DNA of 64,000 bases. It comes from Halobaculum limi (GTDB lineage: Archaea; Halobacteriota; Halobacteria; Halobacteriales; Haloferacaceae). The notes beneath the pieces are model-generated. The model ran no database searches. It was not told the origin of the DNA and worked only from the letters and a program-made list of their open reading frames with translations. The stretch lies in the NCBI RefSeq assembly GCF_029490015.1, contig NZ_CP120468.1:2914001-2978000 (forward strand), in the 5' to 3' direction. Made by a program: the position numbers and the translations under genes. Shown here piece by piece: positions 1 to 64,000 of the stretch (its first letter is position 1; every line of letters begins with the position of its first letter).

Positions 1-192
1 GCAGACGCCACACCGGGGTTGTGGGTCCGGGCCGTCGGCGTCGACGACGCGACTGCGCGGCGGGTCGTTCGCGCACATCTCCCCGACGGACAGGGGCGAC
101 CCGAACCGCTCCGGGTCGCGCGGATGCTCGCCCGCGCGGGGCGCGGCTACGCGGACCGCGAACGGGCCGCCCGCCGCGACCGCGACGGGTAG
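1..192 (+). CDS. DUF99 family protein (endonuclease dU-like), C-terminal fragment
   Basis: The reading frame is open from the first base and stops at a TAG, giving the last 63 residues of a protein whose start lies outside the window. The segment PEPLRVARMLARAG and the preceding RAVGVDDATAR resemble the C-terminus of haloarchaeal DUF99 proteins, a family with members described as deoxyuridine endonucleases. A uracil-DNA glycosylase follows 30 bases downstream on the same strand, which fits a shared role in uracil or deaminated-base repair. The family call rests on remembered resemblance of a short tail, so it is tentative. Confidence 0.5.
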   Translation, partial: ADATPGLWVRAVGVDDATARRVVRAHLPDGQGRPEPLRVARMLARAGRGYADRERAARRDRDG

Positions 193-222
193 GTTTACGG
201 CTGCGGCGGGCCGCCTTCGAGT

Positions 223-837
223 ATGAGCGAGCAGTCGCTGGACGCGGACCTGTGCGTGCGCGAGTGTGAGCGGTGCCCGGCGCTCGTCGACTCGCGGTCG
301 CGCATCGTCAACGGCGTCGGCCCGACCGACGCCGACCTGGTGTTCGTCGGGGAAGCGCCCGGCGCGAACGAGGACGAACAGGGCGAACCGTTCGTCGGGC
401 GGTCGGGGACGGTCCTCGACGACGCGCTTCGCGACGCCGGCCTCGCACGCTCGGACGTGCGCATCACCAACTGCGTGAAGTGCCGCCCGCCGGACAATCG
501 CGACCCCCACAGCGAGGAACTCGACAACTGTCGCGGCTACCTCGCGGAGGAACTCGACCGCATCGACCCCGAACTGGTCGTCACCCTCGGGAAAGTCCCG
601 TCTCAACACCTACTCGGACGCTCGGTCGCCGTGACCAGCGAGAACGGCGAAGTGTTCGACGCCCGCGTGGGCGAGACGAGCGTTCGCCTCCTCGTGTGTC
701 TCCACCCGGCGGCGACGCTGTACGACCGGAGTCAGGCCGACGCCTTCGAGGAGACGATTCGCGAGGCCGCTCGACTCGCTGGCCTCGACGACGACGAGAG
801 CGGAAGCGGCGGCCAGTCTCGCCTCGGCGACTACTGA
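223..837 (+). CDS. udg: family 4 uracil-DNA glycosylase
   Basis: This 204-residue protein removes uracil from DNA as the first step of base excision repair. The motif GEAPGANEDEQGEPFVGRSG (residues 43-62) is the family 4 active-site segment, and HPAA near residue 165 is the second conserved motif. Cysteines 15, 18, 87 and 103 have the spacing of the 4Fe-4S ligands of the Thermotoga enzyme. The start is chosen because a TATA-like GGTTTACGG lies about 28 bases upstream, consistent with a leaderless transcript. The final seven bases overlap the convergent rhomboid gene. Length is normal for the family. Confidence 0.93.
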   Translation: MSEQSLDADLCVRECERCPALVDSRSRIVNGVGPTDADLVFVGEAPGANEDEQGEPFVGRSGTVLDDALRDAGLARSDVRITNCVKCRPPDNRDPHSEELDNCRGYLAEELDRIDPELVVTLGKVPSQHLLGRSVAVTSENGEVFDARVGETSVRLLVCLHPAATLYDRSQADAFEETIREAARLAGLDDDESGSGGQSRLGDY

Positions 838-1532
838 TCGTCGCGGACCGGAGCAGAGGCGGGTCGCCACAGCGACCCGACCAAGAGGCCGACGACCAGT
901 CCCACGAGGTGGCCGCCGTTGACCGCCAGCGGCGCGTCGGGAAGCGCCGCGGCGAGGTTCCACACCACGTCGAGCAGCGAGGTGATGCCGACGACGGCCG
1001 CGAGCGTGTCGAGTTCCGTGAGCGTGTGCCGGAAGCGGATGCCGCGGGCGAGTGCGAACCCGCCGAGTGCGTAGCCGAGGCCGCTGATGCCGTAGAAGGC
1101 GACGTTCGGTTCGGGGCTGAACTGGAGGAGGACGAGGTAGCCAGCCGCCAGCGACGCCGTCGCTGCCGTCACCACGAACGCCCAGTAGCCGCCCGGCGAG
1201 AAGTGCCGCTCCTGTGGCGCGAGGACGACGAGAACGAGCAGGTTTGACAGCAGGTGCAGTGGCCCGCGGTGCAAGAACAGCGACAGCAGGTACACGCTGC
1301 GTCCACCCTCTAGGTACAGCAACGCGGTGAACGACCGCACCGAGGGCAGTCCCGTCAGCGTCGCGCCCGCGACCTGCAGAATGAACACGACGACCGTGAC
1401 GAACGCGAGCGTCAGCGTCGTCTGCGTGTGTGCCGTCCGGTACTGGCGAGCGAGCGTCCCGGCGAACTCGCGGAGGTCGTCGCTCGACGCCGTCGCCTCG
1501 TCGCCGTCCATCGTCGTCGCCTCGGGGGGCAC
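831..1532 (-). CDS. rhomboid family intramembrane serine protease
   Basis: A 233-residue membrane protein with about six hydrophobic segments after a hydrophilic N-terminus of some 38 residues. LHLLSN (residues 92-97) matches the conserved HxxxN segment, GISG (148-151) supplies the nucleophile Ser150, and His208 in NGGHLVGL is the partner of the Ser-His dyad. Rhomboids cut membrane proteins within or near the bilayer; the substrate here is unknown. An internal Met at residue 8 (start 1511) is an equally possible start. The gene converges on and overlaps the glycosylase by seven bases. Confidence 0.87.
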   Translation of the reverse strand: MPPEATTMDGDEATASSDDLREFAGTLARQYRTAHTQTTLTLAFVTVVVFILQVAGATLTGLPSVRSFTALLYLEGGRSVYLLSLFLHRGPLHLLSNLLVLVVLAPQERHFSPGGYWAFVVTAATASLAAGYLVLLQFSPEPNVAFYGISGLGYALGGFALARGIRFRHTLTELDTLAAVVGITSLLDVVWNLAAALPDAPLAVNGGHLVGLVVGLLVGSLWRPASAPVRDDQ

Positions 1533-1616
1533 TCGGGTTAGCCCTTGCGCGTGACCGTGGCCGTCGCTCGGCGTGTGGCGTCGATAAAAACGGGTGTGAC
1601 TGTGTCGCGTCGGCCG

Positions 1617-2207
1617 TTACTTGCCGCCGCGGTTGCCGCGCGAGACCGACGGTCGCGTCTTCTCGGTGCCCTTGCCGCGCTTGCTCAGGCCACGGTTCGA
1701 GGAGCCAGCGTTCGTGAGACCGCGGAACGCACGACCCTTGTGAGAGTCGTCACAGATCCAGTTGAGTTCGTCGTCGTTCTGGATCGCGGGGTGCTCGGGG
1801 TCGACGAGGATCGCTTCGAACCACTTCTGCGAGCCGTCCTGCCCGACCGAGTAGGAGGCGAGGACGCGCAGGTTCGGGTACTTGCGGGAGACGCGTTCCT
1901 CACCGATGCGCTGGATGGACTTCCGGCGACCGATGCGGTTGACGCCTTGGCGCTTCGAGCGGCGGCCGGCCTTGTGGCGCTGCTTGCGCGCGCCACCCTT
2001 GCGGACGGAGACGCGCGTCATCACGACGCCCTGCTTGGCCTTGTAGCCGAGTTCGCGCGCCTTGTCGAGGCGAGTCGGTCGGTCGATGCGGACGATGGCG
2101 CCCTCGTTGCGCCACTCCTGCTTGCGCTGCCACTGCAGTTCCGCGAGTTTGCCTTCGTCCTGGTTTCGCCAGGCTTCCTTGATGTGGGAGTAGAAGCTTC
2201 GTGCCAT
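1617..2207 (-). CDS. rpl15e: 50S ribosomal protein L15e
   Basis: The 196-residue product starts MARSFYSHIKEAWRN and contains RKGGARKQRHKAGRRSKRQG and CDDSHKGRAFRGLT, typical of archaeal and eukaryotic L15e, a basic protein of the large ribosomal subunit. The frame could be extended ten codons upstream, but the family begins at MARSFYSH, so the shorter start is used. A run of five T on the coding strand about 30 bases after the stop may end the transcript. The basic composition contrasts with the acidic neighbours, as expected for an rRNA-binding protein. Confidence 0.97.
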   Translation of the reverse strand: MARSFYSHIKEAWRNQDEGKLAELQWQRKQEWRNEGAIVRIDRPTRLDKARELGYKAKQGVVMTRVSVRKGGARKQRHKAGRRSKRQGVNRIGRRKSIQRIGEERVSRKYPNLRVLASYSVGQDGSQKWFEAILVDPEHPAIQNDDELNWICDDSHKGRAFRGLTNAGSSNRGLSKRGKGTEKTRPSVSRGNRGGK

Positions 2208-2396
2208 AGGTGTGCTCCGCGGGCGCTTGCGATTCAACCGCGTCGAGGAACCCCCGAGCGGTCACATTTCGTCCCGGCGTACCGGGTGCCCACTGGCGGC
2301 CCACCTGCCAGCGAGTTAGCGATACTTCTGTGCTGGCGCTGTTAAGGCCTCCGTTTCAGATCGCGACGGACGATAGGTCGGTGTGCGGTGAGTCGG

Positions 2397-3314
2397 TCAC
2401 GCCTCGGCGTCGCCGAACGCGCGCACCGACTCGAACTCGCCGTCGAGGATGGCGTCCGCGACGACCTGTGGCTCCACGTCGGGCATCTCGCTCGGATACT
2501 TGCGTTGGAAGTAGCTGATGATGTTGTCGACGTCGCGTAGGAGCAACTCGTCGGCGTTCTCGTGGTCCGTCTCGACGGACTGCGGCCAGTCGAAGATCAG
2601 CACGCCGTCGTCGCTGATGGCGACGTTGTACTCGGAGATGTCGGCGTGGACGTAGCCCGCGCGGTACGCCAGGTCCATCTCGCGCAAGACCAAATCGAGG
2701 ACGCCAACCACCTGCTCGGAGCGGAGTTTCGCCTTCGCCAGTTCGGGGCCGGGGAGTTTCTCCATCACGATGGCGTGGCGGTTGTGGTCGATGGGGCGCG
2801 GCACTGACACCTGCGGGTACAGGTCTTCGAGCGCACCGTACTCGCGTTCGGCCGCTTTCCGCGCCGTGTACTGCCAGGAGACGTGGTGGTTGTCGCTGGT
2901 GTAATCACGCTCTTTGTTCACCTCGCGGAAGTTGGTGTACCCCTCGCGGTGGAACTTCAGCGCCATCGGGCGGTACGACTCCACCTCGTACACGTCGCTC
3001 TCTTTCCCGACGCCGAGCGGTGCGCCCATCCCCGTCACCGTCTCGCGTTCCGCGAACGTGTGCAACGCCAGCGCGTCGTACCCCTCGAAGGTGAGTTGGT
3101 ACCCCTCGTACTGGATGGTCTTGCGCCGGATCAGGTCGCGGTCGGCACAGCGGTCGATGCGGTAGTCGGCGTTCTCTTCGGAGAGCCCGGCGTACCCGGG
3201 TATCTTCTCGACGTTCACCCACTCGGAGAAGCGCATCCCCTGCTCGACGCCCGAGAGGAGATAGAAGTCCTCGGGTTCGAGTTCGGCCATCACGGAGGCG
3301 ACGTTCCCGACCAT
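2397..3314 (-). CDS. rio2: RIO2-type serine/threonine protein kinase
   Basis: A 305-residue atypical kinase involved in maturation of the small ribosomal subunit. The N-terminal 95 residues form the RIO2 winged helix. GVGKESDVY near residue 101 is the nucleotide loop, LKFHREG carries the ATP-binding lysine, YVHADISEYN near residue 220 is the catalytic loop and FDWPQ the metal-binding loop. Family length and motif order are intact. Its position close to L15e is consistent with a ribosome-related neighbourhood, though the two are probably separate transcripts because about 190 bases lie between them. Confidence 0.95.
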   Translation of the reverse strand: MVGNVASVMAELEPEDFYLLSGVEQGMRFSEWVNVEKIPGYAGLSEENADYRIDRCADRDLIRRKTIQYEGYQLTFEGYDALALHTFAERETVTGMGAPLGVGKESDVYEVESYRPMALKFHREGYTNFREVNKERDYTSDNHHVSWQYTARKAAEREYGALEDLYPQVSVPRPIDHNRHAIVMEKLPGPELAKAKLRSEQVVGVLDLVLREMDLAYRAGYVHADISEYNVAISDDGVLIFDWPQSVETDHENADELLLRDVDNIISYFQRKYPSEMPDVEPQVVADAILDGEFESVRAFGDAEA

Positions 3315-3399
3315 TACCCGTGTGTCGTCGCTCGGAGGTGAAAAGGAGTTCGTGGCGACGCCGCGACCGACACCGGGTCGGCCGGCCCGTCGTCGCCTG

Positions 3400-3825
3400 C
3401 TAGTTGACGAGTTCGTCGCCGACCAGATGCGTCGCGAAGCCGAACACGAACGGGAGCGGGAACGTGACGACCCACGCGGCGATCCCTCGCCCGCCCGTGC
3501 CGTAGGTGAAGTACAGCGAGAGGAGGTCGAACGACCACCCGGCGAGCAGTTGTGGCAACAAGAGGAGCGTCACGTACGCCGCCAGCGAGAGTGGGATGGC
3601 GACGATCAACGCCTCGATCGAGTGTCTGAGGCGAATTCGGAGACCGGACAGAAGCACGCCGGCCACGACGATACAGCCCATAATTACCAGTCGTGGGACC
3701 GGGACCGCATCCGGATAGTAGCCGCCTTGGACGTACGCGAACGTCAACACGCCGCCGAGGGCCGCGAACCCCACACCGGCGGCGACTATTTCCGGAACCG
3801 ATGCCTCGTCACGGAGGGTCGGCAC
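3400..3825 (-). CDS. hypothetical four-helix membrane protein
   Basis: A 141-residue protein with about four predicted membrane segments (roughly residues 10-30, 43-62, 70-92 and 108-135). I do not recognise a family. It starts with GTG, and that G is shared with the last base of the upstream gene's TAG, giving a TAGTG junction that indicates translational coupling with the secreted protein before it. The pair is probably one operon and may act together at the membrane or cell surface. Confidence 0.72.
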   Translation of the reverse strand: MPTLRDEASVPEIVAAGVGFAALGGVLTFAYVQGGYYPDAVPVPRLVIMGCIVVAGVLLSGLRIRLRHSIEALIVAIPLSLAAYVTLLLLPQLLAGWSFDLLSLYFTYGTGGRGIAAWVVTFPLPFVFGFATHLVGDELVN

Positions 3826-4307
3826 TATCGCCCCTCCGTCGTGTCGGCGACCGACAACATAGTGAAGCGACCACCGACCTCGACAGTGATCTCACCGGCG
3901 ACCGTCACGCCGTCGAGACCGTCTGCGACCGTCTCACGTCGATCGTCGCGAACGTCGAAGACCAGCGTGACGTTTGCTGATCCACCGGCAGGGATCGTCC
4001 CGCCCTCGACCCTCACCCCCTGCAGTCTCGTCAGCGTGGTGTCGTTGTCCGACACGCGAACGCTCGCGACGCCGCCCCGGTCGGGGACGGTGACCGCGGC
4101 TGGCGTCGGGTTCGAGAGGCGCAGCGTCGCGTGAATCTCTGACCCATCGGCTGTCGCGGAGACCGACTGTTGGCTCACCGTCACCCGGTCGATTTGGTTC
4201 GCCGTGACGTGACTCGCGACGACTGGGGCGGCCACGGCGACGGAGGCGACTGCGAGAACGCAGACCAATACGAGACTGGTTCGTCTGTTCGCGACTGGGA
4301 CCCACAT
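3825..4307 (-). CDS. exported LEA14/WHy-like protein
   Basis: About 160 residues with an N-terminal hydrophobic segment (RRTSLVLVCVLAVASVAVAA) that is a signal peptide or membrane anchor, followed by a soluble domain with features of late-embryogenesis/WHy folds: ATLRLSNPTPAAVTVPDRGG, a gap, then VEGGTIPAGGSANVTLVFDV. Such domains bind surfaces or other proteins; no enzymatic role is implied. A TTG at 4316 would give three extra residues, but the ATG at 4307 is preferred. It is coupled to the following membrane protein and has an AT-rich promoter with a palindrome upstream. Confidence 0.68.
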   Translation of the reverse strand: MWVPVANRRTSLVLVCVLAVASVAVAAPVVASHVTANQIDRVTVSQQSVSATADGSEIHATLRLSNPTPAAVTVPDRGGVASVRVSDNDTTLTRLQGVRVEGGTIPAGGSANVTLVFDVRDDRRETVADGLDGVTVAGEITVEVGGRFTMLSVADTTEGR

Positions 4308-4346
4308 AATACGCAACTGACGTTGTTGCTACATAATTGTACTGTT

Positions 4347-4360
4347 GCCCAATTTTGGGC
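4347..4360. promoter_or_regulatory. GCCCAA-TT-TTGGGC palindrome, candidate operator
   Basis: Two perfect 6-base arms separated by TT lie 40 bases before the start codon of the exported protein. The site is centred near the transcription start predicted from the TATA element at 4378-4387, the position where a bound repressor would block initiation. No regulator can be assigned. Confidence 0.45.
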
Positions 4361-4377
4361 GAATTAACTTGTATAGA

Positions 4378-4387
4378 TTTATATATA
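4378..4387 (-). promoter_or_regulatory. TATA element for the leftward exported-protein operon
   Basis: TATATATAAA on the minus strand sits within an island (about 4310-4430) far richer in A and T than its surroundings. The expected initiation point, 25 bases downstream, is near 4356, giving a leader of about 50 bases before the ATG at 4307. The rest of the interval up to 4553 shows no coding potential that I can support. Confidence 0.55.
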
Positions 4388-4553
4388 GTCTGTAAAAATT
4401 GAACTGCTCAGATAATATTGGCAGAGAGTGCGTGTTCGCTCAATTGCAGCGTTGGTGGATAGCGGGTCGGAGGGCGGCGTTCACGGCTCCGGTGCAGACA
4501 GGTGAGCGTGCGTCGACCGGCGACGCTTTGGCCCCCGGTGTCTGATCCCCGAT

Positions 4554-5426
4554 ATGAGCGATTCGGACGTCGAGGCAGTCACCGAGTCCGCAAGCGGAGC
4601 AGACGCCGCCGGTCCGCTGGCTGACCGCGAGTGGCGACTGATCCGCGAGGAGTCGCGGCCCGGCCCGCTGAATATGGCGCTCGACGAGGTGGCCGCGGAG
4701 ACGGCCGCCGACGGCGGCCCTCGAACCGTCCGGGTGTACCGCTGGGAGCCCTCGTGTCTCTCGATGGGGTACACGCAGGACCCGGAGACGGTCGACTGGG
4801 ACCACTGCGCGGACGCCGGTATCGACGTGACCCGCCGACAGACCGGCGGCGGCGGCATCTACCACGACCACGCGGGCGACATCTCTTATTCCATCACCGC
4901 GCCCGCCTCGGAACTCCCGGGCGACCTCCTCGACGCTTATCATCTGCTGTGTGAGCCGATCCTCTCGGCGTTTCACGCCCTCGGCGTCGATGCTGACTAC
5001 GCCGACAAGGAGCGTCCCGTCATCTACCACCCGGCGTGTTACCTCCGGGCGCTCCACCCGGCACACGACGTGTGCGCCGACGGCGGCGCGGGCCGGAAAC
5101 TCTCGGGCAACGCGCAGTACCGCCGTGAGGCGAGCGTCATCCAACACGGCTCTGTCACGTTCGAGTCGAAGCCGCGCGAGCATCTGGCCGTCTTCCGCGA
5201 CCACGGGGTGAGCAAAGAGGAGTTCGCCGCCCGCGTCGGTGGAATCACCGACTACGCAGACGTGCCGCGCGAGGACGCCGTCACTGCCTTCGAGACCGCG
5301 CTGGCGACGTGGGCCGACGCCGAGGAGGGTGACTGGACGGACGCTGAGCTGGCGCGTTCCGAGGAGATAGCCGACGAGAAGTACCGTAGCGACGAGTGGG
5401 TTCGCGAGCGACCCGGGAGCCGATAG
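4554..5426 (+). CDS. lplA: lipoate-protein ligase A family protein
   Basis: A 290-residue biotin/lipoate ligase-fold protein. RRQTGGGGIYHDH (residues 94-106) is the lipoate-binding loop and GRKLSGNAQ carries the essential Lys182; GPLNMALDE near residue 37 is the conserved N-terminal motif. Such enzymes attach lipoate to E2 subunits of 2-oxoacid dehydrogenases or to glycine cleavage H protein. An acidic, Ala/Ser-rich N-terminal extension of about 22 residues is typical of halophilic proteins. It converges with the peroxiredoxin gene, leaving six bases between the stops. Confidence 0.9.
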   Translation: MSDSDVEAVTESASGADAAGPLADREWRLIREESRPGPLNMALDEVAAETAADGGPRTVRVYRWEPSCLSMGYTQDPETVDWDHCADAGIDVTRRQTGGGGIYHDHAGDISYSITAPASELPGDLLDAYHLLCEPILSAFHALGVDADYADKERPVIYHPACYLRALHPAHDVCADGGAGRKLSGNAQYRREASVIQHGSVTFESKPREHLAVFRDHGVSKEEFAARVGGITDYADVPREDAVTAFETALATWADAEEGDWTDAELARSEEIADEKYRSDEWVRERPGSR

Positions 5427-5432
5427 CGCGGG

Positions 5433-5990
5433 TCAGAAGCCGAACGTCTCGGGGTCGTCCGCGATCTCCGACTGCACCGCCTCGTGGAGTTCGGCGACCG
5501 GCGGCGTGTCGCGCGTCGGGTCCAACCAGTGGTCGCCGAGCCACCGATACCGAATCTCGCCGTCCTCGTCGACGAGGAAACACGAGCGTCGCGACCGCCG
5601 AAACAGCCCGAAGGTGCGGTAGGCGACGCCGAACTGCTCGGAGATCGACAGGTCGGTGTCGGCGTACAGCGGGAAGCCCAAGTCGAGGCGGTCGATGAAC
5701 TGGCGGTGGAGACGCGGGCCCGACTTCGATACGCCGACCACCCGCACCTCCTCGCCGGAGGCGAACCAGTCGAAGTCGCGGAACGCGCACCACTCTTCGA
5801 TACAGTCGGGGCTGAAGTCGACCGTGTAGAAACTGAGCAACACCGGCTTGTCGAGCAGGTCCGAAAACGACACCTCCACACTGTCCCCCTCCGGTCTGAC
5901 GAGTGTCGACGAGAACTCCGGCACCCGATCACCGACCGACAGTGGTTCCTCCGGTGGTGCTCCCGGCGCTGTCCCTGTCATCGGTCGCAT
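5433..5990 (-). CDS. peroxiredoxin (AhpC/TSA, BCP-like)
   Basis: A 185-residue thioredoxin-fold peroxidase that reduces hydrogen peroxide and organic peroxides. FSPDCIEEWC (residues 59-68) holds the peroxidatic Cys63 and a second cysteine five residues later, the arrangement of Bcp/PrxQ-type enzymes in which the pair can form an intramolecular disulfide. VVGVSKSGPRLHRQFIDRLDLGFPL is the conserved central segment. A second in-frame ATG lies three codons downstream (5981), so the true start may be there. Confidence 0.88.
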   Translation of the reverse strand: MRPMTGTAPGAPPEEPLSVGDRVPEFSSTLVRPEGDSVEVSFSDLLDKPVLLSFYTVDFSPDCIEEWCAFRDFDWFASGEEVRVVGVSKSGPRLHRQFIDRLDLGFPLYADTDLSISEQFGVAYRTFGLFRRSRRSCFLVDEDGEIRYRWLGDHWLDPTRDTPPVAELHEAVQSEIADDPETFGF

Positions 5991-6047
5991 TACCGCACAC
6001 TGATGTTTAACAGTAACCGGTCGCGTCTCCGGGAGCGAGTTCCAACC

Positions 6048-6752
6048 TCACGCCATCTGTGCGGGGTTGCCCATTCCCTCCTTGACGCCGGCGCAGATGA
6101 GCGCGACGTTCACCGGGAACGCCGCGAGGTAGCCGAGCGACAGCGAGAACGCGAGCGCTCCCCAGAACAGCGGGTCGGTGATCGCCGCCTCGGCGGCCAA
6201 CAGCAGGTCCGCACCGATGGCAACGACTTCCATCACGGTGATAGACGGCGTCTCGCTGTAGACGGCGTCGACGACGGCCTCGCGGAGTCCGACGCCCTCC
6301 TGCACGAGTGGGCCGACAGTGAGGCCGAAGCCGAACAGGTACGCGAACCCGAACGTCGCCGCCGCGACCCACCCGACCGCGAGTCCGAGCAAGCCCCCCG
6401 CGAGGAGGATGCCCGTCACCTCGCCCGCGCCACACCCGGAGTAGCAGTGAGCCGTCGAGCGGAATCCGCGACGACCCAACGAGTCCTCGGGAATCTGCGT
6501 CCGCCCGGCGTACCAGTAGACTGCGAACCCGAACGGCCCGGAGTACAGCACTGTCAGCGTCCACACTGCTTTCATCAGTGACGGAATCGCTTGGTTGTGA
6601 GTCCGGAGGTCCCACCACAGGACGGTGAGAGTCACGGCGACGACGACGCCCCACCCCGCGAGGACCGACGGCTCCGACAACACGGGGACGAGCAGTTCGC
6701 GTGCTGGCTCGAACAGCCGTTCGACCCGAGCGACGGCGGCGTCGACTTGCAT
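6048..6752 (-). CDS. DUF4396 domain membrane protein
   Basis: A 234-residue protein with roughly six hydrophobic segments. [21 protein letters not shown] and [18 protein letters not shown] are signature stretches of DUF4396, a family of unknown function found beside copper and heavy-metal handling genes in some bacteria. The HCYSGCG motif, with a histidine and two cysteines at a membrane boundary, could bind metal; this is inference. No obvious partner lies next to it here. Confidence 0.82.
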
Positions 6753-6878
6753 CGTGTGCCCACGAAATTGCCGCTCCCGACGGAAAGGCGGTGTGGCCGC
6801 GGCCGAAGTTCGGCCGACGACACCGACTGCTCCGCCGCTTCCGAAGCCGCTTTGGCCTCCGACTCACCACCGGATGAC

Positions 6879-7730
6879 ATGAGCGCAGACAGCGACTCGA
6901 CGCTCCGGATCGGAGCGCACGAATCCATCGCGGGCGGCACGTACAACGCCGTCGACGCGTTGGTCGAAGACGGCGGCAACTGCGGCCAGATCTTCACGCA
7001 CTCGCCGCAGGTGTGGCAAGACCCCAACATCGACGACGACGAGGCCGAGCAGTTCCGCAGCCTCAGCGACGACCACGGCGTCGGGCCGTGGGTCATCCAC
7101 TCGTCGTACCTCGTGAACCTCTGCACGCCGAAAGACGGCCTCCGCCAGAAGTCCATCGACTCGATGCAGAAGGAGGTCGACGCGGCGGCGAAACTCGACA
7201 TCCCGTACGTGAACGTCCACCTCGGCGCCCACACCGGCGCCGGCGTCGACCAGGGCCTCGACAACGCCGCCAGCGCCCTCGACGAACTCGACGTGCCCGA
7301 CGGCGTGACCGTCCTCATCGAGTCGGACGCCGGGTCGGGCACGAAACTCGGTGGTGACTTCGAGCACCTCGCGACGGTGCTGGAGCGATCCGAGCAGGAC
7401 CTGGACATCTGTCTCGACACCGCCCACGCGTTCGCCGCGGGCTACGACCTCTCGACGGTCGAGGGCGTCGCGGAGACGGTCGCGGAACTCGACGAGGTCG
7501 TCGGCTTGGAGCACCTGGAGTGCGTCCACCTCAACGACTCCAAACACGAATGCGGGACGAACAAAGACGAACACGCCCACGTCGGTGAGGGCCTCATCGG
7601 CGAGGAGGGGATGCGCGCGTTCATCAACCACGAGGAACTGCGCGACGTGCCCCTCGTCCTCGAAACCCCGACCGAGAACGGCAAGTCGTTCGCGTGGAAC
7701 ATCGAGCGCGTGCGAGAACTGCGCGAGTAA
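6879..7730 (+). CDS. nfo: deoxyribonuclease IV (AP endonuclease IV)
   Basis: The 283-residue product is a TIM-barrel, trinuclear zinc AP endonuclease that cleaves 5' of abasic sites, the step after uracil removal by the glycosylase encoded 6 kb upstream. Family motifs are [10 protein letters not shown] at the N-terminus, [37 protein letters not shown] and [22 protein letters not shown]. The frame is open much further upstream, but similarity begins at [14 protein letters not shown], which sets the start. Confidence 0.95.
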
Positions 7731-7757
7731 CCACACCGGAGCGACGCTTCTCGACTG

Positions 7758-8186
7758 ATGCGACGACCACGCCGACCGCCCGGTTCGTACCTCGCGCAGT
7801 TCGCCCTGTGGACAGCCGCGGGCGTCGCAGTGCAGGTCGTCCTCGGCGTCTCGTGGGGGTCGCCTGCGGGCGTGTTCGACCCCGCGGCGCTGGCGAACGC
7901 GACGCTCGCCGGCGGATGCGTCGCCGCCGGCGGCCTCGCGGTGTCGCCGCTGACAGTGTACGGGCGCGACATCGTCGGGGTCCTCGTCGGGACGACGCTG
8001 CTCACCGTGTTGTCGACGACCGCGTTCGGTGCAGACGCGTCGACCGTGAACGAGACGCTCTCGCTGGCGGGCGGCTACGGCGTGTTCGTCGTCGTCGCGT
8101 ACACGCTCGGGTGGGTCGTCGACGGCGTCGTCCGCCGCGGCGTCGTCGAACGCGAGGGCGTGGTCACGTTCGACGGGCCGCGATAG
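7758..8186 (+). CDS. hypothetical membrane protein
   Basis: A 142-residue protein with about four hydrophobic segments: residues 12-28, 43-62, 72-90 and 108-127. The product ends in a short basic/acidic cytoplasmic tail. It starts 27 bases after the endonuclease IV stop on the same strand and may be co-transcribed with it. I recognise no family. Confidence 0.65.
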   Translation: MRRPRRPPGSYLAQFALWTAAGVAVQVVLGVSWGSPAGVFDPAALANATLAGGCVAAGGLAVSPLTVYGRDIVGVLVGTTLLTVLSTTAFGADASTVNETLSLAGGYGVFVVVAYTLGWVVDGVVRRGVVEREGVVTFDGPR

Positions 8187-8233
8187 CGCCGACGGCGTGT
8201 GCGCAGTTCGGACGGCGACGCAACCGACGCCGG

Positions 8234-9460
8234 TTACGCTCCGGCGACGGCAGTCTCACGTTCACCGCCGAAGGCGCCCTGTGAGCCCTCCGCCCGCGGG
8301 AGTCGAACTGTGAACACGCTCCCGTCGCTACCTGTCTCCGTCAGTTCGATGTCACCCTCGTAGCGTTCGACGAGCGTCTGCACGATGTGGAGGCCGAGGC
8401 CGTGGTCGGCCGCGCCGTCGTTCGCCGCCTCGAACAGTCCCGCTCGCTCGGACGAGGGGACGCCGGGGCCGTCGTCGGCGACCCGGCACACGACTGCCTC
8501 CTCGCGGAGTTCCGCGTCGACACGGACGGTCGGTTCGGGGTCGTCGTTGTGTTCGACGCCGTTCGCGATGAGGTTGGAGAATACGCGCCCGACCGCCTCG
8601 TCTGCGAGCGCCGGCAGTCGCTCCGGGAGGTCCGTCTCGACGGTCGCGCCGTCGACCGCCGCCTCGACCGCCGCGGCCTCCTCGATCAATACGGGGTGTA
8701 AGTCGACCTCGTGGGGGTCGAACTCGCCGCGGTCGGACGCGACTAACAGCCTGACCTCTCGGATGACTTCGTCCATATCGTGACACGCTCGCTCGATCAC
8801 GGCCAGTCGCCTGCGAACGTCCTCGTCGAGGTCGTCGCGGTCGAGCAACAGCGAGACGTTGCCAGCGGCGACGTTCGAGGCGTTCAACACCTCGTGCCTG
8901 AGGATGCTGTTGAGGTACTCCACCCACTCACGATTCTCCTCGGTCAGTTCCGCACGGACGCGTTCGCGTTCGGCGGCCCGCGCCCGGTCGATAGAGCGTG
9001 CCTCGACGATGCCGACGAGGAGCCCCCACGACCCGCCGAACAACATCCCGAACCGGAGCCACCCGACGGCGATTGCAGTCGAGGAGGGAGGCCAGACGGT
9101 CATCATCAGGAGGTTGATCGCGAGGAACACCCCAGTCGCGCCGAGCCACCACCCGGTGATCCGGGGGTACCGCGCGACGTCGAGCGATCCGCGGCCGAGG
9201 ACGACCCCAGCGAAGACGAATCCCAGCACGAACGGCAGTGTGATGCCGACGGTCGTGACCGCCGCGACGGTCCCGCCGACGGGAGTTCCGCCGATCGATC
9301 CGCCGAGGATCCATCGATCGGACAGGCTCAGGCCGGCGACGACACCGTACACGACGAGGATGGTCGGGAGATGCGTCCAGGCAGACGACACCGAAGGTTC
9401 GGCCGCTAGCGACCCTCGCGTCGTGGCTGCCCTCCCGTCGTCGTGGGCATCGTCCGACAT
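8234..9460 (-). CDS. membrane-bound sensor histidine kinase
   Basis: A 408-residue kinase with four to five N-terminal membrane segments (about residues 31-153) that probably form the sensor, a short linker, then a dimerisation/phosphoacceptor helix with His189 in SILRHEVLNAS. The ATPase domain has the N box FSNLIANGVEHND, G1 box DDGPGVP and G2 box HGLGLHIVQ. No response regulator is adjacent, as is common for haloarchaeal kinases. The gene is divergent from the M32 peptidase across a 140-base interval. Confidence 0.9.
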   Translation of the reverse strand: MSDDAHDDGRAATTRGSLAAEPSVSSAWTHLPTILVVYGVVAGLSLSDRWILGGSIGGTPVGGTVAAVTTVGITLPFVLGFVFAGVVLGRGSLDVARYPRITGWWLGATGVFLAINLLMMTVWPPSSTAIAVGWLRFGMLFGGSWGLLVGIVEARSIDRARAAERERVRAELTEENREWVEYLNSILRHEVLNASNVAAGNVSLLLDRDDLDEDVRRRLAVIERACHDMDEVIREVRLLVASDRGEFDPHEVDLHPVLIEEAAAVEAAVDGATVETDLPERLPALADEAVGRVFSNLIANGVEHNDDPEPTVRVDAELREEAVVCRVADDGPGVPSSERAGLFEAANDGAADHGLGLHIVQTLVERYEGDIELTETGSDGSVFTVRLPRAEGSQGAFGGERETAVAGA

Positions 9461-9602
9461 TTAGCAGATGGATTGGTCACGTGGATATAATACTAACTGG
9501 TCAATCCGAAAGCAGATTTCCCCACTCCGGCACTCAGCGACAGAATCGGCCATCCACGCGGGCCACCCGGACATTAATCCCCCGTGACACGCACCCACGG
9601 AC

Positions 9603-11132
9603 ATGGCAGCACCAGCCGCCGATCTGAAGTCGACCGTGACCGAGGACGCCCCCGAGGCGTATCGGAATCTGCTGAGTCGATACGCACGCGTCGCGAACCT
9701 CGAGAGCGGCGCGGGGGTCCTCTATTGGGACCAGCAGGTGACGATGCCCGAGGGCGGCACGCCCGCCCGCGGGAAGCAACTCGCGGCGCTGTCGGCGACG
9801 ACCCACGAGAAACTGACGAGCGACGAGATGGCCGACGCCCTCGACGCCGCCGAGGACGCCGACCTGTCCGACGAACAGGCGGCGAACGTTCGCGAGATCC
9901 GACGGCGACACGACCGGAATCGGTCGCTGCCGGAAGAACTGGTCGAGGAGTTGACCGAACAGCAGTCGCACAGCCAGCAGGTGTGGAAGGAGGCGAAGGC
10001 CGACGACGACTTCGATCGCTTCGCGCCCACGCTGGAGACGCTCCGTGACCTCCACGTCGACCGCGCGGAGGCCATCGACCCCGACCGCCCCGCTTACGAG
10101 GTGATGTACGAGGACGGCGAACCGTACCTCCCGCTGGAGCGCCTGGAGGAGATATTCGAGGAACTGAAGGCGGGACTAGTCCCCCTCATCGAAGACATCG
10201 CCGAGGCCGACCGCGACCTCCCCTCGCCGTTCGTCGAGGCCGGTCCCTACGACGACGCCACTCAGCGAGGGCTGTCGGACGCCGTCCTCGACCTGCTGAA
10301 CTACCCCGACGACCGCGGCCGCCTCGACGTCTCCGCGCACCCGTTCACCTCGGGCAACCAGTACGACGCCCGGATCACGACGCGGTTCAAGCCCGACGAC
10401 CCGATGGACGCGTTCACCGCGACCGTCCACGAGTTCGGCCACGCGAGTTACGAACTCGGTCTGCCGGATGACCGCTTCGGCGAACCGCTGGGTGCGTCGC
10501 TGTCGTCGGGCGTCCACGAGTCGCAGTCGCGCTTCTGGGAGAACCACGTCGCCCGCACCCAACCGTTCTGGGAGGGGTTCGTCGGCGAGGCCAACGACCA
10601 CCTCGGCACCGACGCGACGGCGCGCGAGGCGTACGCCGCGGTCAACCAGATATACCCGGACAACCTCATCCGCGTCGAGGCGGACGAACTCACCTACCAC
10701 CTCCACATCATCCTCCGGTGTGAGATCGACCGGGCGTTCGTCGAGGGCGACATCGGCGTCGACGAGATTCCCGCCGTCTGGAACGAGAAGATGGACGACT
10801 ACCTCGGCGTCGTCCCCGACAGCGACGCAAACGGCTGTCTGCAGGACATCCACTGGAGCAGTCGCTTCGCGGCGTTCCAGGGGTACACCATCGGCTCCGT
10901 CCTCGCCGCGCAACTCGACCACGCGATGCGACAGGACGTCGACGAAGTCGACCAGAAGATTCGCGAGGGCGACCTCCAACCGCTGTGGGAGTGGATGACC
11001 GAGAACGTCCACAGCCACGGCCGCCGGTACCCGACCGACGAACTCGTGAAGGAGGCGACGGGCGAACCGCTGACGGCCGAGTACTTCCTCGAGTACGTCG
11101 AAGAGAAGTTCGGCGACCTGTACGACCTGTAA
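9603..11132 (+). CDS. M32 family metallocarboxypeptidase (copy 1)
   Basis: A 509-residue zinc carboxypeptidase of the thermostable carboxypeptidase Taq type, releasing residues from peptide C-termini in the cytoplasm. HEFGHASYE places the HExxH zinc motif at residue 276, followed by VHESQSRFWENHV with the third ligand, and ITTRFKPDD and the C-terminal YTIGSVLAAQL are also conserved. A second complete M32 gene of the same length occurs at 49330-50859. The ATG is preceded by a region with no good Shine-Dalgarno sequence. Confidence 0.95.
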   Translation: MAAPAADLKSTVTEDAPEAYRNLLSRYARVANLESGAGVLYWDQQVTMPEGGTPARGKQLAALSATTHEKLTSDEMADALDAAEDADLSDEQAANVREIRRRHDRNRSLPEELVEELTEQQSHSQQVWKEAKADDDFDRFAPTLETLRDLHVDRAEAIDPDRPAYEVMYEDGEPYLPLERLEEIFEELKAGLVPLIEDIAEADRDLPSPFVEAGPYDDATQRGLSDAVLDLLNYPDDRGRLDVSAHPFTSGNQYDARITTRFKPDDPMDAFTATVHEFGHASYELGLPDDRFGEPLGASLSSGVHESQSRFWENHVARTQPFWEGFVGEANDHLGTDATAREAYAAVNQIYPDNLIRVEADELTYHLHIILRCEIDRAFVEGDIGVDEIPAVWNEKMDDYLGVVPDSDANGCLQDIHWSSRFAAFQGYTIGSVLAAQLDHAMRQDVDEVDQKIREGDLQPLWEWMTENVHSHGRRYPTDELVKEATGEPLTAEYFLEYVEEKFGDLYDL

Positions 11133-11187
11133 GCCGAACGCGCCAGTCACAAGACACTTCATCGAGCGTCGGGACGTTCCGGGTCGG

Positions 11188-12435
11188 ATGCCCCGCCGCG
11201 CCCGCCTCCACTCCCTCCGCGAGCAGCGACCGCTGTTCGTCCTCGTCTCGTCGGTCACGCTCGCGGTGCTACTGGCGTGGCCACTGTTCGACTACTGGCT
11301 TCGCCTCGTCGGTGTCGCCCCCCAGTTCCGCTTCTGGGACTTCGGCGTGTACGGCGGGACGGTGAACCGCTGGTTGGAGGGCGGACCGCTGTACGTCCGC
11401 AACGACAGCGGCGGCTACCACGGGAGTTACCTCTACCCGCCGCTGGGCGTCCTCCTGTTCGCGCCGTTCGTCGAGGCGTTCCCGTCGTCGTACGCCGCGG
11501 TCGCGTGGGAGGCGTTCTCCGTCGGAGCGCTGTGGGTCGGCCTGCAACTCGTGTGCGCGGCCGCCGGATTCGAGTTGCGCGGCGGCGAGCGACTCGTCCT
11601 CCTGTGGGCGCTGTTCGGCTTTCAACCGTTGCTGTTCGGTGTGAAGATGGGACAGACGCCCGCGTTCCTCACGGCTCTGTTGTGTGTCGCGTTCGCCGCG
11701 CCCGTCCTCGCGGGGCGGCGGTGGGGTGACCGCGTCGCGGGCGTCGCGACGGCCGTCGTCGGCACGCTCAAACTCGTGTACGCGCCCGCTGGAGCGTTCC
11801 TCCTGCGGCGACGGCGGCGGCTCGCGTGGGCCGTTGTGACGGGACTGGGACTCGTCGCCGTCTCGGTCGCGGTGTTCGGCGTCGAGGCGCATCGTGCGTA
11901 CCTCGGCGTCCTTCGGTGGGGCATCGAGACGGGCGGCAAGTCGCGGTCGCCGAAACTCTGGATGGTCGCGTACTACCGCCCGCTGTACGCGGTGCCGGGA
12001 AAAACCCTGCTCCGGGTTGGCGGCGGCCTCGTCATCGCGGCGCTCGCGGTGTTGGCGACGGGTGACGCCGACCGCGAGGCGTTCGCGGCGGGCGTCGCGT
12101 CGATTCCGCTGCTCGCGCCACAGACGTACACGTACTACCACGTAGCGCTACTGCCGGCGGCAGTGGTGTTGCTCGCGGTCGAACTCGAGCGTCCGGACGG
12201 TCGACCGACGCTGGTCCCCGTCGGCGTGTTGCTCGCACACGCTCACGCCTACGGCCTCGGTGCACTCGCGGCGGTGCTTCCCGCGTGGGTACCACCGTCG
12301 TCCGCGTTCGCGCCGCTACTCGCGCTGATCCAACCGGGACTGTGGGGGAACCTGCTCTTGGTGACGCTGGCGACGCGGCGACTCGCACAACGGGTAGAGT
12401 GGAACGCAGTGCGGAGCGCACTCCCTGTCGTCTGA
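11188..12435 (+). CDS. GT87-like membrane glycosyltransferase (DUF2029)
   Basis: A 415-residue protein with about ten hydrophobic segments. FWDFGVYGGTVNRWLEGGPLY close to the N-terminus, followed by YLYPPLGVLLFAPF, matches the pattern of polyprenol-phosphate-dependent glycosyltransferase family 87, in which an acidic residue in the first external loop is catalytic. Substrate and acceptor are unknown; a role in cell-surface glycan or lipid glycosylation is inferred. It begins 55 bases after the peptidase gene on the same strand. Confidence 0.8.
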   Translation: MPRRARLHSLREQRPLFVLVSSVTLAVLLAWPLFDYWLRLVGVAPQFRFWDFGVYGGTVNRWLEGGPLYVRNDSGGYHGSYLYPPLGVLLFAPFVEAFPSSYAAVAWEAFSVGALWVGLQLVCAAAGFELRGGERLVLLWALFGFQPLLFGVKMGQTPAFLTALLCVAFAAPVLAGRRWGDRVAGVATAVVGTLKLVYAPAGAFLLRRRRRLAWAVVTGLGLVAVSVAVFGVEAHRAYLGVLRWGIETGGKSRSPKLWMVAYYRPLYAVPGKTLLRVGGGLVIAALAVLATGDADREAFAAGVASIPLLAPQTYTYYHVALLPAAVVLLAVELERPDGRPTLVPVGVLLAHAHAYGLGALAAVLPAWVPPSSAFAPLLALIQPGLWGNLLLVTLATRRLAQRVEWNAVRSALPVV

Positions 12436-12540
12436 CAGCTGTGATCGAAACCGCGACCGCGACCCCACCGAAAATCGCACAGACGTTCGAGTATACCGCC
12501 GCGCTCTGCTGATTCTCACTGTCCTGAACATCGGCAGAAG

Positions 12541-12560
12541 CTATATGTACTACCATGGTA
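12541..12560 (+). promoter_or_regulatory. leaderless promoter with overlapping palindrome
   Basis: CTATATGTA is centred 29 bases before the ATG of the zinc-finger gene, the standard distance for leaderless haloarchaeal transcripts. It is followed directly by the perfect palindrome TACCATGGTA (12551-12560), which lies between the TATA box and the start site and could be an operator. Confidence 0.5.
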
Positions 12561-12573
12561 TAGAATATCACGT

Positions 12574-12762
12574 ATGGCGTCGGCACCGAGCCCGAACGGC
12601 GACCTGTTCGACGAGTTCCTGACCAGTCGCGGCCACGACGTAGAGACAGCGCGATGGGAGGAGTCTTATAACAAAAAACAGTGCCCGGACTGTGGCGGCC
12701 TCCACGACGGCGATGCGATGGAGTGCTCGGTGTGCGGTTGGCGACCTGAAACGCTCGGATAA
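12574..12762 (+). CDS. small zinc-finger protein, HVO_0416-like
   Basis: A 62-residue protein with two zinc knuckles, CPDCGG (about residues 36-41) and CSVCGW (50-55), the spacing of a single zinc ribbon. The conserved WEESYNKKQCPDCGGLH segment resembles the haloarchaeal HVO_0416 family of small one-domain zinc-finger proteins, whose molecular role is not established. A run of six T follows within 30 bases of the stop. It has its own leaderless promoter. Confidence 0.78.
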   Translation: MASAPSPNGDLFDEFLTSRGHDVETARWEESYNKKQCPDCGGLHDGDAMECSVCGWRPETLG

Positions 12763-12789
12763 CTGAATCGAATCGACTTCCGACATCCC

Positions 12790-12795
12790 TTTTTT
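12790..12795 (+). terminator. T-run terminator after the zinc-finger gene
   Basis: Six consecutive T following a C-rich stretch lie 28 bases after the stop codon. Archaeal RNA polymerase terminates at such runs without needing a hairpin. Confidence 0.45.
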
Positions 12796-12904
12796 CGAAC
12801 GCGAGACACTGCACTTCCTCACCAGCGACGCCCTCGCTCGGCGGCGCGTCCTCGCTCGCCCCCAAGCCACGTCGCTTATGAGTCGTGGACGAGAGGACAC
12901 GGTA

Positions 12905-14764
12905 ATGAGCGATCCGACCGTTACCCGACTGTTCGGGGGCCCGGGCAGCGGGAAAACGACCGCGCTCCTCGACAGCGTCGAGGGACTCATCGAGGACGGC
13001 GCAGACGTCCGAGACATCCTCGTCGTGTCGTACACCCGCGCGGCAGCCGCCGAGATCCGCGAACGCCTCGCTGAGCGACTCGACACCACCCCTCGCCACC
13101 TGCAGGGGAACGTGTCGACGATGCACGCGAAGGCGTACGAACTGCTGAACCTCTCCCGGGGCGACGTGGTCGGCGAGGACGACAAGGAGGCGTTCTGTGA
13201 CGACTTCGGCGTCGAGTACGAAGACGAGTACTCCGGCGGCGGTCGCCGCACCGCGCGGTCGACGACGCTGGGGAACAAGGTCATCGCGACCTCGCAGTGG
13301 CTCCAGCGGACCAAACGCGACGTAGCCGACTGGTACGACGTGCCCTTCCAGTGGGACGTCGAGGAGGTCCGCCTCCCGCCGGAGATCGACCCCAACGCCC
13401 AAGAGGGGAACAAGTACACGCCGACGTGGCCCTCCTCGGACGACCGCCTCGACGTGCCGGAGGCCATCCGCGCGTGGCGTGCGTACAAAGGCGATGAGGG
13501 ACTGGTCGGCTTCGCCGACATGCTCGAACGGGTGAAACAGCGCTCGCTGCTCCCGAACGTCGACCACCTCGTCATCGACGAGTTCCAGGACATCACCACG
13601 CTCCAGTACGAGGTGTACGAGGAGTGGAAACCGCACGTCGACAGCGTTCTCATCGCCGGTGACGACGACCAGGTGGTGTACGCCTGGCAGGGTGCAGACC
13701 CCGCGCTCCTCCTCGACACCGAGGTCACCGACGACAAGATTCTGCCGAACTCCTACCGTCTGCCGTCGAACATCCTCAACGTCGTCAACAAGGAGATTCG
13801 CCACATCGAGAAGCGCCAGGAGAAAGACCTCAAGCCGCGCAAGGAGGGCGGCCTCGTCGAGGCCGTCGACTCGCCGTCGATGCTGGATCTGGTGCGGAAC
13901 GTCCGCGACACCGTCCGTCGGACCGACGACGACACGGTGATGCTGTTGTTCCGCGCGCGCTACCAGATGTTCGACTTCATCGACGAGTTCATGTCCGAGG
14001 GGATTCCGTTCTCCTGTCTCACCGACCAGCGGATGTGGACCGACCGTCTCACCGACTACGTCCGAGCGGTCGAGGCCGTCGAGAAAGGCGAGGCGCTGAC
14101 CGCGTTGGAGGCACGTCGCCTCGCGGACATCCTCCAAGACTCGGCGTTCGGTAGCAACGACCGCGACGAGTTGTACGACTTCCTCGACGACGTCGAGGAG
14201 ACCGCAGAGGAGGACGACCTCGCAGAGATTCCGCTCTCTCCGGAAGACGTGACCGACCGCGTCCCGTTCATGCCCGACGGCCCCGCCGCCGCGGACATGG
14301 CCCGAAAGATCACCAGTTTCCAGCGGAAGTCGCTGAAGGCGTACTTCGCGGGTGACTACACCGGCGAAGACCCCAACCGCGTCCGCCTCGGCACCATCCA
14401 CTCCGCGAAGGGCCGTGAGGCCGATCACGTGTTCGTCAACACCGACCTCACCGAGAAGGTCGTCGAGCAGATGGCCGCCCAGGCCGACCAGCAGGGTCTC
14501 GACGTGACCGGCATCGACGGCGAGGAGTTCACCAAGACCACCAACCCCGTGCCGGTCCTCACCGACAACGAGCGCCGCGTGTTCTACGTCGGGATGTCGC
14601 GTGCCCGCGAACGCCTCGTGTTGATGCAGAACCTCGTCAACGGCGCGCCGACGCTCCCCATCTCGGTGATCCTCCACAACGAGGTCCGCGATGCCGCCCC
14701 GCAGGAACTCGTCGACGAGATCGTCGAAGCGATCGAAGCCCCCGAACCGGAAGCCGAAGCGTAG
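12905..14764 (+). CDS. UvrD/Rep-family superfamily 1 DNA helicase
   Basis: A 619-residue ATP-dependent 3'-5' helicase for DNA repair or replication restart. Motifs in order are GGPGSGKTTALL (Walker A, from residue 11), YTRAAAAEI (Ia), HLVIDEFQDI (Walker B), AGDDDQVVYAWQGA (III), NSYRLP (IV), TIHSAKGREADHVF (V) and FYVGMSRARERLVL (VI). A GAGAGGA sequence seven bases before the ATG at 12905 supports that start; an in-frame ATG at 12878 would add nine residues. The stop codon abuts the ATG of the next gene, so the two are an operon. Confidence 0.93.
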   Translation: MSDPTVTRLFGGPGSGKTTALLDSVEGLIEDGADVRDILVVSYTRAAAAEIRERLAERLDTTPRHLQGNVSTMHAKAYELLNLSRGDVVGEDDKEAFCDDFGVEYEDEYSGGGRRTARSTTLGNKVIATSQWLQRTKRDVADWYDVPFQWDVEEVRLPPEIDPNAQEGNKYTPTWPSSDDRLDVPEAIRAWRAYKGDEGLVGFADMLERVKQRSLLPNVDHLVIDEFQDITTLQYEVYEEWKPHVDSVLIAGDDDQVVYAWQGADPALLLDTEVTDDKILPNSYRLPSNILNVVNKEIRHIEKRQEKDLKPRKEGGLVEAVDSPSMLDLVRNVRDTVRRTDDDTVMLLFRARYQMFDFIDEFMSEGIPFSCLTDQRMWTDRLTDYVRAVEAVEKGEALTALEARRLADILQDSAFGSNDRDELYDFLDDVEETAEEDDLAEIPLSPEDVTDRVPFMPDGPAAADMARKITSFQRKSLKAYFAGDYTGEDPNRVRLGTIHSAKGREADHVFVNTDLTEKVVEQMAAQADQQGLDVTGIDGEEFTKTTNPVPVLTDNERRVFYVGMSRARERLVLMQNLVNGAPTLPISVILHNEVRDAAPQELVDEIVEAIEAPEPEAEA

Positions 14765-15985
14765 ATGTCCGCGGAGTCGACCGACGACGAGACCGGCGTC
14801 GACCCCGACGCCCTCGACACCGACTACGGCCCACTCGCCGCCGAACTCGACGCTCGCGACGCCGTCGGGTTCGTCGCCGTCGGCGACCGCTTCGACGACG
14901 ACCTCCGATGGCTGACTCGCTTCTCCGGTCCCGACCGTGCGTACGCGTTCGTCGCCGTCGCTAGCGATGCGGCCACGGATGACACCGGCGGCCCCCACAC
15001 CGCGCTGTGTGCTCCCGCCCTGTTCGACGACCAGGCGCGGCGGGAGTTCCCCGGCGACGAGGTTCGCGTCGACCGACAGGGCGACCCCGCGGGCGTCCGC
15101 GCGGCGGCGACACTCGCTGCCCACGGCGTCGACGGCGGGACGGTACTCGTCCCGCAGGGCATCCCCCACGACGCGGCGGTGTACCTCGAACGGGCGGGGT
15201 ACGACGTGGCCTCGGCCGAGGCCGTCGCCCGCGCCCGCGAGACGAAGACCGACGCGGAACTCGACCGTCTCCGGCGCGTCCAGCGAGCGGCGATTCGAGG
15301 GATGGCCCGCGCCGAGGAGATTCTCGCGGCATCGACCGTCGACGCCGAGAGAGACGAACTCCGCTGGAACGGTGGCGTCCTCTCGACCGAACGCCTTCGT
15401 CGACAGGTGAACGAAGTCCTCGCCGCACACGGAGTCCGTGACGCGGGCAACACCGTCGTCGGCGCGGGACCGACCGCCGCGGACCTCCACTACACCGGAA
15501 CCGACGTAATCCGACCCGGCGAGACCGTCCTCCTGGACATCTCGCCGCGTGGTCCCGACGGCTACTACGGCGACGTAACCCGGACGTTCGCAGTCGACCC
15601 CGAGGGCGGGTGGGAGCGGCGCGCGTACGTCGCGGTGAAAGCCGCCCGCGAGGCCGCACTCGAGGAGGTCGCCGCGGGCGTTCCGGCGTCGGCGGTTCAC
15701 GAGGAGGCGGCCGCCGAACTCGCGGCCCACGGCTTCCGCGTCGACTCTAGCGAGGTGGGCTTCACCCACTCGACGGGGCACGGCGTCGGCGTCTCCTTGC
15801 ACGAGGGGCCGTCGCTCGGGGGCGACGACGAACTCCGCGCCGGCCACGTCGTCACGATCGAACCCGGCGTGTACGACCCGGAGGTAGGTGGCGTCCGACT
15901 GGAAGACCTGATCGTCGTCACTGACGACGGCTTCGCGTTCCTCGGTGAGTACCCCTTCTCGCTGGTGCCGCGCGAGCGTGAGTAA
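14765..15985 (+). CDS. M24 family metallopeptidase (Xaa-Pro peptidase-like)
   Basis: A 406-residue creatinase/prolidase-fold protein. The C-terminal catalytic domain contains [20 protein letters not shown] with the two metal-binding Asp residues, [15 protein letters not shown] with the metal His, VTIEPGVY with the metal Glu and [10 protein letters not shown] with the final Glu, so all five ligands appear present. Such enzymes cleave peptides with proline at the second position. The N-terminal domain is acidic and divergent. The ATG follows the helicase stop without a gap. Confidence 0.9.
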
Positions 15986-16059
15986 GTCAGTCGAGTCCAG
16001 ACCGACTGCACCAATCACAACTGCCTTCCCCCGCGCCGTCGTCAGTTCGCGATACTTAG

Positions 16060-17178
16060 GTGGACTCCGTGACCGAGAAACGCGAATACACAGGCGACTA
16101 CCCCGAGAAGCGACTGTACATCCCCGGCCCGACCGAGGTCCGCGAGGACGTGATCAACGAGATGTGCCAGCCGATGTTCGGGCACCGGATGGACCGGATG
16201 ACCGACCTCTACACGACCATCGTCGAGGACACCAAGGAGTTCCTCGGCACCGACAACGACGTCATCGTGCTGACGGCGTCCGGAACGGAGTTCTGGGAGG
16301 CGTCGACGCTCAACCTCGTCGACGAGGATATCCTCTGTACGACCTGTGGGGCGTTCGGCGAGCGACACGCCAACGTCGCCGACCGCCTCGGCAAGAACGT
16401 CGACCGACTGGAGTACGAGTGGGGCGACGCCGTCAAACCCGAAGACGTCCGCGCGGCGTTGGAAGAGAACGACGCGAAGTACGACGTCGTCACCTGCGTG
16501 ATGAACGAGTCGTCGACGGGCGTGCGCAACCCCGTCGAGGCCATCGGCGACGTCGTCGCGGAGTACCCGGACACGTACTTCGTCGTCGACGCCGTCTCCT
16601 GCCTCGGCGGCGACTACGTCGACATCGACGCCCACGGCATCGACGTCATCTTCGCGTCCACCCAGAAGGCGTTCGCGATGCCGCCGGGCCTTGTCACCTG
16701 CGTCGTCAGCGAGGACGCCTACCAGCGCGAACTGGAGAACGACTCCGCCTCGTGGTACGGCGGGTTCCAGCGAGCCATCGACTACTACGACCGGAAGGGA
16801 CAGACGCACTCCACGCCCGCCATCCCGATTATGCTCGCGTACCGCAAGCAGATGAAGCATATGCTGGATGAGGGCCACGAGGGGCGCAGCGAGCGCCACC
16901 GCGAGATGGCCGAGTACACCCGCGAGTGGGCCCGCGAGCACTTCGCGATGTTCCCCGAGGAGGGGTACGAGTCACAGACGGTCGCGTGTATCGAGAACAC
17001 CCGCGGCATCGACGTAGCGGGGACCATCGAGCAAGTGAGCGAGGAGTACGACTTCGCGTTCTCCAACGGCTACGGCGACTTGGGCGAGGAGACGTTCCGC
17101 ATCGGTCACATGGGCGAACACGACGTCGAGTCGATCAAGGAACTGACCGACGCCATCGAAGACGTCGCCGGCCTGTAA
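16060..17178 (+). CDS. class V aminotransferase (alanine-glyoxylate or serine-pyruvate type)
   Basis: A 372-residue PLP enzyme of fold type I. LYIPGPTEVRE at the N-terminus and FASTQKAFAMPPG, holding the PLP lysine at residue 203, mark the serine/alanine-glyoxylate aminotransferase group; VVDAVSCLGG holds the PLP-binding Asp. It could act in glycine/serine or glyoxylate metabolism. The start is uncertain: GTG at 16060 gives MDSVTEKREY, while GTG at 16069 gives MTEKREYTGDY, which I consider about equally likely. The gene converges with the next gene with 11 bases between stops. Confidence 0.9.
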   Translation: MDSVTEKREYTGDYPEKRLYIPGPTEVREDVINEMCQPMFGHRMDRMTDLYTTIVEDTKEFLGTDNDVIVLTASGTEFWEASTLNLVDEDILCTTCGAFGERHANVADRLGKNVDRLEYEWGDAVKPEDVRAALEENDAKYDVVTCVMNESSTGVRNPVEAIGDVVAEYPDTYFVVDAVSCLGGDYVDIDAHGIDVIFASTQKAFAMPPGLVTCVVSEDAYQRELENDSASWYGGFQRAIDYYDRKGQTHSTPAIPIMLAYRKQMKHMLDEGHEGRSERHREMAEYTREWAREHFAMFPEEGYESQTVACIENTRGIDVAGTIEQVSEEYDFAFSNGYGDLGEETFRIGHMGEHDVESIKELTDAIEDVAGL

Positions 17179-17189
17179 CTGCGACTGCC

Positions 17190-17444
17190 TCACTCCTCGT
17201 CGTTCTGGTTCGTCTCCGGCGATTTCACGACCGACCCGACCGCCTTCTCGGCGACCGCACCGGGCACGTCGTCGGGCGTCGTGAGGCGACGCGGGAGCAA
17301 CACCATCAGGACGGCGACGACGAGGAAGCCGACGCCGAGGACGGTGTTGCCGTCGAGCAGCGACTGGATGCCGAAGACGGCGACCGGGAGCGCGAAGATG
17401 AGCGTCGCCGCGAGGCCGACCTGTTCGAGGATGCCGAGTGCCAC
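17190..17444 (-). CDS. small two-helix membrane protein (DUF7533-like)
   Basis: An 84-residue protein starting MALGILEQVGLAATLIFALP with two hydrophobic segments (about residues 8-27 and 34-52) and a charged C-terminal tail. It resembles a conserved haloarchaeal family of small membrane proteins; no function is known. It lies tail to tail with the aminotransferase gene. Confidence 0.7.
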   Translation of the reverse strand: MALGILEQVGLAATLIFALPVAVFGIQSLLDGNTVLGVGFLVVAVLMVLLPRRLTTPDDVPGAVAEKAVGSVVKSPETNQNDEE

Positions 17445-17533
17445 GCCAGCGCCTACTGCCGGCGGCGACGAAACCCTGTCGCTCGGCGCTGCGGAGTAGA
17501 ATCGCCGTCGGTCTCACGCTGGTCGTAGACTGT

Positions 17534-17641
17534 GCGGTCTTGTGCTGCGCCGCCGATCATCCGAGACCTCGCTTCGCTCAGACCAGCATTATTCGTGGGC
17601 GGCGCGGCACAAGGACCGCGCCGTCGATCATCCGAGGCCTC
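17534..17641. repeat. imperfect inverted repeat with flanking direct repeat
   Basis: The left arm (17534-17554) and right arm (17598-17619) are reverse complements over about 21 bases with one mismatch and one single-base gap, enclosing a 43-base loop. Immediately after each arm region, GATCATCCGAG is repeated with one change in its extension (17555-17570 and 17626-17641). The second direct repeat touches the stop codon of the DUF502 gene. The remainder of 17445-17533 shows nothing recognisable. Confidence 0.75.
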
Positions 17642-18311
17642 AATCGTCGGCGGCGACGGGCGCGGGAAGCCGCTTGGGGTCGTCGACAGAGAGGCCGGTC
17701 GTCACGAGCAGTCGCAGGCCGCGAGCCACGCTCATATCGATCTCGTCGTAGTCGTCGGGGTGCATCATCGCGAGTTTGCCCGCGGTGGGGTTCGGACTGT
17801 GCGGGAAGAACACCGTCATCAGATCCTCGCCAGCGACCCGACGGACGCCACTCGGGGCGGGGTTGGTGATGAAGCCGATGGCGTACGTGCCGTCGCGGGG
17901 GAACTCCGCGACGACGACGCGGTCGAAGCCGTCGCTCGGCGAGGCGAGCGACTCGCTCACCTGCCGGACGCCGAAGTACACCGCCCGGACGACCGGGAGG
18001 AGTCGCACCCCGCGCTCGAAGCCACCGAACAGTCGTCTGCCAGCTTCGTGAGAGGCGACGAAGCCGAGCAACGTCACGCCGAAGGCGATGATGACGACCG
18101 CGAGCGCCGTCGCCAGCACCTCGTTCCCGACAAGTTCTGCGAGACCAGTCTCGCTGACGACCGGCGCGAGCGTGATGGTGAGTCGGTTGACCGCCCAGTC
18201 GAGGACGAACAGCGTGACCGCCAACGGCAACACCAGGAACAGCCCCGCGATGAAACTCGACCGAAGTCGTGCGAGCGCGTCCATATCGTGCGACGGGGCC
18301 GGGCCAGACAT
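17640..18311 (-). CDS. DUF502 family membrane protein
   Basis: A 223-residue protein with two long membrane segments (about residues 15-45 and 58-85) and a C-terminal soluble domain containing RLLPVVRAVYFGVRQV and VVVAEFPRDGTYAIGFIT, both typical of DUF502 proteins; the function is unknown. The frame extends upstream but that part lies antisense to riboflavin synthase, so MSGPAPSHDMDALARLRSSF is taken as the start; MDALARLR at 18284 is an alternative. It is divergent from the riboflavin synthase gene. Confidence 0.85.
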   Translation of the reverse strand: MSGPAPSHDMDALARLRSSFIAGLFLVLPLAVTLFVLDWAVNRLTITLAPVVSETGLAELVGNEVLATALAVVIIAFGVTLLGFVASHEAGRRLFGGFERGVRLLPVVRAVYFGVRQVSESLASPSDGFDRVVVAEFPRDGTYAIGFITNPAPSGVRRVAGEDLMTVFFPHSPNPTAGKLAMMHPDDYDEIDMSVARGLRLLVTTGLSVDDPKRLPAPVAADD

Positions 18312-18368
18312 AAGTCCACCCGTCACGATATCGGAACGCTTTCCGGTTATGGTATCATTCGTCGAACT

Positions 18369-19049
18369 ATGTTCACCGGAATCGTGGAGACCGCCGGCGA
18401 GGTCCTCGCTCGCGAGGAGACGCCGGAGGGGATCCGTCTGCGCGTCGCCGCCGAGGGTCTCGACGACCTCCATCACGGCCAGTCAATCGCCGTCAGCGGC
18501 GTCTGCCTCACCGTCGAGGAGTTCGGTGCGGTCGACGCGGACGACGAGGCTGGCGACGGCGCTGACGACGATACCGCCGACCGTTCGTGGTTCTCCGTGT
18601 TCCTCGCGGCCGAGACGGTCGCGAAGACGTACCTCGGGGAGGTCCGCGAGGGCGACGTCGTCAACATCGAACGCGCCCTCGCGGCCGACGGCCGCTTCGA
18701 CGGCCACGTCGTGCAGGGCCACGTCGACACGACCGCCGAGGTGAAGCGCGTCGAACGGGTCGGCGAGGACTGGCGGTTCACCTTCTCCATCCCGGAGGGC
18801 TTCGGGAAGTACGTCGTCGACAAAGGGTCAGTCGCACTCGACGGCATCTCGCTGACGGTCGCACAGAAGCGTGACGACGAGTTCGACGTGGCCATCATCC
18901 CGACCACCTACGAGTTGACCAACCTCTCAGGGAAGGAGGTTGGCGACCCGATTCACGTCGAGGTAGACGTGGTCGCGAAGTACGTCGAGAATATGCTGGA
19001 AGGGTACGCGGAGTCGTTGGCCGGCACGCCGACGGCGTCGAGCGACTGA
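18369..19049 (+). CDS. ribE: riboflavin synthase, bacterial-type alpha subunit
   Basis: The 226-residue protein has two lumazine-binding domains: MFTGIVETAGEV with GQSIAVSGVCLTVEEF, then GHVVQGHVDTTAEV with DKGSVALDGISLTVAQ. It converts two 6,7-dimethyl-8-ribityllumazine molecules into riboflavin and an aminopyrimidine. This is the trimeric bacterial-type enzyme and not the RibC type of methanogens; haloarchaea are known to carry it. An acidic insertion of about 22 residues between Val and Trp (near residues 53-75) is unusual and probably a surface loop adapted to high salt. Confidence 0.95.
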   Translation: MFTGIVETAGEVLAREETPEGIRLRVAAEGLDDLHHGQSIAVSGVCLTVEEFGAVDADDEAGDGADDDTADRSWFSVFLAAETVAKTYLGEVREGDVVNIERALAADGRFDGHVVQGHVDTTAEVKRVERVGEDWRFTFSIPEGFGKYVVDKGSVALDGISLTVAQKRDDEFDVAIIPTTYELTNLSGKEVGDPIHVEVDVVAKYVENMLEGYAESLAGTPTASSD

Positions 19050-19135
19050 GTCGGATCGTCGACGCCGCGAGTCCGACGTGCCGAGTGGGAGTTCGAGTCC
19101 GACCCGTATCGAGAACCCGTCGCCGAGTGGTCGCG

Positions 19136-21718
19136 CTACTCGGCAGGCGAAGTCGGCACCCAGATCCCAACCACAGACTCCCCAGCGTCGGTCGTGTCTC
19201 GGAAGAGGCTACCGCTGTGGTTGTCGGTGATCCAACGCACGAGCCACAGTCCGAGTCCGCTCCCGTGTCGAAGTTGGGTAATGTCAGGTTCGCCAGTGAC
19301 GATGTCCCACTCGTGGTCCGGGATACCGGAGCCTGCGTCACAGACCCGGAAGTACACGCGGCCATCCGATTGTGAGACGGAACACGTGACGGGCACGTCG
19401 CCGTGAACGAACGCGTTCTCGATGAGTTGTGCGACGGCGACTGCGAAGTTGTCCGAGACGTGGACGTCGTCACAGTCGTCTACCGAGACCGAGAGCGTGG
19501 GGTCGTCCGCTTCCGTCCCGAGCACCTCGACGCTGTCTTCGATCACGTCTGCTGGGTGGGTGCGTTGATACGCGGTGTCGCTCCCCAACGCGGTTTGTGC
19601 CCGGCGAGCGGTCTCGCTCAGCGACAGAAGTCGGGTGCTGGCAGTCTCGATGTGATTCGCCTGTGAAACGATATCCGCGTCCGTCGACCGGCGGCCGATC
19701 TCGGCTGCGAACCCTTGGACGACGTTCATCTCGTTCCGGAGGTTGTGTCGTAACACACGACCCAACACCGCCAACTGCGTCTCACGCTGTCGGAGGTCTG
19801 TGACGTCGGTCAACAACACGAACAGGTGCGTTCGATCGTCGATGTCGGCCTGCAGCGTTCGCGTCACGTAATCTCGCCGTCCGTTCGGCGTGTCCACGAC
19901 CACCGGGTCTCGTTCGGAGTCGTCTGGTCGACCGTCGGAAGACAGCCGGTCTTGAGCGACGATGTCACGGATCCGGTCGCTGAGTCGCTCGTCGCACAGT
20001 GATGTCTCGAGTGCCGAGACGTGTTCACCTGCGATCGCTGCCGTGGTCAGTCGTGCGAACGAGTGGTTGTACTCGTTCACGACGATTCCCTCCGTGGTCG
20101 ACTTGAGTTCCAACACCGGGTCGGTGACTGTGTCGAACAACTGCTCGACGCGCGTGGTCGCACGGACCACCGCCTCCTGTGCGGACACGAGTTCGGACGT
20201 GTCGTCGACGGACACCACGATTCCAGAGAACTCGTTCGACGCGATCGGTGACGCAGTCAGTCGAACCGGCTGTTTCGTCCCGGTGGCATCGAGCAACTCA
20301 GCAGCGCGTGTCAGCGACCTCGACTGGTCGTTCGCTCGGAGGGCGGTAACGAGCCCCTCGATCGTTCCATCGTCGACGAGGTCGAACGGTTCGCGCTCCA
20401 GTTCGTCCCGACCGTATCCGAGGAAGGCTGCGAAGGGATCGGTGAACAGCCGAAACGAGTCGTCGTCGTCGACGACGAAGGCCATGTCGTCCACCGACTT
20501 GACCAACGCTTCGTACTCTTCGAGTTCCACCTCGCGGACGATCCGATCGAGGGCCGCCGCGGCAGACTGCGCGAGCAACTGAACGACGAACTGATCCTGG
20601 TCCGAGAGCCCCTGCTGTGCGAGTGTCCCGACCGTGAGCGTCCCGTGCGTTCCCAGTGGGAGATACAGTGCGGCGGTTAGGTCGCCCCGATCACGGCCGT
20701 CCTCGACGTCAGACACGCGTCGGTAGAGGACTGATTGCTCTGTGAACGCCGTTCCGACCGGCCCTTCACCGAGTTCGTACGTCGGTCGCTCCGGCATCAC
20801 GGCTTTGGTCGCCTCCGAGGACACGACCGGGACGAGTTCACCGTCGGCGTACCGAACTGTAGAGAACGGGAGCCCGAGTGCATCTTCCGCCGTGTCGACG
20901 ACGATCTGTGCGATTGCCTCCGGAGAGTCGGCCGCGAGCATCTCGGTCGTGGCCGAGAGCAACTCGGAGAGCATCTGTTCACGGTGGCGTTGGTCGCTCA
21001 TATCCCGGAGCGATCCGACCGTGCCCCGGAACTCCCCCTGCGAGCGGAGGATGGTCATCCGGTCTTCACACGGAACTGGTGTGCCGTCCTTCTGGAGGAT
21101 CTCGATGTCCAAGACGGCCTGTCGAGCAGTCTCGTCCCGGAGGAGGCCGCGAAGCGCATCTTCGGCCTCGGCGACCGTTTCCGAGTCTTTGATCAACTCG
21201 ACTCGGCTTCCGAGCAGTTCCTCGCGACTGTACCCAGTCAGCGAACACAGCGAATCGTTCACCTGCACGAATTTGCCCGCACTGTCCAACACGTACACGC
21301 CGTCTGCGATCGTCCCCAGTAAGCGCTCGTAGCGGCCGAGTTCGACGCCAGACAGGACACGCTCGATCGCCGCCGGGAGGAACTCCCACTGCGGTCGTGT
21401 CGGCGTCCACGGCATCGCGGTCGTCCGCGGGTCGCTGTTCGCTTCGATAGCCCGCGCACGCTCGGGGTCGTCGACGCAGTAGACGGTCGGAACCGACCGT
21501 TCGTCATCGACGACCTCGGAGCGCTCCGGCGTGGAGCCGACCACGATCGTCAGGTCTGGTGAGAGGGTGTCCTCGTCGGCGGCCGCCGAGTCCGCGACAG
21601 AGACGTACGAGTCGTCCAGTACGTCGAACACGTCTGCACGGATAGCCTGCGTCTCACCCGCGTAGTCGGGTGAGACGTCGAGTAGCGTTCTGAGAGGTCC
21701 CGCTGGTCCGCCTGCCAT
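19136..21718 (-). CDS. multi-PAS/GAF sensor histidine kinase
   Basis: An 860-residue soluble kinase. Residues 1-120 look like a degenerate receiver-type domain; a PAS domain follows (about 130-245, with GVYVLDSAGKFVQVNDSLCSLTGYSREELLG near its start), then a GAF domain (about 255-395), two further PAS-like segments (about 400-510 and 525-645), a phosphoacceptor helix with His658 in RVLRHNLRNE, and an ATPase domain with IENAFVHG, CDAGSGIPD and HGSGLGLWLV. No membrane segment is evident, so it senses cytoplasmic or diffusible signals. No response regulator is adjacent. Confidence 0.9.
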   Translation of the reverse strand: MAGGPAGPLRTLLDVSPDYAGETQAIRADVFDVLDDSYVSVADSAAADEDTLSPDLTIVVGSTPERSEVVDDERSVPTVYCVDDPERARAIEANSDPRTTAMPWTPTRPQWEFLPAAIERVLSGVELGRYERLLGTIADGVYVLDSAGKFVQVNDSLCSLTGYSREELLGSRVELIKDSETVAEAEDALRGLLRDETARQAVLDIEILQKDGTPVPCEDRMTILRSQGEFRGTVGSLRDMSDQRHREQMLSELLSATTEMLAADSPEAIAQIVVDTAEDALGLPFSTVRYADGELVPVVSSEATKAVMPERPTYELGEGPVGTAFTEQSVLYRRVSDVEDGRDRGDLTAALYLPLGTHGTLTVGTLAQQGLSDQDQFVVQLLAQSAAAALDRIVREVELEEYEALVKSVDDMAFVVDDDDSFRLFTDPFAAFLGYGRDELEREPFDLVDDGTIEGLVTALRANDQSRSLTRAAELLDATGTKQPVRLTASPIASNEFSGIVVSVDDTSELVSAQEAVVRATTRVEQLFDTVTDPVLELKSTTEGIVVNEYNHSFARLTTAAIAGEHVSALETSLCDERLSDRIRDIVAQDRLSSDGRPDDSERDPVVVDTPNGRRDYVTRTLQADIDDRTHLFVLLTDVTDLRQRETQLAVLGRVLRHNLRNEMNVVQGFAAEIGRRSTDADIVSQANHIETASTRLLSLSETARRAQTALGSDTAYQRTHPADVIEDSVEVLGTEADDPTLSVSVDDCDDVHVSDNFAVAVAQLIENAFVHGDVPVTCSVSQSDGRVYFRVCDAGSGIPDHEWDIVTGEPDITQLRHGSGLGLWLVRWITDNHSGSLFRDTTDAGESVVGIWVPTSPAE

Positions 21719-21809
21719 CCACTGAACCGATTCGAGGTTCCGATTTAATATTGACGGGGCGTCGTGCGCGTCCGTAGGTTCAATCCGCTTCGCCCCGTAC
21801 CTCCCGCTG

Positions 21810-22427
21810 ATGTCCGAGGTACTGAGCGACCGTCAGCGTGAGCGGGTGGACTCACGACCCGACGAGTCGTTCTACGGGTCCCCACGATACGTCACGCACG
21901 CGGACGACGGATTCCTCGACCGACTCACCGATCTGTACGCCGAGGTAGTCCCGACCGACGCTCGCGTGTTCGACGCGATGAGCAGTTGGGTGTCGCACCT
22001 CCCCGACGACGGCTACGAGACGGTGGTCGGACACGGCCTCAACGCCGACGAGTTGGCGGCGAACGACCGACTCGACGACTGGTTCGTTCAGGACCTGAAC
22101 GATGACCAGACGCTTCCGCTCACGGACGCGAGCGTCGACGCCGTCACCTGTGCGCTTTCGGTGCAGTACCTCCAGTATCCTGGCGCGGTGTTCCGCGAGT
22201 TCGCCCGCGTTCTCGCCGACGAGGGCGTCCTCGTCGTCAGTTTCACGAACCGAATGTTCCCGACGAAAGCGGTCCGCGCGTGGCGTGAGGCGTCGATGGA
22301 CGGCAGAGTCGACCTCGTCCGGTCGTACGTCGACGCGACGGGCGCGTTCGACGTCCAGCAGGTCGTCCGCGAGCGCCCAGAGACGGACCCATTGTACGCG
22401 GTCGTGGCGACGCGAACGCCTCGGTGA
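21810..22427 (+). CDS. class I SAM-dependent methyltransferase
   Basis: A 205-residue Rossmann-fold protein. VFDAMSSWVSHLPDD is a motif I variant lacking the usual Gly-rich loop, VVGHGLNADEL fits motif II, DQTLPLTDASVDAVTCALSVQYL is the typical post-II/III segment and FAREFARVLADEGVLVVSFTNRMFPTKA-like residues follow. The group resembles methyltransferases annotated in haloarchaea without a known substrate. It is divergent from the large kinase. Confidence 0.8.
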   Translation: MSEVLSDRQRERVDSRPDESFYGSPRYVTHADDGFLDRLTDLYAEVVPTDARVFDAMSSWVSHLPDDGYETVVGHGLNADELAANDRLDDWFVQDLNDDQTLPLTDASVDAVTCALSVQYLQYPGAVFREFARVLADEGVLVVSFTNRMFPTKAVRAWREASMDGRVDLVRSYVDATGAFDVQQVVRERPETDPLYAVVATRTPR

Positions 22428-22512
22428 GGAGAGCGTGAGTACCCGCGACGGTACGCGCGGACGGGGTCACGGACCAGCGGTTCGCTCCGCTCACAGTGTG
22501 GCTTCGTCAGAA

Positions 22513-22534
22513 ACGCCAGGACAGGGATTTGAAC
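22513..22534 (-). repeat. duplicated 3' end of tRNA-Ser, candidate attachment-site scar
   Basis: Twenty-two bases are identical to 22650-22671, which cover the acceptor strand, the T-arm strand and part of the T-loop of the adjacent tRNA-Ser. The copy lies 116 bases downstream of the tRNA 3' end, in the same orientation. An 11-base inverted copy of its core occurs at 22574-22584. This is the arrangement left when an element integrates into a tRNA 3' end and is later lost. The rest of 22428-22650 shows no gene. Confidence 0.7.
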
Positions 22535-22650
22535 ACGGTCGTTCCGCTCGCTGTCGCTCGCTTCACTCTCTGATCAAATCCCTGACGGAAGGGTACACAC
22601 GGGTCGACTGCTCACTCGCTCCGCTCGTTCGCGTTGTCGACCAGAGAAGA

Positions 22651-22731
22651 CGCCAGGACAGGGATTTGAACCCTGGATCCCAAGGGGAACACGCTTTCCA
22701 GGCGTGCGCCTTACCACTCGGCCATCCTGGC
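22651..22731 (-). tRNA. tRNA-Ser (anticodon GGA)
   Basis: The minus strand folds as a class II tRNA: acceptor GCCAGGA pairs with TCCTGGC, followed by a G discriminator. The D-arm contains GCCGAGTGGTAAGGC, the anticodon stem-loop is ACGCCTGGAAAGCGT with GGA at the anticodon position, a long variable arm of about 14 bases follows, and the T-loop is GGTTCAAATCC. CCA is not encoded. The long variable arm and GGA anticodon identify serine for UCC/UCU codons. Confidence 0.95.
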
Positions 22732-22754
22732 TCGCGTCCGATCCTACCCCGCTG

Positions 22755-22764
22755 TAAAGTTTAA
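22755..22764 (-). promoter_or_regulatory. TATA-like element for tRNA-Ser
   Basis: TTAAACTTTA on the minus strand lies 24-33 bases before the first base of the tRNA, the usual spacing for an archaeal core promoter. It overlaps the stop codon of the small membrane protein gene upstream on the same strand. Confidence 0.55.
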
Positions 22765-22964
22765 GCCTGTCCTTTCTCCGTCAGTCGATGCTCGAATCGG
22801 TAGGCGGCGAGGGCCACCACCGCGCCGACGACGACCGCGAGGGCGAACAACCCCGCGAACCCGAACGGGAGTCCGAGGCCGAACAGCACCAACGCCTGGC
22901 CGCCGACGAGGACGACGAACAGGCCGACGAGCCCCCACAACAGGGCCGACCGTTCGCGGGACAC
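22761..22964 (-). CDS. small two-helix membrane protein
   Basis: A 67-residue protein with two hydrophobic segments (about residues 8-28 and 33-56) and a charged tail. It starts with GTG directly after the TAG of ridA, with no intervening base, so it is co-transcribed and probably translationally coupled. I recognise no family. Its conservation next to ridA in related genomes would decide whether the link is functional. Confidence 0.65.
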   Translation of the reverse strand: MSRERSALLWGLVGLFVVLVGGQALVLFGLGLPFGFAGLFALAVVVGAVVALAAYRFEHRLTEKGQA

Positions 22965-23345
22965 CTACGAGACGTCGACGACCGCCTCGATCTCGACGCC
23001 GACGCCCTTCGGGAGCGCCCCCGCCTGCACCGCCGACCTCGCGGGTGGTTCGTCGTCGAAGTAGGTGGCGTACGTCTCGTTCATCTCCTCGAAGTCGTCG
23101 ATGTCCGCGAGAAACACCGTCGTCTTGAGGACGTCCCCGGCGTCGCCGCCGGCCTCGTCGACGATAGCGAGGAGGTTGTCCAGCGCCAGTTCCGTCTGCT
23201 TGGCGATGGGCGCGTCGTCGCGCAGGTCGCCGTCGGGAGTAAGTGGGATCTGTCCGGCGGTGAACAGCAGATCACCGTTCGTCGTCGCCTGACTGTACGC
23301 GCCGACCGCGGCCGGAGCCTCGTCCGTGGAGACGATCCGTTTCAT
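22965..23345 (-). CDS. ridA: RidA family enamine/imine deaminase
   Basis: A 126-residue trimeric YjgF/YER057c/UK114 protein. EAPAAVGAYSQ at the N-terminus, FTAGQIPLTPDG, and PARSAVQAGALPKGVGVEIEAV, with the catalytic Arg in PARS, match RidA. It hydrolyses the reactive 2-aminoacrylate and 2-aminocrotonate released by PLP enzymes such as threonine ammonia-lyase, which is encoded immediately upstream. The frame extends 29 codons further, but the family begins at MKRIVSTDEAP, so that start is used. Confidence 0.93.
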   Translation of the reverse strand: MKRIVSTDEAPAAVGAYSQATTNGDLLFTAGQIPLTPDGDLRDDAPIAKQTELALDNLLAIVDEAGGDAGDVLKTTVFLADIDDFEEMNETYATYFDDEPPARSAVQAGALPKGVGVEIEAVVDVS

Positions 23346-23436
23346 ACACTCGCCTGCGAGCGGGCGACTCATAAATCGGCGGGAAGCGTCGGCGGTCGCC
23401 GCAAACGTCGGCCGAAACTGGCCGTCTCGCACGTCG

Positions 23437-24648
23437 CTACGCCAGCACCTCCACCTCGTACCCAGCCCCCTCTAACGCCGCGACGACGCGGGCGGCGTGT
23501 TCGTCACCGTGCGTCTCCAACTCGATCTCTAGGTCGGCGGCGTCGACGGCGATGTCGCGGGAGGTGCGGTCGTGGCTCAAGGCGTACACGTTGGCGTCTT
23601 CGCGGGCGATGATGCCCGCGACGCGTTCCAGTTCGCCCGGCCGGTCTTTCAACTCCAGCGACACCTTCAGGTACCGACCCATCCGCACGAGACCCCGGAG
23701 GATCACGGTGATCAGCGTGTTCATGTCGATGTTGCCGCCACACAGCGCCGGGACGATGACCTCGCCGTCGTCGTAGTCGAACTTCTCCTCGAGGACGGCC
23801 GCGAGGGCGACCGCGCCCGCGCCCTCGACGACGGTCTTCGAGCGCTCTAATAAGAGCGTGAGTGCCTCTGCGATCTCTTCGTCGTCGACGGTGACGACCT
23901 CGTCGACGCGGTCGCGGATGTACGGGTACGTGTGCTCGCCGACCTCGCGGACGGCGATGCCGTCGGCGACGGTGTCGACGCCGCCCAACTCGACGCGATG
24001 ACCCTCCTTCATCGACCGGGCGGCCGAATCCGCGCCGGCCGCCTGGACGCCGACGACACGCACGTCGTCGAGTGCGCCCTTCAGCGCCGTCGCCACGCCG
24101 GAGATGAGGCCGCCGCCGCCGATGGGGACGACGACGGTGTCCACCTCGGGGCACTGCTCGGCGATTTCGAGGCCGATGGTCCCCTGTCCGGCCATCACGA
24201 GTTCGTCCTCGAAGGCGTGGAGGTACACGCGGTCCTCCTCGCGTTCGATCTCGTGGGCGTGCGCCTGTGCCTCGTCGTAGTCGATGCCGTGGAGGACGAC
24301 GTTGCCGCCGTACCGGCGGGTCGCCTCAACCTTCGAGACGGGGGCGTACTTCGGCATCACGATGGTCGAGTCGACGCCCGCGCGTGTGGCCGCGAGGGCG
24401 ACGCCCTGCGCGTGGTTGCCGGCGCTGGCGGTGACGACCCCACGCTCGCGTTCGTCGTCGTCCATCGCGGCGATGCGGTTCATCGCGCCGCGGATCTTGA
24501 ACGCGCCGGTGCGCTGGGTGTTCTCCAGTTTCAGGTGGACGTCCGCACCCGTCATCTCGGAGAAACTGTGCGAGTACGTCAGCGGCGTCCGAACAGCGAC
24601 CGCCTCGACGTGTTCGCGGGCAGCGACCACGTCGTCGTAACTGAGCAT
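23437..24648 (-). CDS. ilvA: threonine ammonia-lyase (threonine deaminase)
   Basis: A 403-residue PLP enzyme that converts threonine to 2-oxobutanoate and ammonia, the entry to isoleucine synthesis, or functions catabolically. NTQRTGAFKIRGA holds PLP-binding Lys51, SAGNHAQGVA is the substrate loop and PIGGGGLISGVA the phosphate-binding glycine loop. The last 80 residues form a single ACT domain (LKDRPGELERVAGIIARE onward), as in the short TdcB/IlvA class, suggesting allosteric control by amino acids. RidA follows 91 bases downstream on the same strand. Confidence 0.94.
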   Translation of the reverse strand: MLSYDDVVAAREHVEAVAVRTPLTYSHSFSEMTGADVHLKLENTQRTGAFKIRGAMNRIAAMDDDERERGVVTASAGNHAQGVALAATRAGVDSTIVMPKYAPVSKVEATRRYGGNVVLHGIDYDEAQAHAHEIEREEDRVYLHAFEDELVMAGQGTIGLEIAEQCPEVDTVVVPIGGGGLISGVATALKGALDDVRVVGVQAAGADSAARSMKEGHRVELGGVDTVADGIAVREVGEHTYPYIRDRVDEVVTVDDEEIAEALTLLLERSKTVVEGAGAVALAAVLEEKFDYDDGEVIVPALCGGNIDMNTLITVILRGLVRMGRYLKVSLELKDRPGELERVAGIIAREDANVYALSHDRTSRDIAVDAADLEIELETHGDEHAARVVAALEGAGYEVEVLA

Positions 24649-24760
24649 ACCGGTCCTACTGGGGTCGGTGGTGTATCGGTTGTGGTCAGCGTCGAGCGCC
24701 GCGACACGAACCGGTCGGCGGCGCGGTCGCTCGCGAGTGTGAAAGGGGGAAAGAGGGGGA

Positions 24761-24781
24761 ATGCACGCGTGTGACGTGCAT
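24761..24781. promoter_or_regulatory. ATGCACG-N7-CGTGCAT palindrome, candidate ilvA operator
   Basis: Two perfect 7-base arms are separated by seven bases, giving a dyad of 21 bases, two helical turns. The site covers the start point predicted from the TATA element at 24802-24813, so a bound dimeric repressor would block ilvA transcription. The regulator is unknown; an Lrp-type amino-acid sensor is one possibility. Confidence 0.5.
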
Positions 24782-24801
24782 CAGAGTAGATGCCCCCCGA
24801 G

Positions 24802-24813
24802 TATTTAAAAGTA
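24802..24813 (-). promoter_or_regulatory. TATA element of the ilvA-ridA unit
   Basis: TACTTTTAAATA on the minus strand is the only strong TATA-like run between the cyclotransferase gene and ilvA. Initiation is expected near 24778, leaving a leader of about 130 bases before the ilvA ATG. Nothing else was recognised in 24649-24897. Confidence 0.55.
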
Positions 24814-24897
24814 AGTCACGCGCGGTGAAAGTGAAAACGGAGGGTAGAGCCCTTCTGCTCGCATCGTCTGACGCTTGTCGGTCGGTCGTCTCGCGCT

Positions 24898-25362
24898 TCA
24901 CCGGCCGACCTGTCTTTCGACTGTTACGTCGAGTTCGTCGACGGCGCGGCGCACCCGCCGTGGGAACGGTCCGTCACCGGGCCACGTCGCGTCGGCGGCC
25001 AGTCGGTCGGGGTCGCCGACGTACACCGCGACCGTTCCCGCGCGGTCACCGTCGGGGTCGAAGAGCGGAACGGACACTCGGACGTACAGGTCGTCGTCGA
25101 CGCGTTCGTACGCGTCGAGTGCGTCCACCTCGTCGGTTCGCAGGAGTCGCCCGCCCACCGCGTCGTCGATGCCGTTGGCAGCGTGGGTCACCGCGCTGTC
25201 GGCCAACTCCTCGCCGACTGACTCGGGCGGGGCGAGCGTCGGATAGCGTCCCTCGACGACGCGCAACCCCCTGAGTGTCGCCGCGCCGACGAACGCGAAC
25301 GAGTCGAGCACCTCTCGCACCCGCGTCGGTTCGGTGAGGGTGCCGTACACGAAAACGTCCAT
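24898..25362 (-). CDS. gamma-glutamylcyclotransferase-like (AIG2) protein
   Basis: A 154-residue protein with the AIG2/GGCT fold. DVFVYGTLTEP is the signature substrate-binding loop at the N-terminus, and LDAYERVDDDLYVRVSV carries the conserved glutamate in the YE pair. These enzymes release 5-oxoproline from gamma-glutamyl amines; haloarchaea use gamma-glutamylcysteine as a thiol, so a role in its turnover is possible but inferred. The central AAPPESVGEEL region is poorly conserved. Confidence 0.82.
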   Translation of the reverse strand: MDVFVYGTLTEPTRVREVLDSFAFVGAATLRGLRVVEGRYPTLAPPESVGEELADSAVTHAANGIDDAVGGRLLRTDEVDALDAYERVDDDLYVRVSVPLFDPDGDRAGTVAVYVGDPDRLAADATWPGDGPFPRRVRRAVDELDVTVERQVGR

Positions 25363-25491
25363 ACGCGTCGAACTCCGGCGAACGGCTTGGCTGTTCGGGC
25401 GACCGCTCGGCGGCGGTCACGACGAGCGACGGGGACTCACACGAGGTTCCGGAAGCGGAACCGCCAAACCGTGCCCGTCCGAGCGACCGAT

Positions 25492-26877
25492 ATGGACCGC
25501 GAGCGTCTGCTCGGCGTCTGGCGACGCGTCCTCTCGCTGGCGTGGCCCGTGATGGCCGAGCAGACGTTCCGCACGGCGATGCGGACGACCGACATCATCG
25601 TCACCGCGCAGTTCTCCCCGGCGGCGGTCGTCGCCATCGGCCTCGCCGACCTGTACGCGCGGTTTCCGCTCCGCATCGGCCTCGGACTCGGCGGGGGCGC
25701 TATCGCCCTCTCCAGTCAAGACACCGGTGCGGCCGCCGACGCCAACCGCGACGAGGCGGTGACGCAGGCGGTGCTGATGGGTGCGCTCGCCGGGATTCCG
25801 TTCGTGCTCGTCGGCCTGTTCTTCGGCGAACCGATCATCGCGTTGCTCGGGGCCGACGCCGACACCGCGGCGTTGGGCGGGCAGTACCTCGCCATCGTGT
25901 TCGCGACCGCCCCTGCCCGTCACGTCGCCCTCATCGGCGCACGCTCGCTCCAGGGCACCGGCGACACCCGCACCCCGATGTACGTGAACGTCGTCGCGAA
26001 CGCGCTCAACATCTCGGGATCGGTCGTCCTCGGCCTCGGCCTGTTCGGTGCACCGCGCCTCGCCATCGTCGGCGTCGGTATCTCGACGGCGGCCGCGAAC
26101 GTCCTCACGGCGGGCCTGTTGCTCGTGGCGATGGCAACCCCGTGGTCGGACGCGAGCCTCGTCCGCCCGCGCGACACGGTCATCGCCAAGCAGTTGGTCC
26201 GGGTGTCCGCGCCGCGCGTGCTGGAGGGCTTCTCCGCGACCATCGCGGAGTTCCCGTTCAACGCCCTCCTACTTGGGTTCGGGACGACGGTCAACGCCGG
26301 CTTCCAGATCGGTCGCCGGATGTACCAGCAGGTGACGGGGCCGCTCTCGCGCGGCTACAACGTCGCCGCCAGCGTCGTCGTCGGCCAGTCGCTCGGCGAC
26401 GGCGACCCCGACGGCGCGCGCTACAACGGCTACGCGGTGATGGGACTGGGTCTGGCCACCGTCGGCGTCATCGGCATCGCCCTCGTCGCCGCTGCGCCCG
26501 CGTTCGTCTCCGTGTTCACGCAGGACCCCGAGACGGTCCCCCACGCCGTCGCATTCGCGCGAGTGTACGGCGCGACGGGCGCGTTCCTCGTCGGCTACAC
26601 CGTGCTCTCGGGGGCGCTTCAGGGCGCAAGCGAGACGCGCATTCCGCTGGTCGCGCGGCTCACCGGGACGTTCGGCTTCCTGTTGGGGACGACGTACGTC
26701 GTCGGCGAGGTGCTGGGATACGGTGCGCCCGGCGCGTATCTCGGCGTCGGCCTCCAGTACGTCTGGATGACTGCCGTCGTCGTCTGGGGCTTCCGCTACA
26801 CCGGGTGGGCGAGTCGCGCCGCCGAGATGATGGCCGAGCGAGGTACGGACGTGGGAAGCGACGCCGAGGGCACGTGA
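25492..26877 (+). CDS. MATE family efflux transporter
   Basis: A 461-residue protein with twelve predicted membrane segments in two homologous halves. LAWPVMAEQTFRTAMRTTDI near the N-terminus and the ARSLQGTGDTRTPMYVNVVANALNI segment in the middle are typical MatE features, repeated as LSGALQGASETRIPLVARLTG in the second half. Such proteins export cationic drugs or metabolites in exchange for sodium or protons. The frame extends upstream, but MDRERLLGVWRRVLSLAWP is the family start. Divergent from the cyclotransferase gene. Confidence 0.92.
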   Translation: MDRERLLGVWRRVLSLAWPVMAEQTFRTAMRTTDIIVTAQFSPAAVVAIGLADLYARFPLRIGLGLGGGAIALSSQDTGAAADANRDEAVTQAVLMGALAGIPFVLVGLFFGEPIIALLGADADTAALGGQYLAIVFATAPARHVALIGARSLQGTGDTRTPMYVNVVANALNISGSVVLGLGLFGAPRLAIVGVGISTAAANVLTAGLLLVAMATPWSDASLVRPRDTVIAKQLVRVSAPRVLEGFSATIAEFPFNALLLGFGTTVNAGFQIGRRMYQQVTGPLSRGYNVAASVVVGQSLGDGDPDGARYNGYAVMGLGLATVGVIGIALVAAAPAFVSVFTQDPETVPHAVAFARVYGATGAFLVGYTVLSGALQGASETRIPLVARLTGTFGFLLGTTYVVGEVLGYGAPGAYLGVGLQYVWMTAVVVWGFRYTGWASRAAEMMAERGTDVGSDAEGT

Positions 26878-27023
26878 TCCGTTCGTCTGCCTACAGAACC
26901 CAGTTGTACACAGTCTGACGAACGGGAGCGGTCGGCACCGATGGGTGACGGCTGCGTGGCTGTGTGAAGGAAGCGAAATCGAAAACGTGTGTCGTCGTCG
27001 GGAGCAGTGCGGGTACCGTGCCG

Positions 27024-27293
27024 TCAGCGACGGCCGTACCGGAGGAGTTCGCGGCCGAGGAAGCCGACAGCGATGCCGGCCCCGAACGCGCGGATCAGTT
27101 CGTCGCGGCGGCGCGCCTGGTACTCCTCGGGGAAGTACTCGGTCATGATGTCGAACATCCGGTCGCCAACCTCGTGGCGGACCAACTCGCCACGCTCGCT
27201 GGCCTTCGTTCGCGCCTCGGAGGTGCCGATTCGGACGCGCTCTGCGTACTCGCTGTAGTCGTCGCTTTTCGGGGTTTTGATCTTGAGATCCAT
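27024..27293 (-). CDS. conserved haloarchaeal hypothetical protein
   Basis: An 89-residue mostly helical protein, MDLKIKTPKSDDYSEYAERV, rich in charged residues, with a weakly hydrophobic segment near the C-terminus (AFGAGIAVGFLGRELL) that could contact the membrane. I know no function. It is flanked by non-coding stretches of about 145 bases on each side with nothing else evident. Confidence 0.62.
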   Translation of the reverse strand: MDLKIKTPKSDDYSEYAERVRIGTSEARTKASERGELVRHEVGDRMFDIMTEYFPEEYQARRRDELIRAFGAGIAVGFLGRELLRYGRR

Positions 27294-27439
27294 ACATCAA
27301 GTATGACGGCAGACGAGATAACCATTGCTTCGGCCACGTGGTTACCAGATGTGTCTCAACTTCGCCGACAAACCCGACCATTCAGTCGGAAGAAGCGTCC
27401 ATTCACTCGGTGCCGACTCGACCGAAGCGGCGTCCGCGC

Positions 27440-28576
27440 TTACCGCTCGTCGATCGGCACCCACTCGGCGTCTTTCTCGCCGACGTAGCGGGCGCGGGGG
27501 CGAATGAGGCGGTTGTCTTCGTACTGTTCGAGGACGTGGGCACACCAGCCACCGACCCGCGAGATGACGAAGATGGGCGTGAACACGTCCGTCGGGATGC
27601 CCATCTGATGGTACGTCGACGCCGAGTAGAAGTCGACGTTTGGTGCGAGACCCTTCTCCTCGCCGATGTACTCCTCGATGGCGACGCTCATCTCGTACCA
27701 CTTGAGGTCGCCCGACGCCTCGCCGAGCGCCTTCGAGCGGTCGCCGAGGATCTTCGCGCGGGGGTCTTTCACATTGTAGACGCGGTGGCCGAAGCCAGCG
27801 ACGCGGCGGCCCTCCTCGAGGGCGGTCTTCACCCACTCGACTGGCTCCTGGTCGGACTCGTCGATCTCGTGGAGCATCCGCATCACGTTCGCGTTCGCGC
27901 CGCCGTGGAGGCTCCCCGAGAGCGTGCCGACGGCCGACGTGACCGCCGAGTGGATGTCCGCCAGCGTCGACGCCGTCACCGTCGCCGAGAAGGTGGAGGC
28001 GTTGAGGCCGTGGTCGGCGTGGAGGACGAGCGCTTGGTCGAAGATGTCGGCGGTGACCTCGTCGGGCACCTCGCCGTTGAGCATGTACAGGAAGTTCTCG
28101 GCGTGTGTGAGTTCCTCGTTGGGTGCGACCGGTTCCTCACCGTCGCGGATGCGAGTGAACGCCGCCAGCGCCGTCGGGAGTTTCGCCGTGATGCGGCGCG
28201 CCTTCCGAACGTTCGCCTCGACGTCCGTCGGGTCGGCGTCGGTGTCGGGGTCTGCGGCCGACAGCGACGACGCCGCCGTTCGCATCGCCGCCATCGGCTC
28301 TTCGTCGGCCTCCGCGAGGCGGCGGATGGTCGCCAGCGTACCGTCGTCGAGCGCACGTTCGGCGGCCATCGACTCCTCGAACTCGGCCAGTTCCTCGGCG
28401 GTCGGGAGGTGGCCGTTCCACAGCAGATACAGCGTCTCCTCGTAGGAGGCGTGTTCGGCGAGGTCCTCGATGGCGTACCCGCGATAGACGAGTTTGCCCG
28501 CGTCGCCGTCGATGAAACTGAGGTCGGACTCGGCGACGAGGACGCCCTCCAGTCCTCGCTTGAGTTCGTCGGACAT
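27440..28576 (-). CDS. citZ: citrate synthase
   Basis: A 378-residue enzyme joining oxaloacetate and acetyl-CoA at the entry of the citric acid cycle. The catalytic triad is His224 in GSLHGGANANVM, His264 in GFGHRVY and Asp315 in VDFYSAS; LHADHGLNASTF is the conserved preceding motif. Length and motif spacing match short type I archaeal citrate synthases. An acidic loop SAADPDTDADPTDVE (about 106-120) is a halophilic feature. Confidence 0.96.
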   Translation of the reverse strand: MSDELKRGLEGVLVAESDLSFIDGDAGKLVYRGYAIEDLAEHASYEETLYLLWNGHLPTAEELAEFEESMAAERALDDGTLATIRRLAEADEEPMAAMRTAASSLSAADPDTDADPTDVEANVRKARRITAKLPTALAAFTRIRDGEEPVAPNEELTHAENFLYMLNGEVPDEVTADIFDQALVLHADHGLNASTFSATVTASTLADIHSAVTSAVGTLSGSLHGGANANVMRMLHEIDESDQEPVEWVKTALEEGRRVAGFGHRVYNVKDPRAKILGDRSKALGEASGDLKWYEMSVAIEEYIGEEKGLAPNVDFYSASTYHQMGIPTDVFTPIFVISRVGGWCAHVLEQYEDNRLIRPRARYVGEKDAEWVPIDER

Positions 28577-28729
28577 ACCTCGGGATACCGAGTGACTGCC
28601 GAAAAGCGTTATCGTTCGGGAAGAATCACCAAACCACCCTGTACACGACCGTGGTCGGGTCGATTTCGCACCCGTTCTGCTCGTTCGGCCCGTGGAGACC
28701 GAGTCAGATCCGAGTGACTGCCCGGGGTC

Positions 28730-29176
28730 TCACTCCTCGTCGACCAGCGAGTCGTCACCGGGCGTGACACCCCACGCGCCGCCGTCGCCGCCGCCGCCCG
28801 TCTTGAACGTCCCCCGAGCGTCCGCGACGTGCGTGCCCTCGACGTCCTCGATGGTGACCTCCGCGGTAGCGACGCTGCCGCCGTCGCGGACTACCTCCGC
28901 CTCCGCGCGGAGGTCGTCGGTCGCCGGCGCGAGGTAGTCCATCCGCATATCCACCGTCGGCGTCGGCTTGTGGTGCAGCGAGATGACCGCCGCGCCCGCC
29001 GCCGTGTCCGCCAGCGCGTACGTCACGCCGCCGTGTGCGATCTGACGGCCCGGCACCGACGACAACTCCTGGGACATCGGGAGGTCGACGACCGCACGGC
29101 CCTCGCTGGCCTCGACGACCTCCAGTCCCATGTGGTCGGCGTACGGCATCCCGTTGAGCAGGTCGGCCACGTCCAT
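28730..29176 (-). CDS. PaaI family hotdog-fold thioesterase
   Basis: A 148-residue hotdog protein. GRQIAHGGVTYALADTAAGAA holds the HGG motif of the PaaI subfamily, and VDMRMDYLAPATDDLRAEAEV is the conserved strand region. It probably hydrolyses acyl-CoA thioesters; substrate unknown. The C-terminus is a glycine-rich acidic tail (TGGGGDGGAWG). The frame extends upstream past the ubaA region but the family start is MDVADLLNGMPYADHMG. Confidence 0.88.
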   Translation of the reverse strand: MDVADLLNGMPYADHMGLEVVEASEGRAVVDLPMSQELSSVPGRQIAHGGVTYALADTAAGAAVISLHHKPTPTVDMRMDYLAPATDDLRAEAEVVRDGGSVATAEVTIEDVEGTHVADARGTFKTGGGGDGGAWGVTPGDDSLVDEE

Positions 29177-29261
29177 AGCGGACGTGCGGGGAGCGATACC
29201 AAAAACCGTGCGAAGCCGTTGTACCGAGGCAGTCGGCGGCCGGTCAGCCGCTGAACGACGA

Positions 29262-30077
29262 TTAGTCGGCGGAGATACCACACCCGGCGGTGTAGTCGAT
29301 GCCCTCGATGGAGTCGATCGGATCGTCGCCACACACCGGACAGTCGGGGTTGGGACGGTACGGCACCGTCTCGAAGGTCATGTCCATCGCGTCGTAAAAC
29401 AGGAGTCGTCCCTCCAGCACCTCGCCCGCGTCAAGGAGGAGTTTCACCGCCTCGGTCGCCTGTACACAGCCGACCGTTCCGGGGAGGACACCGAGCACGC
29501 CCGTCGTCGCGCAGTCGGGCACTTCACCGGGTTCGGGCGCCTCGGGGAACAGACAGCGGTAGCACGGGCCCCCGGGTACCAACGTCGTCGCTTGTCCCTC
29601 GAACTTGTAGATAGATCCGTGTGCGACGGGCGTCTCCGTCAGTCGCGCCACGTCGTTGACGAGATAGCGAGTCCCGAAGTTGTCGGAGGCGTCGACCACC
29701 ACGTCGTAGTCGTCGATGAGCGTCTCGGCGTTGTCCGTGTCGACGCGCGTCTCGTGAACGTCCACGTCGACGTCGGGGTTCAGCCGGTGGACGTACTCGG
29801 CGGCCGACTGCGCCTTCGGCTTGCCCACGTCGGCGTCGGCGTGGATGATTTGTCGCTGGAGGTTCGACCGCTCCACCACGTCGTCGTCGGCGACGCCCAG
29901 TCGGCCCACGCCCGCCGCCGCGAGATACTGGATGGCAGGCGACCCGAGACCGCCAGCGCCGACGACGAGCGCCGACCCCTCCAGTAGGGCCTGTTGGCCC
30001 GCGGGGCCGACCTCGTCGAGGATGATGTGACGCGAGTAGCGGTCGAGTTGGGTGGCGTCGAGCGAGAGTCCCGTCAT
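29262..30077 (-). CDS. ubaA: E1-like SAMP-activating enzyme (HesA/MoeB/ThiF family)
   Basis: A 271-residue adenylyltransferase that activates ubiquitin-like SAMP proteins for protein conjugation and for sulfur transfer to molybdopterin and tRNA in Haloferax. VVGAGGLGSPAIQYLAAAG (from residue 38) binds ATP, the zinc cysteines are 172, 175, 246 and 249, and Cys189 in PDCATTGVLG aligns with the catalytic cysteine reported for Haloferax UbaA. Its partner in tRNA thiolation, NcsA, is encoded about 24 kb away in this window. Start and length match the family. Confidence 0.92.
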   Translation of the reverse strand: MTGLSLDATQLDRYSRHIILDEVGPAGQQALLEGSALVVGAGGLGSPAIQYLAAAGVGRLGVADDDVVERSNLQRQIIHADADVGKPKAQSAAEYVHRLNPDVDVDVHETRVDTDNAETLIDDYDVVVDASDNFGTRYLVNDVARLTETPVAHGSIYKFEGQATTLVPGGPCYRCLFPEAPEPGEVPDCATTGVLGVLPGTVGCVQATEAVKLLLDAGEVLEGRLLFYDAMDMTFETVPYRPNPDCPVCGDDPIDSIEGIDYTAGCGISAD

Positions 30078-30169
30078 ACTCGTCTGTCGTTCCCGGGAGG
30101 AAATAAGCGCCCTGCCGACACCTGGGTGGCCGACCGCCCGTAGATGATCGGCTGTGGCGGTGTCTCCGA

Positions 30170-30847
30170 CTATCGATCACCGAGCACGGTCCGAACGAGC
30201 GTCGCCTCCGCCCGCCGGAGGTGTTCGGCCGCCGTGCTCGGGGCACAACCGACGCGGTCGCCCACGTCGGCTACCGTCGCCTCGCGTGGCTCGGCGTAGT
30301 AGCCGGCGTCGACTGCGGCGGCGACGACGTCTCGCTGACGCTCCGTGAGGCCCGCGCTCGGGTCGACGGCTGTGCCGGCACCGCTCCGGACCCGCCGGAT
30401 CGACACGTCGACGCCGTCGGGCGTCCGGTCGACCGCGCTGCCGAGGGCGTCGCCCGTTCCGACGACCGAGAACCGCATCGTCCCGTCGGTGTCGTAGACG
30501 ACCGGGGGGACCACGACGACGTTTTCGTCGGCGAACGCCTCGACGAGTCCGCGGTCGCGCTCGGTGAGCCGCTCGCGGACGTATAGGTAGAAGCCGTCGA
30601 CGGCCGACTCGGCGGACGGCTCGACGACCTCGGCCGTGTCGACGCCGTCGAGTACGGGGAGGAACGGCTCTGGCGGGCCGTCGATGTGGAACAGCAGGAC
30701 GTTCCGCTCGCCGATCCGCGGGTTCCACTGGAGCAGTCGCGTCGGCCCGAACTCGGGATGGTCGGCCACGAACGCGTGCATCGGATGCCGCGACGCCTCG
30801 TCGGGATCGAGTCGAAGGGCGATCGTTTTCACGCCGAAGTAATTCAC
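30170..30847 (-). CDS. HTH_10 (Bat-type) transcriptional regulator
   Basis: A 225-residue regulator. The C-terminal 55 residues, LTERQRDVVAAAVDAGYYAEPREATVAD and following, are the HTH_10 domain seen in the bacterio-opsin activator family; the N-terminal 150 residues form the sensor-like domain typical of these proteins (HPMHAFVADHPEF). The start is GTG at 30847, but a second GTG at 30832 giving MKTIALRLDPDE fits the family equally well. It is divergent from the NuoCD gene, 122 bases away, and could control it. Confidence 0.86.
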   Translation of the reverse strand: MNYFGVKTIALRLDPDEASRHPMHAFVADHPEFGPTRLLQWNPRIGERNVLLFHIDGPPEPFLPVLDGVDTAEVVEPSAESAVDGFYLYVRERLTERDRGLVEAFADENVVVVPPVVYDTDGTMRFSVVGTGDALGSAVDRTPDGVDVSIRRVRSGAGTAVDPSAGLTERQRDVVAAAVDAGYYAEPREATVADVGDRVGCAPSTAAEHLRRAEATLVRTVLGDR

Positions 30848-30969
30848 GAGCCGTTGTCATAAATGGTCCCAGATATGCGGGATAACGACCAGCTACCCCC
30901 GGAACGATCACACGCACGCCCGACGCGCCGCTCGCGGTCCTCCGCGGCCGCCGTCGGCCCTGCACACCT

Positions 30970-32640
30970 ATGAGTACACAGACGCCCGCGGACCGACTCG
31001 ACAGCGACGACGCGACAGTAGCCCCCGACGCTCTCGGCGACCTCCTCGGCGACCACGTGATCGGCCGCGAGACGCACCTCAACGCGCCAGGATTCGTGAT
31101 CCGCCCGGACGCGGTCCAAGACGTCCTCTCCACACTGAAGACGGAGGCCGGCTTCGACCACCTCTCGTGTGTCACGGCCCAAGAGTACGAGGACCGCTAC
31201 GAGTCCATCTACCACCTGAAGCAGTACGACGATCCCACTCAGGAGGTGTCGGTCGTCGTGCCCGCAGACAAGGAAGCCCCCCGAAGCGAGTCTGGAGAAC
31301 CCGTCTTCCACACCGCCGACTGGCACGAGCGAGAGGCGTACGATCTGGTCGGCATCGAGTACGACGACCACCCAGACCTGCGTCGCATCCTCCTGCCCGA
31401 GACGTGGCAGGGCCACCCGCTGTCGCTCGACTACGACCGAAACCGACCGCAGATCGTCAGGTACGACGAGAACGCGAACCCGCTGGAGGCGGACGGTCGC
31501 GCCGAGGGAGGAACCGACACGATGATGCTCAACATCGGACCGCACCACCCCGCGACCCACGGCGTGATGCACCTGCAGGCGACACTCGACGGCGAACAGG
31601 TCGTCGACGTGGACCCGGACATCGGCTACATCCACCGCTGTGAGGAGCAGATGTGTCAAAACGGCACCTACCGTCACCAGATTATGCCGTACCCCGACCG
31701 CTGGGACTGGGCCGGCGGCGGCCTGCTCAACGAGTGGGCGTACGCCCGCGTCGCGGAGACGCTCGCGGACATCGCTGTGCCCGAGTACGCACAGGTCGTG
31801 CGGACAATGAGCGCCGAACTGTCGCGGATCCTCTCGCACCTGCTCGCGGTCGGTGCGTACGCACTCGACGTCGTGGGCGACTTCACCGTCGTGTTCATGT
31901 ACGCGATCACCGAGCGAGAGAAGGTACAGAACATCCTCGAAGACCTGACGGGCCAGCGGCTGATGTTCAACTACTTCCGCCTCGGCGGCGTCGCGTGGGA
32001 CCTCCCCGAACCCCGCGAGGAGTTCTTCGAGAAGACCCGCGACTTCCTCGACGGCCTCCCCCGTCGCCTCGCGGAGTTTCACGACCTCCTGACGGACAAC
32101 GAGATCCTGCAGTTGCGTACCGTCGACACCGGTCACCTCCCACCGGAAGTCGCGAAGTCGTACGGCGCGACGGGCCCGGTCGCTCGTGGCTCCGGCATCG
32201 ACTACGACCTGCGCCGCGACGACCCGTACGGCTACTACGACGAACTCGACTGGGACGTCGTCACGGAAGCGGCCGGCGACAACTTCGCACGACTGCAGGT
32301 TCGACTTCGCGAGATGGAGGAATCTGCGCGGATCGTCGAGCAGTGCGTCGACCTCCTCGAAGACTGGCCCGAGGAGGACCGCACCATCCAGGCCAACGTC
32401 CCGCGAACGCTCAAGCCCGACGACGACACCGAGGTGTACACCGCCGTCGAGGCCGCGAAGGGCGAACTCGGCATCTACGTGCGGGCCGACGGGACCGACG
32501 AACCGGCGCGGTTCAAGATCCGCGGGCCGTCGTTCGCGAACCTGCAGGCGCTCCCCGAGATGGCCGAAGGCGAGCACGTACCCGACCTCATCGCGACGCT
32601 CGGGAGCCTCGACACGATTATGGGTGAGGTCGATCGGTGA
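30970..32640 (+). CDS. nuoCD: NADH/F420H2-quinone oxidoreductase subunit CD fusion
   Basis: A 556-residue fusion of respiratory complex I subunits. The first 170 residues are the NuoC (30 kDa) domain with DWHEREAYDLVGIEYDDHPDLRRIL; the rest is NuoD (49 kDa) with NIGPHHPATHGVM, which lines the quinone site, GYIHRCEEQM and RLMFNYFRLGG. The C and D fusion is usual in haloarchaea, where it sits inside the nuo operon between nuoB and nuoH. Here no other complex I gene is adjacent, so this is a displaced gene or a second copy. Both domains look full length with conserved residues intact. Confidence 0.93.
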   Translation: MSTQTPADRLDSDDATVAPDALGDLLGDHVIGRETHLNAPGFVIRPDAVQDVLSTLKTEAGFDHLSCVTAQEYEDRYESIYHLKQYDDPTQEVSVVVPADKEAPRSESGEPVFHTADWHEREAYDLVGIEYDDHPDLRRILLPETWQGHPLSLDYDRNRPQIVRYDENANPLEADGRAEGGTDTMMLNIGPHHPATHGVMHLQATLDGEQVVDVDPDIGYIHRCEEQMCQNGTYRHQIMPYPDRWDWAGGGLLNEWAYARVAETLADIAVPEYAQVVRTMSAELSRILSHLLAVGAYALDVVGDFTVVFMYAITEREKVQNILEDLTGQRLMFNYFRLGGVAWDLPEPREEFFEKTRDFLDGLPRRLAEFHDLLTDNEILQLRTVDTGHLPPEVAKSYGATGPVARGSGIDYDLRRDDPYGYYDELDWDVVTEAAGDNFARLQVRLREMEESARIVEQCVDLLEDWPEEDRTIQANVPRTLKPDDDTEVYTAVEAAKGELGIYVRADGTDEPARFKIRGPSFANLQALPEMAEGEHVPDLIATLGSLDTIMGEVDR

Positions 32641-32726
32641 CGAACTGGCACGACCCCGTCCGACCGGCGGTGTGACCTGACCGATCCGCCATCGCATTTT
32701 CCCGTCGGGAGCGTCGATCATCGGGC

Positions 32727-33071
32727 GTGCCGAACACCGCTGACGACCACGACGACGGCGGTACAGCGAGTGAATCACCCGCCTCCGCGCCCGAGCAAGA
32801 CGAGTTCGAGCGGTTCTCGCTCGAGGAGTGGGATACACTTCGCGACCGCGTTCGCGACATCGACTCGGCGGCGACCGACACGGCCGACGAGATCGTCGTC
32901 GACGACGGCACCGCCCGTTTCGTCGTGACTCGGGAGGGAACCGTCTCGGGGTCGATGCCCCGTCACGAGTTCGCCCGCGACGGCGTCGACGCCGTCGAAG
33001 TCGCCGCCGACGGAACGGCCCTCCGCGTCTACGATGCAGACGACGCCGTCGAGTACGTGTTCCACCTGTAA
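32727..33071 (+). CDS. acidic hypothetical protein
   Basis: A 114-residue very acidic protein starting with GTG. The first 30 residues are a low-complexity acidic/Ser/Ala tail; the rest, from FERFSLEEWDTLRDRVRDI on, predicts a helix followed by strands (ADEIVVDDGTARFVVTREGTV). No family recognised. It lies between the NuoCD gene and the oxidoreductase on the same strand, with about 85 and 100 bases on either side. Confidence 0.62.
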   Translation: MPNTADDHDDGGTASESPASAPEQDEFERFSLEEWDTLRDRVRDIDSAATDTADEIVVDDGTARFVVTREGTVSGSMPRHEFARDGVDAVEVAADGTALRVYDADDAVEYVFHL

Positions 33072-33172
33072 CGAGCGAGCGACAGCAGTCGGTCGTCGCC
33101 ACCGTCGACAACGACTGGCCCGTCGCTTCGGGTTTCCGAAGCGTTAGGCGTCGGGCGAGTGACGCACGATGC

Positions 33173-34183
33173 GTGCCATCCAACCGACGGTTCCATCTCG
33201 CGAAGCGACCCGAAGGCGTCCCGGACCACGACACGTTCGACCTCCGCGAGGTCGACACACCTGACCCCGGGCCCGGTGAGGCGCTGGTGCGGACGCTGTA
33301 CCTCTCGGTCGACCCGTACATGCGCGACCGGATGCGCGCCGGCGAGTCGTACGCCGACGCGTGGGAGGTGGGCGACCCCCTCCGCGGCGGCGTCGTCGCG
33401 GAAGTCGTCGACTCGAACGGCGCGGGCCTCTCGGAGGGGCAGACCGTCGTCGGCAACCTCCCGTGGGCCGAGTACGCGACCGCGAGCGGTGATTCGCTGA
33501 CGCCCGTCGACACCGGCGGTCTGCCCGTCTCGACGGCGCTGGGCGTGCTGGGAATGCCCGGCCGCACCGGCTACTTCGGCACTCGTGAGGTCGCACAACC
33601 GAAGGCCGACGACTGGATGGTCGTCTCCGGCGCGGCGGGGGCGGTCGGCTCTGTCGTCGGCCAACTCGGCGAACTGCAGGGCGCGAACGTCGTCGGCATC
33701 GCTGGCTCCGACGAGAAGGTGGAGTGGCTGACCGAAGAACTGGGCTTCACTGCCGGCATCAACTACAAGACCGAGGACGTTGGCGCACGTCTCGACGAGG
33801 TCGCAGACGGCGTCGACGTGTACTTCGACAACGTCGGCGGTCCCGTCACCGACGCCGTGTGGGGCCGCCTCAACGTCGACGCTCGGGTCGCCGTCTGCGG
33901 GCAGATTGCCCTCTACAACGACGAGGAACTCCCGACCGGGCCGCGCAAACTGGCGAAACTCATCGAGACGCGTGCAAGCGTCGAGGGACTGCTCGTGCAG
34001 GACTTCGCCCCGCGCTTCCGCGAAGCGACCGAACACCTCGCTGGCCTCGTCGCCGGCGGCGACCTCCAGTACCGCGAGACGGTGACTGACGGACTCGAAC
34101 ACGCGCCGGAGGCGTTCCTTGGCCTGTTCGAGGGTGAGAACATCGGGAAGCAAGTGGTGAAAGTCGCGGAGTCGGACGCGTAA
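33173..34183 (+). CDS. zinc-independent medium-chain NADP-dependent oxidoreductase
   Basis: A 336-residue medium-chain dehydrogenase/reductase of the leukotriene B4 dehydrogenase / CurA type. YLSVDPYMRDRM near residue 43 is the subfamily motif, VSGAAGAVGSVVGQLGELQG is the NADP-binding Rossmann glycine loop, and VYFDNVGGPVTDAV is also conserved. It lacks the zinc ligands of alcohol dehydrogenases. It probably reduces enones or quinones. The start is a GTG giving MPSNRRFHLAKRPEG; the nearby ATG at 33169 is out of frame. Confidence 0.88.
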   Translation: MPSNRRFHLAKRPEGVPDHDTFDLREVDTPDPGPGEALVRTLYLSVDPYMRDRMRAGESYADAWEVGDPLRGGVVAEVVDSNGAGLSEGQTVVGNLPWAEYATASGDSLTPVDTGGLPVSTALGVLGMPGRTGYFGTREVAQPKADDWMVVSGAAGAVGSVVGQLGELQGANVVGIAGSDEKVEWLTEELGFTAGINYKTEDVGARLDEVADGVDVYFDNVGGPVTDAVWGRLNVDARVAVCGQIALYNDEELPTGPRKLAKLIETRASVEGLLVQDFAPRFREATEHLAGLVAGGDLQYRETVTDGLEHAPEAFLGLFEGENIGKQVVKVAESDA

Positions 34184-34221
34184 CGCCGCAGCAGGCGGTC
34201 CGGACCCCGCTCACGCGCTCG

Positions 34222-34794
34222 TTACCCGAGCACGTACGACAGCCAGCGGTTCTGCTGAACGAACTCCATCTTCTCCAAGTACGCGTCGACGCCGAGGATG
34301 CGACCTGCGCCAAACGCGCCGAGACCGAACAACAGGGCGGCGTACACGAGGTGGTCGTCGACGACCCACCCGTGTGCGACTGGAAGCCCCTGCAGGAGAC
34401 CGCCCGTCAGCGACGCCGCCCAGTAGAACAGCATCATCACCGCGCCCCAGAAGGCGCTCCATCGGACGAACGCCCCGAGGATGAGAGCCAGCCCCGTGAG
34501 CGTCAGCCCCCACATGTTCAGCATATCGATGAGCGGACTGCCTGCCATCGACGCGAACAGGTCGGTGAAGGGGTTGCCCGGTGGGATGGCGTTCGCGAGG
34601 AAGCCCGCCGCCGTCCAGTTGTTCGAGGGGTCGGAGTCGAGGTACGTCACGAGTTTCGTGATGCCACCCTGGAACAGGGTCCACCCCATCACCACGCGTA
34701 AGATGAACAGGGAGTACCCGACCCACGTCTCGGAGTAGCCGAATTCGACGTTTCGTCCGAACAGTTCTGCCTGGAGCGTGTTTCTTGTCGACAT
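34222..34794 (-). CDS. DoxX family membrane protein
   Basis: A 190-residue protein with about four membrane segments. LRVVMGWTLFQGGITKL near the N-terminus and the LTGLALILGAFVRWSAFWGAVMMLFYW segment are DoxX/DoxD features; these proteins occur in thiosulfate:quinone oxidoreductase or in uncharacterised redox contexts. The frame is open 17 codons further upstream, but MSTRNTLQAELFGR is the likely start. The gene converges with the oxidoreductase, 38 bases apart. Confidence 0.84.
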   Translation of the reverse strand: MSTRNTLQAELFGRNVEFGYSETWVGYSLFILRVVMGWTLFQGGITKLVTYLDSDPSNNWTAAGFLANAIPPGNPFTDLFASMAGSPLIDMLNMWGLTLTGLALILGAFVRWSAFWGAVMMLFYWAASLTGGLLQGLPVAHGWVVDDHLVYAALLFGLGAFGAGRILGVDAYLEKMEFVQQNRWLSYVLG

Positions 34795-34871
34795 CTCAAC
34801 GGTCGGGAGGACACGAAAACGTATAATGAATCTGATGGCCGACACTCATCTGCCGGGACCCGTCACTTAGT

Positions 34872-35867
34872 TTATCTTTTGTCTCCCGCGAGGCAGTCGT
34901 CGACGACGCCCGCGAGCGCCGCCGTCGAGGCCGGTTCCGCGTGGAGGTGCAGCGTCGGCTCGATCAGTTCCAGTTCCATCACGCGCAAGCCGGCAGGGTC
35001 GCCCCCCTCCCGGATCGGGACGCCGTCGACGCGGGCGTACGCGAGGTCCGTCCGGTCGATTCCGACTGCGTCGGCGGCCGCGTCGAGTGCCGCGCGAGCG
35101 TCCTCGCGAACTGCCACAGACGGATCGTACCCGTCGCCGACGCGCACCGTCTCGGGCGAGGCCTCGACGCCGAGAGCGTCGGGGGCGCGGAGGCTGTTCC
35201 ACGCGTGTGCGAACGACCCGGCGACGAACACCAGCGATCGTTCGCCGTCCGCGACTTCCGGCCGGTACTCCTGGACGAGCGTCCCAGTGTCGGGGAGACG
35301 CCCGGCATCCCCGCCACCCTCGTCGCCCCCTTCCGCATCGTCGGTGCCGCCGCCGACGCGACGGGCCGCCGGGAACCGACGCTCGAAGCGCTCCTGGTCG
35401 GCGGCCGCCGTCTCGGGTGTGGTCCGCCAGACGCCGGCGGCGCTCGTCCCGACGGCGGGTTTCACCACCGCCTCCGACCACCCGCGTTCCTCGATGATCG
35501 ACGCCAACTCACGGTCCTCGTCGGGGACGACCACCTCCGTCTCGACGGTGGTGACGCCGCGGGCCGCGAGGTCGGTGAGATACGACTTGTGGACGTTCCA
35601 CCGGATCACCTCCGGTGGATTACACACGGTCACGCCCGTGTCCTCGACGGTCGTCAGCCACTCGCGAAACGCCGCCGGGTCGCGGTAGTAGCCGAAACAC
35701 GACCGGACGACCGCGCAGTCGAATCGACGCCAGTCGACCTCCTCGGCCGACCAGATGGCGGGGACGACCTCGTGACCCCGGTCGCGGAGGGCGTCCGCCA
35801 AGGCGCGGCCGCCAGCGGTGAGGTCGGGGAAGTCGGTTCCCGTGACGATCGCGATGCGTCGGCTCAT
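34872..35867 (-). CDS. ATP-grasp domain protein, RimK/glutathione synthetase-like
   Basis: A 331-residue protein with an N-terminal Rossmann-like half (RIAIVTGTDFPDLTAGGRALADAL) and an ATP-grasp half: NVHKSYLTDLAARGV, AVVKPAVGTSAAGV with the ATP-binding Lys, LVQEYRPEVADGERSLVFVAG and RVMELELIEPTLHLH with metal ligands. It resembles ligases of the RimK-related and cycloserine-ligase group; substrates are unknown. A glycine/acid-rich insertion (GGGTDDAEGGDEGGG, about residues 173-187) interrupts the ATP-grasp fold and is probably a loop. It stops at TAA in an AT-rich patch. Confidence 0.85.
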   Translation of the reverse strand: MSRRIAIVTGTDFPDLTAGGRALADALRDRGHEVVPAIWSAEEVDWRRFDCAVVRSCFGYYRDPAAFREWLTTVEDTGVTVCNPPEVIRWNVHKSYLTDLAARGVTTVETEVVVPDEDRELASIIEERGWSEAVVKPAVGTSAAGVWRTTPETAAADQERFERRFPAARRVGGGTDDAEGGDEGGGDAGRLPDTGTLVQEYRPEVADGERSLVFVAGSFAHAWNSLRAPDALGVEASPETVRVGDGYDPSVAVREDARAALDAAADAVGIDRTDLAYARVDGVPIREGGDPAGLRVMELELIEPTLHLHAEPASTAALAGVVDDCLAGDKR

Positions 35868-35930
35868 ACCGGCGGATCGTGACTCTCCAGCAAAAGGGTC
35901 GTGGTGGTCGGCAGACTCGACCGAGGCGCC

Positions 35931-36599
35931 TTACTCGAAGCGGACGCCCAAGTCGTGGAGGTCGTCGTTGTTCGACGCGACGTTGATCAGGAGCGGCGTG
36001 ACCGACTCCACCTCGGCGGCGTTCGAGAGGCCGCCGGCGTCGAGCGCTCGTAGTCCCTCGATTTCCTCGGCGAGTCGCGACACCGTGGCGGCCGCGTCGT
36101 CGTCGTCCGCGACGACGAGCGTGTCGATGCCCAGGTCCTGCGAGAGGTCGGCGAGGCGGCCCGCGGCGAGGTTGTGGAACGCGCCGACGACGGGTACCTC
36201 CTCGGGGACGGCGTCGCGCACGAGCGCCGTGACGCTCCCGGCGCTCGGCGGGTGGTAGTGGAAGCCGTCGTCGTCGCGTTTCATCCCCGCGGCGGGCGTG
36301 ACGACGACGTCGTCCGTGTCGAGGTTGTCGGCGACGGCGTCGACGGTGTCGGCGACGTGGTACGGCGGCACCGCGAGGACGACGACGTCGGCACGGTCTG
36401 TTGCCATCGCGTTGTCGAAGCCCTTGATCGTGGCGTCGCCGCCGGCGTTGGCGACCGTCTCGACGTAGTCGTCTGCGGCCGTCCGAGCCTTCTCGGGGTC
36501 GCGAGAGCCGACGAGCAGTTCGTGGTCGGTGTCACGGCCCCAGCGCACGGCGAGTCCCTCGCCGATGTCGCCGGTGCCGCCCAAAAGTGCGATTCGCAT
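35931..36599 (-). CDS. npdG: F420H2:NADP oxidoreductase (NADPH-dependent F420 reductase)
   Basis: A 222-residue Rossmann protein. IALLGGTGDIGEGLAVRW binds NADP at the N-terminus and SRDPEKA follows, with DVVVLAVPPYHV and VTPAAGMKRDDDGF typical of NpdG. It moves hydride between F420 and NADP, linking the F420 pool to biosynthetic reduction; haloarchaea make F420. Length is normal. Confidence 0.93.
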   Translation of the reverse strand: MRIALLGGTGDIGEGLAVRWGRDTDHELLVGSRDPEKARTAADDYVETVANAGGDATIKGFDNAMATDRADVVVLAVPPYHVADTVDAVADNLDTDDVVVTPAAGMKRDDDGFHYHPPSAGSVTALVRDAVPEEVPVVGAFHNLAAGRLADLSQDLGIDTLVVADDDDAAATVSRLAEEIEGLRALDAGGLSNAAEVESVTPLLINVASNNDDLHDLGVRFE

Positions 36600-36690
36600 A
36601 CAGGCGGATAGGACGGCCCGGCGGTAAGCGTTGTGTGACCGGACGCCTCTGCCACCGTCGGCGTGGACGACCTCGTGGCCGCCTGTGTTG

Positions 36691-36951
36691 TCACCGCCCG
36701 CGGACGTACACGAACCAGTACGCGAGGACGGGCGAGACGACCAGCATCGGCCCGACCGTCACCGCCAGCGTCAGACGGTCCGGCGGGACGAACTGCGTTG
36801 CGAACGCGAGCGCGAACAGGTCCAACAGCGCGACGAACGAGAGGAACTGCACGACGTGGGCGATTCGGTCGCGGCGTGCGTCGGTGGCCGAGGGCGCGTC
36901 GCCCGGGTCGCTCGATTCGCTCACGTCGTCCGCGTTGGGGTCGTCGCTCAT
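36691..36951 (-). CDS. small two-helix membrane protein
   Basis: An 86-residue protein with an acidic N-terminal tail of about 28 residues and two hydrophobic segments (about 34-52 and 60-82). A GTG one codon upstream (36954) is an alternative start. It begins a few bases after the stop of the HAD hydrolase gene on the same strand, so the two are co-transcribed. No family is recognised. Confidence 0.65.
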   Translation of the reverse strand: MSDDPNADDVSESSDPGDAPSATDARRDRIAHVVQFLSFVALLDLFALAFATQFVPPDRLTLAVTVGPMLVVSPVLAYWFVYVRGR

Positions 36952-36958
36952 CACCGAC

Positions 36959-37825
36959 TCACTCCAGCAGGTCGGGCAGGTCGTTCACGTCGTCGACGAC
37001 GGCGCTCGCGCCGACGCTCGCGAACGCGGCACGACCGTCGTCACCGGTGAGGCCGCCCGAGAGGACGCCGACGCCGTAGTACGCGCGGTCGTCGTCCACG
37101 GCGTCGGCGTTGACGGCAGTACGCACGTCGTCGAGGGTATCCCCGACGAACGCGACCGTCTCGGCGTCCGTTCGCTCTGCGAGCGTCACCAGCGCGTTCG
37201 GGTGGGGTTTCCCCTCGTCCCAGTCGTCCATCGTGAATCGGTGGTCGTCGGCCACGTCGAGGCCGACGCGGTCGAGTGCGATGTCGGCCTCGGCGGCCGG
37301 GCGACCAGTCAGGACACACACTGGGTAGCGGTCGGTGAGCGCCTCGATAGTCTGCTCTTCCAAGATGACGGGTTCGTCGTGGATGAAGCCGGGTGCCTCG
37401 AACGGCGGTTCGCCACCCTCGATGTCGCGGTACAGGTCTGCGCCGAGGTACAGCGCCTGGAACGTCTCACGGAGCGCGTCGGGGTCCCACTCGGCTTCGA
37501 CCTCGCTGGCCGTCTCCTCGCCGAGAGAGTCGCGGATGGTCGCGCGAGCGCCGTCCAGACCAGTCCCGTTGGCGGCAATGGCGTCGGTGAACGCCGCCAC
37601 GTCGGCGTCGAGGCCGCGGTCGCTCGCGAGGACGTACAACGCGACGGCGTCGGACAGTTCCCAGTCGTTGTTGAAGCCGCCGGCGTTCTTGAACGCCTGC
37701 AGGTCCGCGCGGGGGAGCGTCGTGCCGTGGCGACGCTCGACGCTCTCGACGACCGCCCGACGGTACGAATCCGCCACGTCGACGAGGACGCCGTCGACGT
37801 CCAACACGACTGTATCGACTCGCAT
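36959..37825 (-). CDS. HAD superfamily hydrolase, haloarchaeal IA type (TIGR01548-like)
   Basis: A 288-residue HAD phosphatase. [16 protein letters not shown] holds the nucleophile and second Asp (DxD), VCVLTGRP is motif [12 protein letters not shown] supplies the motif III Lys and [11 protein letters not shown] is motif IV. The large cap between residues 20 and 160 contains [16 protein letters not shown], a feature of the TIGR01548 group seen in archaea, whose substrate is not known. It lies between a small membrane protein and UPF0146 on the same strand. Confidence 0.88.
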
Positions 37826-37864
37826 ACCGGACGGAGTGACCGGACGGCGTATGGGCGTTCCGAC

Positions 37865-38296
37865 TCACCGCCGCGAGGAGAGCGTGCCGTCGGGGTCGCG
37901 AGCGACGTACAGCGTTTCGCCGTCCGCGAGTGCCAGCGGCGTCGCGTCGACGGCGGGCGGGTCGCCGCCGAGCGTGGTGAACGCACAGGCCGCGTCGACG
38001 CGAGTCGCCACCCAGAGGAGCGGTCGGTGTAACTCCGGCGGGACGTTCAACGCGTACACGCAGTCGACGCGATAGTGGTCGCCGGGGTCGGAACGGTCGG
38101 CGGCGGTGACGATATCGTCGCGAACGAACGTGACGCCGTCGGGGACCGCGTGGTCGTGCACGTCGGTTGCGGTCACGCTGGCACCGCCGTCCGCGAGGGT
38201 GGCGGCGACCGCCGAGCGACGACCGATTCCAACCTCGCAGAGACGGCGAAAATTGGCCAACGTTCGAGCGACTGCGGACCGACGAGCGTCTGACAC
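37865..38296 (-). CDS. UPF0146 family protein
   Basis: A 143-residue protein starting with GTG. CEVGIGRRSAVAATLADGGASVTATDV resembles a Rossmann-type SAM-binding loop, and VDCVYALNVPPELHRPL is the family's second conserved stretch. The family is archaeal and uncharacterised; a methyltransferase-related fold is likely. It precedes the HAD hydrolase gene by 39 bases on the same strand and is divergent from archaemetzincin. Confidence 0.86.
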   Translation of the reverse strand: MSDARRSAVARTLANFRRLCEVGIGRRSAVAATLADGGASVTATDVHDHAVPDGVTFVRDDIVTAADRSDPGDHYRVDCVYALNVPPELHRPLLWVATRVDAACAFTTLGGDPPAVDATPLALADGETLYVARDPDGTLSSRR

Positions 38297-38306
38297 GGGG
38301 CGAGGA

Positions 38307-38333
38307 ACTTATGTTGGCACCCGGCATAAAGTT
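38307..38333. promoter_or_regulatory. overlapping divergent core promoters (UPF0146 / archaemetzincin)
   Basis: Only 41 bases separate the two divergent start codons. AACTTATG on the plus strand is centred 28 bases before the archaemetzincin ATG, and TTTATG on the minus strand is centred about 34 bases before the UPF0146 GTG. Both would give leaderless or near-leaderless messages, and the two polymerase complexes would overlap. Confidence 0.45.
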
Positions 38334-38337
38334 GGGT

Positions 38338-38859
38338 ATGCTTGTCGACATCGTGCCCATCGGGGACGTCTCCGCGCAGGTGAAGCGGGAGGCGTCGGCG
38401 GGACTCCGCTCGGTGTACGACTGCGACGTGACGGTTCACGACGAGCAGTCGATCCCCGAGGGCGCGTACGACCGCAGCCGCAACCAATACCGGGCCGAGC
38501 AGTTCATCGAACTCGTCTCGCGAGTCGGCTCCGGTGAGAAGAACATCGGGATCACCCCGCAGGACCTGTACTACCGGCGTCGAAACTACGTGTTCGGCCT
38601 CGCGTACCTCAACGGAAATGGGTCGGTCGTCTCGACGTACCGACTCCAGACCTCCTCCGACGGCGGCGTCTCCACGAAGCCCTCCACGGAAGTGTTCTCC
38701 GACCGCGTCCGCAAAGAGATCGTCCACGAGATCGGTCACACGCTCGGTCTCGAACACTGCGACAACAGCAAGTGCGTGATGTCGTTCTCGCCGACCGTCC
38801 GCGAGGTAGACGTGAAAGAGGAACACCTCTGCGGCACCTGCGCTCGCGAGTACCTGTAG
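38338..38859 (+). CDS. amzA: archaemetzincin metalloprotease
   Basis: A 173-residue zinc protease of the M54 family. HEIGHTLGLEHCDNSKCVMSF (from His130) matches the family signature HExxHxxGxxxCx4CxM, and a CGTC pair near the C-terminus supplies the last two cysteines of the second structural zinc site. The Met in CVM forms the Met-turn. Archaemetzincins are probable aminopeptidases; the physiological substrate is unknown. The start MLVDIVPIGDV is set by the family and by the TATA box 28 bases upstream. Confidence 0.94.
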   Translation: MLVDIVPIGDVSAQVKREASAGLRSVYDCDVTVHDEQSIPEGAYDRSRNQYRAEQFIELVSRVGSGEKNIGITPQDLYYRRRNYVFGLAYLNGNGSVVSTYRLQTSSDGGVSTKPSTEVFSDRVRKEIVHEIGHTLGLEHCDNSKCVMSFSPTVREVDVKEEHLCGTCAREYL

Positions 38860-38880
38860 TCGACCCGGACGACGACCTCG

Positions 38881-38886
38881 TTTTTT
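38881..38886 (+). terminator. T-run terminator after archaemetzincin
   Basis: Six T in a row followed by a C/G-rich stretch lie 21 bases after the stop codon and before the promoter of the ferritin-like gene. Confidence 0.45.
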
Positions 38887-38963
38887 CCCGCTGCTCGGCC
38901 GCGACACACGATCACACGCCGGCGGACAGGTATATGCCTCCGGAGCGATGACATAGAAACGAT

Positions 38964-39419
38964 ATGTCCAACGACCGTGTCGTCGAACTCCTCCGGAAGG
39001 CGTACGCCGACGAGATGGAGACGGTGATGAACTACCAGACGAACGCCATCGTCCTCGACGGCGTTCGCGCCGAAGAGATCAAAGAGAGCCTCCAGACCGA
39101 CATCCAGGAGGAACTCGGCCACGCAGAGATGCTCGGCAACCGCCTGAAGCAACTCGACGCCCGTCCGCCGGGGTCTGCCGAGTTCACCGCGAACCAGCAC
39201 TCGCTCCAGCCGCCGGAAGACTCGACGGACGTGCTGTCGGTCATCGAGGGCGTCATCGACGCCGAGGAGGGCGCTATCGAGACGTACCGCGCGATCATCA
39301 ACGCCGCGAAGGAGGCCGACGACCCCGTAACCGAGGACCTGGCGGTCACCCTCCTCTCCGACGAGGAGGCCCACCGCACGGAGTTCCGCGGCTTCAAGAA
39401 AGAGTACAAGCGCGACTGA
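38964..39419 (+). CDS. ferritin-like diiron protein (bacterioferritin/rubrerythrin group)
   Basis: A 151-residue four-helix protein. Iron-binding residues fall in two EX(2)H-type repeats: DEMETVMNYQ and EELGHAE in the first half, DAEEGAIETYRA and DEEAHRTEF in the second. It may store iron or reduce peroxide. GGTATATGCC lies about 30 bases before the ATG and gives a leaderless promoter. The central loop PPGSAEFTANQHSLQPPED is typical of haloarchaeal members. Confidence 0.86.
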   Translation: MSNDRVVELLRKAYADEMETVMNYQTNAIVLDGVRAEEIKESLQTDIQEELGHAEMLGNRLKQLDARPPGSAEFTANQHSLQPPEDSTDVLSVIEGVIDAEEGAIETYRAIINAAKEADDPVTEDLAVTLLSDEEAHRTEFRGFKKEYKRD

Positions 39420-39434
39420 GGCCGCTGGAGCGAC

Positions 39435-41264
39435 TCAGCCGGAGTAGTAGTACTCGCCCTCGCGCTTCTGCTCGCGGTCTAACTGCGAGCCGGGCTTGTT
39501 GATGCGGGGGCGACCCGTCCGCTCGTCGCGGCGGAACGTGATGTCCAGGTCGCCGAGGAACTCGTTCATCCCCGAGCGCATCGACTGCGGCTTCGAGGCG
39601 TGCCCCGCGACGGCGGGTTCGCCGTCGAACACCATGAGACGGTCCGACAGCAGGTCGATCATGTAGATGTCGTGGTCGATGACCATCACCGTCGCGTCGT
39701 GGTTCTCGGCGTAGCGGCGGATAGCAGTCGTCGCCTGCACCCGCTGTTCAACGTCGAGGTGCGCGGACGGCTCGTCCAGCAGGTACAGATCGGCGTCTTT
39801 CGAGAGACACGCCGCGATGGCGACGCGCTGACGCTCCCCGCCGGAGAGGTCGGTGAGGTTCTGCTCCATAATCCGGTTGAGTTGGAGCGGACGCGCGACC
39901 TCGGTGTCCCAGTACGAGGAGCCGAAGTCCTCGGTGATCGACGAGAGGAACGCGTCGACGCGCATCGGCTGGTCGATCTCGATGTACTGCGGCTTGTACG
40001 CGATGTCGAGTTCGAAGTCCAGTTCACCCTCGTCGGGTTCCAACTGGCCCGCGAACAGTTGTGCCATCGTCGACTTCCCGATCCCGTTGGGACCGACGAT
40101 GCCCAGCACCTCGGACTCGTGGACCGCGCCGCCCTCGACGGACAGCGAGAACTCGCCCTCGCCGTAGGACTTCTCCATATCCGGGTACTCGAACAGCACT
40201 TGCGACCGCGTAATCTCGCGGGGCGCGTGTTCGTCGAACGTGATGTCGTTCGGCCGAATCCGCATATTCTCGTTGTTGAGGTACCCTTTCAGGTACTCGT
40301 TGATGCCGTTGCGGGTGGACTTGGGATCGGTGACGACACCGTACGCTCCCGGTTCACCGTAGGTGACGTGGAGCGTGTCCGCCAACAGGTCCAAGATGGC
40401 GAGGTCGTGTTCGACGACCATCATCGAGCGCTCGCCGTCGTCGGCGAGTTCGCGGATGAGTCGCGCGGCGGTCATCCGCTGGCCGATGTCCAGATACGGC
40501 GTGATTTCGTCGAGGAAGTAGAAGTCGGCGTCGCGCGCGAGCGTCGCCGCCAGCGCGACACGCTGGAGTTCCCCGCCGGAGATGGAGTCGATGTCTTGGT
40601 CCATCACCGGGCCGATCGAGAGACGCTCCACGAGCGAGTCGAGAACGCCACGCTCGTCGGTCCGTTCGAGCAACTCGCGGGTGTTCCCGTCGAACTGCTT
40701 GGGGATCTGGTCGACGTACTGCGGCTTGCGTGCGACGTCGACTTCGCCCTCGATGACGCGCTCGACGTAGTTCTGGAGTTCCGTCCCCTTGAACCGGTCG
40801 AGGACGGCGTCCCAGTTGGCTTCGGAGGAGTGGTTACCGAGGTTGGGGACGAGTTCGCCCGAGAGCATCTTCACCGCCGTCGACTTCCCGATCCCGTTGG
40901 GACCGAGGATACCGGTGACGTTCCCGGGTTCGGGCACTGGAAGCCCGTACAGCGCGAAGGCGTTGTCGCCGTAGCGGTGGACGGGGGCGTTCTCCAGTTC
41001 CGACGGGAGGTTGATGATCTCGATGGCGTCGAACGGGCACTTCTCGACACAGATGCCACACGTCTCGCCCAGACAGATCTCTTCGGAGATCCACACCTGG
41101 TCGGGGCCGCCGTCGTACGGTTCGTCCTCCGCGTAGTGGTCGCCACGTTCGACGATGCAGTCTTTCCCGGTGCGGTTCGGCGGGCAGAAGTTCGCACACT
41201 CGTAGTTACACCGGTCGGGTGAACATCGGTCGAGGTCGACGACCGCGATGCTGTCGTCCGCCAT
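39435..41264 (-). CDS. rli: ribosome recycling ATPase RLI (ABCE1)
   Basis: A 609-residue ABC protein without membrane domains that splits ribosomes after termination. The N-terminal domain carries eight cysteines for two 4Fe-4S clusters (DRCSPDRCNYECANFC and ETCGICVEKCPF). Two nucleotide domains follow with GPNGIGKST twice and signatures SGGELQR and SGGERQR. The frame continues far upstream but antisense to the real neighbours, so the start is MADDSIAVVDLDRC. The EMC6-like gene ends two bases upstream on the same strand. Confidence 0.97.
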   Translation of the reverse strand: MADDSIAVVDLDRCSPDRCNYECANFCPPNRTGKDCIVERGDHYAEDEPYDGGPDQVWISEEICLGETCGICVEKCPFDAIEIINLPSELENAPVHRYGDNAFALYGLPVPEPGNVTGILGPNGIGKSTAVKMLSGELVPNLGNHSSEANWDAVLDRFKGTELQNYVERVIEGEVDVARKPQYVDQIPKQFDGNTRELLERTDERGVLDSLVERLSIGPVMDQDIDSISGGELQRVALAATLARDADFYFLDEITPYLDIGQRMTAARLIRELADDGERSMMVVEHDLAILDLLADTLHVTYGEPGAYGVVTDPKSTRNGINEYLKGYLNNENMRIRPNDITFDEHAPREITRSQVLFEYPDMEKSYGEGEFSLSVEGGAVHESEVLGIVGPNGIGKSTMAQLFAGQLEPDEGELDFELDIAYKPQYIEIDQPMRVDAFLSSITEDFGSSYWDTEVARPLQLNRIMEQNLTDLSGGERQRVAIAACLSKDADLYLLDEPSAHLDVEQRVQATTAIRRYAENHDATVMVIDHDIYMIDLLSDRLMVFDGEPAVAGHASKPQSMRSGMNEFLGDLDITFRRDERTGRPRINKPGSQLDREQKREGEYYYSG

Positions 41265-41266
41265 CG

Positions 41267-41578
41267 TTACGCCACGTTCGCCGAGAGGATGACGCCGTAG
41301 GAGATGTACCAGAGCGTGAAGGTCATGAACGCCACGTAGAGGTTGTCCTTGATGCCGAAGTCCTCGACCGCCACCCCGAGGAGTTTCAGCAGGGGAATCT
41401 GCACGAACACCGCCGCCGCGACCACCAAGAGGGTCAGCCGACCCGCCGCTGCGTCCGCGCTGACGCCGAAGACGGTCGCGGAAACGAGCGCCGCGGCGAT
41501 CCCCGCCAGACACGAGACGGTGGTGACGGTCACCCCGCGCAGGTGGTCTGAGAGTCCCGAGGCAGTTTCCGTAGCCAT
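41267..41578 (-). CDS. EMC6-like membrane protein
   Basis: A 103-residue protein with three hydrophobic segments. LYVAFMTFTLWYISYGVIL near the C-terminus and the overall pattern resemble the EMC6/Rab5-interacting family, part of the eukaryotic complex that inserts membrane proteins. Archaeal members are known but not functionally defined. It directly precedes the ribosome recycling factor RLI with two bases between them, so they are co-transcribed. The family-like start is MATETASGLSDHLRG, with ATG at 41578. Confidence 0.75.
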   Translation of the reverse strand: MATETASGLSDHLRGVTVTTVSCLAGIAAALVSATVFGVSADAAAGRLTLLVVAAAVFVQIPLLKLLGVAVEDFGIKDNLYVAFMTFTLWYISYGVILSANVA

Positions 41579-41663
41579 ACGCGTTGGTGCGCCAGCCGAC
41601 GACAAAAGGGGTTCGCTTGGCTGGTGTCACCCGTCCGAAACGCGCCAGCGTCTTCCGTGAACA

Positions 41664-41670
41664 TTTATCA
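41664..41670 (+). promoter_or_regulatory. TATA element of the wHTH regulator
   Basis: TTTATCA is centred 29 bases before the ATG, giving a leaderless transcript. It lies in the 117-base interval between the divergent EMC6-like gene and the regulator. Confidence 0.5.
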
Positions 41671-41695
41671 TAGAGTGGTGTTTCGATTCGAAGTG

Positions 41696-41974
41696 ATGAC
41701 CGGATCCGACGAGGAATCCCTCGACGACCTCCCGCCAAGCGCGAAACTCGTGTTCAAAGTGCTCGAATACAACGGCTCGTTGACACAGAAGGGGATCGTC
41801 GAAGAGTCGATGCTCTCCGCGCGGACCGTCCGCTACGCGCTCGAACGCCTCGAAAACATCGGCATCGTCGACGAGGACGTCTACTTCGCCGACGCTCGAC
41901 AGAATCTGTATCAACTCAACGCCGCGCAGACAGCCGAGGCCGACGGCGGTCAAGAAGCCTGCTGCGCAGAGTAG
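41696..41974 (+). CDS. winged-helix DNA-binding protein
   Basis: A 92-residue protein that is almost entirely a winged helix-turn-helix: PSAKLVFKVLEYNGSLTQKGIVEESMLSARTVRYALERLENIGIVDEDVYF. The fold resembles MarR/TFIIE-alpha-type regulators common in haloarchaea. The C-terminus ends EACCAE, with adjacent cysteines that could sense redox or metal; this is speculative. The upstream ATG in the same frame (41624) would add residues encoded by the promoter region and is rejected. Confidence 0.8.
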   Translation: MTGSDEESLDDLPPSAKLVFKVLEYNGSLTQKGIVEESMLSARTVRYALERLENIGIVDEDVYFADARQNLYQLNAAQTAEADGGQEACCAE

Positions 41975-42180
41975 CGCTCACACCTGGATCCACAGCGGGG
42001 TTTACCGAACACCACCCACAGCGGCGCTGCCGAACGTTCATATCCGATACGGCACCACCGACGCCGTGCGCTGACGAGAGTCGCACGCCGTCGCGCGAAA
42101 CACCGGGATCGGACGGCGTGTGTGGTCCCAGTGTCAGCCCCGGCCGTGGACGACGAGGCGTGCTTACGGAGAGTCAAGGA
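41975..42180. other. non-coding interval before the mobile element
   Basis: Together with the element's own 5' region this makes the longest stretch without a gene in the window (41975-42308). I see no coding potential, RNA gene or clear promoter in its first 206 bases. The remainder holds the left-end hairpin and the tnpB promoter region. Confidence 0.6.
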
Positions 42181-42185
42181 GAAAG

Positions 42186-42205
42186 CCCCGCCCTGAAGGG
42201 CGGGG
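42186..42205. repeat. left-end hairpin of the tnpB element
   Basis: CCCCGCCC-TGAA-GGGCGGGG forms a perfect 8-bp stem with a 4-base loop. Subterminal hairpins are recognised by TnpA in this family, so the element could move only with a transposase supplied elsewhere. Confidence 0.8.
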
Positions 42206-42308
42206 ATGAATCCGACATACCTCTCCACGAACCACGTCCGATGGCTAGCAGGATATTTCATACTGCGTCATCCGTGCCTTCAAGTAACTATCCCGACACA
42301 GGTTACGT

Positions 42309-43589
42309 ATGGCGAATCAGGTCGTTACCCGTACCTACACTGCTTCCATTCGGAATCAGCAACAGGTGTTTGACGACCTCAATTCGCTCGGGTTCTCAGC
42401 CTCAAAACTCTGGAACGTCGGACGGTGGGTCTGCGACCGCGTGTGGTCTGAGATAGGCCACATTCCCGGTCACAACGAACTCACCACGTACCTGAAGTCG
42501 CACGAACGCTACGCTGACCTGCACTCACAGTCAAGTCAGCGAGTCCTGCAAGAACTCGCTGAGGCGTTCAACGGCTGGTACGGCAAACGACGCAACGGAG
42601 ATTCACGAGCAAACCCACCGAAGTACCGTAAACACGGCGACGACCACCCACGAAGCACGGTCACGTTCAAGAACAAGGGCTTCAAACTCGACATCAAATA
42701 CAACAGAGTCCGACTCTCGAAAGGCTCGAACCTCAAAGACTACTGGTCGGACTTCATCCTGTGCGAGTACCAGACCCGTCCCGATGTTGACCTCTCCACC
42801 GTGGAGAGCATCCAACAAGTCAGAGCTGTCTGGACGGGTGACCAGTGGGAACTACACTTCGTGTGCAACGTTGAAATCGAGGTTGCTGAATCACCCGGTG
42901 AGAAGACAGTGGGAGTTGACCTCGGTATCAACAACTTCGCCGCACTCGCCTACGAAGACGGCCACAGCGAGCTGTATCCGCTCAACTGCTTGAAGCAGGA
43001 TGACTACTACTTCAGCAAGCGGATTGCTCATTGTGACGACACAGACTCCGACCAAGCGACACGGTTGAACCAGAAGAAGTCGGCGCGTCGCACCCACTAC
43101 TTCCACACGCTCTCGAAGCACATCGTCCAGCGATGTGTTGACGGGGGTGTTGGAACGATTGTGATTGGCGACCTCTCCGGTATCCGTGATGATGAGGAGG
43201 ACGGCGAGTCGAAGAACTGGGGCAAGCACGGGAATCTTGACCTGCATTCGTGGGCGTTCGACCGCTTCACCGACCTCCTCGAATACAAGGCCGAAATGGA
43301 AGGCATCACGGTCGAACAAGTATCCGAACGCGATACATCGAAGTCGTGTTCGTGCTGTGGTCGCAAGCGTAAAGCGAACCGTGTTGAACGTGGGCTGTAC
43401 GTCTGCGATAAGTGTGAGACGGTGGCGAACGCGGACGTGAACGGTGCTGAGAACATTCGACAAAAAGTATCTCCGAGTCTCGCCTGTGATGGGGGATATA
43501 GGAGTAACGGCTGGTTGGCACAGCCATCGACGTACTTGTTCGATTCAGAGAGCGGCTGCTTCGCACCGCGAGAACAGGCTACGTCGTAA
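42309..43589 (+). CDS. tnpB: TnpB, IS1341-type RNA-guided nuclease homologue
   Basis: A 426-residue OrfB/TnpB protein. The N-terminal part is the helix-turn-helix/OrfB domain; RuvC-I is VGVDLGINNF with Asp204, the zinc finger is Cys347/350 and Cys366/369, and RuvC-III is NADVNGAENI with Asp376. The RuvC-II glutamate expected in an EDL-like motif is replaced: the sequence reads VIGDLSGIRDD (Gly287-Asp288). Related TnpBs are RNA-guided nucleases that help retain their element. No tnpA is present, so mobility depends on another copy. Codon use is less GC-rich than in the neighbours, a sign of transfer. Confidence 0.92.
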   Translation: MANQVVTRTYTASIRNQQQVFDDLNSLGFSASKLWNVGRWVCDRVWSEIGHIPGHNELTTYLKSHERYADLHSQSSQRVLQELAEAFNGWYGKRRNGDSRANPPKYRKHGDDHPRSTVTFKNKGFKLDIKYNRVRLSKGSNLKDYWSDFILCEYQTRPDVDLSTVESIQQVRAVWTGDQWELHFVCNVEIEVAESPGEKTVGVDLGINNFAALAYEDGHSELYPLNCLKQDDYYFSKRIAHCDDTDSDQATRLNQKKSARRTHYFHTLSKHIVQRCVDGGVGTIVIGDLSGIRDDEEDGESKNWGKHGNLDLHSWAFDRFTDLLEYKAEMEGITVEQVSERDTSKSCSCCGRKRKANRVERGLYVCDKCETVANADVNGAENIRQKVSPSLACDGGYRSNGWLAQPSTYLFDSESGCFAPREQATS

Positions 43590-43646
43590 ACCACAATCTC
43601 CCAAACGCGGTCGGAACCCTCGCCCTTCAGGGCGGGGAGGATGTCA
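43470..43646 (+). ncRNA. candidate omega (reRNA) guide RNA scaffold
   Basis: In characterised TnpB systems a guide RNA is made from the 3' end of tnpB through the right end, with the guide copied from the flanking DNA. By position, the scaffold would end at the right-end hairpin and GGATGTCA, and the guide would begin AGCCTGGACGACGG, the 3' end of the PIN-ATPase gene. Boundaries are approximate and inferred only from family behaviour. Confidence 0.35.
43618..43637. repeat. right-end hairpin of the tnpB element
   Basis: CCTCGCCC-TTCA-GGGCGGGG folds as an 8-bp stem with one G-T pair. It repeats the sequence of the left-end hairpin and is followed by AGGATGTCA at the presumed end of the element. 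Confidence 0.75.
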
Positions 43647-45527
43647 AGCCTGGACGACGGTGATGGTCTGCTTCCGGTCGATCGCGTCTTCGAGTTCCTC
43701 AGCGATGGCGCTCCCGCGTGAGACTTGAATGTCGCCGCCGCGACCGACTGTCGCGGTGAACAGGTACTCGTCGTCCGCGCGGACCTCGACTGTCTCACCG
43801 ACGTGTTCGTCCATCCGGATGACGACGTGTCGACTGGTGATCTCCGGTTGGACGACCGTTCCCTGCGGCTTCGGCGACCCTGCGTTCGCGTCGCCAGCGG
43901 GCGCACCGGCACCGCCGCGACCGCCGGGGCGGTCGGCGTGGGTGCGCACGTCGATGTCGATTCCGAGGCGGTTCTCGATGTCGGTGATCCGGCCCCCACC
44001 TTTCCCGATGACGTAGCTGATGTCGTCTTCCTCGACGTAGACGACGGCGTCGTTTTGCCCCTGCAGTTCCACGTCGACGTGGCCGCGGGCGACAGATCGG
44101 ATCTCGCGTTCTATCTCCTGTTTGGCGATGCGCCCGACGCCCGTCTCGCTGTGGCCGCCGTCGGCCCCGTCGAGGGGAACCGTGACGACCTGGTTGTTGA
44201 ACGTGTAGATCTCGTACTCGGGCGTTCCGGTCTCGAAGTCGACGACCTGGATGACGGGTCGCGAGAGGTCCTCGGCGGTGAGGCCCTCGGGCACCTTCAC
44301 CTGCGTCGTCACGTCGTAGACGGTGTCGACCGCGCCGGCCTCGATGAACACGACCGTGTCGACGACTTGCGGGATCATCCCGAGTTCGACCCGGCCGACA
44401 AGTCGCTGGAGGGCGTCGATGGCCCGCGTCGCGTGCGTGACGCCGACCATCCCGACGCCCGCGAGACGCATGTCCGCGAACACCTCGAAGTCGTGGGTCT
44501 TGCGCACCTCGTCGTAGATGGTGTAGTCCGGCCGGACGAGCAGCAGCGAGTCGGCCGTGTTCGCCATATCACCGCCCAGAGCGGTGTACTGCGTGATCTC
44601 GTCGGACACCTGCAGGTCGCGCGGCTTCTCCATCGTCTTCACCGCGTAGTCGTTGTCGTTGAGGAACTCTGCGACCGCCTGTGCGAACGTCGACTTCCCG
44701 GCGCCGGGCGCGCCAGCGATGAGGACGCCCCGCTGGCGTTCGGTGAAGCGGTCGCGCAGTTCGTCGGCGAACTCGTAGTCGTCGAGCGTCGTCTTCGCGA
44801 CCGGGCGGACCGCCGTAATCTCGATGGCGTCCGAGAACGGCGGGCGAGCCACCGCGATCCGGTAGTTACGGTACTGGACGATGGTCATCCCTGGCTCCGA
44901 CAGTTCGATGAATCCCTGATTCGACGCACGAGCGGTCGCTTCGATTTCATCGGCCCACTCGCGCATCTGCGTGTCGTCGGTCGGCCCGTCGACCTCGTCG
45001 ATGCGGACGTAGCGGAGGTCGGTGATGTCCCCGCGTTTCGCCTTCGGATGCGTGCCCGTCTTGAGGTGGACGGACATCGTGTCGTCGGTGAAGAACCGCT
45101 CGATGTCGAGGCCGTCGTCGTCGGTGACGCCGCGCGGGACTGCCTCGACGTACGCGACGTCCAGTCCGGTCGCCTTCCCGGCTTCAGCCTGCACGAAGTC
45201 GGACGTGAGGAGGACGGCATCGTGTTCGACCGCGAGGTCACGGATCAGCGCGTCGATGTCACCCTCGCCAGCCCCCTCCTGTTCGGCGACGGTCGGACGA
45301 CGGCCGACGAACTCCGCCGTGATCGCGCCCTCGTCGGCGAGTTCGGCGATCCGTTGGAGTTCGGCGATGCCGTCCCACCCGGTGTCGCGACCGGCGTTCG
45401 CTTGCGCCTCCAGTTCGCCGACGACCGCCTCGGGGACGTAGATAGTCGCCCCCTGGTAGTCGCCGTCTGCGATCCGCTCCGACACGCGGCCGTCGATGAC
45501 CGCGCTCGTATCCGGCACGACGTTCAT
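43644..45527 (-). CDS. PIN domain-ATPase-KH protein (PINA-like)
   Basis: A 627-residue archaeal protein. Residues 1-140 form a PIN nuclease domain with acidic residues Asp6, Glu39, Asp90 and Asp110; residues 200-460 are a secretion-type ATPase with Walker A GAPGAGKST (272-280); a KH-like RNA/DNA-binding domain with SYVIGKGGGRITDIE follows near residue 505. The Sulfolobus homologue PINA has been reported as a hexameric Holliday-junction migrating ATPase. Its stop codon TGA lies at the right edge of the tnpB element, so the last codons may have been changed by the insertion. Confidence 0.9.
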   Translation of the reverse strand: MNVVPDTSAVIDGRVSERIADGDYQGATIYVPEAVVGELEAQANAGRDTGWDGIAELQRIAELADEGAITAEFVGRRPTVAEQEGAGEGDIDALIRDLAVEHDAVLLTSDFVQAEAGKATGLDVAYVEAVPRGVTDDDGLDIERFFTDDTMSVHLKTGTHPKAKRGDITDLRYVRIDEVDGPTDDTQMREWADEIEATARASNQGFIELSEPGMTIVQYRNYRIAVARPPFSDAIEITAVRPVAKTTLDDYEFADELRDRFTERQRGVLIAGAPGAGKSTFAQAVAEFLNDNDYAVKTMEKPRDLQVSDEITQYTALGGDMANTADSLLLVRPDYTIYDEVRKTHDFEVFADMRLAGVGMVGVTHATRAIDALQRLVGRVELGMIPQVVDTVVFIEAGAVDTVYDVTTQVKVPEGLTAEDLSRPVIQVVDFETGTPEYEIYTFNNQVVTVPLDGADGGHSETGVGRIAKQEIEREIRSVARGHVDVELQGQNDAVVYVEEDDISYVIGKGGGRITDIENRLGIDIDVRTHADRPGGRGGAGAPAGDANAGSPKPQGTVVQPEITSRHVVIRMDEHVGETVEVRADDEYLFTATVGRGGDIQVSRGSAIAEELEDAIDRKQTITVVQA

Positions 45528-45617
45528 ATCGGCCGTGGGGTCGGGAGCCGTTTAAGGCTGCTTGCATCCACCCGCCGCACGGTTATCTCTGCGTGCGCTC
45601 GTCTGAAAATCCGGGAG

Positions 45618-47222
45618 TCACTCGCTGTCTGCGTTGTCGACCTCGACGACGAACCGTGCCCCCCCATCGGGTCCGTCCTCGACGTGGACGCGCCAGTCGT
45701 GTGCCTCCGCGATCGATCGTACCAGCGCGAGGCCGAGGCCGAGACCGTCGCCGCCCGACTGGACCCCCGGATCGAAGATGCGGTCTCGCTCCGCCGGATC
45801 GATCCCCGGTCCGTCGTCGCCGACGGCGAACCCACTACCGTCGGCGAGTGATTCGATAGAGACTGTCACGTCCTCGCCTGCGTGCGTGAGCGCGTTTGTG
45901 AGGAGGTTCTCCAAGAGTTGGCCGAGACGAACCGGGTCGGCCTCGACGACCGGGAGGTCTTCGTCGACTACGAGCGTCGCGTCCTCGCCGCCGACGCTCT
46001 GCCAAGCGTCGCTGACCGCCTCGTCCACGGGCACCGCCTCGAGGTCACCGACCGTCTGACCGTGTCGCGCGAGGACGAGCAACGAGTCCACTAACCCGTT
46101 CACGCGGTCGACCGCGTTCTTGACGCGGTCTAAATGAGTGGTATCTCCCGTCTCTATCGCTAGGTCGACGTACCCCTCGATCACCGCCAGCGGATTGCGC
46201 AGGTCGTGGCTGATGACGGACGCGAAGCGGTCGAGTTCGGCGTTTCGCGCCTCCAGTTCTGTCTGGTACGCCAGTCGGTCAGTCACGTCGTCGAACGCGG
46301 CGACGACGCGCGTCACGTCGCCGTCGTCGGTCAGGACCGGTGACGCCCGGAGGTCGAGCGTGCGTCTGTCGCCCGACGGGAGCGTGAGCGCAAGCCGACG
46401 GTCGGCGGTTTCACCCGTGCGTAACGCGAGCGAGACGGGTCGCTCTCGTTTGGGGATCGGGTTCCCGTCGGGGGTGGTGATGTCCCACCACTCGTCGAGG
46501 CGACCACGCTCTCGTGCCGTCGCCGCGTCGATGCCGACCGCCGTCTCCGCGGCGGCGTTGAACCGTTGGATCTCACCGTCGTCGTCGAAGAGCACGATCG
46601 GATGTGGCGTCACGTCGAGGACGGTATCGAGTAGCCGACGGTCGTCGCTGATCGCGTCGTCACGTCGACGGCGACTGAACAGTCGGCCCGTCCCGGCGAC
46701 GATGTCCGCGGCCGCACGGGCGAACGCGAAGTCCTCCTCGCGCGGCGTCGCCGTGAGGAACGCCAGCACCGCAATCGGTTCGACCGCCGGGTCGTCCGGC
46801 GCGCCCTCGGGGAGTCGGATGGCGACACCCGACACGAGGTCGCTTTCTGCGGCCGCCCGGGCACGTGTGAATCCAGCGTCGTCGGCGCTCAGGTCGGCGA
46901 TCCACTCGGTGCCACCGCCCGACCACACCCGCCCGATCAGTCCCTCGCCCGGCCCGAACGTCTGCGACGCCGTGGTCTCGGCGAACGCCTCGTAGCCGGG
47001 GGCCGCCCACGTGTGTCCGAGAACGAGGTGGTCAGCGGGGTCGTCGTCGCCGTCGCTCACCGCCGGGAGCCACGATTCCCCGTACTCCCACTCGCCGGCG
47101 CGACAGACGGCTGCGAGCGTTCGTTCGACCGCGGCGTCGAACGTCTCGGCGTCCGCGAGGACGTACAGCAGCGACTCCCGGAGGTCTGTGATGCTACTCG
47201 GAGAGACCGTCCGGTCACTCAT
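45618..47222 (-). CDS. GAF/PAS sensor histidine kinase
   Basis: A 534-residue soluble kinase: a GAF domain (about 20-185) with FGPGEGLIGRVWSGG, a PAS domain (about 195-315) with ITTPDGNPIPKRERPVS, a phosphoacceptor helix with His339 in SVISHDLRNPLAVIEGY, and an ATPase domain with NLLTNALTHAG, DDGPGID and GLGLGLALV. No adjacent response regulator. An extra upstream codon (start 47225) is possible. It is divergent from the M20 peptidase. Confidence 0.9.
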   Translation of the reverse strand: MSDRTVSPSSITDLRESLLYVLADAETFDAAVERTLAAVCRAGEWEYGESWLPAVSDGDDDPADHLVLGHTWAAPGYEAFAETTASQTFGPGEGLIGRVWSGGGTEWIADLSADDAGFTRARAAAESDLVSGVAIRLPEGAPDDPAVEPIAVLAFLTATPREEDFAFARAAADIVAGTGRLFSRRRRDDAISDDRRLLDTVLDVTPHPIVLFDDDGEIQRFNAAAETAVGIDAATARERGRLDEWWDITTPDGNPIPKRERPVSLALRTGETADRRLALTLPSGDRRTLDLRASPVLTDDGDVTRVVAAFDDVTDRLAYQTELEARNAELDRFASVISHDLRNPLAVIEGYVDLAIETGDTTHLDRVKNAVDRVNGLVDSLLVLARHGQTVGDLEAVPVDEAVSDAWQSVGGEDATLVVDEDLPVVEADPVRLGQLLENLLTNALTHAGEDVTVSIESLADGSGFAVGDDGPGIDPAERDRIFDPGVQSGGDGLGLGLALVRSIAEAHDWRVHVEDGPDGGARFVVEVDNADSE

Positions 47223-47314
47223 CACAGAACGTACGCGCCGGTTGAGATAAACCGATATGTACGCCCGCCCGTCACGACGCTGGAATTATCTCCGTCGGCG
47301 TCTGCACGGACCGT

Positions 47315-48439
47315 ATGACAACCACGGCGGATCAGACACCGGGCCTGCGGGAACTGACGCGTGACCTCGTCGCCATCCCGAGCCACGAGGACGAGACGGC
47401 CGCCGGCGACGCCATCGAGGCGTGGCTTCGCGCGGAGACGGACGGTCGCGTCGAGCGTGACGACCACGGCAACGTGTTCGCCCGGAAAGGCGACGCCGAC
47501 GCGCCGACGCTGGCACTCGTCGGCCACCACGACGTCGTCCCGCCGGGCGACCCGCAGATAGCGACCGGCGACGACGGCGAGGTGTCGTACGTCCTCGAAG
47601 AGCGCGACGGTCGGCTGTACGGCCGCGGGAGCGCGGACATGAAAGGCGCCGTCGCCGCCGCGATGTGTGCGTTCCGCGACGCCGACCCGGACGGCTGTGA
47701 ACTGTGCTTCGTCTCGTTCGTCGGGGAGGAGGAGGGCGGAACCGGTGCGCGAGCGGCCATCGCCGACGGCTTCGCCCCGGAGTTCGCCGTCGTCGGTGAG
47801 GGGTCGACGAACTACTCCGGCGAGGGCGTCACCGACGTCGTCGTCGCACACAAGGGTCGTCGCGCGAGCACGCTCCTCGCGACTGGACAGAGCACGCACG
47901 CGAGCATCCCCGAGGAAGGTGTCAACGCGGTGTACCGCGCCTGCGACGCCGTCGACGTCGTCCGCGAGATGGCGTTCCCCGAGACGACAGTGATGGGCGA
48001 GTCTGTCCGTGGGAGCGTCGCCGTCACCGGCATCGAGGGCGGCACCGCGTGGAACGTCGTCCCCGACGGCTGTGAAGTGACTATCGACGAGCGGACCGTG
48101 CCCGGCGAGCGTGCGCCGTTGGAGCGTGTCGAGGACGTCGAGGGCGTGGAGTGGCGCGTCGACCAGGACCTCCCACCGATGGCGTGTTCCGACGACGACT
48201 TCGCCGACGTGGTGTTGGCGGCCGCCCGCGACACTCAGTCTGGGACGCCCGAACACGTCGTGAAGCCGCACGCGACGGACGCGGGGTGGCTGGCGGACGC
48301 GGGGACGGCCTGCGTCATCTGCGGCGCCGCCGAGTCGGGCGAGGCCCACACCGACACCGAGAGCGTCTCCTACGAGGTGCTCGACCGCTGTTACCGCGTC
48401 TACCGTGAAGTGGCAGCGCGGGCGAGTACGTTCGCGTAA
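47315..48439 (+). CDS. M20 family metallopeptidase (DapE/ArgE-like)
   Basis: A 374-residue di-zinc amidohydrolase. The metal ligands and catalytic residues appear in VGHHDVVPPGD, GRGSADMKGAV, VGEEEGGTGA and GEAHTDTESV. Substrate could be an N-acyl amino acid or N-succinyl-diaminopimelate; haloarchaea use LysW-independent and varied routes, so a specific name is not justified. The lid domain lies at about residues 175-285. Confidence 0.87.
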   Translation: MTTTADQTPGLRELTRDLVAIPSHEDETAAGDAIEAWLRAETDGRVERDDHGNVFARKGDADAPTLALVGHHDVVPPGDPQIATGDDGEVSYVLEERDGRLYGRGSADMKGAVAAAMCAFRDADPDGCELCFVSFVGEEEGGTGARAAIADGFAPEFAVVGEGSTNYSGEGVTDVVVAHKGRRASTLLATGQSTHASIPEEGVNAVYRACDAVDVVREMAFPETTVMGESVRGSVAVTGIEGGTAWNVVPDGCEVTIDERTVPGERAPLERVEDVEGVEWRVDQDLPPMACSDDDFADVVLAAARDTQSGTPEHVVKPHATDAGWLADAGTACVICGAAESGEAHTDTESVSYEVLDRCYRVYREVAARASTFA

Positions 48440-48522
48440 CCGCTCGCTCCCGGTCGGTACCCGTCGCGAGCGAGAGGGACGCGTGTGGAGCAAGCGCGAG
48501 CGACCGCACTACCCTCCAGAGT

Positions 48523-49182
48523 TCACTTCGAGGTACGGACCCGGGACTGACTGGCCTCCCCTTCGAGGTTCTCGACCAGTCGAGACTGCAACACGGCGTT
48601 GATCGGAACCAAGAGGAGCCACGTCAGAATCCCCAACCCAGGGTCGAACGCTGCGACGAGTATCGAGAGGACGAACACGGCTGGAGACGCGAGGAACCGT
48701 GCCGCTTGGATCTCCACGACCCGAGAGGAGAGTCCTTCCTCGACGAGTTCACGCCGCGACGCGTACGACCAGAGGAGCGCGAGCGTGAATCCCGTGAGCG
48801 CGAGCGTCCCGGACAAGAACATAATGCCGAACTGGTCTGGATACGTTGCGAAGACGCTGGACGCGAACGGGATGAACGCCACCATCAACAGGAACAGGAG
48901 GTTGAGCCACAGGATCCCCCTGTCGTGTCGCTCGATGTGAACGAAGATACGTCGGTGATTCACCCAGTACGACCCGATGACGAGGAAACTCAGCACGAAG
49001 CCGAAGAACTCGTGCCACTGTTCGAAGATGAGACTGGGAAGTACCGAGAGCGGGCTTCCCGCTGGAATCTCCGGCACGGTTATCTCGAGCACCAGCAACG
49101 TGATCGCGATCGCGATGACGCCGTCACTCAACGCGAGCATCCGGTCCGTTTCCTCCGACTCTCGAGTACCCCGGTAGACCAT
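48523..49182 (-). CDS. TMEM175-like (DUF1211) membrane channel protein
   Basis: A 219-residue protein with six membrane segments. DRMLALSDGVIAIAITLLVLEI is the signature of the TMEM175 potassium channel family (RxxxFSDGVxAI), with Leu in place of Phe, and the later SYWVNHRRIFVHIER region is also conserved. Prokaryotic members form tetrameric K+ leak channels, which would matter to a halophile that keeps high internal potassium. The open frame upstream is rejected in favour of MVYRGTRESEE. Confidence 0.85.
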   Translation of the reverse strand: MVYRGTRESEETDRMLALSDGVIAIAITLLVLEITVPEIPAGSPLSVLPSLIFEQWHEFFGFVLSFLVIGSYWVNHRRIFVHIERHDRGILWLNLLFLLMVAFIPFASSVFATYPDQFGIMFLSGTLALTGFTLALLWSYASRRELVEEGLSSRVVEIQAARFLASPAVFVLSILVAAFDPGLGILTWLLLVPINAVLQSRLVENLEGEASQSRVRTSK

Positions 49183-49329
49183 CGGTCGTAAAACGTCACC
49201 GAGCCACAAGATTGTTGATCGCCCAGCTACCACCGTATCGAGACAGCGTACCGATCGGGCGAATGTCGTGTGTTGACACCCGGTTCGCCGAACGCACGTT
49301 TGAAGGACCGTCGGCGGTTCCTCCCGACA

Positions 49330-50859
49330 ATGGCGACTGACGCGAGCGCGGAGGCCAGCGAGACGGCCGACGCCTACGACGACCTCGTCGAGCGGTTCGA
49401 ACGGATCAACGGCGTGCAGGGCGCGGCGGGCGTCCTCGGCTGGGACCAGCAGGTGATGATGCCCGAGGGCGGCACGCCCGCCCGCTCGAAGCAACTATCC
49501 GTCCTCTCGTCTGTGAGCCACGAGATGCTCACCGACGAGGAGACGGCCGACCTCCTCGACGCCTGTGAGGACCTCGACTTGGACGACGAACAGGAGGCAC
49601 TCGTCCGGGAGGCCCGCCGCGAGTACGAGCGTGCCGCGTCGGTGCCGACCGACCTCGTCGAGGAGATTTCCGAGACTTCGACGGAGGCGCTGGGCGCGTG
49701 GGAGCAAGCGAGAGCAGAAGACGACTTCGAGCAGTTCGCGCCGTACCTGGAGAAACTGGTCGACCTGAAGCGGCAGTACGCCGAGCACATCGACCCCGAC
49801 CGCGACGCCTACGAGGTGCTGTTCGAGGACTACGAGCCGTGTCTCCCGCTGGAGCAGGCCGAGGAGATCCTCGAGACGCTGAAGGAGACGCTCGTGCCGA
49901 TGATCGACGAGATTCGCGCGAGCGATGCCGACGTGACGACCGACGCCTTCGACGACGAATTCCCCGAGGAGGAGCAGGAGGACCTCTCGCGTGACGTGCT
50001 CACGACGCTGGGGTACGATTGGGACCGCGGTCGCCTCGACCCCTCGACGCACCCGTTCACCTCCGGCAACGTGTACGACTGCCGCGTCACCACCCGGTAC
50101 GACGAGTCCGACCCACTCGGTGGCCTGATGGCGACCGTCCACGAGTTCGGTCACGCCTTCTACAACCTCGGCCTGCCCGAGGAGCACTTCGGCACGCCGC
50201 TGGGCGAGTCGCGTGACCTGTCGGTCCACGAGAGCCAGTCGCGTCTCTGGGAGAACCACGTCGGCCGATCGCAGGCGTTCTGGGATCTGGTGACGCCGAA
50301 GTTCGTGGAGCGCTTCGACACCGAGGCGAGTGCTCGCGAGGCGTTCGAGTCGGCCAACCAGGTGTACGAGGACAACCTCATCCGCGTCGAGGCGGACGAA
50401 CTCACCTACCACCTCCACATCGTCATCCGCTTCGAGATCGAGAAGGCGCTCATCTCGGGCGACCTCGACGTCGAGGACGTCCCCGAGGTGTGGAACGACA
50501 AGTACGAGGAGTACCTCGGCATCCGCCCCGAGACGGACACGACGGGCTGTCTGCAGGACATCCACTGGAGTCACGGCAACTTCGGCTACTTCCCGACGTA
50601 CTCGCTCGGCTCTGTGATGGCGAGCCAGTTGTTCAACGCCGCCGAAGACGACATCAAGAACATCTACGGGAAGGTCCGCGAGGGCGAGTTCGAGGCGCTC
50701 CAAGCGTGGCTCCGCGAGAACATCCACCAGCACGGAAGCCGCTACGAGACGAACGAGTTGGTCCGCGAGGCGACCGGCGAGGACTTCACCGCCGACTACT
50801 TCGTCAACTACGTGCAGTCGAAGTACGGCGACCTGTACGATCTCGAAGAATCGGTGTAA
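49330..50859 (+). CDS. M32 family metallocarboxypeptidase (copy 2)
   Basis: A 509-residue paralogue of the enzyme at 9603-11132, equal in length and with the same motifs: HEFGHAFYN with the zinc ligands from His271, and VHESQSRLWENHV with the third ligand. The N-terminal GVLGWDQQVMMPEGGTPARS closely matches GVLYWDQQVTMPEGGTPARG in copy 1. Divergence across the rest suggests an old duplication. The start is set by similarity to copy 1; the frame is open 20 codons upstream. Confidence 0.95.
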   Translation: MATDASAEASETADAYDDLVERFERINGVQGAAGVLGWDQQVMMPEGGTPARSKQLSVLSSVSHEMLTDEETADLLDACEDLDLDDEQEALVREARREYERAASVPTDLVEEISETSTEALGAWEQARAEDDFEQFAPYLEKLVDLKRQYAEHIDPDRDAYEVLFEDYEPCLPLEQAEEILETLKETLVPMIDEIRASDADVTTDAFDDEFPEEEQEDLSRDVLTTLGYDWDRGRLDPSTHPFTSGNVYDCRVTTRYDESDPLGGLMATVHEFGHAFYNLGLPEEHFGTPLGESRDLSVHESQSRLWENHVGRSQAFWDLVTPKFVERFDTEASAREAFESANQVYEDNLIRVEADELTYHLHIVIRFEIEKALISGDLDVEDVPEVWNDKYEEYLGIRPETDTTGCLQDIHWSHGNFGYFPTYSLGSVMASQLFNAAEDDIKNIYGKVREGEFEALQAWLRENIHQHGSRYETNELVREATGEDFTADYFVNYVQSKYGDLYDLEESV

Positions 50860-50915
50860 GACGGTCGCGACGACGCCTGACTCGGACTTTGACCGTTCGA
50901 CCGCCTGACTGCCCG

Positions 50916-51773
50916 TTACGACGAGTTATTGTTCGCCGCCGCCAGCATCGTCGCCAGTTCGTCGTACGGAATCGCACCCGTCATCGCGTCGTATGTCCCC
51001 TCGTCGCGGAGTTCCGTCGCAATCTCGCGAAGTAACCCGAGCGTCGCGCGCATCGGTCCGGACCCGACGCTCACCCGCGCGGCGCCCGCGTCCGCGAGGT
51101 CGGGGATCGGCGGTGCGCCCGGACCGCCGAGGACGTTGAGCGGCGCGTCGATCCGGTCGACGAGCGCCCGAATCGTCTCCAAGTCGGTCACGCCGGGGAC
51201 GAATACGCAGTCGCTCCCGGCGTCGGCGTACGCAGTGGCTCGCTCCACCGCGTGGTCGAGGCGGTCGGCCTCGTCGCCGACGCCGAGCCAGAACACGTCG
51301 GGTCGCCCGTTGACGACGATGGGCACGCCCGTCTCGCGTGCGGCCTCGCGTGCGGCGCGGACGACGGCCGCGTGGTCCTCGATGGGCGCGAGCGGTGCGT
51401 CGGGGTCGCCGGTGCCGTCTTCGAGGTTGACGCCGACGGCCCCGGCGTCGATGGTCGCTCGCACCGTCTCCGCGACGGCTTCGGGCGTGTCCCCGTAGCC
51501 CGCCTCGATGTCGGCGGTCACCGGCACGTCGACAGCGTTCGCGATGCGTCGGACGGCCGCGAGCATCGTCTCCCGGGAGAGGCGTTCCCCGTCGGGGACG
51601 CCGTGGGCGGCGGCGATTCCTGCGCTCGTCGTCCCCAGTGCGTCGAACCCCGCGTTCGCGAGGACGACCGCACTGCCCGCGTCCCACGCGTTCGGGAGAA
51701 CGAGCGGTCCGCCCGCGTCGTCGTGGAGCGCACGGAACGTCTCGGCTCGCTTGCGCTGTGTCTCGTGGTCCAT
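50916..51773 (-). CDS. isocitrate lyase/PEP mutase family protein
   Basis: A 285-residue TIM-barrel enzyme. NAWDAGSAVVLANAGFDALGTTSAGIA at the N-terminus, TADIEAGYGDTPEAVAETV with the metal-binding Asp/Glu, and NLEDGTGDPDAPL mark the isocitrate lyase/phosphonomutase superfamily, oxaloacetate- or methylisocitrate-type branch. The lyase KKCGH motif is absent, so true isocitrate lyase activity is unlikely; a C-C lyase or phosphonate-related role is possible. The frame runs far upstream antisense to the methyltransferase gene, and the family-based start is used. Confidence 0.85.
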   Translation of the reverse strand: MDHETQRKRAETFRALHDDAGGPLVLPNAWDAGSAVVLANAGFDALGTTSAGIAAAHGVPDGERLSRETMLAAVRRIANAVDVPVTADIEAGYGDTPEAVAETVRATIDAGAVGVNLEDGTGDPDAPLAPIEDHAAVVRAAREAARETGVPIVVNGRPDVFWLGVGDEADRLDHAVERATAYADAGSDCVFVPGVTDLETIRALVDRIDAPLNVLGGPGAPPIPDLADAGAARVSVGSGPMRATLGLLREIATELRDEGTYDAMTGAIPYDELATMLAAANNNSS

Positions 51774-51851
51774 TCTCTGACCTTTGAGCGCGAGGGTGAT
51801 GAACGTCGCCCCGCCGGAGACCCGATCCGCTCTTGCCGTTCGCCGTCCGAG

Positions 51852-52724
51852 GTGACGACGACCACACGGATGCGCCGCTTCACCGCCGACTACCTCGAAC
51901 GCACGCGCCGCGGGATGTGGGAGTCGCGAGAGGCGCTCCAGCCACTCGAACTGGACTCGCGCACCCGCATCCTCGACGTCGGCTGTGGGACGGGCGAACT
52001 CACGCGGGTCCTCGCGGAGGAGGCCCCCGACGCGCGAGTGGTCGGCGTCGACGCCGACCGCGATCTGCTCGCGACCGCGCACGACGAGTCCACCGCGTCG
52101 AACGGGGACGCCGACCGCGACATCGACTACTGCGCGGGTGACGCCACCCGCCTCCCGTTCCCAGACGACGCCTTCGATCTGGTCGTCTGTCAGGCGCTGT
52201 TGATCAACCTCCCCGACCCTGCCGCGGCCGTTCGAGAGTTCGCCCGCGTCTCCTCGGAGTTGGTCGCCGCGGTCGAACCCGACAACGCCGACGTAGAGGT
52301 GACTTCGAGCGTCGACAGCGAGGCCGGACTGGAACGACGGGTCCGCGCGGCGTACATCGCGGGCGTCGAGACGGACGTGGCGATGGGCGACCGCGTGCGC
52401 GAGCAGTTCCGCGCGGCGGGCCTGTCGGACGTCACGGCGCGCCGCTACCGCCACGAGAAGCGTATCGACCCACCGTACTCTGAAGCGGATCTCACGGACG
52501 TCGCGCGGAAGGCAAGCGGCGCGGGGCTCGCAGACCACGAGACGGAACTCCGGCGTGCGCTCGCGAGCGACGGCGACGACGATGGGAGCGCCGCCGCCGA
52601 CGGCTACGACGCGCTCAGACGCGAGTGGCGCGAGATGGGACGAACTGCGGCGAAACAGGCACAAGACGGCGAGTACGTCCGCGTCGAGACGGTGCCGTTC
52701 GACGTGACCGTGGGCGAGGTCTGA
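51852..52724 (+). CDS. class I SAM-dependent methyltransferase
   Basis: A 290-residue Rossmann methyltransferase. RILDVGCGTGELTRVLAEE is the SAM-binding motif I, VVGVDADRDLLATA motif II, and CAGDATRLPFPDDAFDLVVCQALLINL motif III. The C-terminal 100 residues contain ADLTDVARKASGAGLADHETELRRAL. Substrate unknown. GTG at 51852 is chosen; ATG at 51870, MRRFTADYLERTRRG, is nearly as good. It is divergent from the PEP mutase-like gene, 78 bases away. Confidence 0.86.
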   Translation: MTTTTRMRRFTADYLERTRRGMWESREALQPLELDSRTRILDVGCGTGELTRVLAEEAPDARVVGVDADRDLLATAHDESTASNGDADRDIDYCAGDATRLPFPDDAFDLVVCQALLINLPDPAAAVREFARVSSELVAAVEPDNADVEVTSSVDSEAGLERRVRAAYIAGVETDVAMGDRVREQFRAAGLSDVTARRYRHEKRIDPPYSEADLTDVARKASGAGLADHETELRRALASDGDDDGSAAADGYDALRREWREMGRTAAKQAQDGEYVRVETVPFDVTVGEV

Positions 52725-52746
52725 CGGGCGACTACGGCCAGTCGCC

Positions 52747-53394
52747 TCACACCACGTCGCCGCGGACGGTCGCCCCCTCTTGCGCCTCACGGTACGACTC
52801 CATCGCGTCGACGATGTCGTCGGCCTCCGCGTCCTCGACGCCGAGCATCTCCAGTGCGCCCGACAGCGTCGGGAACGGCAGGTCGCCGCCGCGGAGTTTC
52901 GCCATCGTCTCGGTCGCGCGTTGCCCCTCGCCGTACAACTGGACGCCGCGCGGGTCGAGCACCTGTTCGTACGCACCGCGGTCGAGCGCACCCTTCAGTC
53001 GCTGTTTCACGTTCTGGTCGAACGGCGCGTTACACACCTCCAAGTGGATCGGTTCGTCGTCGGGGAGGAGGTGTGCCGCGAGACACTTCTCGGGAGCAGC
53101 GTAGCCGTTGTCGTTGACACGGATGTGTTCCGGATACTCGCGGGCCCACTCGGCGGAGACGGAGCGACCGATTCCTTTCACGCCGTGTGAGCGCTCGAAC
53201 TCGTCGGCGGCGTCGGGGTCGTCGCCACGCATCAGGATGTCCTTCGTCACGTACACGTCGAGTCGGTCGATGGGATCGAGGCCGAGGGCGACGTCGCCGT
53301 ACACCCACACCTCCCGAACTGGCACCGGCATCGGCCCCTCGTCGACGGCGTCGATGATCGACTCCACGCGGTCGAGGGCCGCCTCGCGTTCCAT
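52747..53394 (-). CDS. conserved haloarchaeal protein (DUF7095-like)
   Basis: A 215-residue acidic protein. EVWVYGDVALGLDPIDRLDVYVTKDILMRG and PFDQNVKQRLKGALDRGAYEQVLDPRG are stretches conserved in a haloarchaeal family without known function. The segment with GDVALGLDPIDRLDVYV has the look of a nucleotidyltransferase-like core (G-D...DxD), but I do not rely on this. It converges with the methyltransferase gene; DUF4442 follows upstream on the same strand. Confidence 0.7.
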   Translation of the reverse strand: MEREAALDRVESIIDAVDEGPMPVPVREVWVYGDVALGLDPIDRLDVYVTKDILMRGDDPDAADEFERSHGVKGIGRSVSAEWAREYPEHIRVNDNGYAAPEKCLAAHLLPDDEPIHLEVCNAPFDQNVKQRLKGALDRGAYEQVLDPRGVQLYGEGQRATETMAKLRGGDLPFPTLSGALEMLGVEDAEADDIVDAMESYREAQEGATVRGDVV

Positions 53395-53425
53395 ACGCGG
53401 GGAAGGCGAGCGACCGGCAAGCGTC

Positions 53426-53887
53426 TTACGCGTCTCGTCTGACGTAGACGGTCTTCTCGACCTCGGCGTGGACCGTCCCCTCGCCGTCGACGAGGGCGAC
53501 GTCGTACTCGCGGTCGCACGACTCGCCCGGGTCGAGTGACTCGCGGATGTCGCGCACCTCATCGTCCGACACCTCGAACTCGGCGTGCAGCGTCTCGGTC
53601 GCGGGTTCGCGAAACTGTATCTCGGCGGCCTTGTCCCAGACGGTGAACGCGTCGCCAAGGCGTCGCTGCAGGAGGACGACGTACACCGGGTCGACGGCGG
53701 CGTACATACTCCCGCCGAACATCGTCCCCATCCCATTTCGCGTCCGCCACGTCAGTGGGAGTTCTACTGTGGCCGCGGAGAAGTCGGCCGCCAACGACGT
53801 GACCGACGCGCCAGTCATCCAGAACGACGGGTAGTACGAGAAGGCGAGTCGGTACGCCGTCGCCCGAATCCGGTCGATCCAGCCCAT
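53426..53887 (-). CDS. DUF4442 hotdog-fold protein
   Basis: A 153-residue protein with SYYPSFWMTGASVTSLAADFS, ELPLTWRTRNGMGTMFGGSMYAAVDPVYVVLLQRRLG and FTVWDKAAEIQFREPA, the signatures of DUF4442, a hotdog family related to thioesterases. The catalytic role is not established. The frame is open upstream, but MGWIDRIRATAYRLAF is the family start. It ends 31 bases before the next gene on the same strand. Confidence 0.88.
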   Translation of the reverse strand: MGWIDRIRATAYRLAFSYYPSFWMTGASVTSLAADFSAATVELPLTWRTRNGMGTMFGGSMYAAVDPVYVVLLQRRLGDAFTVWDKAAEIQFREPATETLHAEFEVSDDEVRDIRESLDPGESCDREYDVALVDGEGTVHAEVEKTVYVRRDA

Positions 53888-53992
53888 ACCGAACGGTCCG
53901 GGCGGCGTGTGATGAGACTGTCCTTCGCGGGCGACGCGAGTGCGTTTCGCGGTGCGAAACGGGTATGCCCACGGCCGCGCAACCCGCCGGTA

Positions 53993-54964
53993 ATGGACTG
54001 CGACAGGTGCGGCGCGGACGCGGTGATGCACGCGGCCTACTCGGGGGCGCATCTGTGTGAGTCGCACTTCCGAGAGTCGGTGGAGCGTCGCGTCCGGCGG
54101 CGCGTCCGCGAGGACGACCTCCTGCCCGACGACGCCACGCCCGACGACCCCGAACGCTGGGTCATCGGTCTCTCGGGCGGGAAAGACAGCGTCGTCCTCG
54201 CGACGGTCCTCGACGAGACGTTCGCCGAGGACCCGCGCATCGAGATGGTCGCCCTCTCCATCCACGAGGGCATCGAGGGGTACCGCGACGCCTCACTCGA
54301 CGCCTGCGAGCAACTCGCGGCCGACTTGGAGATGCGCCACGAGGTGGTGTCGTACGAGGAGGAACTCGGCGTGCGGATGGACGACGTGGTCGAAGACGAC
54401 CCCGAGGGGATGGCCGCCTGCGCCTACTGCGGGGTGTTCCGTCGGGACCTGTTGGAGACGTTCGCCGCCGATCTCGGCGCCGACAAACTGCTCACCGGCC
54501 ACAACCTCGACGACGAGGCGCAGACGGCGCTGATGAACTTCTTCGAAGGCGACGTGGCACAGATGGCCAAGCACTTCGACGCCTCACTCGGCCCGTTCCC
54601 CGAACGGCGCGAGAGCGAGCACTTCATCCCGCGAGCGAAGCCCCTGCGGGACGTCCCCGAGAAGGAGGTGGCGCTGTACTGCCACCTGCGCGACTTGCCC
54701 TCGCATATGGCCGAGTGCCCCCACGCCAGCGAGGCGTACCGCGGCGAGATTCAGGAACTCCTCTTAGAGATGGAGGAACGTCACCCCGGCGTCAGACACT
54801 CGATTATGGCGGGCTACGAGGAACTGTCGGGCATCCTCGCCGGCGAGTACCGCGAAGACGGCGACGGCGGCCCCGACCTCTCGCCGTGTGATAACTGTGG
54901 GTCGAAGACCGCCCGCGATGTCTGTCGCAAGTGCGAACTCGTGGCCGCGATCGACGCGGCGTAA
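53993..54964 (+). CDS. ncsA: tRNA 2-thiolation protein NcsA (TtuA/Ctu1 family)
   Basis: A 323-residue PP-loop ATPase that installs 2-thiouridine at tRNA position 34 using SAMP2 thiocarboxylate. The N-terminal zinc knuckle is Cys3, Cys6, Cys22 and His25; the PP-loop SGGKDS is at residues 61-66; CAYCG holds catalytic/Fe-S cysteines and GHNLDDEAQT is the family motif. The C-terminal CDNCG and CRKC pair form a second zinc site. In Haloferax this needs UbaA, encoded at 29262-30077. The start is MDCDRCGADAV; the long open frame upstream overlaps DUF4442 antisense. Confidence 0.94.
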   Translation: MDCDRCGADAVMHAAYSGAHLCESHFRESVERRVRRRVREDDLLPDDATPDDPERWVIGLSGGKDSVVLATVLDETFAEDPRIEMVALSIHEGIEGYRDASLDACEQLAADLEMRHEVVSYEEELGVRMDDVVEDDPEGMAACAYCGVFRRDLLETFAADLGADKLLTGHNLDDEAQTALMNFFEGDVAQMAKHFDASLGPFPERRESEHFIPRAKPLRDVPEKEVALYCHLRDLPSHMAECPHASEAYRGEIQELLLEMEERHPGVRHSIMAGYEELSGILAGEYREDGDGGPDLSPCDNCGSKTARDVCRKCELVAAIDAA

Positions 54965-55080
54965 GTGCGCAATCAGGCGTAAACGCGTCATATCGACTGT
55001 ATACGACGTACTCGGACGAGCGAGCCGCCGGCTCGGGGTCGTGGAAAATGGTGAGAGAACCGTCGCAGGAATCCGCCCGG

Positions 55081-56271
55081 TTAGCGGATGACGTCGAGAC
55101 CGTTGCTGCGTTCGCTCTGCTGGTCACGGCCGCCGTCGGACTGCCACGCTGCCTCCTGCCCGTTGGACTGGGCGTTGGCCTTCGCGTCGAAGTCCATCTG
55201 CTCGCCGCCCTCGATGCTCGCGCGGGACTTGTCGGCCTGCTTCTGCGTGCTCGGGCCGAGGACCTGTGCGCTCTGGACGCCCGTCATAATCGCCATGACG
55301 CGGACCTTTCCTTTGTACTCCTCCTGGATGCGCGCGCCCCAGATGACGTTCGCGCTCGCCTCCAGTCGCTCGGTGATGTTGTCGGCGATGCCCTCGGCCT
55401 CCTTCAGCGTGAGGTCGGGGCCGCCGGTGATGTGGACGAGGCCACCCGACGCGCCGCGGTAGTCCACGTCCAGTAGCGGGTGGTTCATCGCGTCGTTCAC
55501 CACTTCCTGCGTCTTGTTCTTGTCCTGGGTCTCGCCGACGAGCATCACCGCGACGCCGCCCTGATTCATAATCGTGGACATGTCCGCGTAGTCCAGGTTG
55601 ATCAGGCTCGGCTGGGTGATGGTCTCGGAGATGCCCTTGACCGTCTCGGCGATGATCTGGTCCATCACCGAGAACGCCTTGCCGATGGGCAGGTTCGGCA
55701 CGTAGTCGAGGAGGCGGTTGTTGTCGAGGACGATGATGGAATCGGCCTCGTTGCGGAGGTTCTCCAGTCCCTCCTCGGCTTTCACCGTGCGGGCACGCTC
55801 GACGTTGAACGGCGTCGAGACCATACCCACGACGATCGCGCCCTGCTCTTTCGCGATCTTCGAGACGACGGGGGCCGCACCGGTGCCGGTGCCGCCGCCC
55901 ATCCCCGCGGTGACGAACACGAGGTCCGCGTCGCCGAGGACCTCCTTGATCGTCCCTTGGGCCATCTCGGTCGCACGCGACCCCATACTGGGGTCGCCAC
56001 CGGCACCGAGCCCCTGCGTGAGCGACTTGCCCACGAGGATCTTGGTGTCGGCCTCGATCATCTTGAGGTGCTGTTTGTCGGTGTTGATGGCGACGGTCTC
56101 CGCGCCGTCGACGCCGATGTTGTACAGGCGGTTGATCGTGTTGTTGCCGGCACCGCCAGCGCCGATGATGACGATTCGGGGCTCTCCGAACTCGTCGTCG
56201 TCGTCCATCTCTGCCATACTCCGCTGCTCGGCCTCGGCGTTCTCCAAGGCGTCTTGAACGATATCCTGCAT
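55081..56271 (-). CDS. ftsZ2: cell division protein FtsZ2
   Basis: A 396-residue tubulin homologue that constricts the division ring in haloarchaea. [15 protein letters not shown] (from residue 35) and the tubulin signature GGGTGTG (125-131) bind [18 protein letters not shown] is the T7 catalytic loop. The N-terminal [16 protein letters not shown] and C-terminal GLDVIR are FtsZ2-type rather than FtsZ1. The C-terminal Gln/Ser-rich linker (about 340-388) is disordered. The gene follows cdrS by three bases and shares its promoter. Confidence 0.96.
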
Positions 56272-56274
56272 TGA

Positions 56275-56463
56275 TTACACCTTGGCCCAGCTGCGTTTAC
56301 TGCGCTCGCCTCGCGTCCGCTCGCCCGACTCCGCCTGCTCGTTGAGCATGTCGCGGACCGCCGAGCGGATCGCTTCGCTTCGATTCGGGAACTCGCCCGT
56401 CTCGACCATCTGTTCAACCTCCTCGATCTGCTGTTTCGGAATTCGTAGTGTCACACGTTCCAT
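56275..56463 (-). CDS. cdrS: CdrS ribbon-helix-helix regulator
   Basis: A 62-residue protein: [19 protein letters not shown] forms the DNA-contacting strand and first helix and [16 protein letters not shown] the second, a CopG/MetJ fold. The basic tail [13 protein letters not shown] follows. The cdrS-ftsZ2 pair has been shown in Halobacterium and Haloferax to be co-transcribed and to control division. The start is the ATG at 56463, since the frame upstream lacks family similarity. A GTAAGAC inverted repeat lies at its predicted start point of transcription. Confidence 0.93.
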
Positions 56464-56549
56464 TGTTGTGCATTCCCCCGGTAAGACGACGACACGCGAC
56501 CGTGCCCCCACGACCCGAAGTTCGGAGTTTCCCCGCCCCGAATCGGCTC

Positions 56550-56568
56550 GTAAGACAAGCCGTCTTAC
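56550..56568. promoter_or_regulatory. GTAAGAC-N5-GTCTTAC operator candidate for cdrS-ftsZ2
   Basis: A perfect inverted repeat with 7-base arms and a 5-base spacer covers the transcription start predicted from the TATA box at 56593-56602. Ribbon-helix-helix proteins bind such short dyads, and both CdrS and CdrL carry that fold, so autoregulation by one of them is plausible. Confidence 0.65.
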
Positions 56569-56592
56569 GCAGTAGTATCAACATACCCGTTG

Positions 56593-56602
56593 TATATAAA
56601 AA
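56593..56602 (-). promoter_or_regulatory. TATA element of cdrS-ftsZ2
   Basis: TTTTTATATA on the minus strand lies in an AT-rich patch. Initiation is expected near 56570, leaving a leader of about 105 bases that holds one GTAAGAC copy. Confidence 0.65.
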
Positions 56603-56610
56603 TACCGCCG

Positions 56611-56620
56611 ATTGTATGAC
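56611..56620 (-). promoter_or_regulatory. GTCATACAAT element upstream of the cdrS TATA box
   Basis: The same decamer occurs at 57315-57324 upstream of the cdrL TATA box, in the same orientation and with its near edge about 14 bases from the centre of each TATA element. It differs by one base from the GTAAGAC-type heptamer over its first seven positions (GTCATAC against GTCTTAC). Confidence 0.6.
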
Positions 56621-56679
56621 AGGTAGCGTCATCTTGTCTTACAGGCGTCCGCCTGCCCAGCGACGCCGGTCGGGCTGTC

Positions 56680-57273
56680 TTACCGTTTGTCGAGGACGTC
56701 CGCCGCCGGCGTCCGACGCCCACAGCCGGGACAGAATCCCCAGTCCGAGCGGAGTTCGTCGCCGCACTCACAGAACAGGCGGTTCGACGCCTTCTCACCG
56801 CAGTTGGGGCAGTACACGTGGTCGTCAGACACCGATTCGCCGCACTGCGCACACGAGTGATCGGCCGTGTCCGACGGCGCTGCCGCACGCTCGCTCGATG
56901 GCGTCCGACGGTCCGCGCTCGGAGCCGTCTCCGTCACGTCGTCGCGGTCGACGGTCGCGGTGTCGCCACCCTCGACGTTTACCGTCAAGTTCACAGACGG
57001 CGATTCGGGGACGACGGTCCGACCGACGGCTGGTCGGTCGTGGTGGCGCAGTTCCAGCACCTCGTCGAGTCGCGCGTCCACCAGTTCGTCGACGCGGGTC
57101 GCCAACGCGTCGTCGAGCGACGTGCCGTCCGTCTCGTCGACAACGTCGTCCGACGAGTCGGCGTCGTCGAGGTACGCACGCAGGGCCTCCCGCATCACCT
57201 CGCTTTTCGACCCCTCGAGCGACTCGAGGCGGTCGACGAGGTCCGCGTCCGCGCGGAAGGTGATTTTGCTCAT
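56680..57273 (-). CDS. cdrL: CdrL: ribbon-helix-helix and double zinc ribbon regulator
   Basis: A 197-residue protein. Residues 1-40 (KITFRADADLVDRLESLEG, SKSEVMREALRAYL) are a ribbon-helix-helix DNA-binding domain, followed by an acidic linker and two C-terminal zinc ribbons, CAQCG...CPNCG and CECG...CPGCG. This matches CdrL, reported as a regulator encoded beside cdrS-ftsZ2. It ends 217 bases before cdrS on the same strand. It has its own leaderless promoter. Confidence 0.9.
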   Translation of the reverse strand: MSKITFRADADLVDRLESLEGSKSEVMREALRAYLDDADSSDDVVDETDGTSLDDALATRVDELVDARLDEVLELRHHDRPAVGRTVVPESPSVNLTVNVEGGDTATVDRDDVTETAPSADRRTPSSERAAAPSDTADHSCAQCGESVSDDHVYCPNCGEKASNRLFCECGDELRSDWGFCPGCGRRTPAADVLDKR

Positions 57274-57297
57274 TGTCGGCCGTGTTGTTACACATCA

Positions 57298-57305
57298 CAT
57301 ATCAA
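57298..57305 (-). promoter_or_regulatory. TATA element of cdrL
   Basis: TTGATATG is centred 28 bases before the ATG, consistent with a leaderless message. A GTCATACAAT element (57315-57324) lies directly upstream. Confidence 0.5.
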
Positions 57306-57314
57306 TCTGTCCCA

Positions 57315-57324
57315 ATTGTATGAC
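57315..57324 (-). promoter_or_regulatory. GTCATACAAT element upstream of the cdrL TATA box
   Basis: Identical to the element upstream of cdrS, at matching distance from the TATA box. The shared site suggests that one factor controls both genes. Confidence 0.6.
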
Positions 57325-57424
57325 GAGTCGACACGATCGGAGACACGGTGGGGGGTCGGTCACCACTCGCCGGGGGCGCCGCTGGAATCCCAGTCGTCTT
57401 ACACGACCCGTTCGTGAACCGCGT

Positions 57425-58411
57425 ATGCAGCAGCGAACACTCGGCGACGTTGGTGCGGTCACCGAAATCGGTCTCGGGACGTGGAACATCGGCGGCGACT
57501 GGGGCGACGTCTCCGACGAGGCGGGGCGGGAGGCCGTCCGAACGGCACTCGATGCGGGCGTTGACTTCCTCGACACCGCGGACGTGTACGGCGACGGCCG
57601 CAGCGAACGCCACATCGGCCACGTGCTCGACGAACGCGACGCCCACGACGAGGTGACGGTGGCGACGAAGGCGGGCCGACGCCTTGACCCCCACACCGCA
57701 GACGGCTACACCGCAGAGAACCTCGAACAGTTCGTCGACCGGTCACGGGAGAACCTCGGTGAGGACACCCTCGACCTCCTGCAACTGCACTGCCCCCCGA
57801 CGGACGTGTACTACCGACCAGCGGTGTTCGACGCCCTCGCCGACCTCCGAGCACGCGGGAAAGTAGCCAACTACGGCGTCAGCGTCGAACGCGTCGAGGA
57901 GGCACTGAAGGCCATCGAGTACCCCGGTGTCGAGACGGTTCAGATCATCTTCAACCCCTTCCGCCAGCGACCCGCCGAGTTGTTCTTCGAGGAGGCCGCC
58001 CGCCGCGACGTGGGCGTCATCGTGCGTGTTCCCCTCGCGTCGGGCCTGTTGACGGGGACTATCGACCGCGACGCCACCTTCCCGAAGAACGACCATCGCA
58101 ACTACAACCGCGACGGCGAGGCGTTCGACGTCGGCGAGACGTTCGCCGGCGTTCCCCTCGACGCAGGCGTCGACGCGGTGGAGGCACTGGAACCGTACGT
58201 CCCCGAAGCCCTGTCGCTGGCGCAGTTTACCCTCCGGTGGATCCTCGACTTCGACGCCGTCTCGGCGGTCATCCCCGGGTCGACGACGCCCGCCCACATC
58301 GAGAGCAACGTTGCCGCCGCCGACCACGACCCCCTCGACCACCGCCTGCACGGCGTCGTCCGCGACGTCTACGAGGAGCACGTCGCCGAACACGTCCACA
58401 AGCGGTGGTGA
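57425..58411 (+). CDS. aldo/keto reductase
   Basis: A 328-residue TIM-barrel NADPH oxidoreductase. The catalytic tetrad is visible as Asp and Tyr in DTADVYGDGRSE, Lys in VATKAGRR and His in LLQLHCPP; VIPGSTTPAHIESN binds the cofactor phosphate. Substrate unknown. It is divergent from cdrL, and its promoter region holds a GTCTTAC copy at 57396. The stop codon lies two bases from the palindrome that precedes the metal transporter. Confidence 0.93.
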   Translation: MQQRTLGDVGAVTEIGLGTWNIGGDWGDVSDEAGREAVRTALDAGVDFLDTADVYGDGRSERHIGHVLDERDAHDEVTVATKAGRRLDPHTADGYTAENLEQFVDRSRENLGEDTLDLLQLHCPPTDVYYRPAVFDALADLRARGKVANYGVSVERVEEALKAIEYPGVETVQIIFNPFRQRPAELFFEEAARRDVGVIVRVPLASGLLTGTIDRDATFPKNDHRNYNRDGEAFDVGETFAGVPLDAGVDAVEALEPYVPEALSLAQFTLRWILDFDAVSAVIPGSTTPAHIESNVAAADHDPLDHRLHGVVRDVYEEHVAEHVHKRW

Positions 58412-58412
58412 A

Positions 58413-58426
58413 TTAGACTAGTCTAA
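58413..58426. promoter_or_regulatory. TTAGACTAGTCTAA palindrome, candidate DtxR-family operator
   Basis: A perfect 14-base palindrome with the TTAG...CTAA ends of DtxR/IdeR/SirR-type metal-regulator sites. It lies about 25 bases upstream of the TATA box of a metal-uptake operon, which is the expected context for a Mn, Fe or Zn responsive regulator. A half-like copy occurs near katG. Confidence 0.7.
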
Positions 58427-58446
58427 CTTTCGACTTCGGTCGGAAT

Positions 58447-58455
58447 AACTATATC
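58447..58455 (+). promoter_or_regulatory. TATA element of the metal ABC transporter operon
   Basis: AACTATATC is centred 31 bases before the ATG of the solute-binding gene, giving a leaderless transcript. Confidence 0.55.
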
Positions 58456-58481
58456 CTTCGGGACCCCTCGTTCAGACGAGT

Positions 58482-59567
58482 ATGACCGACACGTACGACC
58501 CGGAGGGTCGTTCCAGTTCGACCAGGCGTCGATTCCTCGCGGGAGGCACGGGCCTCCTCGCGGCGGGATTCGCCGGCTGTCTCGGCGGCGCGTCCGGATC
58601 TTCCGGCAGCGACACAGACGGTACCGGCGACGACGGGGAAGACGGCCCGGTCGCCGTGGCCTCGTTCTTCAGTTTCTACGATTTCGGCCGAAAGATCGCC
58701 GCAGACACCCCTGTCACCGTTCGCAACCTCATCCCGACGGGCCTCCACGGCCACGGGTGGGAGCCGAACGCGAGCATCACCAGACAGATCGTCGACGCGG
58801 ACGCGTTCATCCACGTCGGCGAGGACTTCCAGCCGTGGGCCGACCGCGCCATCCAGACGCTGAAAGACGACAATGTCGACACGCAGTTGATCAACGTCCG
58901 CGAGGGCGTCGAACTGGTTCCGCTCGCGGAGACCCTCGACCGTGACGAGGAGGGTGTCGGCGAGGGTCGCGGGCTGGATCCTCACTTCTGGCTCGACCCA
59001 CAGCGAGCGAAGCAGGCCGTCGACAACATCACCGAGGGCCTCGTCGAACTCGCGCCCGACCACGAGGAGACGTTCCGTGCGAACGCCGAGACGTACAAAA
59101 CCGACGTGTTGGAGCGGATCGACGCCGACTATCAGGCCATCTTCGACGCCGCCGACCGCGACGTGGTGCAACTGGCCGCACACAACGCGTTCCAGTACAT
59201 CACCGACCGCTACGGCGTCGAGATGCGGCCGCTCGTCGTCAACCTCGCAGCCTCGGGCGACGTGAAGCCGTCCGACATCACGGAGGCCAAGCGCGTCATC
59301 GACGAGAACGACATCCGCTACATCGGCGCGGGCGTCTTCGAGACGCGCCGCCCCGCCAAGCAGTTGATCACGGAGACGCAGGTGGAGGCGTACTTCCCCG
59401 TCACCCCGTACGCGGGCGTCCGCGAGGACTGGGTCGAGAACAACTGGGGCTACGAGGAGATCGCGTACAACATCAACATGCCCACCTTCGAGGTCGTCCT
59501 CGGGAACAAACCGCCCGAGGAGGCCGGCCACGACGGCTGGGCCGCCGAGTGGAGGAACTTCGAATGA
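58482..59567 (+). CDS. znuA: metal ABC transporter solute-binding lipoprotein (ZnuA/TroA type)
   Basis: A 361-residue cluster A-I binding protein. The Tat signal STRRRFLAGG and lipobox FAGC give a lipid-anchored protein outside the membrane, followed by an acidic linker. Metal ligands are expected from HGHGWEPN, DPHFWLDPQ and the AHNAF segment. There is no long His-rich loop, so manganese or iron is as possible as zinc. It overlaps the ATPase gene by four bases (ATGA). Confidence 0.92.
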   Translation: MTDTYDPEGRSSSTRRRFLAGGTGLLAAGFAGCLGGASGSSGSDTDGTGDDGEDGPVAVASFFSFYDFGRKIAADTPVTVRNLIPTGLHGHGWEPNASITRQIVDADAFIHVGEDFQPWADRAIQTLKDDNVDTQLINVREGVELVPLAETLDRDEEGVGEGRGLDPHFWLDPQRAKQAVDNITEGLVELAPDHEETFRANAETYKTDVLERIDADYQAIFDAADRDVVQLAAHNAFQYITDRYGVEMRPLVVNLAASGDVKPSDITEAKRVIDENDIRYIGAGVFETRRPAKQLITETQVEAYFPVTPYAGVREDWVENNWGYEEIAYNINMPTFEVVLGNKPPEEAGHDGWAAEWRNFE

Positions 59568-60376
59568 GCCACGCGACCGCGGACACCGACGGAGAACGCG
59601 CCGCCGAGCGAAACGGCGCAGCGCCCGCGGACGCTACCCGCGAGTCCGTGGTCTCGCTGTCGGACGTCACGTTCGGCTACACCGCCGCACCCGTGGTCGA
59701 AGACGTGAGTATCGACATCCGCGCCGGCGAGTACGTCGCCGTCGTCGGCCCGAACGGCTCCGGCAAGTCGACGCTGATGAAACTGATGCTCGGCCTGCTT
59801 CGCCCCGACGAGGGGGAGGCACGCCTGTTCGAGAAGCCCGCCCACCGCTTCGACGACGGCCAGCGCATCGGCTACGTCTCCCAACACGCCAGCGCGGCCA
59901 AGGAGATGCCAATCACCGTCCGTGAGGTCGTGAAGATGGGTCGGTTCCCGCACGTCGGCTTCGGTCGACTCGGAGCGGAAGACTGGGCCATCGTCGACGA
60001 GGCGCTCGCGACCGTCGGGATGGGCGACTTCGCCGACCGACGGATCACGAAACTGTCGGGCGGCCAGCGCCAGCGGGCGTTCATCGCGCGGGCACTCGCG
60101 GGCGAGGCAGACCTACTCGTCCTCGACGAACCGACCGTCGGCGTCGACGCCGAATCCGTTGAGGCGTTCTACGACCTGCTCGCGTCGCTCAACGACCGCG
60201 GCATCACCGTCCTCCTCATCGAACACGACCTCGGCGCCGTCACCGACCACGCCGAGCGCGTCGTCTGTATGAACCGAGAGGTGTACTTCGACGGCCCGAC
60301 CGAGGAGTTCGTCGGTAGCGACGCCCTCGCGCGGGCGTTCGGCACGGCCGTCGGCGTCACGAGTGATCGCGCATGA
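59564..60376 (+). CDS. znuC: metal ABC transporter ATP-binding protein
   Basis: A 270-residue ABC ATPase. GPNGSGKST is Walker A, LSGGQRQRAFIARAL the signature, DLLVLDEPTVGVD Walker B and LIEHDLGAV the switch. A 30-residue acidic N-terminal tail precedes the ABC core. The ATG overlaps the upstream TGA, and the downstream permease start overlaps its own TGA, so the three genes form one translationally coupled operon. Confidence 0.95.
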   Translation: MSHATADTDGERAAERNGAAPADATRESVVSLSDVTFGYTAAPVVEDVSIDIRAGEYVAVVGPNGSGKSTLMKLMLGLLRPDEGEARLFEKPAHRFDDGQRIGYVSQHASAAKEMPITVREVVKMGRFPHVGFGRLGAEDWAIVDEALATVGMGDFADRRITKLSGGQRQRAFIARALAGEADLLVLDEPTVGVDAESVEAFYDLLASLNDRGITVLLIEHDLGAVTDHAERVVCMNREVYFDGPTEEFVGSDALARAFGTAVGVTSDRA

Positions 60377-61434
60377 CGTTCGCCAGCGCCCCGACCGCAC
60401 TCGGGTCGCCGTCGCTCGCGGCCGTCGTCGCGCCGCTGCTCCAGTCCGACGGGAGCGTGCTCGACCCGATTCTCGCGCCGGTGTACGCGCTGTTAGAGCT
60501 GTGGTCGCTGCTGATGACCGCACTCGGTGAGGCGACCGGACTGGAACTGCTCCAGTACGGCTTTATGCACCGCGCCATCCTCGTCGGCCTCTGTATCGGC
60601 GTGATGGCCCCACTCATCGGGACGTTTCTCGTCCATCGCCAACTCGCGCTCATCGGAGACGCACTTGCACACACCGCGTTCGCGGGCGTCGCCGTTGGCC
60701 TGTTCCTCAACGGCGTGTTGAGTCTCGGCGTCTCGCCGTATCTCACCGCCGTCGTCGTGGCGGTGCTGGCGGCGCTGCTCATCGAGGTCATCTCGGAGGT
60801 GACCGACGCGTACAACGACGTGTCGATGGCCATCGTCCTCTCGACGGGCTTTGCGCTGGGGACGGTACTCATCAGCCTCAACGCCGGAGGCCTCGCGGTC
60901 GGCATCAACCAGTACCTGTTCGGGAACCTCTCGACCGTCTCCGCGGAGAACGCCGCCATCCTATTGGTGTTGTTCGGCATCATCGTCGCGACGGTGGCGC
61001 TCACCCGCAACCAACTGCTGTACGTCACCTTTGACGAGACGGCCGCCGAGGTGTCGGGCATCCCCGTCGCCTGGTACAACCGGATTATGGTGATGCTGAC
61101 GGCGCTGGTCGTCGTCGGCGCGATGCAGATTATGGGCGTCATCCTCGTCGCCGCGATGCTGGTCGTCCCCGTCGCGGGGGCGTCGCAAGTGTCGCGCAGT
61201 TTCACCGAGTCGCTGCTCGTGTCGGTCGTCCTCGCGGAACTGGCGGTCCTGTTGGGCATCGGCGTCGCGTACTACGGCGAGGCGACCGCCGGGGGCGTCA
61301 TCGTCCTCGTCGCCGTCGCCATCTACGCCGCCGCCGTCGCCCTTGGCAAACTCATCGAAGCCCGCGGCGACGACGACGCACCCGAACTCGGCACCATCGA
61401 CGGTGACGACGGCGAGGCTATCACCTCCGACTGA
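60373..61434 (+). CDS. znuB: metal ABC transporter permease (ZnuB/MntB type)
   Basis: A 353-residue membrane protein with about eight to nine segments. MAPLIGTFLVHRQLALIGDALAHTAFAGVAVG is the family signature and AAMLVVPVAGASQVSRSF near residue 255 is also conserved. It forms the channel for the ion delivered by the lipoprotein. An acidic C-terminal tail (EARGDDDAPELGTIDGDDGE) is cytoplasmic. The gene ends the operon; 150 bases separate it from katG. Confidence 0.93.
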   Translation: MTFASAPTALGSPSLAAVVAPLLQSDGSVLDPILAPVYALLELWSLLMTALGEATGLELLQYGFMHRAILVGLCIGVMAPLIGTFLVHRQLALIGDALAHTAFAGVAVGLFLNGVLSLGVSPYLTAVVVAVLAALLIEVISEVTDAYNDVSMAIVLSTGFALGTVLISLNAGGLAVGINQYLFGNLSTVSAENAAILLVLFGIIVATVALTRNQLLYVTFDETAAEVSGIPVAWYNRIMVMLTALVVVGAMQIMGVILVAAMLVVPVAGASQVSRSFTESLLVSVVLAELAVLLGIGVAYYGEATAGGVIVLVAVAIYAAAVALGKLIEARGDDDAPELGTIDGDDGEAITSD

Positions 61435-61550
61435 CGGCAACAGTCGCCGACTCGGATCCAGACTCGCTTCGCTCCCTGATTCTCCTCGCCGAGCGCCCGG
61501 ACCAAGTAGACGCGACCAGCGCAACCGCTGTCGGAAAGATCTGGTCGTCG

Positions 61551-61555
61551 AAAAA
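61551..61555 (-). terminator. T-run terminator after katG
   Basis: Five T on the minus strand, within a TCGA-flanked context, lie about 30 bases after the katG stop codon. Confidence 0.4.
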
Positions 61556-61584
61556 TCGAACCGCCGTGTGGCGAGTGTGGTCGC

Positions 61585-63795
<2,211 letters not shown>

Positions 63796-63951
63796 CTATT
63801 TTCACAAACCGTTGGTACACAGGTAGTGTTCAGACGGCGGCACGATAATTTGGTATCGCAAGATGCGGTGTATCACTTCGAGACCGCCCACACAGCAGCA
63901 CCCAGCGCCGCTTCCCCGAGGCTTATCCCCCGAGCCTCGAATTCCGGTGGT

Positions 63952-64000
63952 ATGGCGACGAAACTCCCCGAATCGGAGTTCGACGCGCGACTCGCAGAGG
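63952..64000 (+). CDS. start of an unidentified protein gene (cut by window end)
   Basis: An ATG opens MATKLPESEFDARLAE, 16 codons before the window ends. A CTTATC-like element about 28 bases upstream fits a leaderless promoter, which supports a real start. The fragment is too short to name; an N-terminus of this kind occurs in several haloarchaeal peptidase families. Confidence 0.5.
   Translation, partial: MATKLPESEFDARLAE

What the first reader, a model, noticed from the sequence alone, without database searches (positions are those of the whole stretch)
56481..57402. Shared promoter elements link cdrL and cdrS-ftsZ2
The decamer GTCATACAAT lies at 56611-56620 and 57315-57324, same orientation, with its near edge about 14 bases from the centre of each gene's TATA box. 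A GTAAGAC/GTCTTAC heptamer occurs six times between 56481 and 57402, including a perfect inverted repeat over the predicted cdrS start site. Both CdrS and CdrL are ribbon-helix-helix proteins, so a compact self-regulating circuit for cell division is plausible. The exact shared element does not depend on any annotation.
Basis: partly seen in the sequence, partly recalled or inferred. Interest (0 to 1): 0.72.

Follow-up and report, generated by a model that had tools for sequence, protein, structure and literature searches.

The report
Once-per-genome operator before archaeal division genes
Nearly every salt-loving archaeon sampled carries one copy of the same mirror-image DNA sequence at the start point of its cdrS-ftsZ2 cell-division genes, most likely the docking site of the small regulators CdrS and CdrL; the ten-letter match that prompted the finding is a local variant of that pattern.

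Summary
GTCATACAAT occurs twice in the whole 3.48 Mb genome, at the same distance upstream of the cdrS and cdrL TATA boxes, and six GTAAGAC/GTCTTAC heptamers lie at the stated places. The two motifs fare differently in relatives. The exact decamer is not conserved: it stands at cdrL in this Halobaculum species only (1 of 137 cdrL promoters). It is a local variant of GTCTTACA (cdrS) and GTCAGACA (cdrL), which occupy that position elsewhere. The heptamer array is strongly conserved: GTAAGAC-N2..6-GTCTTAC occurs exactly once per genome in 142 of 145 Halobacteria, always at the cdrS-ftsZ2 promoter and covering the predicted transcription start. A second box, GTCNGAC-N4-GTCNGAC, marks ftsZ1, most cdrL promoters and published Haloferax CdrS targets. 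Methanogen-type relatives carry GTCWGAC at cdrS instead of GTCTTAC. Best reading: an autoregulatory Cdr (ribbon-helix-helix) operator whose box changed by about one base in Halobacteria, occupied by CdrL (published ChIP-seq) and probably also by CdrS, because seven genomes without detectable CdrL keep it. No text I could search reports the GTCTTAC operator; who binds it is inferred, not shown.

The parts
56275..56463 (-). cdrS, 62-aa ribbon-helix-helix protein (MERVTLRI...)
   Evidence: Pfam RHH_1 E=1.7e-8; found in 145/145 Halobacteria sampled
55081..56271 (-). ftsZ2, three bases downstream of the cdrS stop
   Evidence: Pfam Tubulin E=2.3e-44 and FtsZ_C E=1.1e-35
56680..57273 (-). cdrL, RHH + middle region + double zinc ribbon, 197 aa
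   Evidence: Pfam CdrL_M, DZR, RHH_1
56593..56600 (-). cdrS TATA box (TTTATATA)
   Evidence: sequence; a TATA-like hexamer starts 31-34 nt before the inverted repeat in 138/142 genomes
56550..56568 (.). core operator: inverted repeat GTAAGAC-N5-GTCTTAC over the predicted cdrS transcription start
   Evidence: one copy per genome in 142/145 Halobacteria, all upstream of cdrS
56481..56487 (-). start-codon-proximal box GTCTTAC (minus strand), 24 nt before the cdrS ATG
   Evidence: present 19-32 nt before the ATG in most genomes
56611..56620 (-). upstream box of cdrS, decamer GTCATACAAT (genus variant of GTCTTACA), just upstream of the BRE/TATA
   Evidence: GTCATACAA in 4/4 Halobaculum genomes; GTCTTAC/GTCATAC/GTATGAC at -52 in others
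56636..56642 (-). second upstream box GTAAGAC
   Evidence: exact heptamer(s) upstream of the inverted repeat in 111/138 CdrL-positive genomes
56677..56683 (-). GTAAGAC overlapping the cdrL stop codon; membership doubtful
   Evidence: the stop lies inside GTAAGAC in 17/137 cdrL genes
57298..57305 (-). cdrL TATA box (TTGATATG); transcript predicted to be leaderless
   Evidence: sequence
57315..57324 (-). decamer GTCATACAAT at cdrL, at the position of GTCAGACA in relatives
   Evidence: exact only in this species
57396..57402 (+). GTCTTAC 22 nt before the divergent aldo/keto-reductase ATG (57425); more likely belongs to that gene
   Evidence: equivalent box 125-148 nt upstream of cdrL in 4/4 Halobaculum genomes

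Best explanation
The heptamers are an operator array for the Cdr ribbon-helix-helix regulators at the cdrS-ftsZ2 promoter. Core: two GTCTTAC half-sites facing each other over the transcription start (arms on an 11-bp step in most genomes). Flanking half-sites lie just upstream of the BRE/TATA and about 25 nt before the start codon. Shown here: presence, positions, conservation and single-copy status. Inferred: RHH dimers bind the half-sites; occupancy over the start limits initiation and sets the CdrS/FtsZ2 level, while the upstream site may help activation. CdrL is the occupant documented by ChIP-seq in Halobacterium. CdrS probably reads the array too: the ancestral array at this promoter in methanogen-type relatives is made of CdrS boxes (GTCWGAC), and genomes without CdrL keep the array. 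CdrS boxes (GTCNGAC-N4-GTCNGAC) also sit upstream of ftsZ1 and of most cdrL genes, giving a small loop CdrS -> cdrL -> cdrS-ftsZ2. The decamer is a lineage-specific half-site variant (GTC-N-TAC) at the upstream position of both promoters.
For: One inverted repeat per genome, at cdrS, in 142/145 genomes (reversed control 0 in 144/145). 635 heptamers in the 200-nt cdrS upstreams against 5 in shuffles. TATA-to-repeat spacing puts the repeat at the start site. CdrL ChIP-seq in Hbt. salinarum found a single reproducible genomic site, upstream of cdrS-ftsZ2 (PMC7439475), matching a once-per-genome operator. GTCNGAC-N4-GTCNGAC in H. gibbonsii: 39 places within one mismatch against 1 in the control; the 5 exact ones include ftsZ1 and hisB, and a one-mismatch place precedes a PRC-domain gene, all listed CdrS targets (PMC8406309); dacZ has one GTCAGAC. 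25/26 ftsZ1 promoters have the tandem box within 1 mismatch, 80/137 cdrL within 2. All 20 outgroup cdrS promoters carry GTCAGAC/GTCTGAC (39 against 0.4 expected) and only 1 GTCTTAC. ftsZ2 is 1.3-2.2-fold lower without cdrS in Hbt. salinarum (PMC7439475).
Against: No binding data were seen at base resolution. CdrS ChIP-seq in Haloferax lists no site at cdrS or cdrL. Seven high-completeness genomes without detectable CdrL keep the repeat, so CdrL alone cannot explain it. The Haloferax ChIP motif is only a figure, so its identity with GTCNGAC-N4-GTCNGAC is inferred from target promoters; psmB, panA and cdc48d were not checked. The repeat is transcribed, so an RNA role is not formally excluded. 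This genome's own cdrL promoter has no recognisable CdrS tandem box (5 mismatches).
Confidence: 0.62

Rival explanations
1. CdrL-only operator: CdrL took over the cdrS promoter in Halobacteria, the box changed from GTCWGAC to GTCTTAC to become CdrL-specific, and CdrS does not bind there. CdrL-less genomes carry relics or an undetected CdrL-like protein.
For: Single CdrL ChIP peak at this promoter (PMC7439475); CdrS ChIP sites are elsewhere; CdrL and GTCTTAC arrays are both confined to Halobacteria; exact upstream boxes are commoner with CdrL (111/138 against 1/7, not corrected for kinship).
Against: The repeat and the start-codon box are intact in all 7 CdrL-less genomes from 6 genera. Relics in several separate lineages should have decayed.
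Confidence: 0.2
2. Another class-wide regulator, not a Cdr protein, binds GTCTTAC.
For: Explains the array in CdrL-less genomes and the lack of a CdrS ChIP peak.
Against: The half-site is one base from the CdrS box and uses the same 11-bp step; methanogen-type relatives have CdrS-type boxes in the same promoter.
Confidence: 0.12
3. RNA element: the repeat forms a hairpin at the 5' end of a leader of about 105-130 nt that controls stability or translation of the cdrS-ftsZ2 mRNA.
For: The repeat lies at the predicted 5' end of the transcript; Hbt. salinarum data suggest post-transcriptional control of this operon (PMC8303175).
Against: Arm sequences, not just pairing, are invariant in 142 genomes, and the three exceptions change on one side only; further copies lie upstream of the TATA box, outside the transcript; the downstream GTAAGAC is missing in 49/142 genomes without matching change in its partner.
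Confidence: 0.06

Closest known systems
CdrS/CdrL control of cdrS-ftsZ2 in Hbt. salinarum (Darnell et al. 2020, PMC7439475)
   Same: Same locus and proteins; CdrL binds upstream of cdrS-ftsZ2 as its only reproducible site; CdrS raises ftsZ2 expression.
   Different: The main text names no DNA motif (the word does not occur); autoregulation and feedback are not mentioned. The operator sequence, its single-copy status and the change of box are new here.
CdrS regulon of Haloferax volcanii (Liao et al. 2021, PMC8406309)
   Same: GTCNGAC-N4-GTCNGAC found here precedes ftsZ1, hisB and a PRC-domain gene, listed targets; the paper describes its motif as symmetric.
   Different: cdrS and cdrL are not among its 18 sites; the GTCTTAC array at cdrS differs by about one base per half-site.
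NikR-type RHH operators (GTATGA-N16-TCATAC in E. coli; PMC7055735)
   Same: RHH regulator and similar half-site letters: GTCATAC of the decamer contains TCATAC.
   Different: No metal-binding NikR domain in CdrS; the spacing differs. Similarity of letters only, not homology of sites.
aCcr1 of Saccharolobus (cited in review PMC7617429)
   Same: An RHH factor acting on an archaeal division gene (cdvA).
   Different: ESCRT-based division; its box was not compared here.

Membership tests
CdrS-FtsZ2 / CdrL locus of Halobacteria | cdrL-cdrS-ftsZ2 in tandem, cdrS immediately before ftsZ2 | tested here: met
CdrS-FtsZ2 / CdrL locus of Halobacteria | RHH domain in CdrS; RHH + double zinc ribbon in CdrL | tested here: met
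   Pfam RHH_1, CdrL_M, DZR
CdrL operator (single genomic site upstream of cdrS-ftsZ2) | element unique in the genome and located at the cdrS promoter | tested here: met
   one inverted repeat per genome in 142/145 genomes
CdrL operator (single genomic site upstream of cdrS-ftsZ2) | occurs only where CdrL occurs | tested here: not met
   7 CdrL-less Halobacteria keep the repeat
CdrL operator (single genomic site upstream of cdrS-ftsZ2) | direct binding by CdrL to the repeat | not testable with these tools
   ChIP peak published (PMC7439475) but not at base resolution in the text
CdrS box (GTCNGAC-N4-GTCNGAC) | present at published CdrS targets | tested here: met
   ftsZ1 and hisB exact, PRC-domain gene one mismatch, dacZ single half-site, in H. 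gibbonsii; other targets not checked
CdrS box (GTCNGAC-N4-GTCNGAC) | present at the window's cdrS and cdrL promoters | tested here: not met
   window cdrL best match has 5 mismatches; cdrS has GTCTTAC-type boxes instead

The most novel reading that the evidence does not exclude
Operator handover: in the ancestor of Halobacteria the CdrS autoregulatory boxes (GTC-N-GAC) at cdrS were converted to the asymmetric form GTC-T-TAC, read by CdrL or by CdrS-CdrL mixed dimers, insulating the division operon from the rest of the CdrS regulon, with exactly one such operator kept per genome across a whole class.
Probability: 0.3. Interest if true: 0.75.

Novelty: new variant of a known kind. Interest (0 to 1): 0.56.

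Why it matters
CdrS and CdrL are the known transcriptional regulators of archaeal FtsZ-based division, but I found no published operator for CdrL and no explanation of how the cdrS promoter is controlled. This gives an exact, class-wide, once-per-genome candidate site, a written form for the CdrS box, and an evolutionary contrast (GTCWGAC in methanogen-type relatives, GTCTTAC in Halobacteria, retained even where CdrL is lost) that makes the question of who binds it directly testable by binding assays and promoter mutants in Haloferax.

Tried and rejected
Decamer as the conserved shared element: rejected, exact copy at cdrL in this species only. Decamer family as a genome-wide regulon: rejected, one-mismatch copies equal the control. 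Heptamer as a genome-wide regulon: rejected, rarer than the reversed control outside this cluster. CdrL as sole reader: weakened by CdrL-less genomes; PF24252 is an imperfect marker because it also misses G123 and G021, where CdrL was found otherwise. Co-loss of the upstream and downstream boxes with CdrL: suggestive but confounded by kinship, since CdrL-positive sisters in genus g34 also lack exact upstream copies. RNA hairpin: disfavoured, no compensatory change. Two translation requests failed because I mis-set the aldo/keto-reductase start. Haloferax volcanii itself did not come up in genome contigs, so H. gibbonsii stood in for it. No structure predictions were run.

Full report
WHAT IS THERE. 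The window holds ftsZ2 (55081-56271), cdrS (56275-56463) and cdrL (56680-57273) on the minus strand. In the whole genome the exact decamer occurs only at these two promoters. The heptamer occurs 56 times genome-wide, fewer than its reversed control (86), yet six copies fall in 922 bases here.

CONSERVATION. I located cdrS in 145 Halobacteria genomes, fetched the upstream DNA and oriented it. All 145 cdrS promoters contain the heptamer: 635 copies in the 200-nt upstreams against about 5 in first-order shuffles. GTAAGAC-N2..6-GTCTTAC lies upstream of cdrS in 142 of 145 genomes, with spacer 4 in 107 and 5 in 30. A genome-wide search finds exactly one copy per genome in 142 of 145; the reversed control is empty in 144. 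Since each of those genomes has one copy in all, and each has one at cdrS, the repeat is specific to this promoter. A TATA-like hexamer starts 31-34 nt before the repeat in 138 of 142, placing the repeat at the predicted transcription start of a leader of usually 100-135 nt. Another GTCTTAC lies about 25 nt before the cdrS start codon in most genomes.

THE DECAMER. At cdrS the decamer sits 52 nt before the repeat. Other genomes have GTCTTAC, GTCATAC or GTATGAC at that same place. All four Halobaculum genomes of the sample have GTCATACAA there. At cdrL the exact decamer is found in this species only (1 of 137); relatives have GTCAGACA or GTCNGAC at that position. So the exact ten-base identity is a local coincidence laid over two related half-sites.

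A SECOND BOX. ftsZ1 promoters carry two GTCNGAC heptamers on an 11-bp step just upstream of BRE/TATA: 25 of 26 within one mismatch, and 80 of 137 cdrL promoters within two, against about 1% in shuffles. In Haloferax gibbonsii the tandem box occurs at 39 places within one mismatch against 1 in the control, although many one-mismatch places are inside genes. The five exact places include ftsZ1 and hisB; one one-mismatch place precedes a PRC-domain gene; dacZ has a single GTCAGAC. All four genes are on the published list of Haloferax CdrS ChIP-seq targets (PMC8406309). I take this as the CdrS box; the published motif is a figure that I could not read. psmB, panA and cdc48d were not checked.

WHO READS THE ARRAY AT cdrS. 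For CdrL: its ChIP-seq in Hbt. salinarum shows one reproducible site, upstream of cdrS-ftsZ2 (PMC7439475), as expected of a once-per-genome operator. Against CdrL alone: seven Halobacteria of high completeness (six genera) have no CdrL by whole-genome protein search or by PF24252 (an imperfect marker), yet keep the repeat and the start-codon box. For CdrS: 20 relatives outside the class carry GTCAGAC/GTCTGAC arrays at cdrS and virtually no GTCTTAC. CdrL was not found in the 12 of these that were searched, apart from two weak partial hits. This suggests that CdrS autoregulation is ancestral. The first eight residues of CdrS are invariant in the 145 Halobacteria. Against CdrS: the Haloferax ChIP list contains neither cdrS nor cdrL. 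My best reading is a shared Cdr operator with CdrL as the documented occupant and CdrS as a likely second reader.

FUNCTION. A repeat over the start site suggests steric control of initiation; the upstream half-site suggests an activating position. CdrS overexpression blocks division in three species (PMC7439475), so tight control of this operon is needed. These mechanistic steps are inferences.

ALTERNATIVES. A CdrL-only operator, another class-wide regulator and an RNA hairpin are discussed under rivals. The three genomes without an exact repeat change one arm only, which favours a DNA site over a paired RNA.

NOVELTY. None of the listed papers on CdrS or ftsZ2 in the held library contains GTAAGAC or GTCTTAC, and the Darnell paper has no occurrence of the word motif. 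Supplements were not readable and most subscription papers are not held, so priority is not certain. The locus and regulators are known; the operator, its single-copy status and the change of box from methanogen-type relatives to Halobacteria appear new.

Noticed in passing
57396-57402 and 57425-58411 (+): A GTCTTAC lies 22 nt before the ATG of a divergent aldo/keto reductase; an equivalent box lies 125-148 nt upstream of cdrL in all four Halobaculum genomes, so this gene may be a genus-specific target.
   Followed up: partly
upstream of cdrL in many loci, e.g. L059, L232: A conserved element TTAAGGGTTATTATTC about 50-100 nt upstream of cdrL looks like the promoter of a divergent tRNA gene (tRNA-Tyr-like sequence in L232); it is absent in Halobaculum, where the reductase is the neighbour.
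   Followed up: no
L041, L049, L075-L077, L096, L100, L105 and others: Some cdrL promoters of families f3, f2 and f8 carry GTATGAC or GTAAGAC 14-17 nt before the cdrL start codon, near its predicted transcription start.
   Followed up: no
cdrS leaders of family f4, e.g. L113, L120, L122: A conserved GCGTCTGACAGGGGCGCG lies between the last two GTCTTAC-type boxes, an apparent CdrS-type box retained inside the leader.
   Followed up: no
56677-56683; 17 of 137 cdrL genes: The cdrL stop codon TAA lies inside a GTAAGAC heptamer.
   Followed up: partly
58482-61434 (+): Downstream of the reductase lie genes resembling a zinc/manganese-type ABC importer (binding lipoprotein, ATPase, permease), judged from the translated ORFs only.
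   Followed up: no
L110 (genome G137, genus g34): This genome lacks cdrL while three other genomes of the same genus have it, a recent loss useful for testing what CdrL adds.
   Followed up: partly
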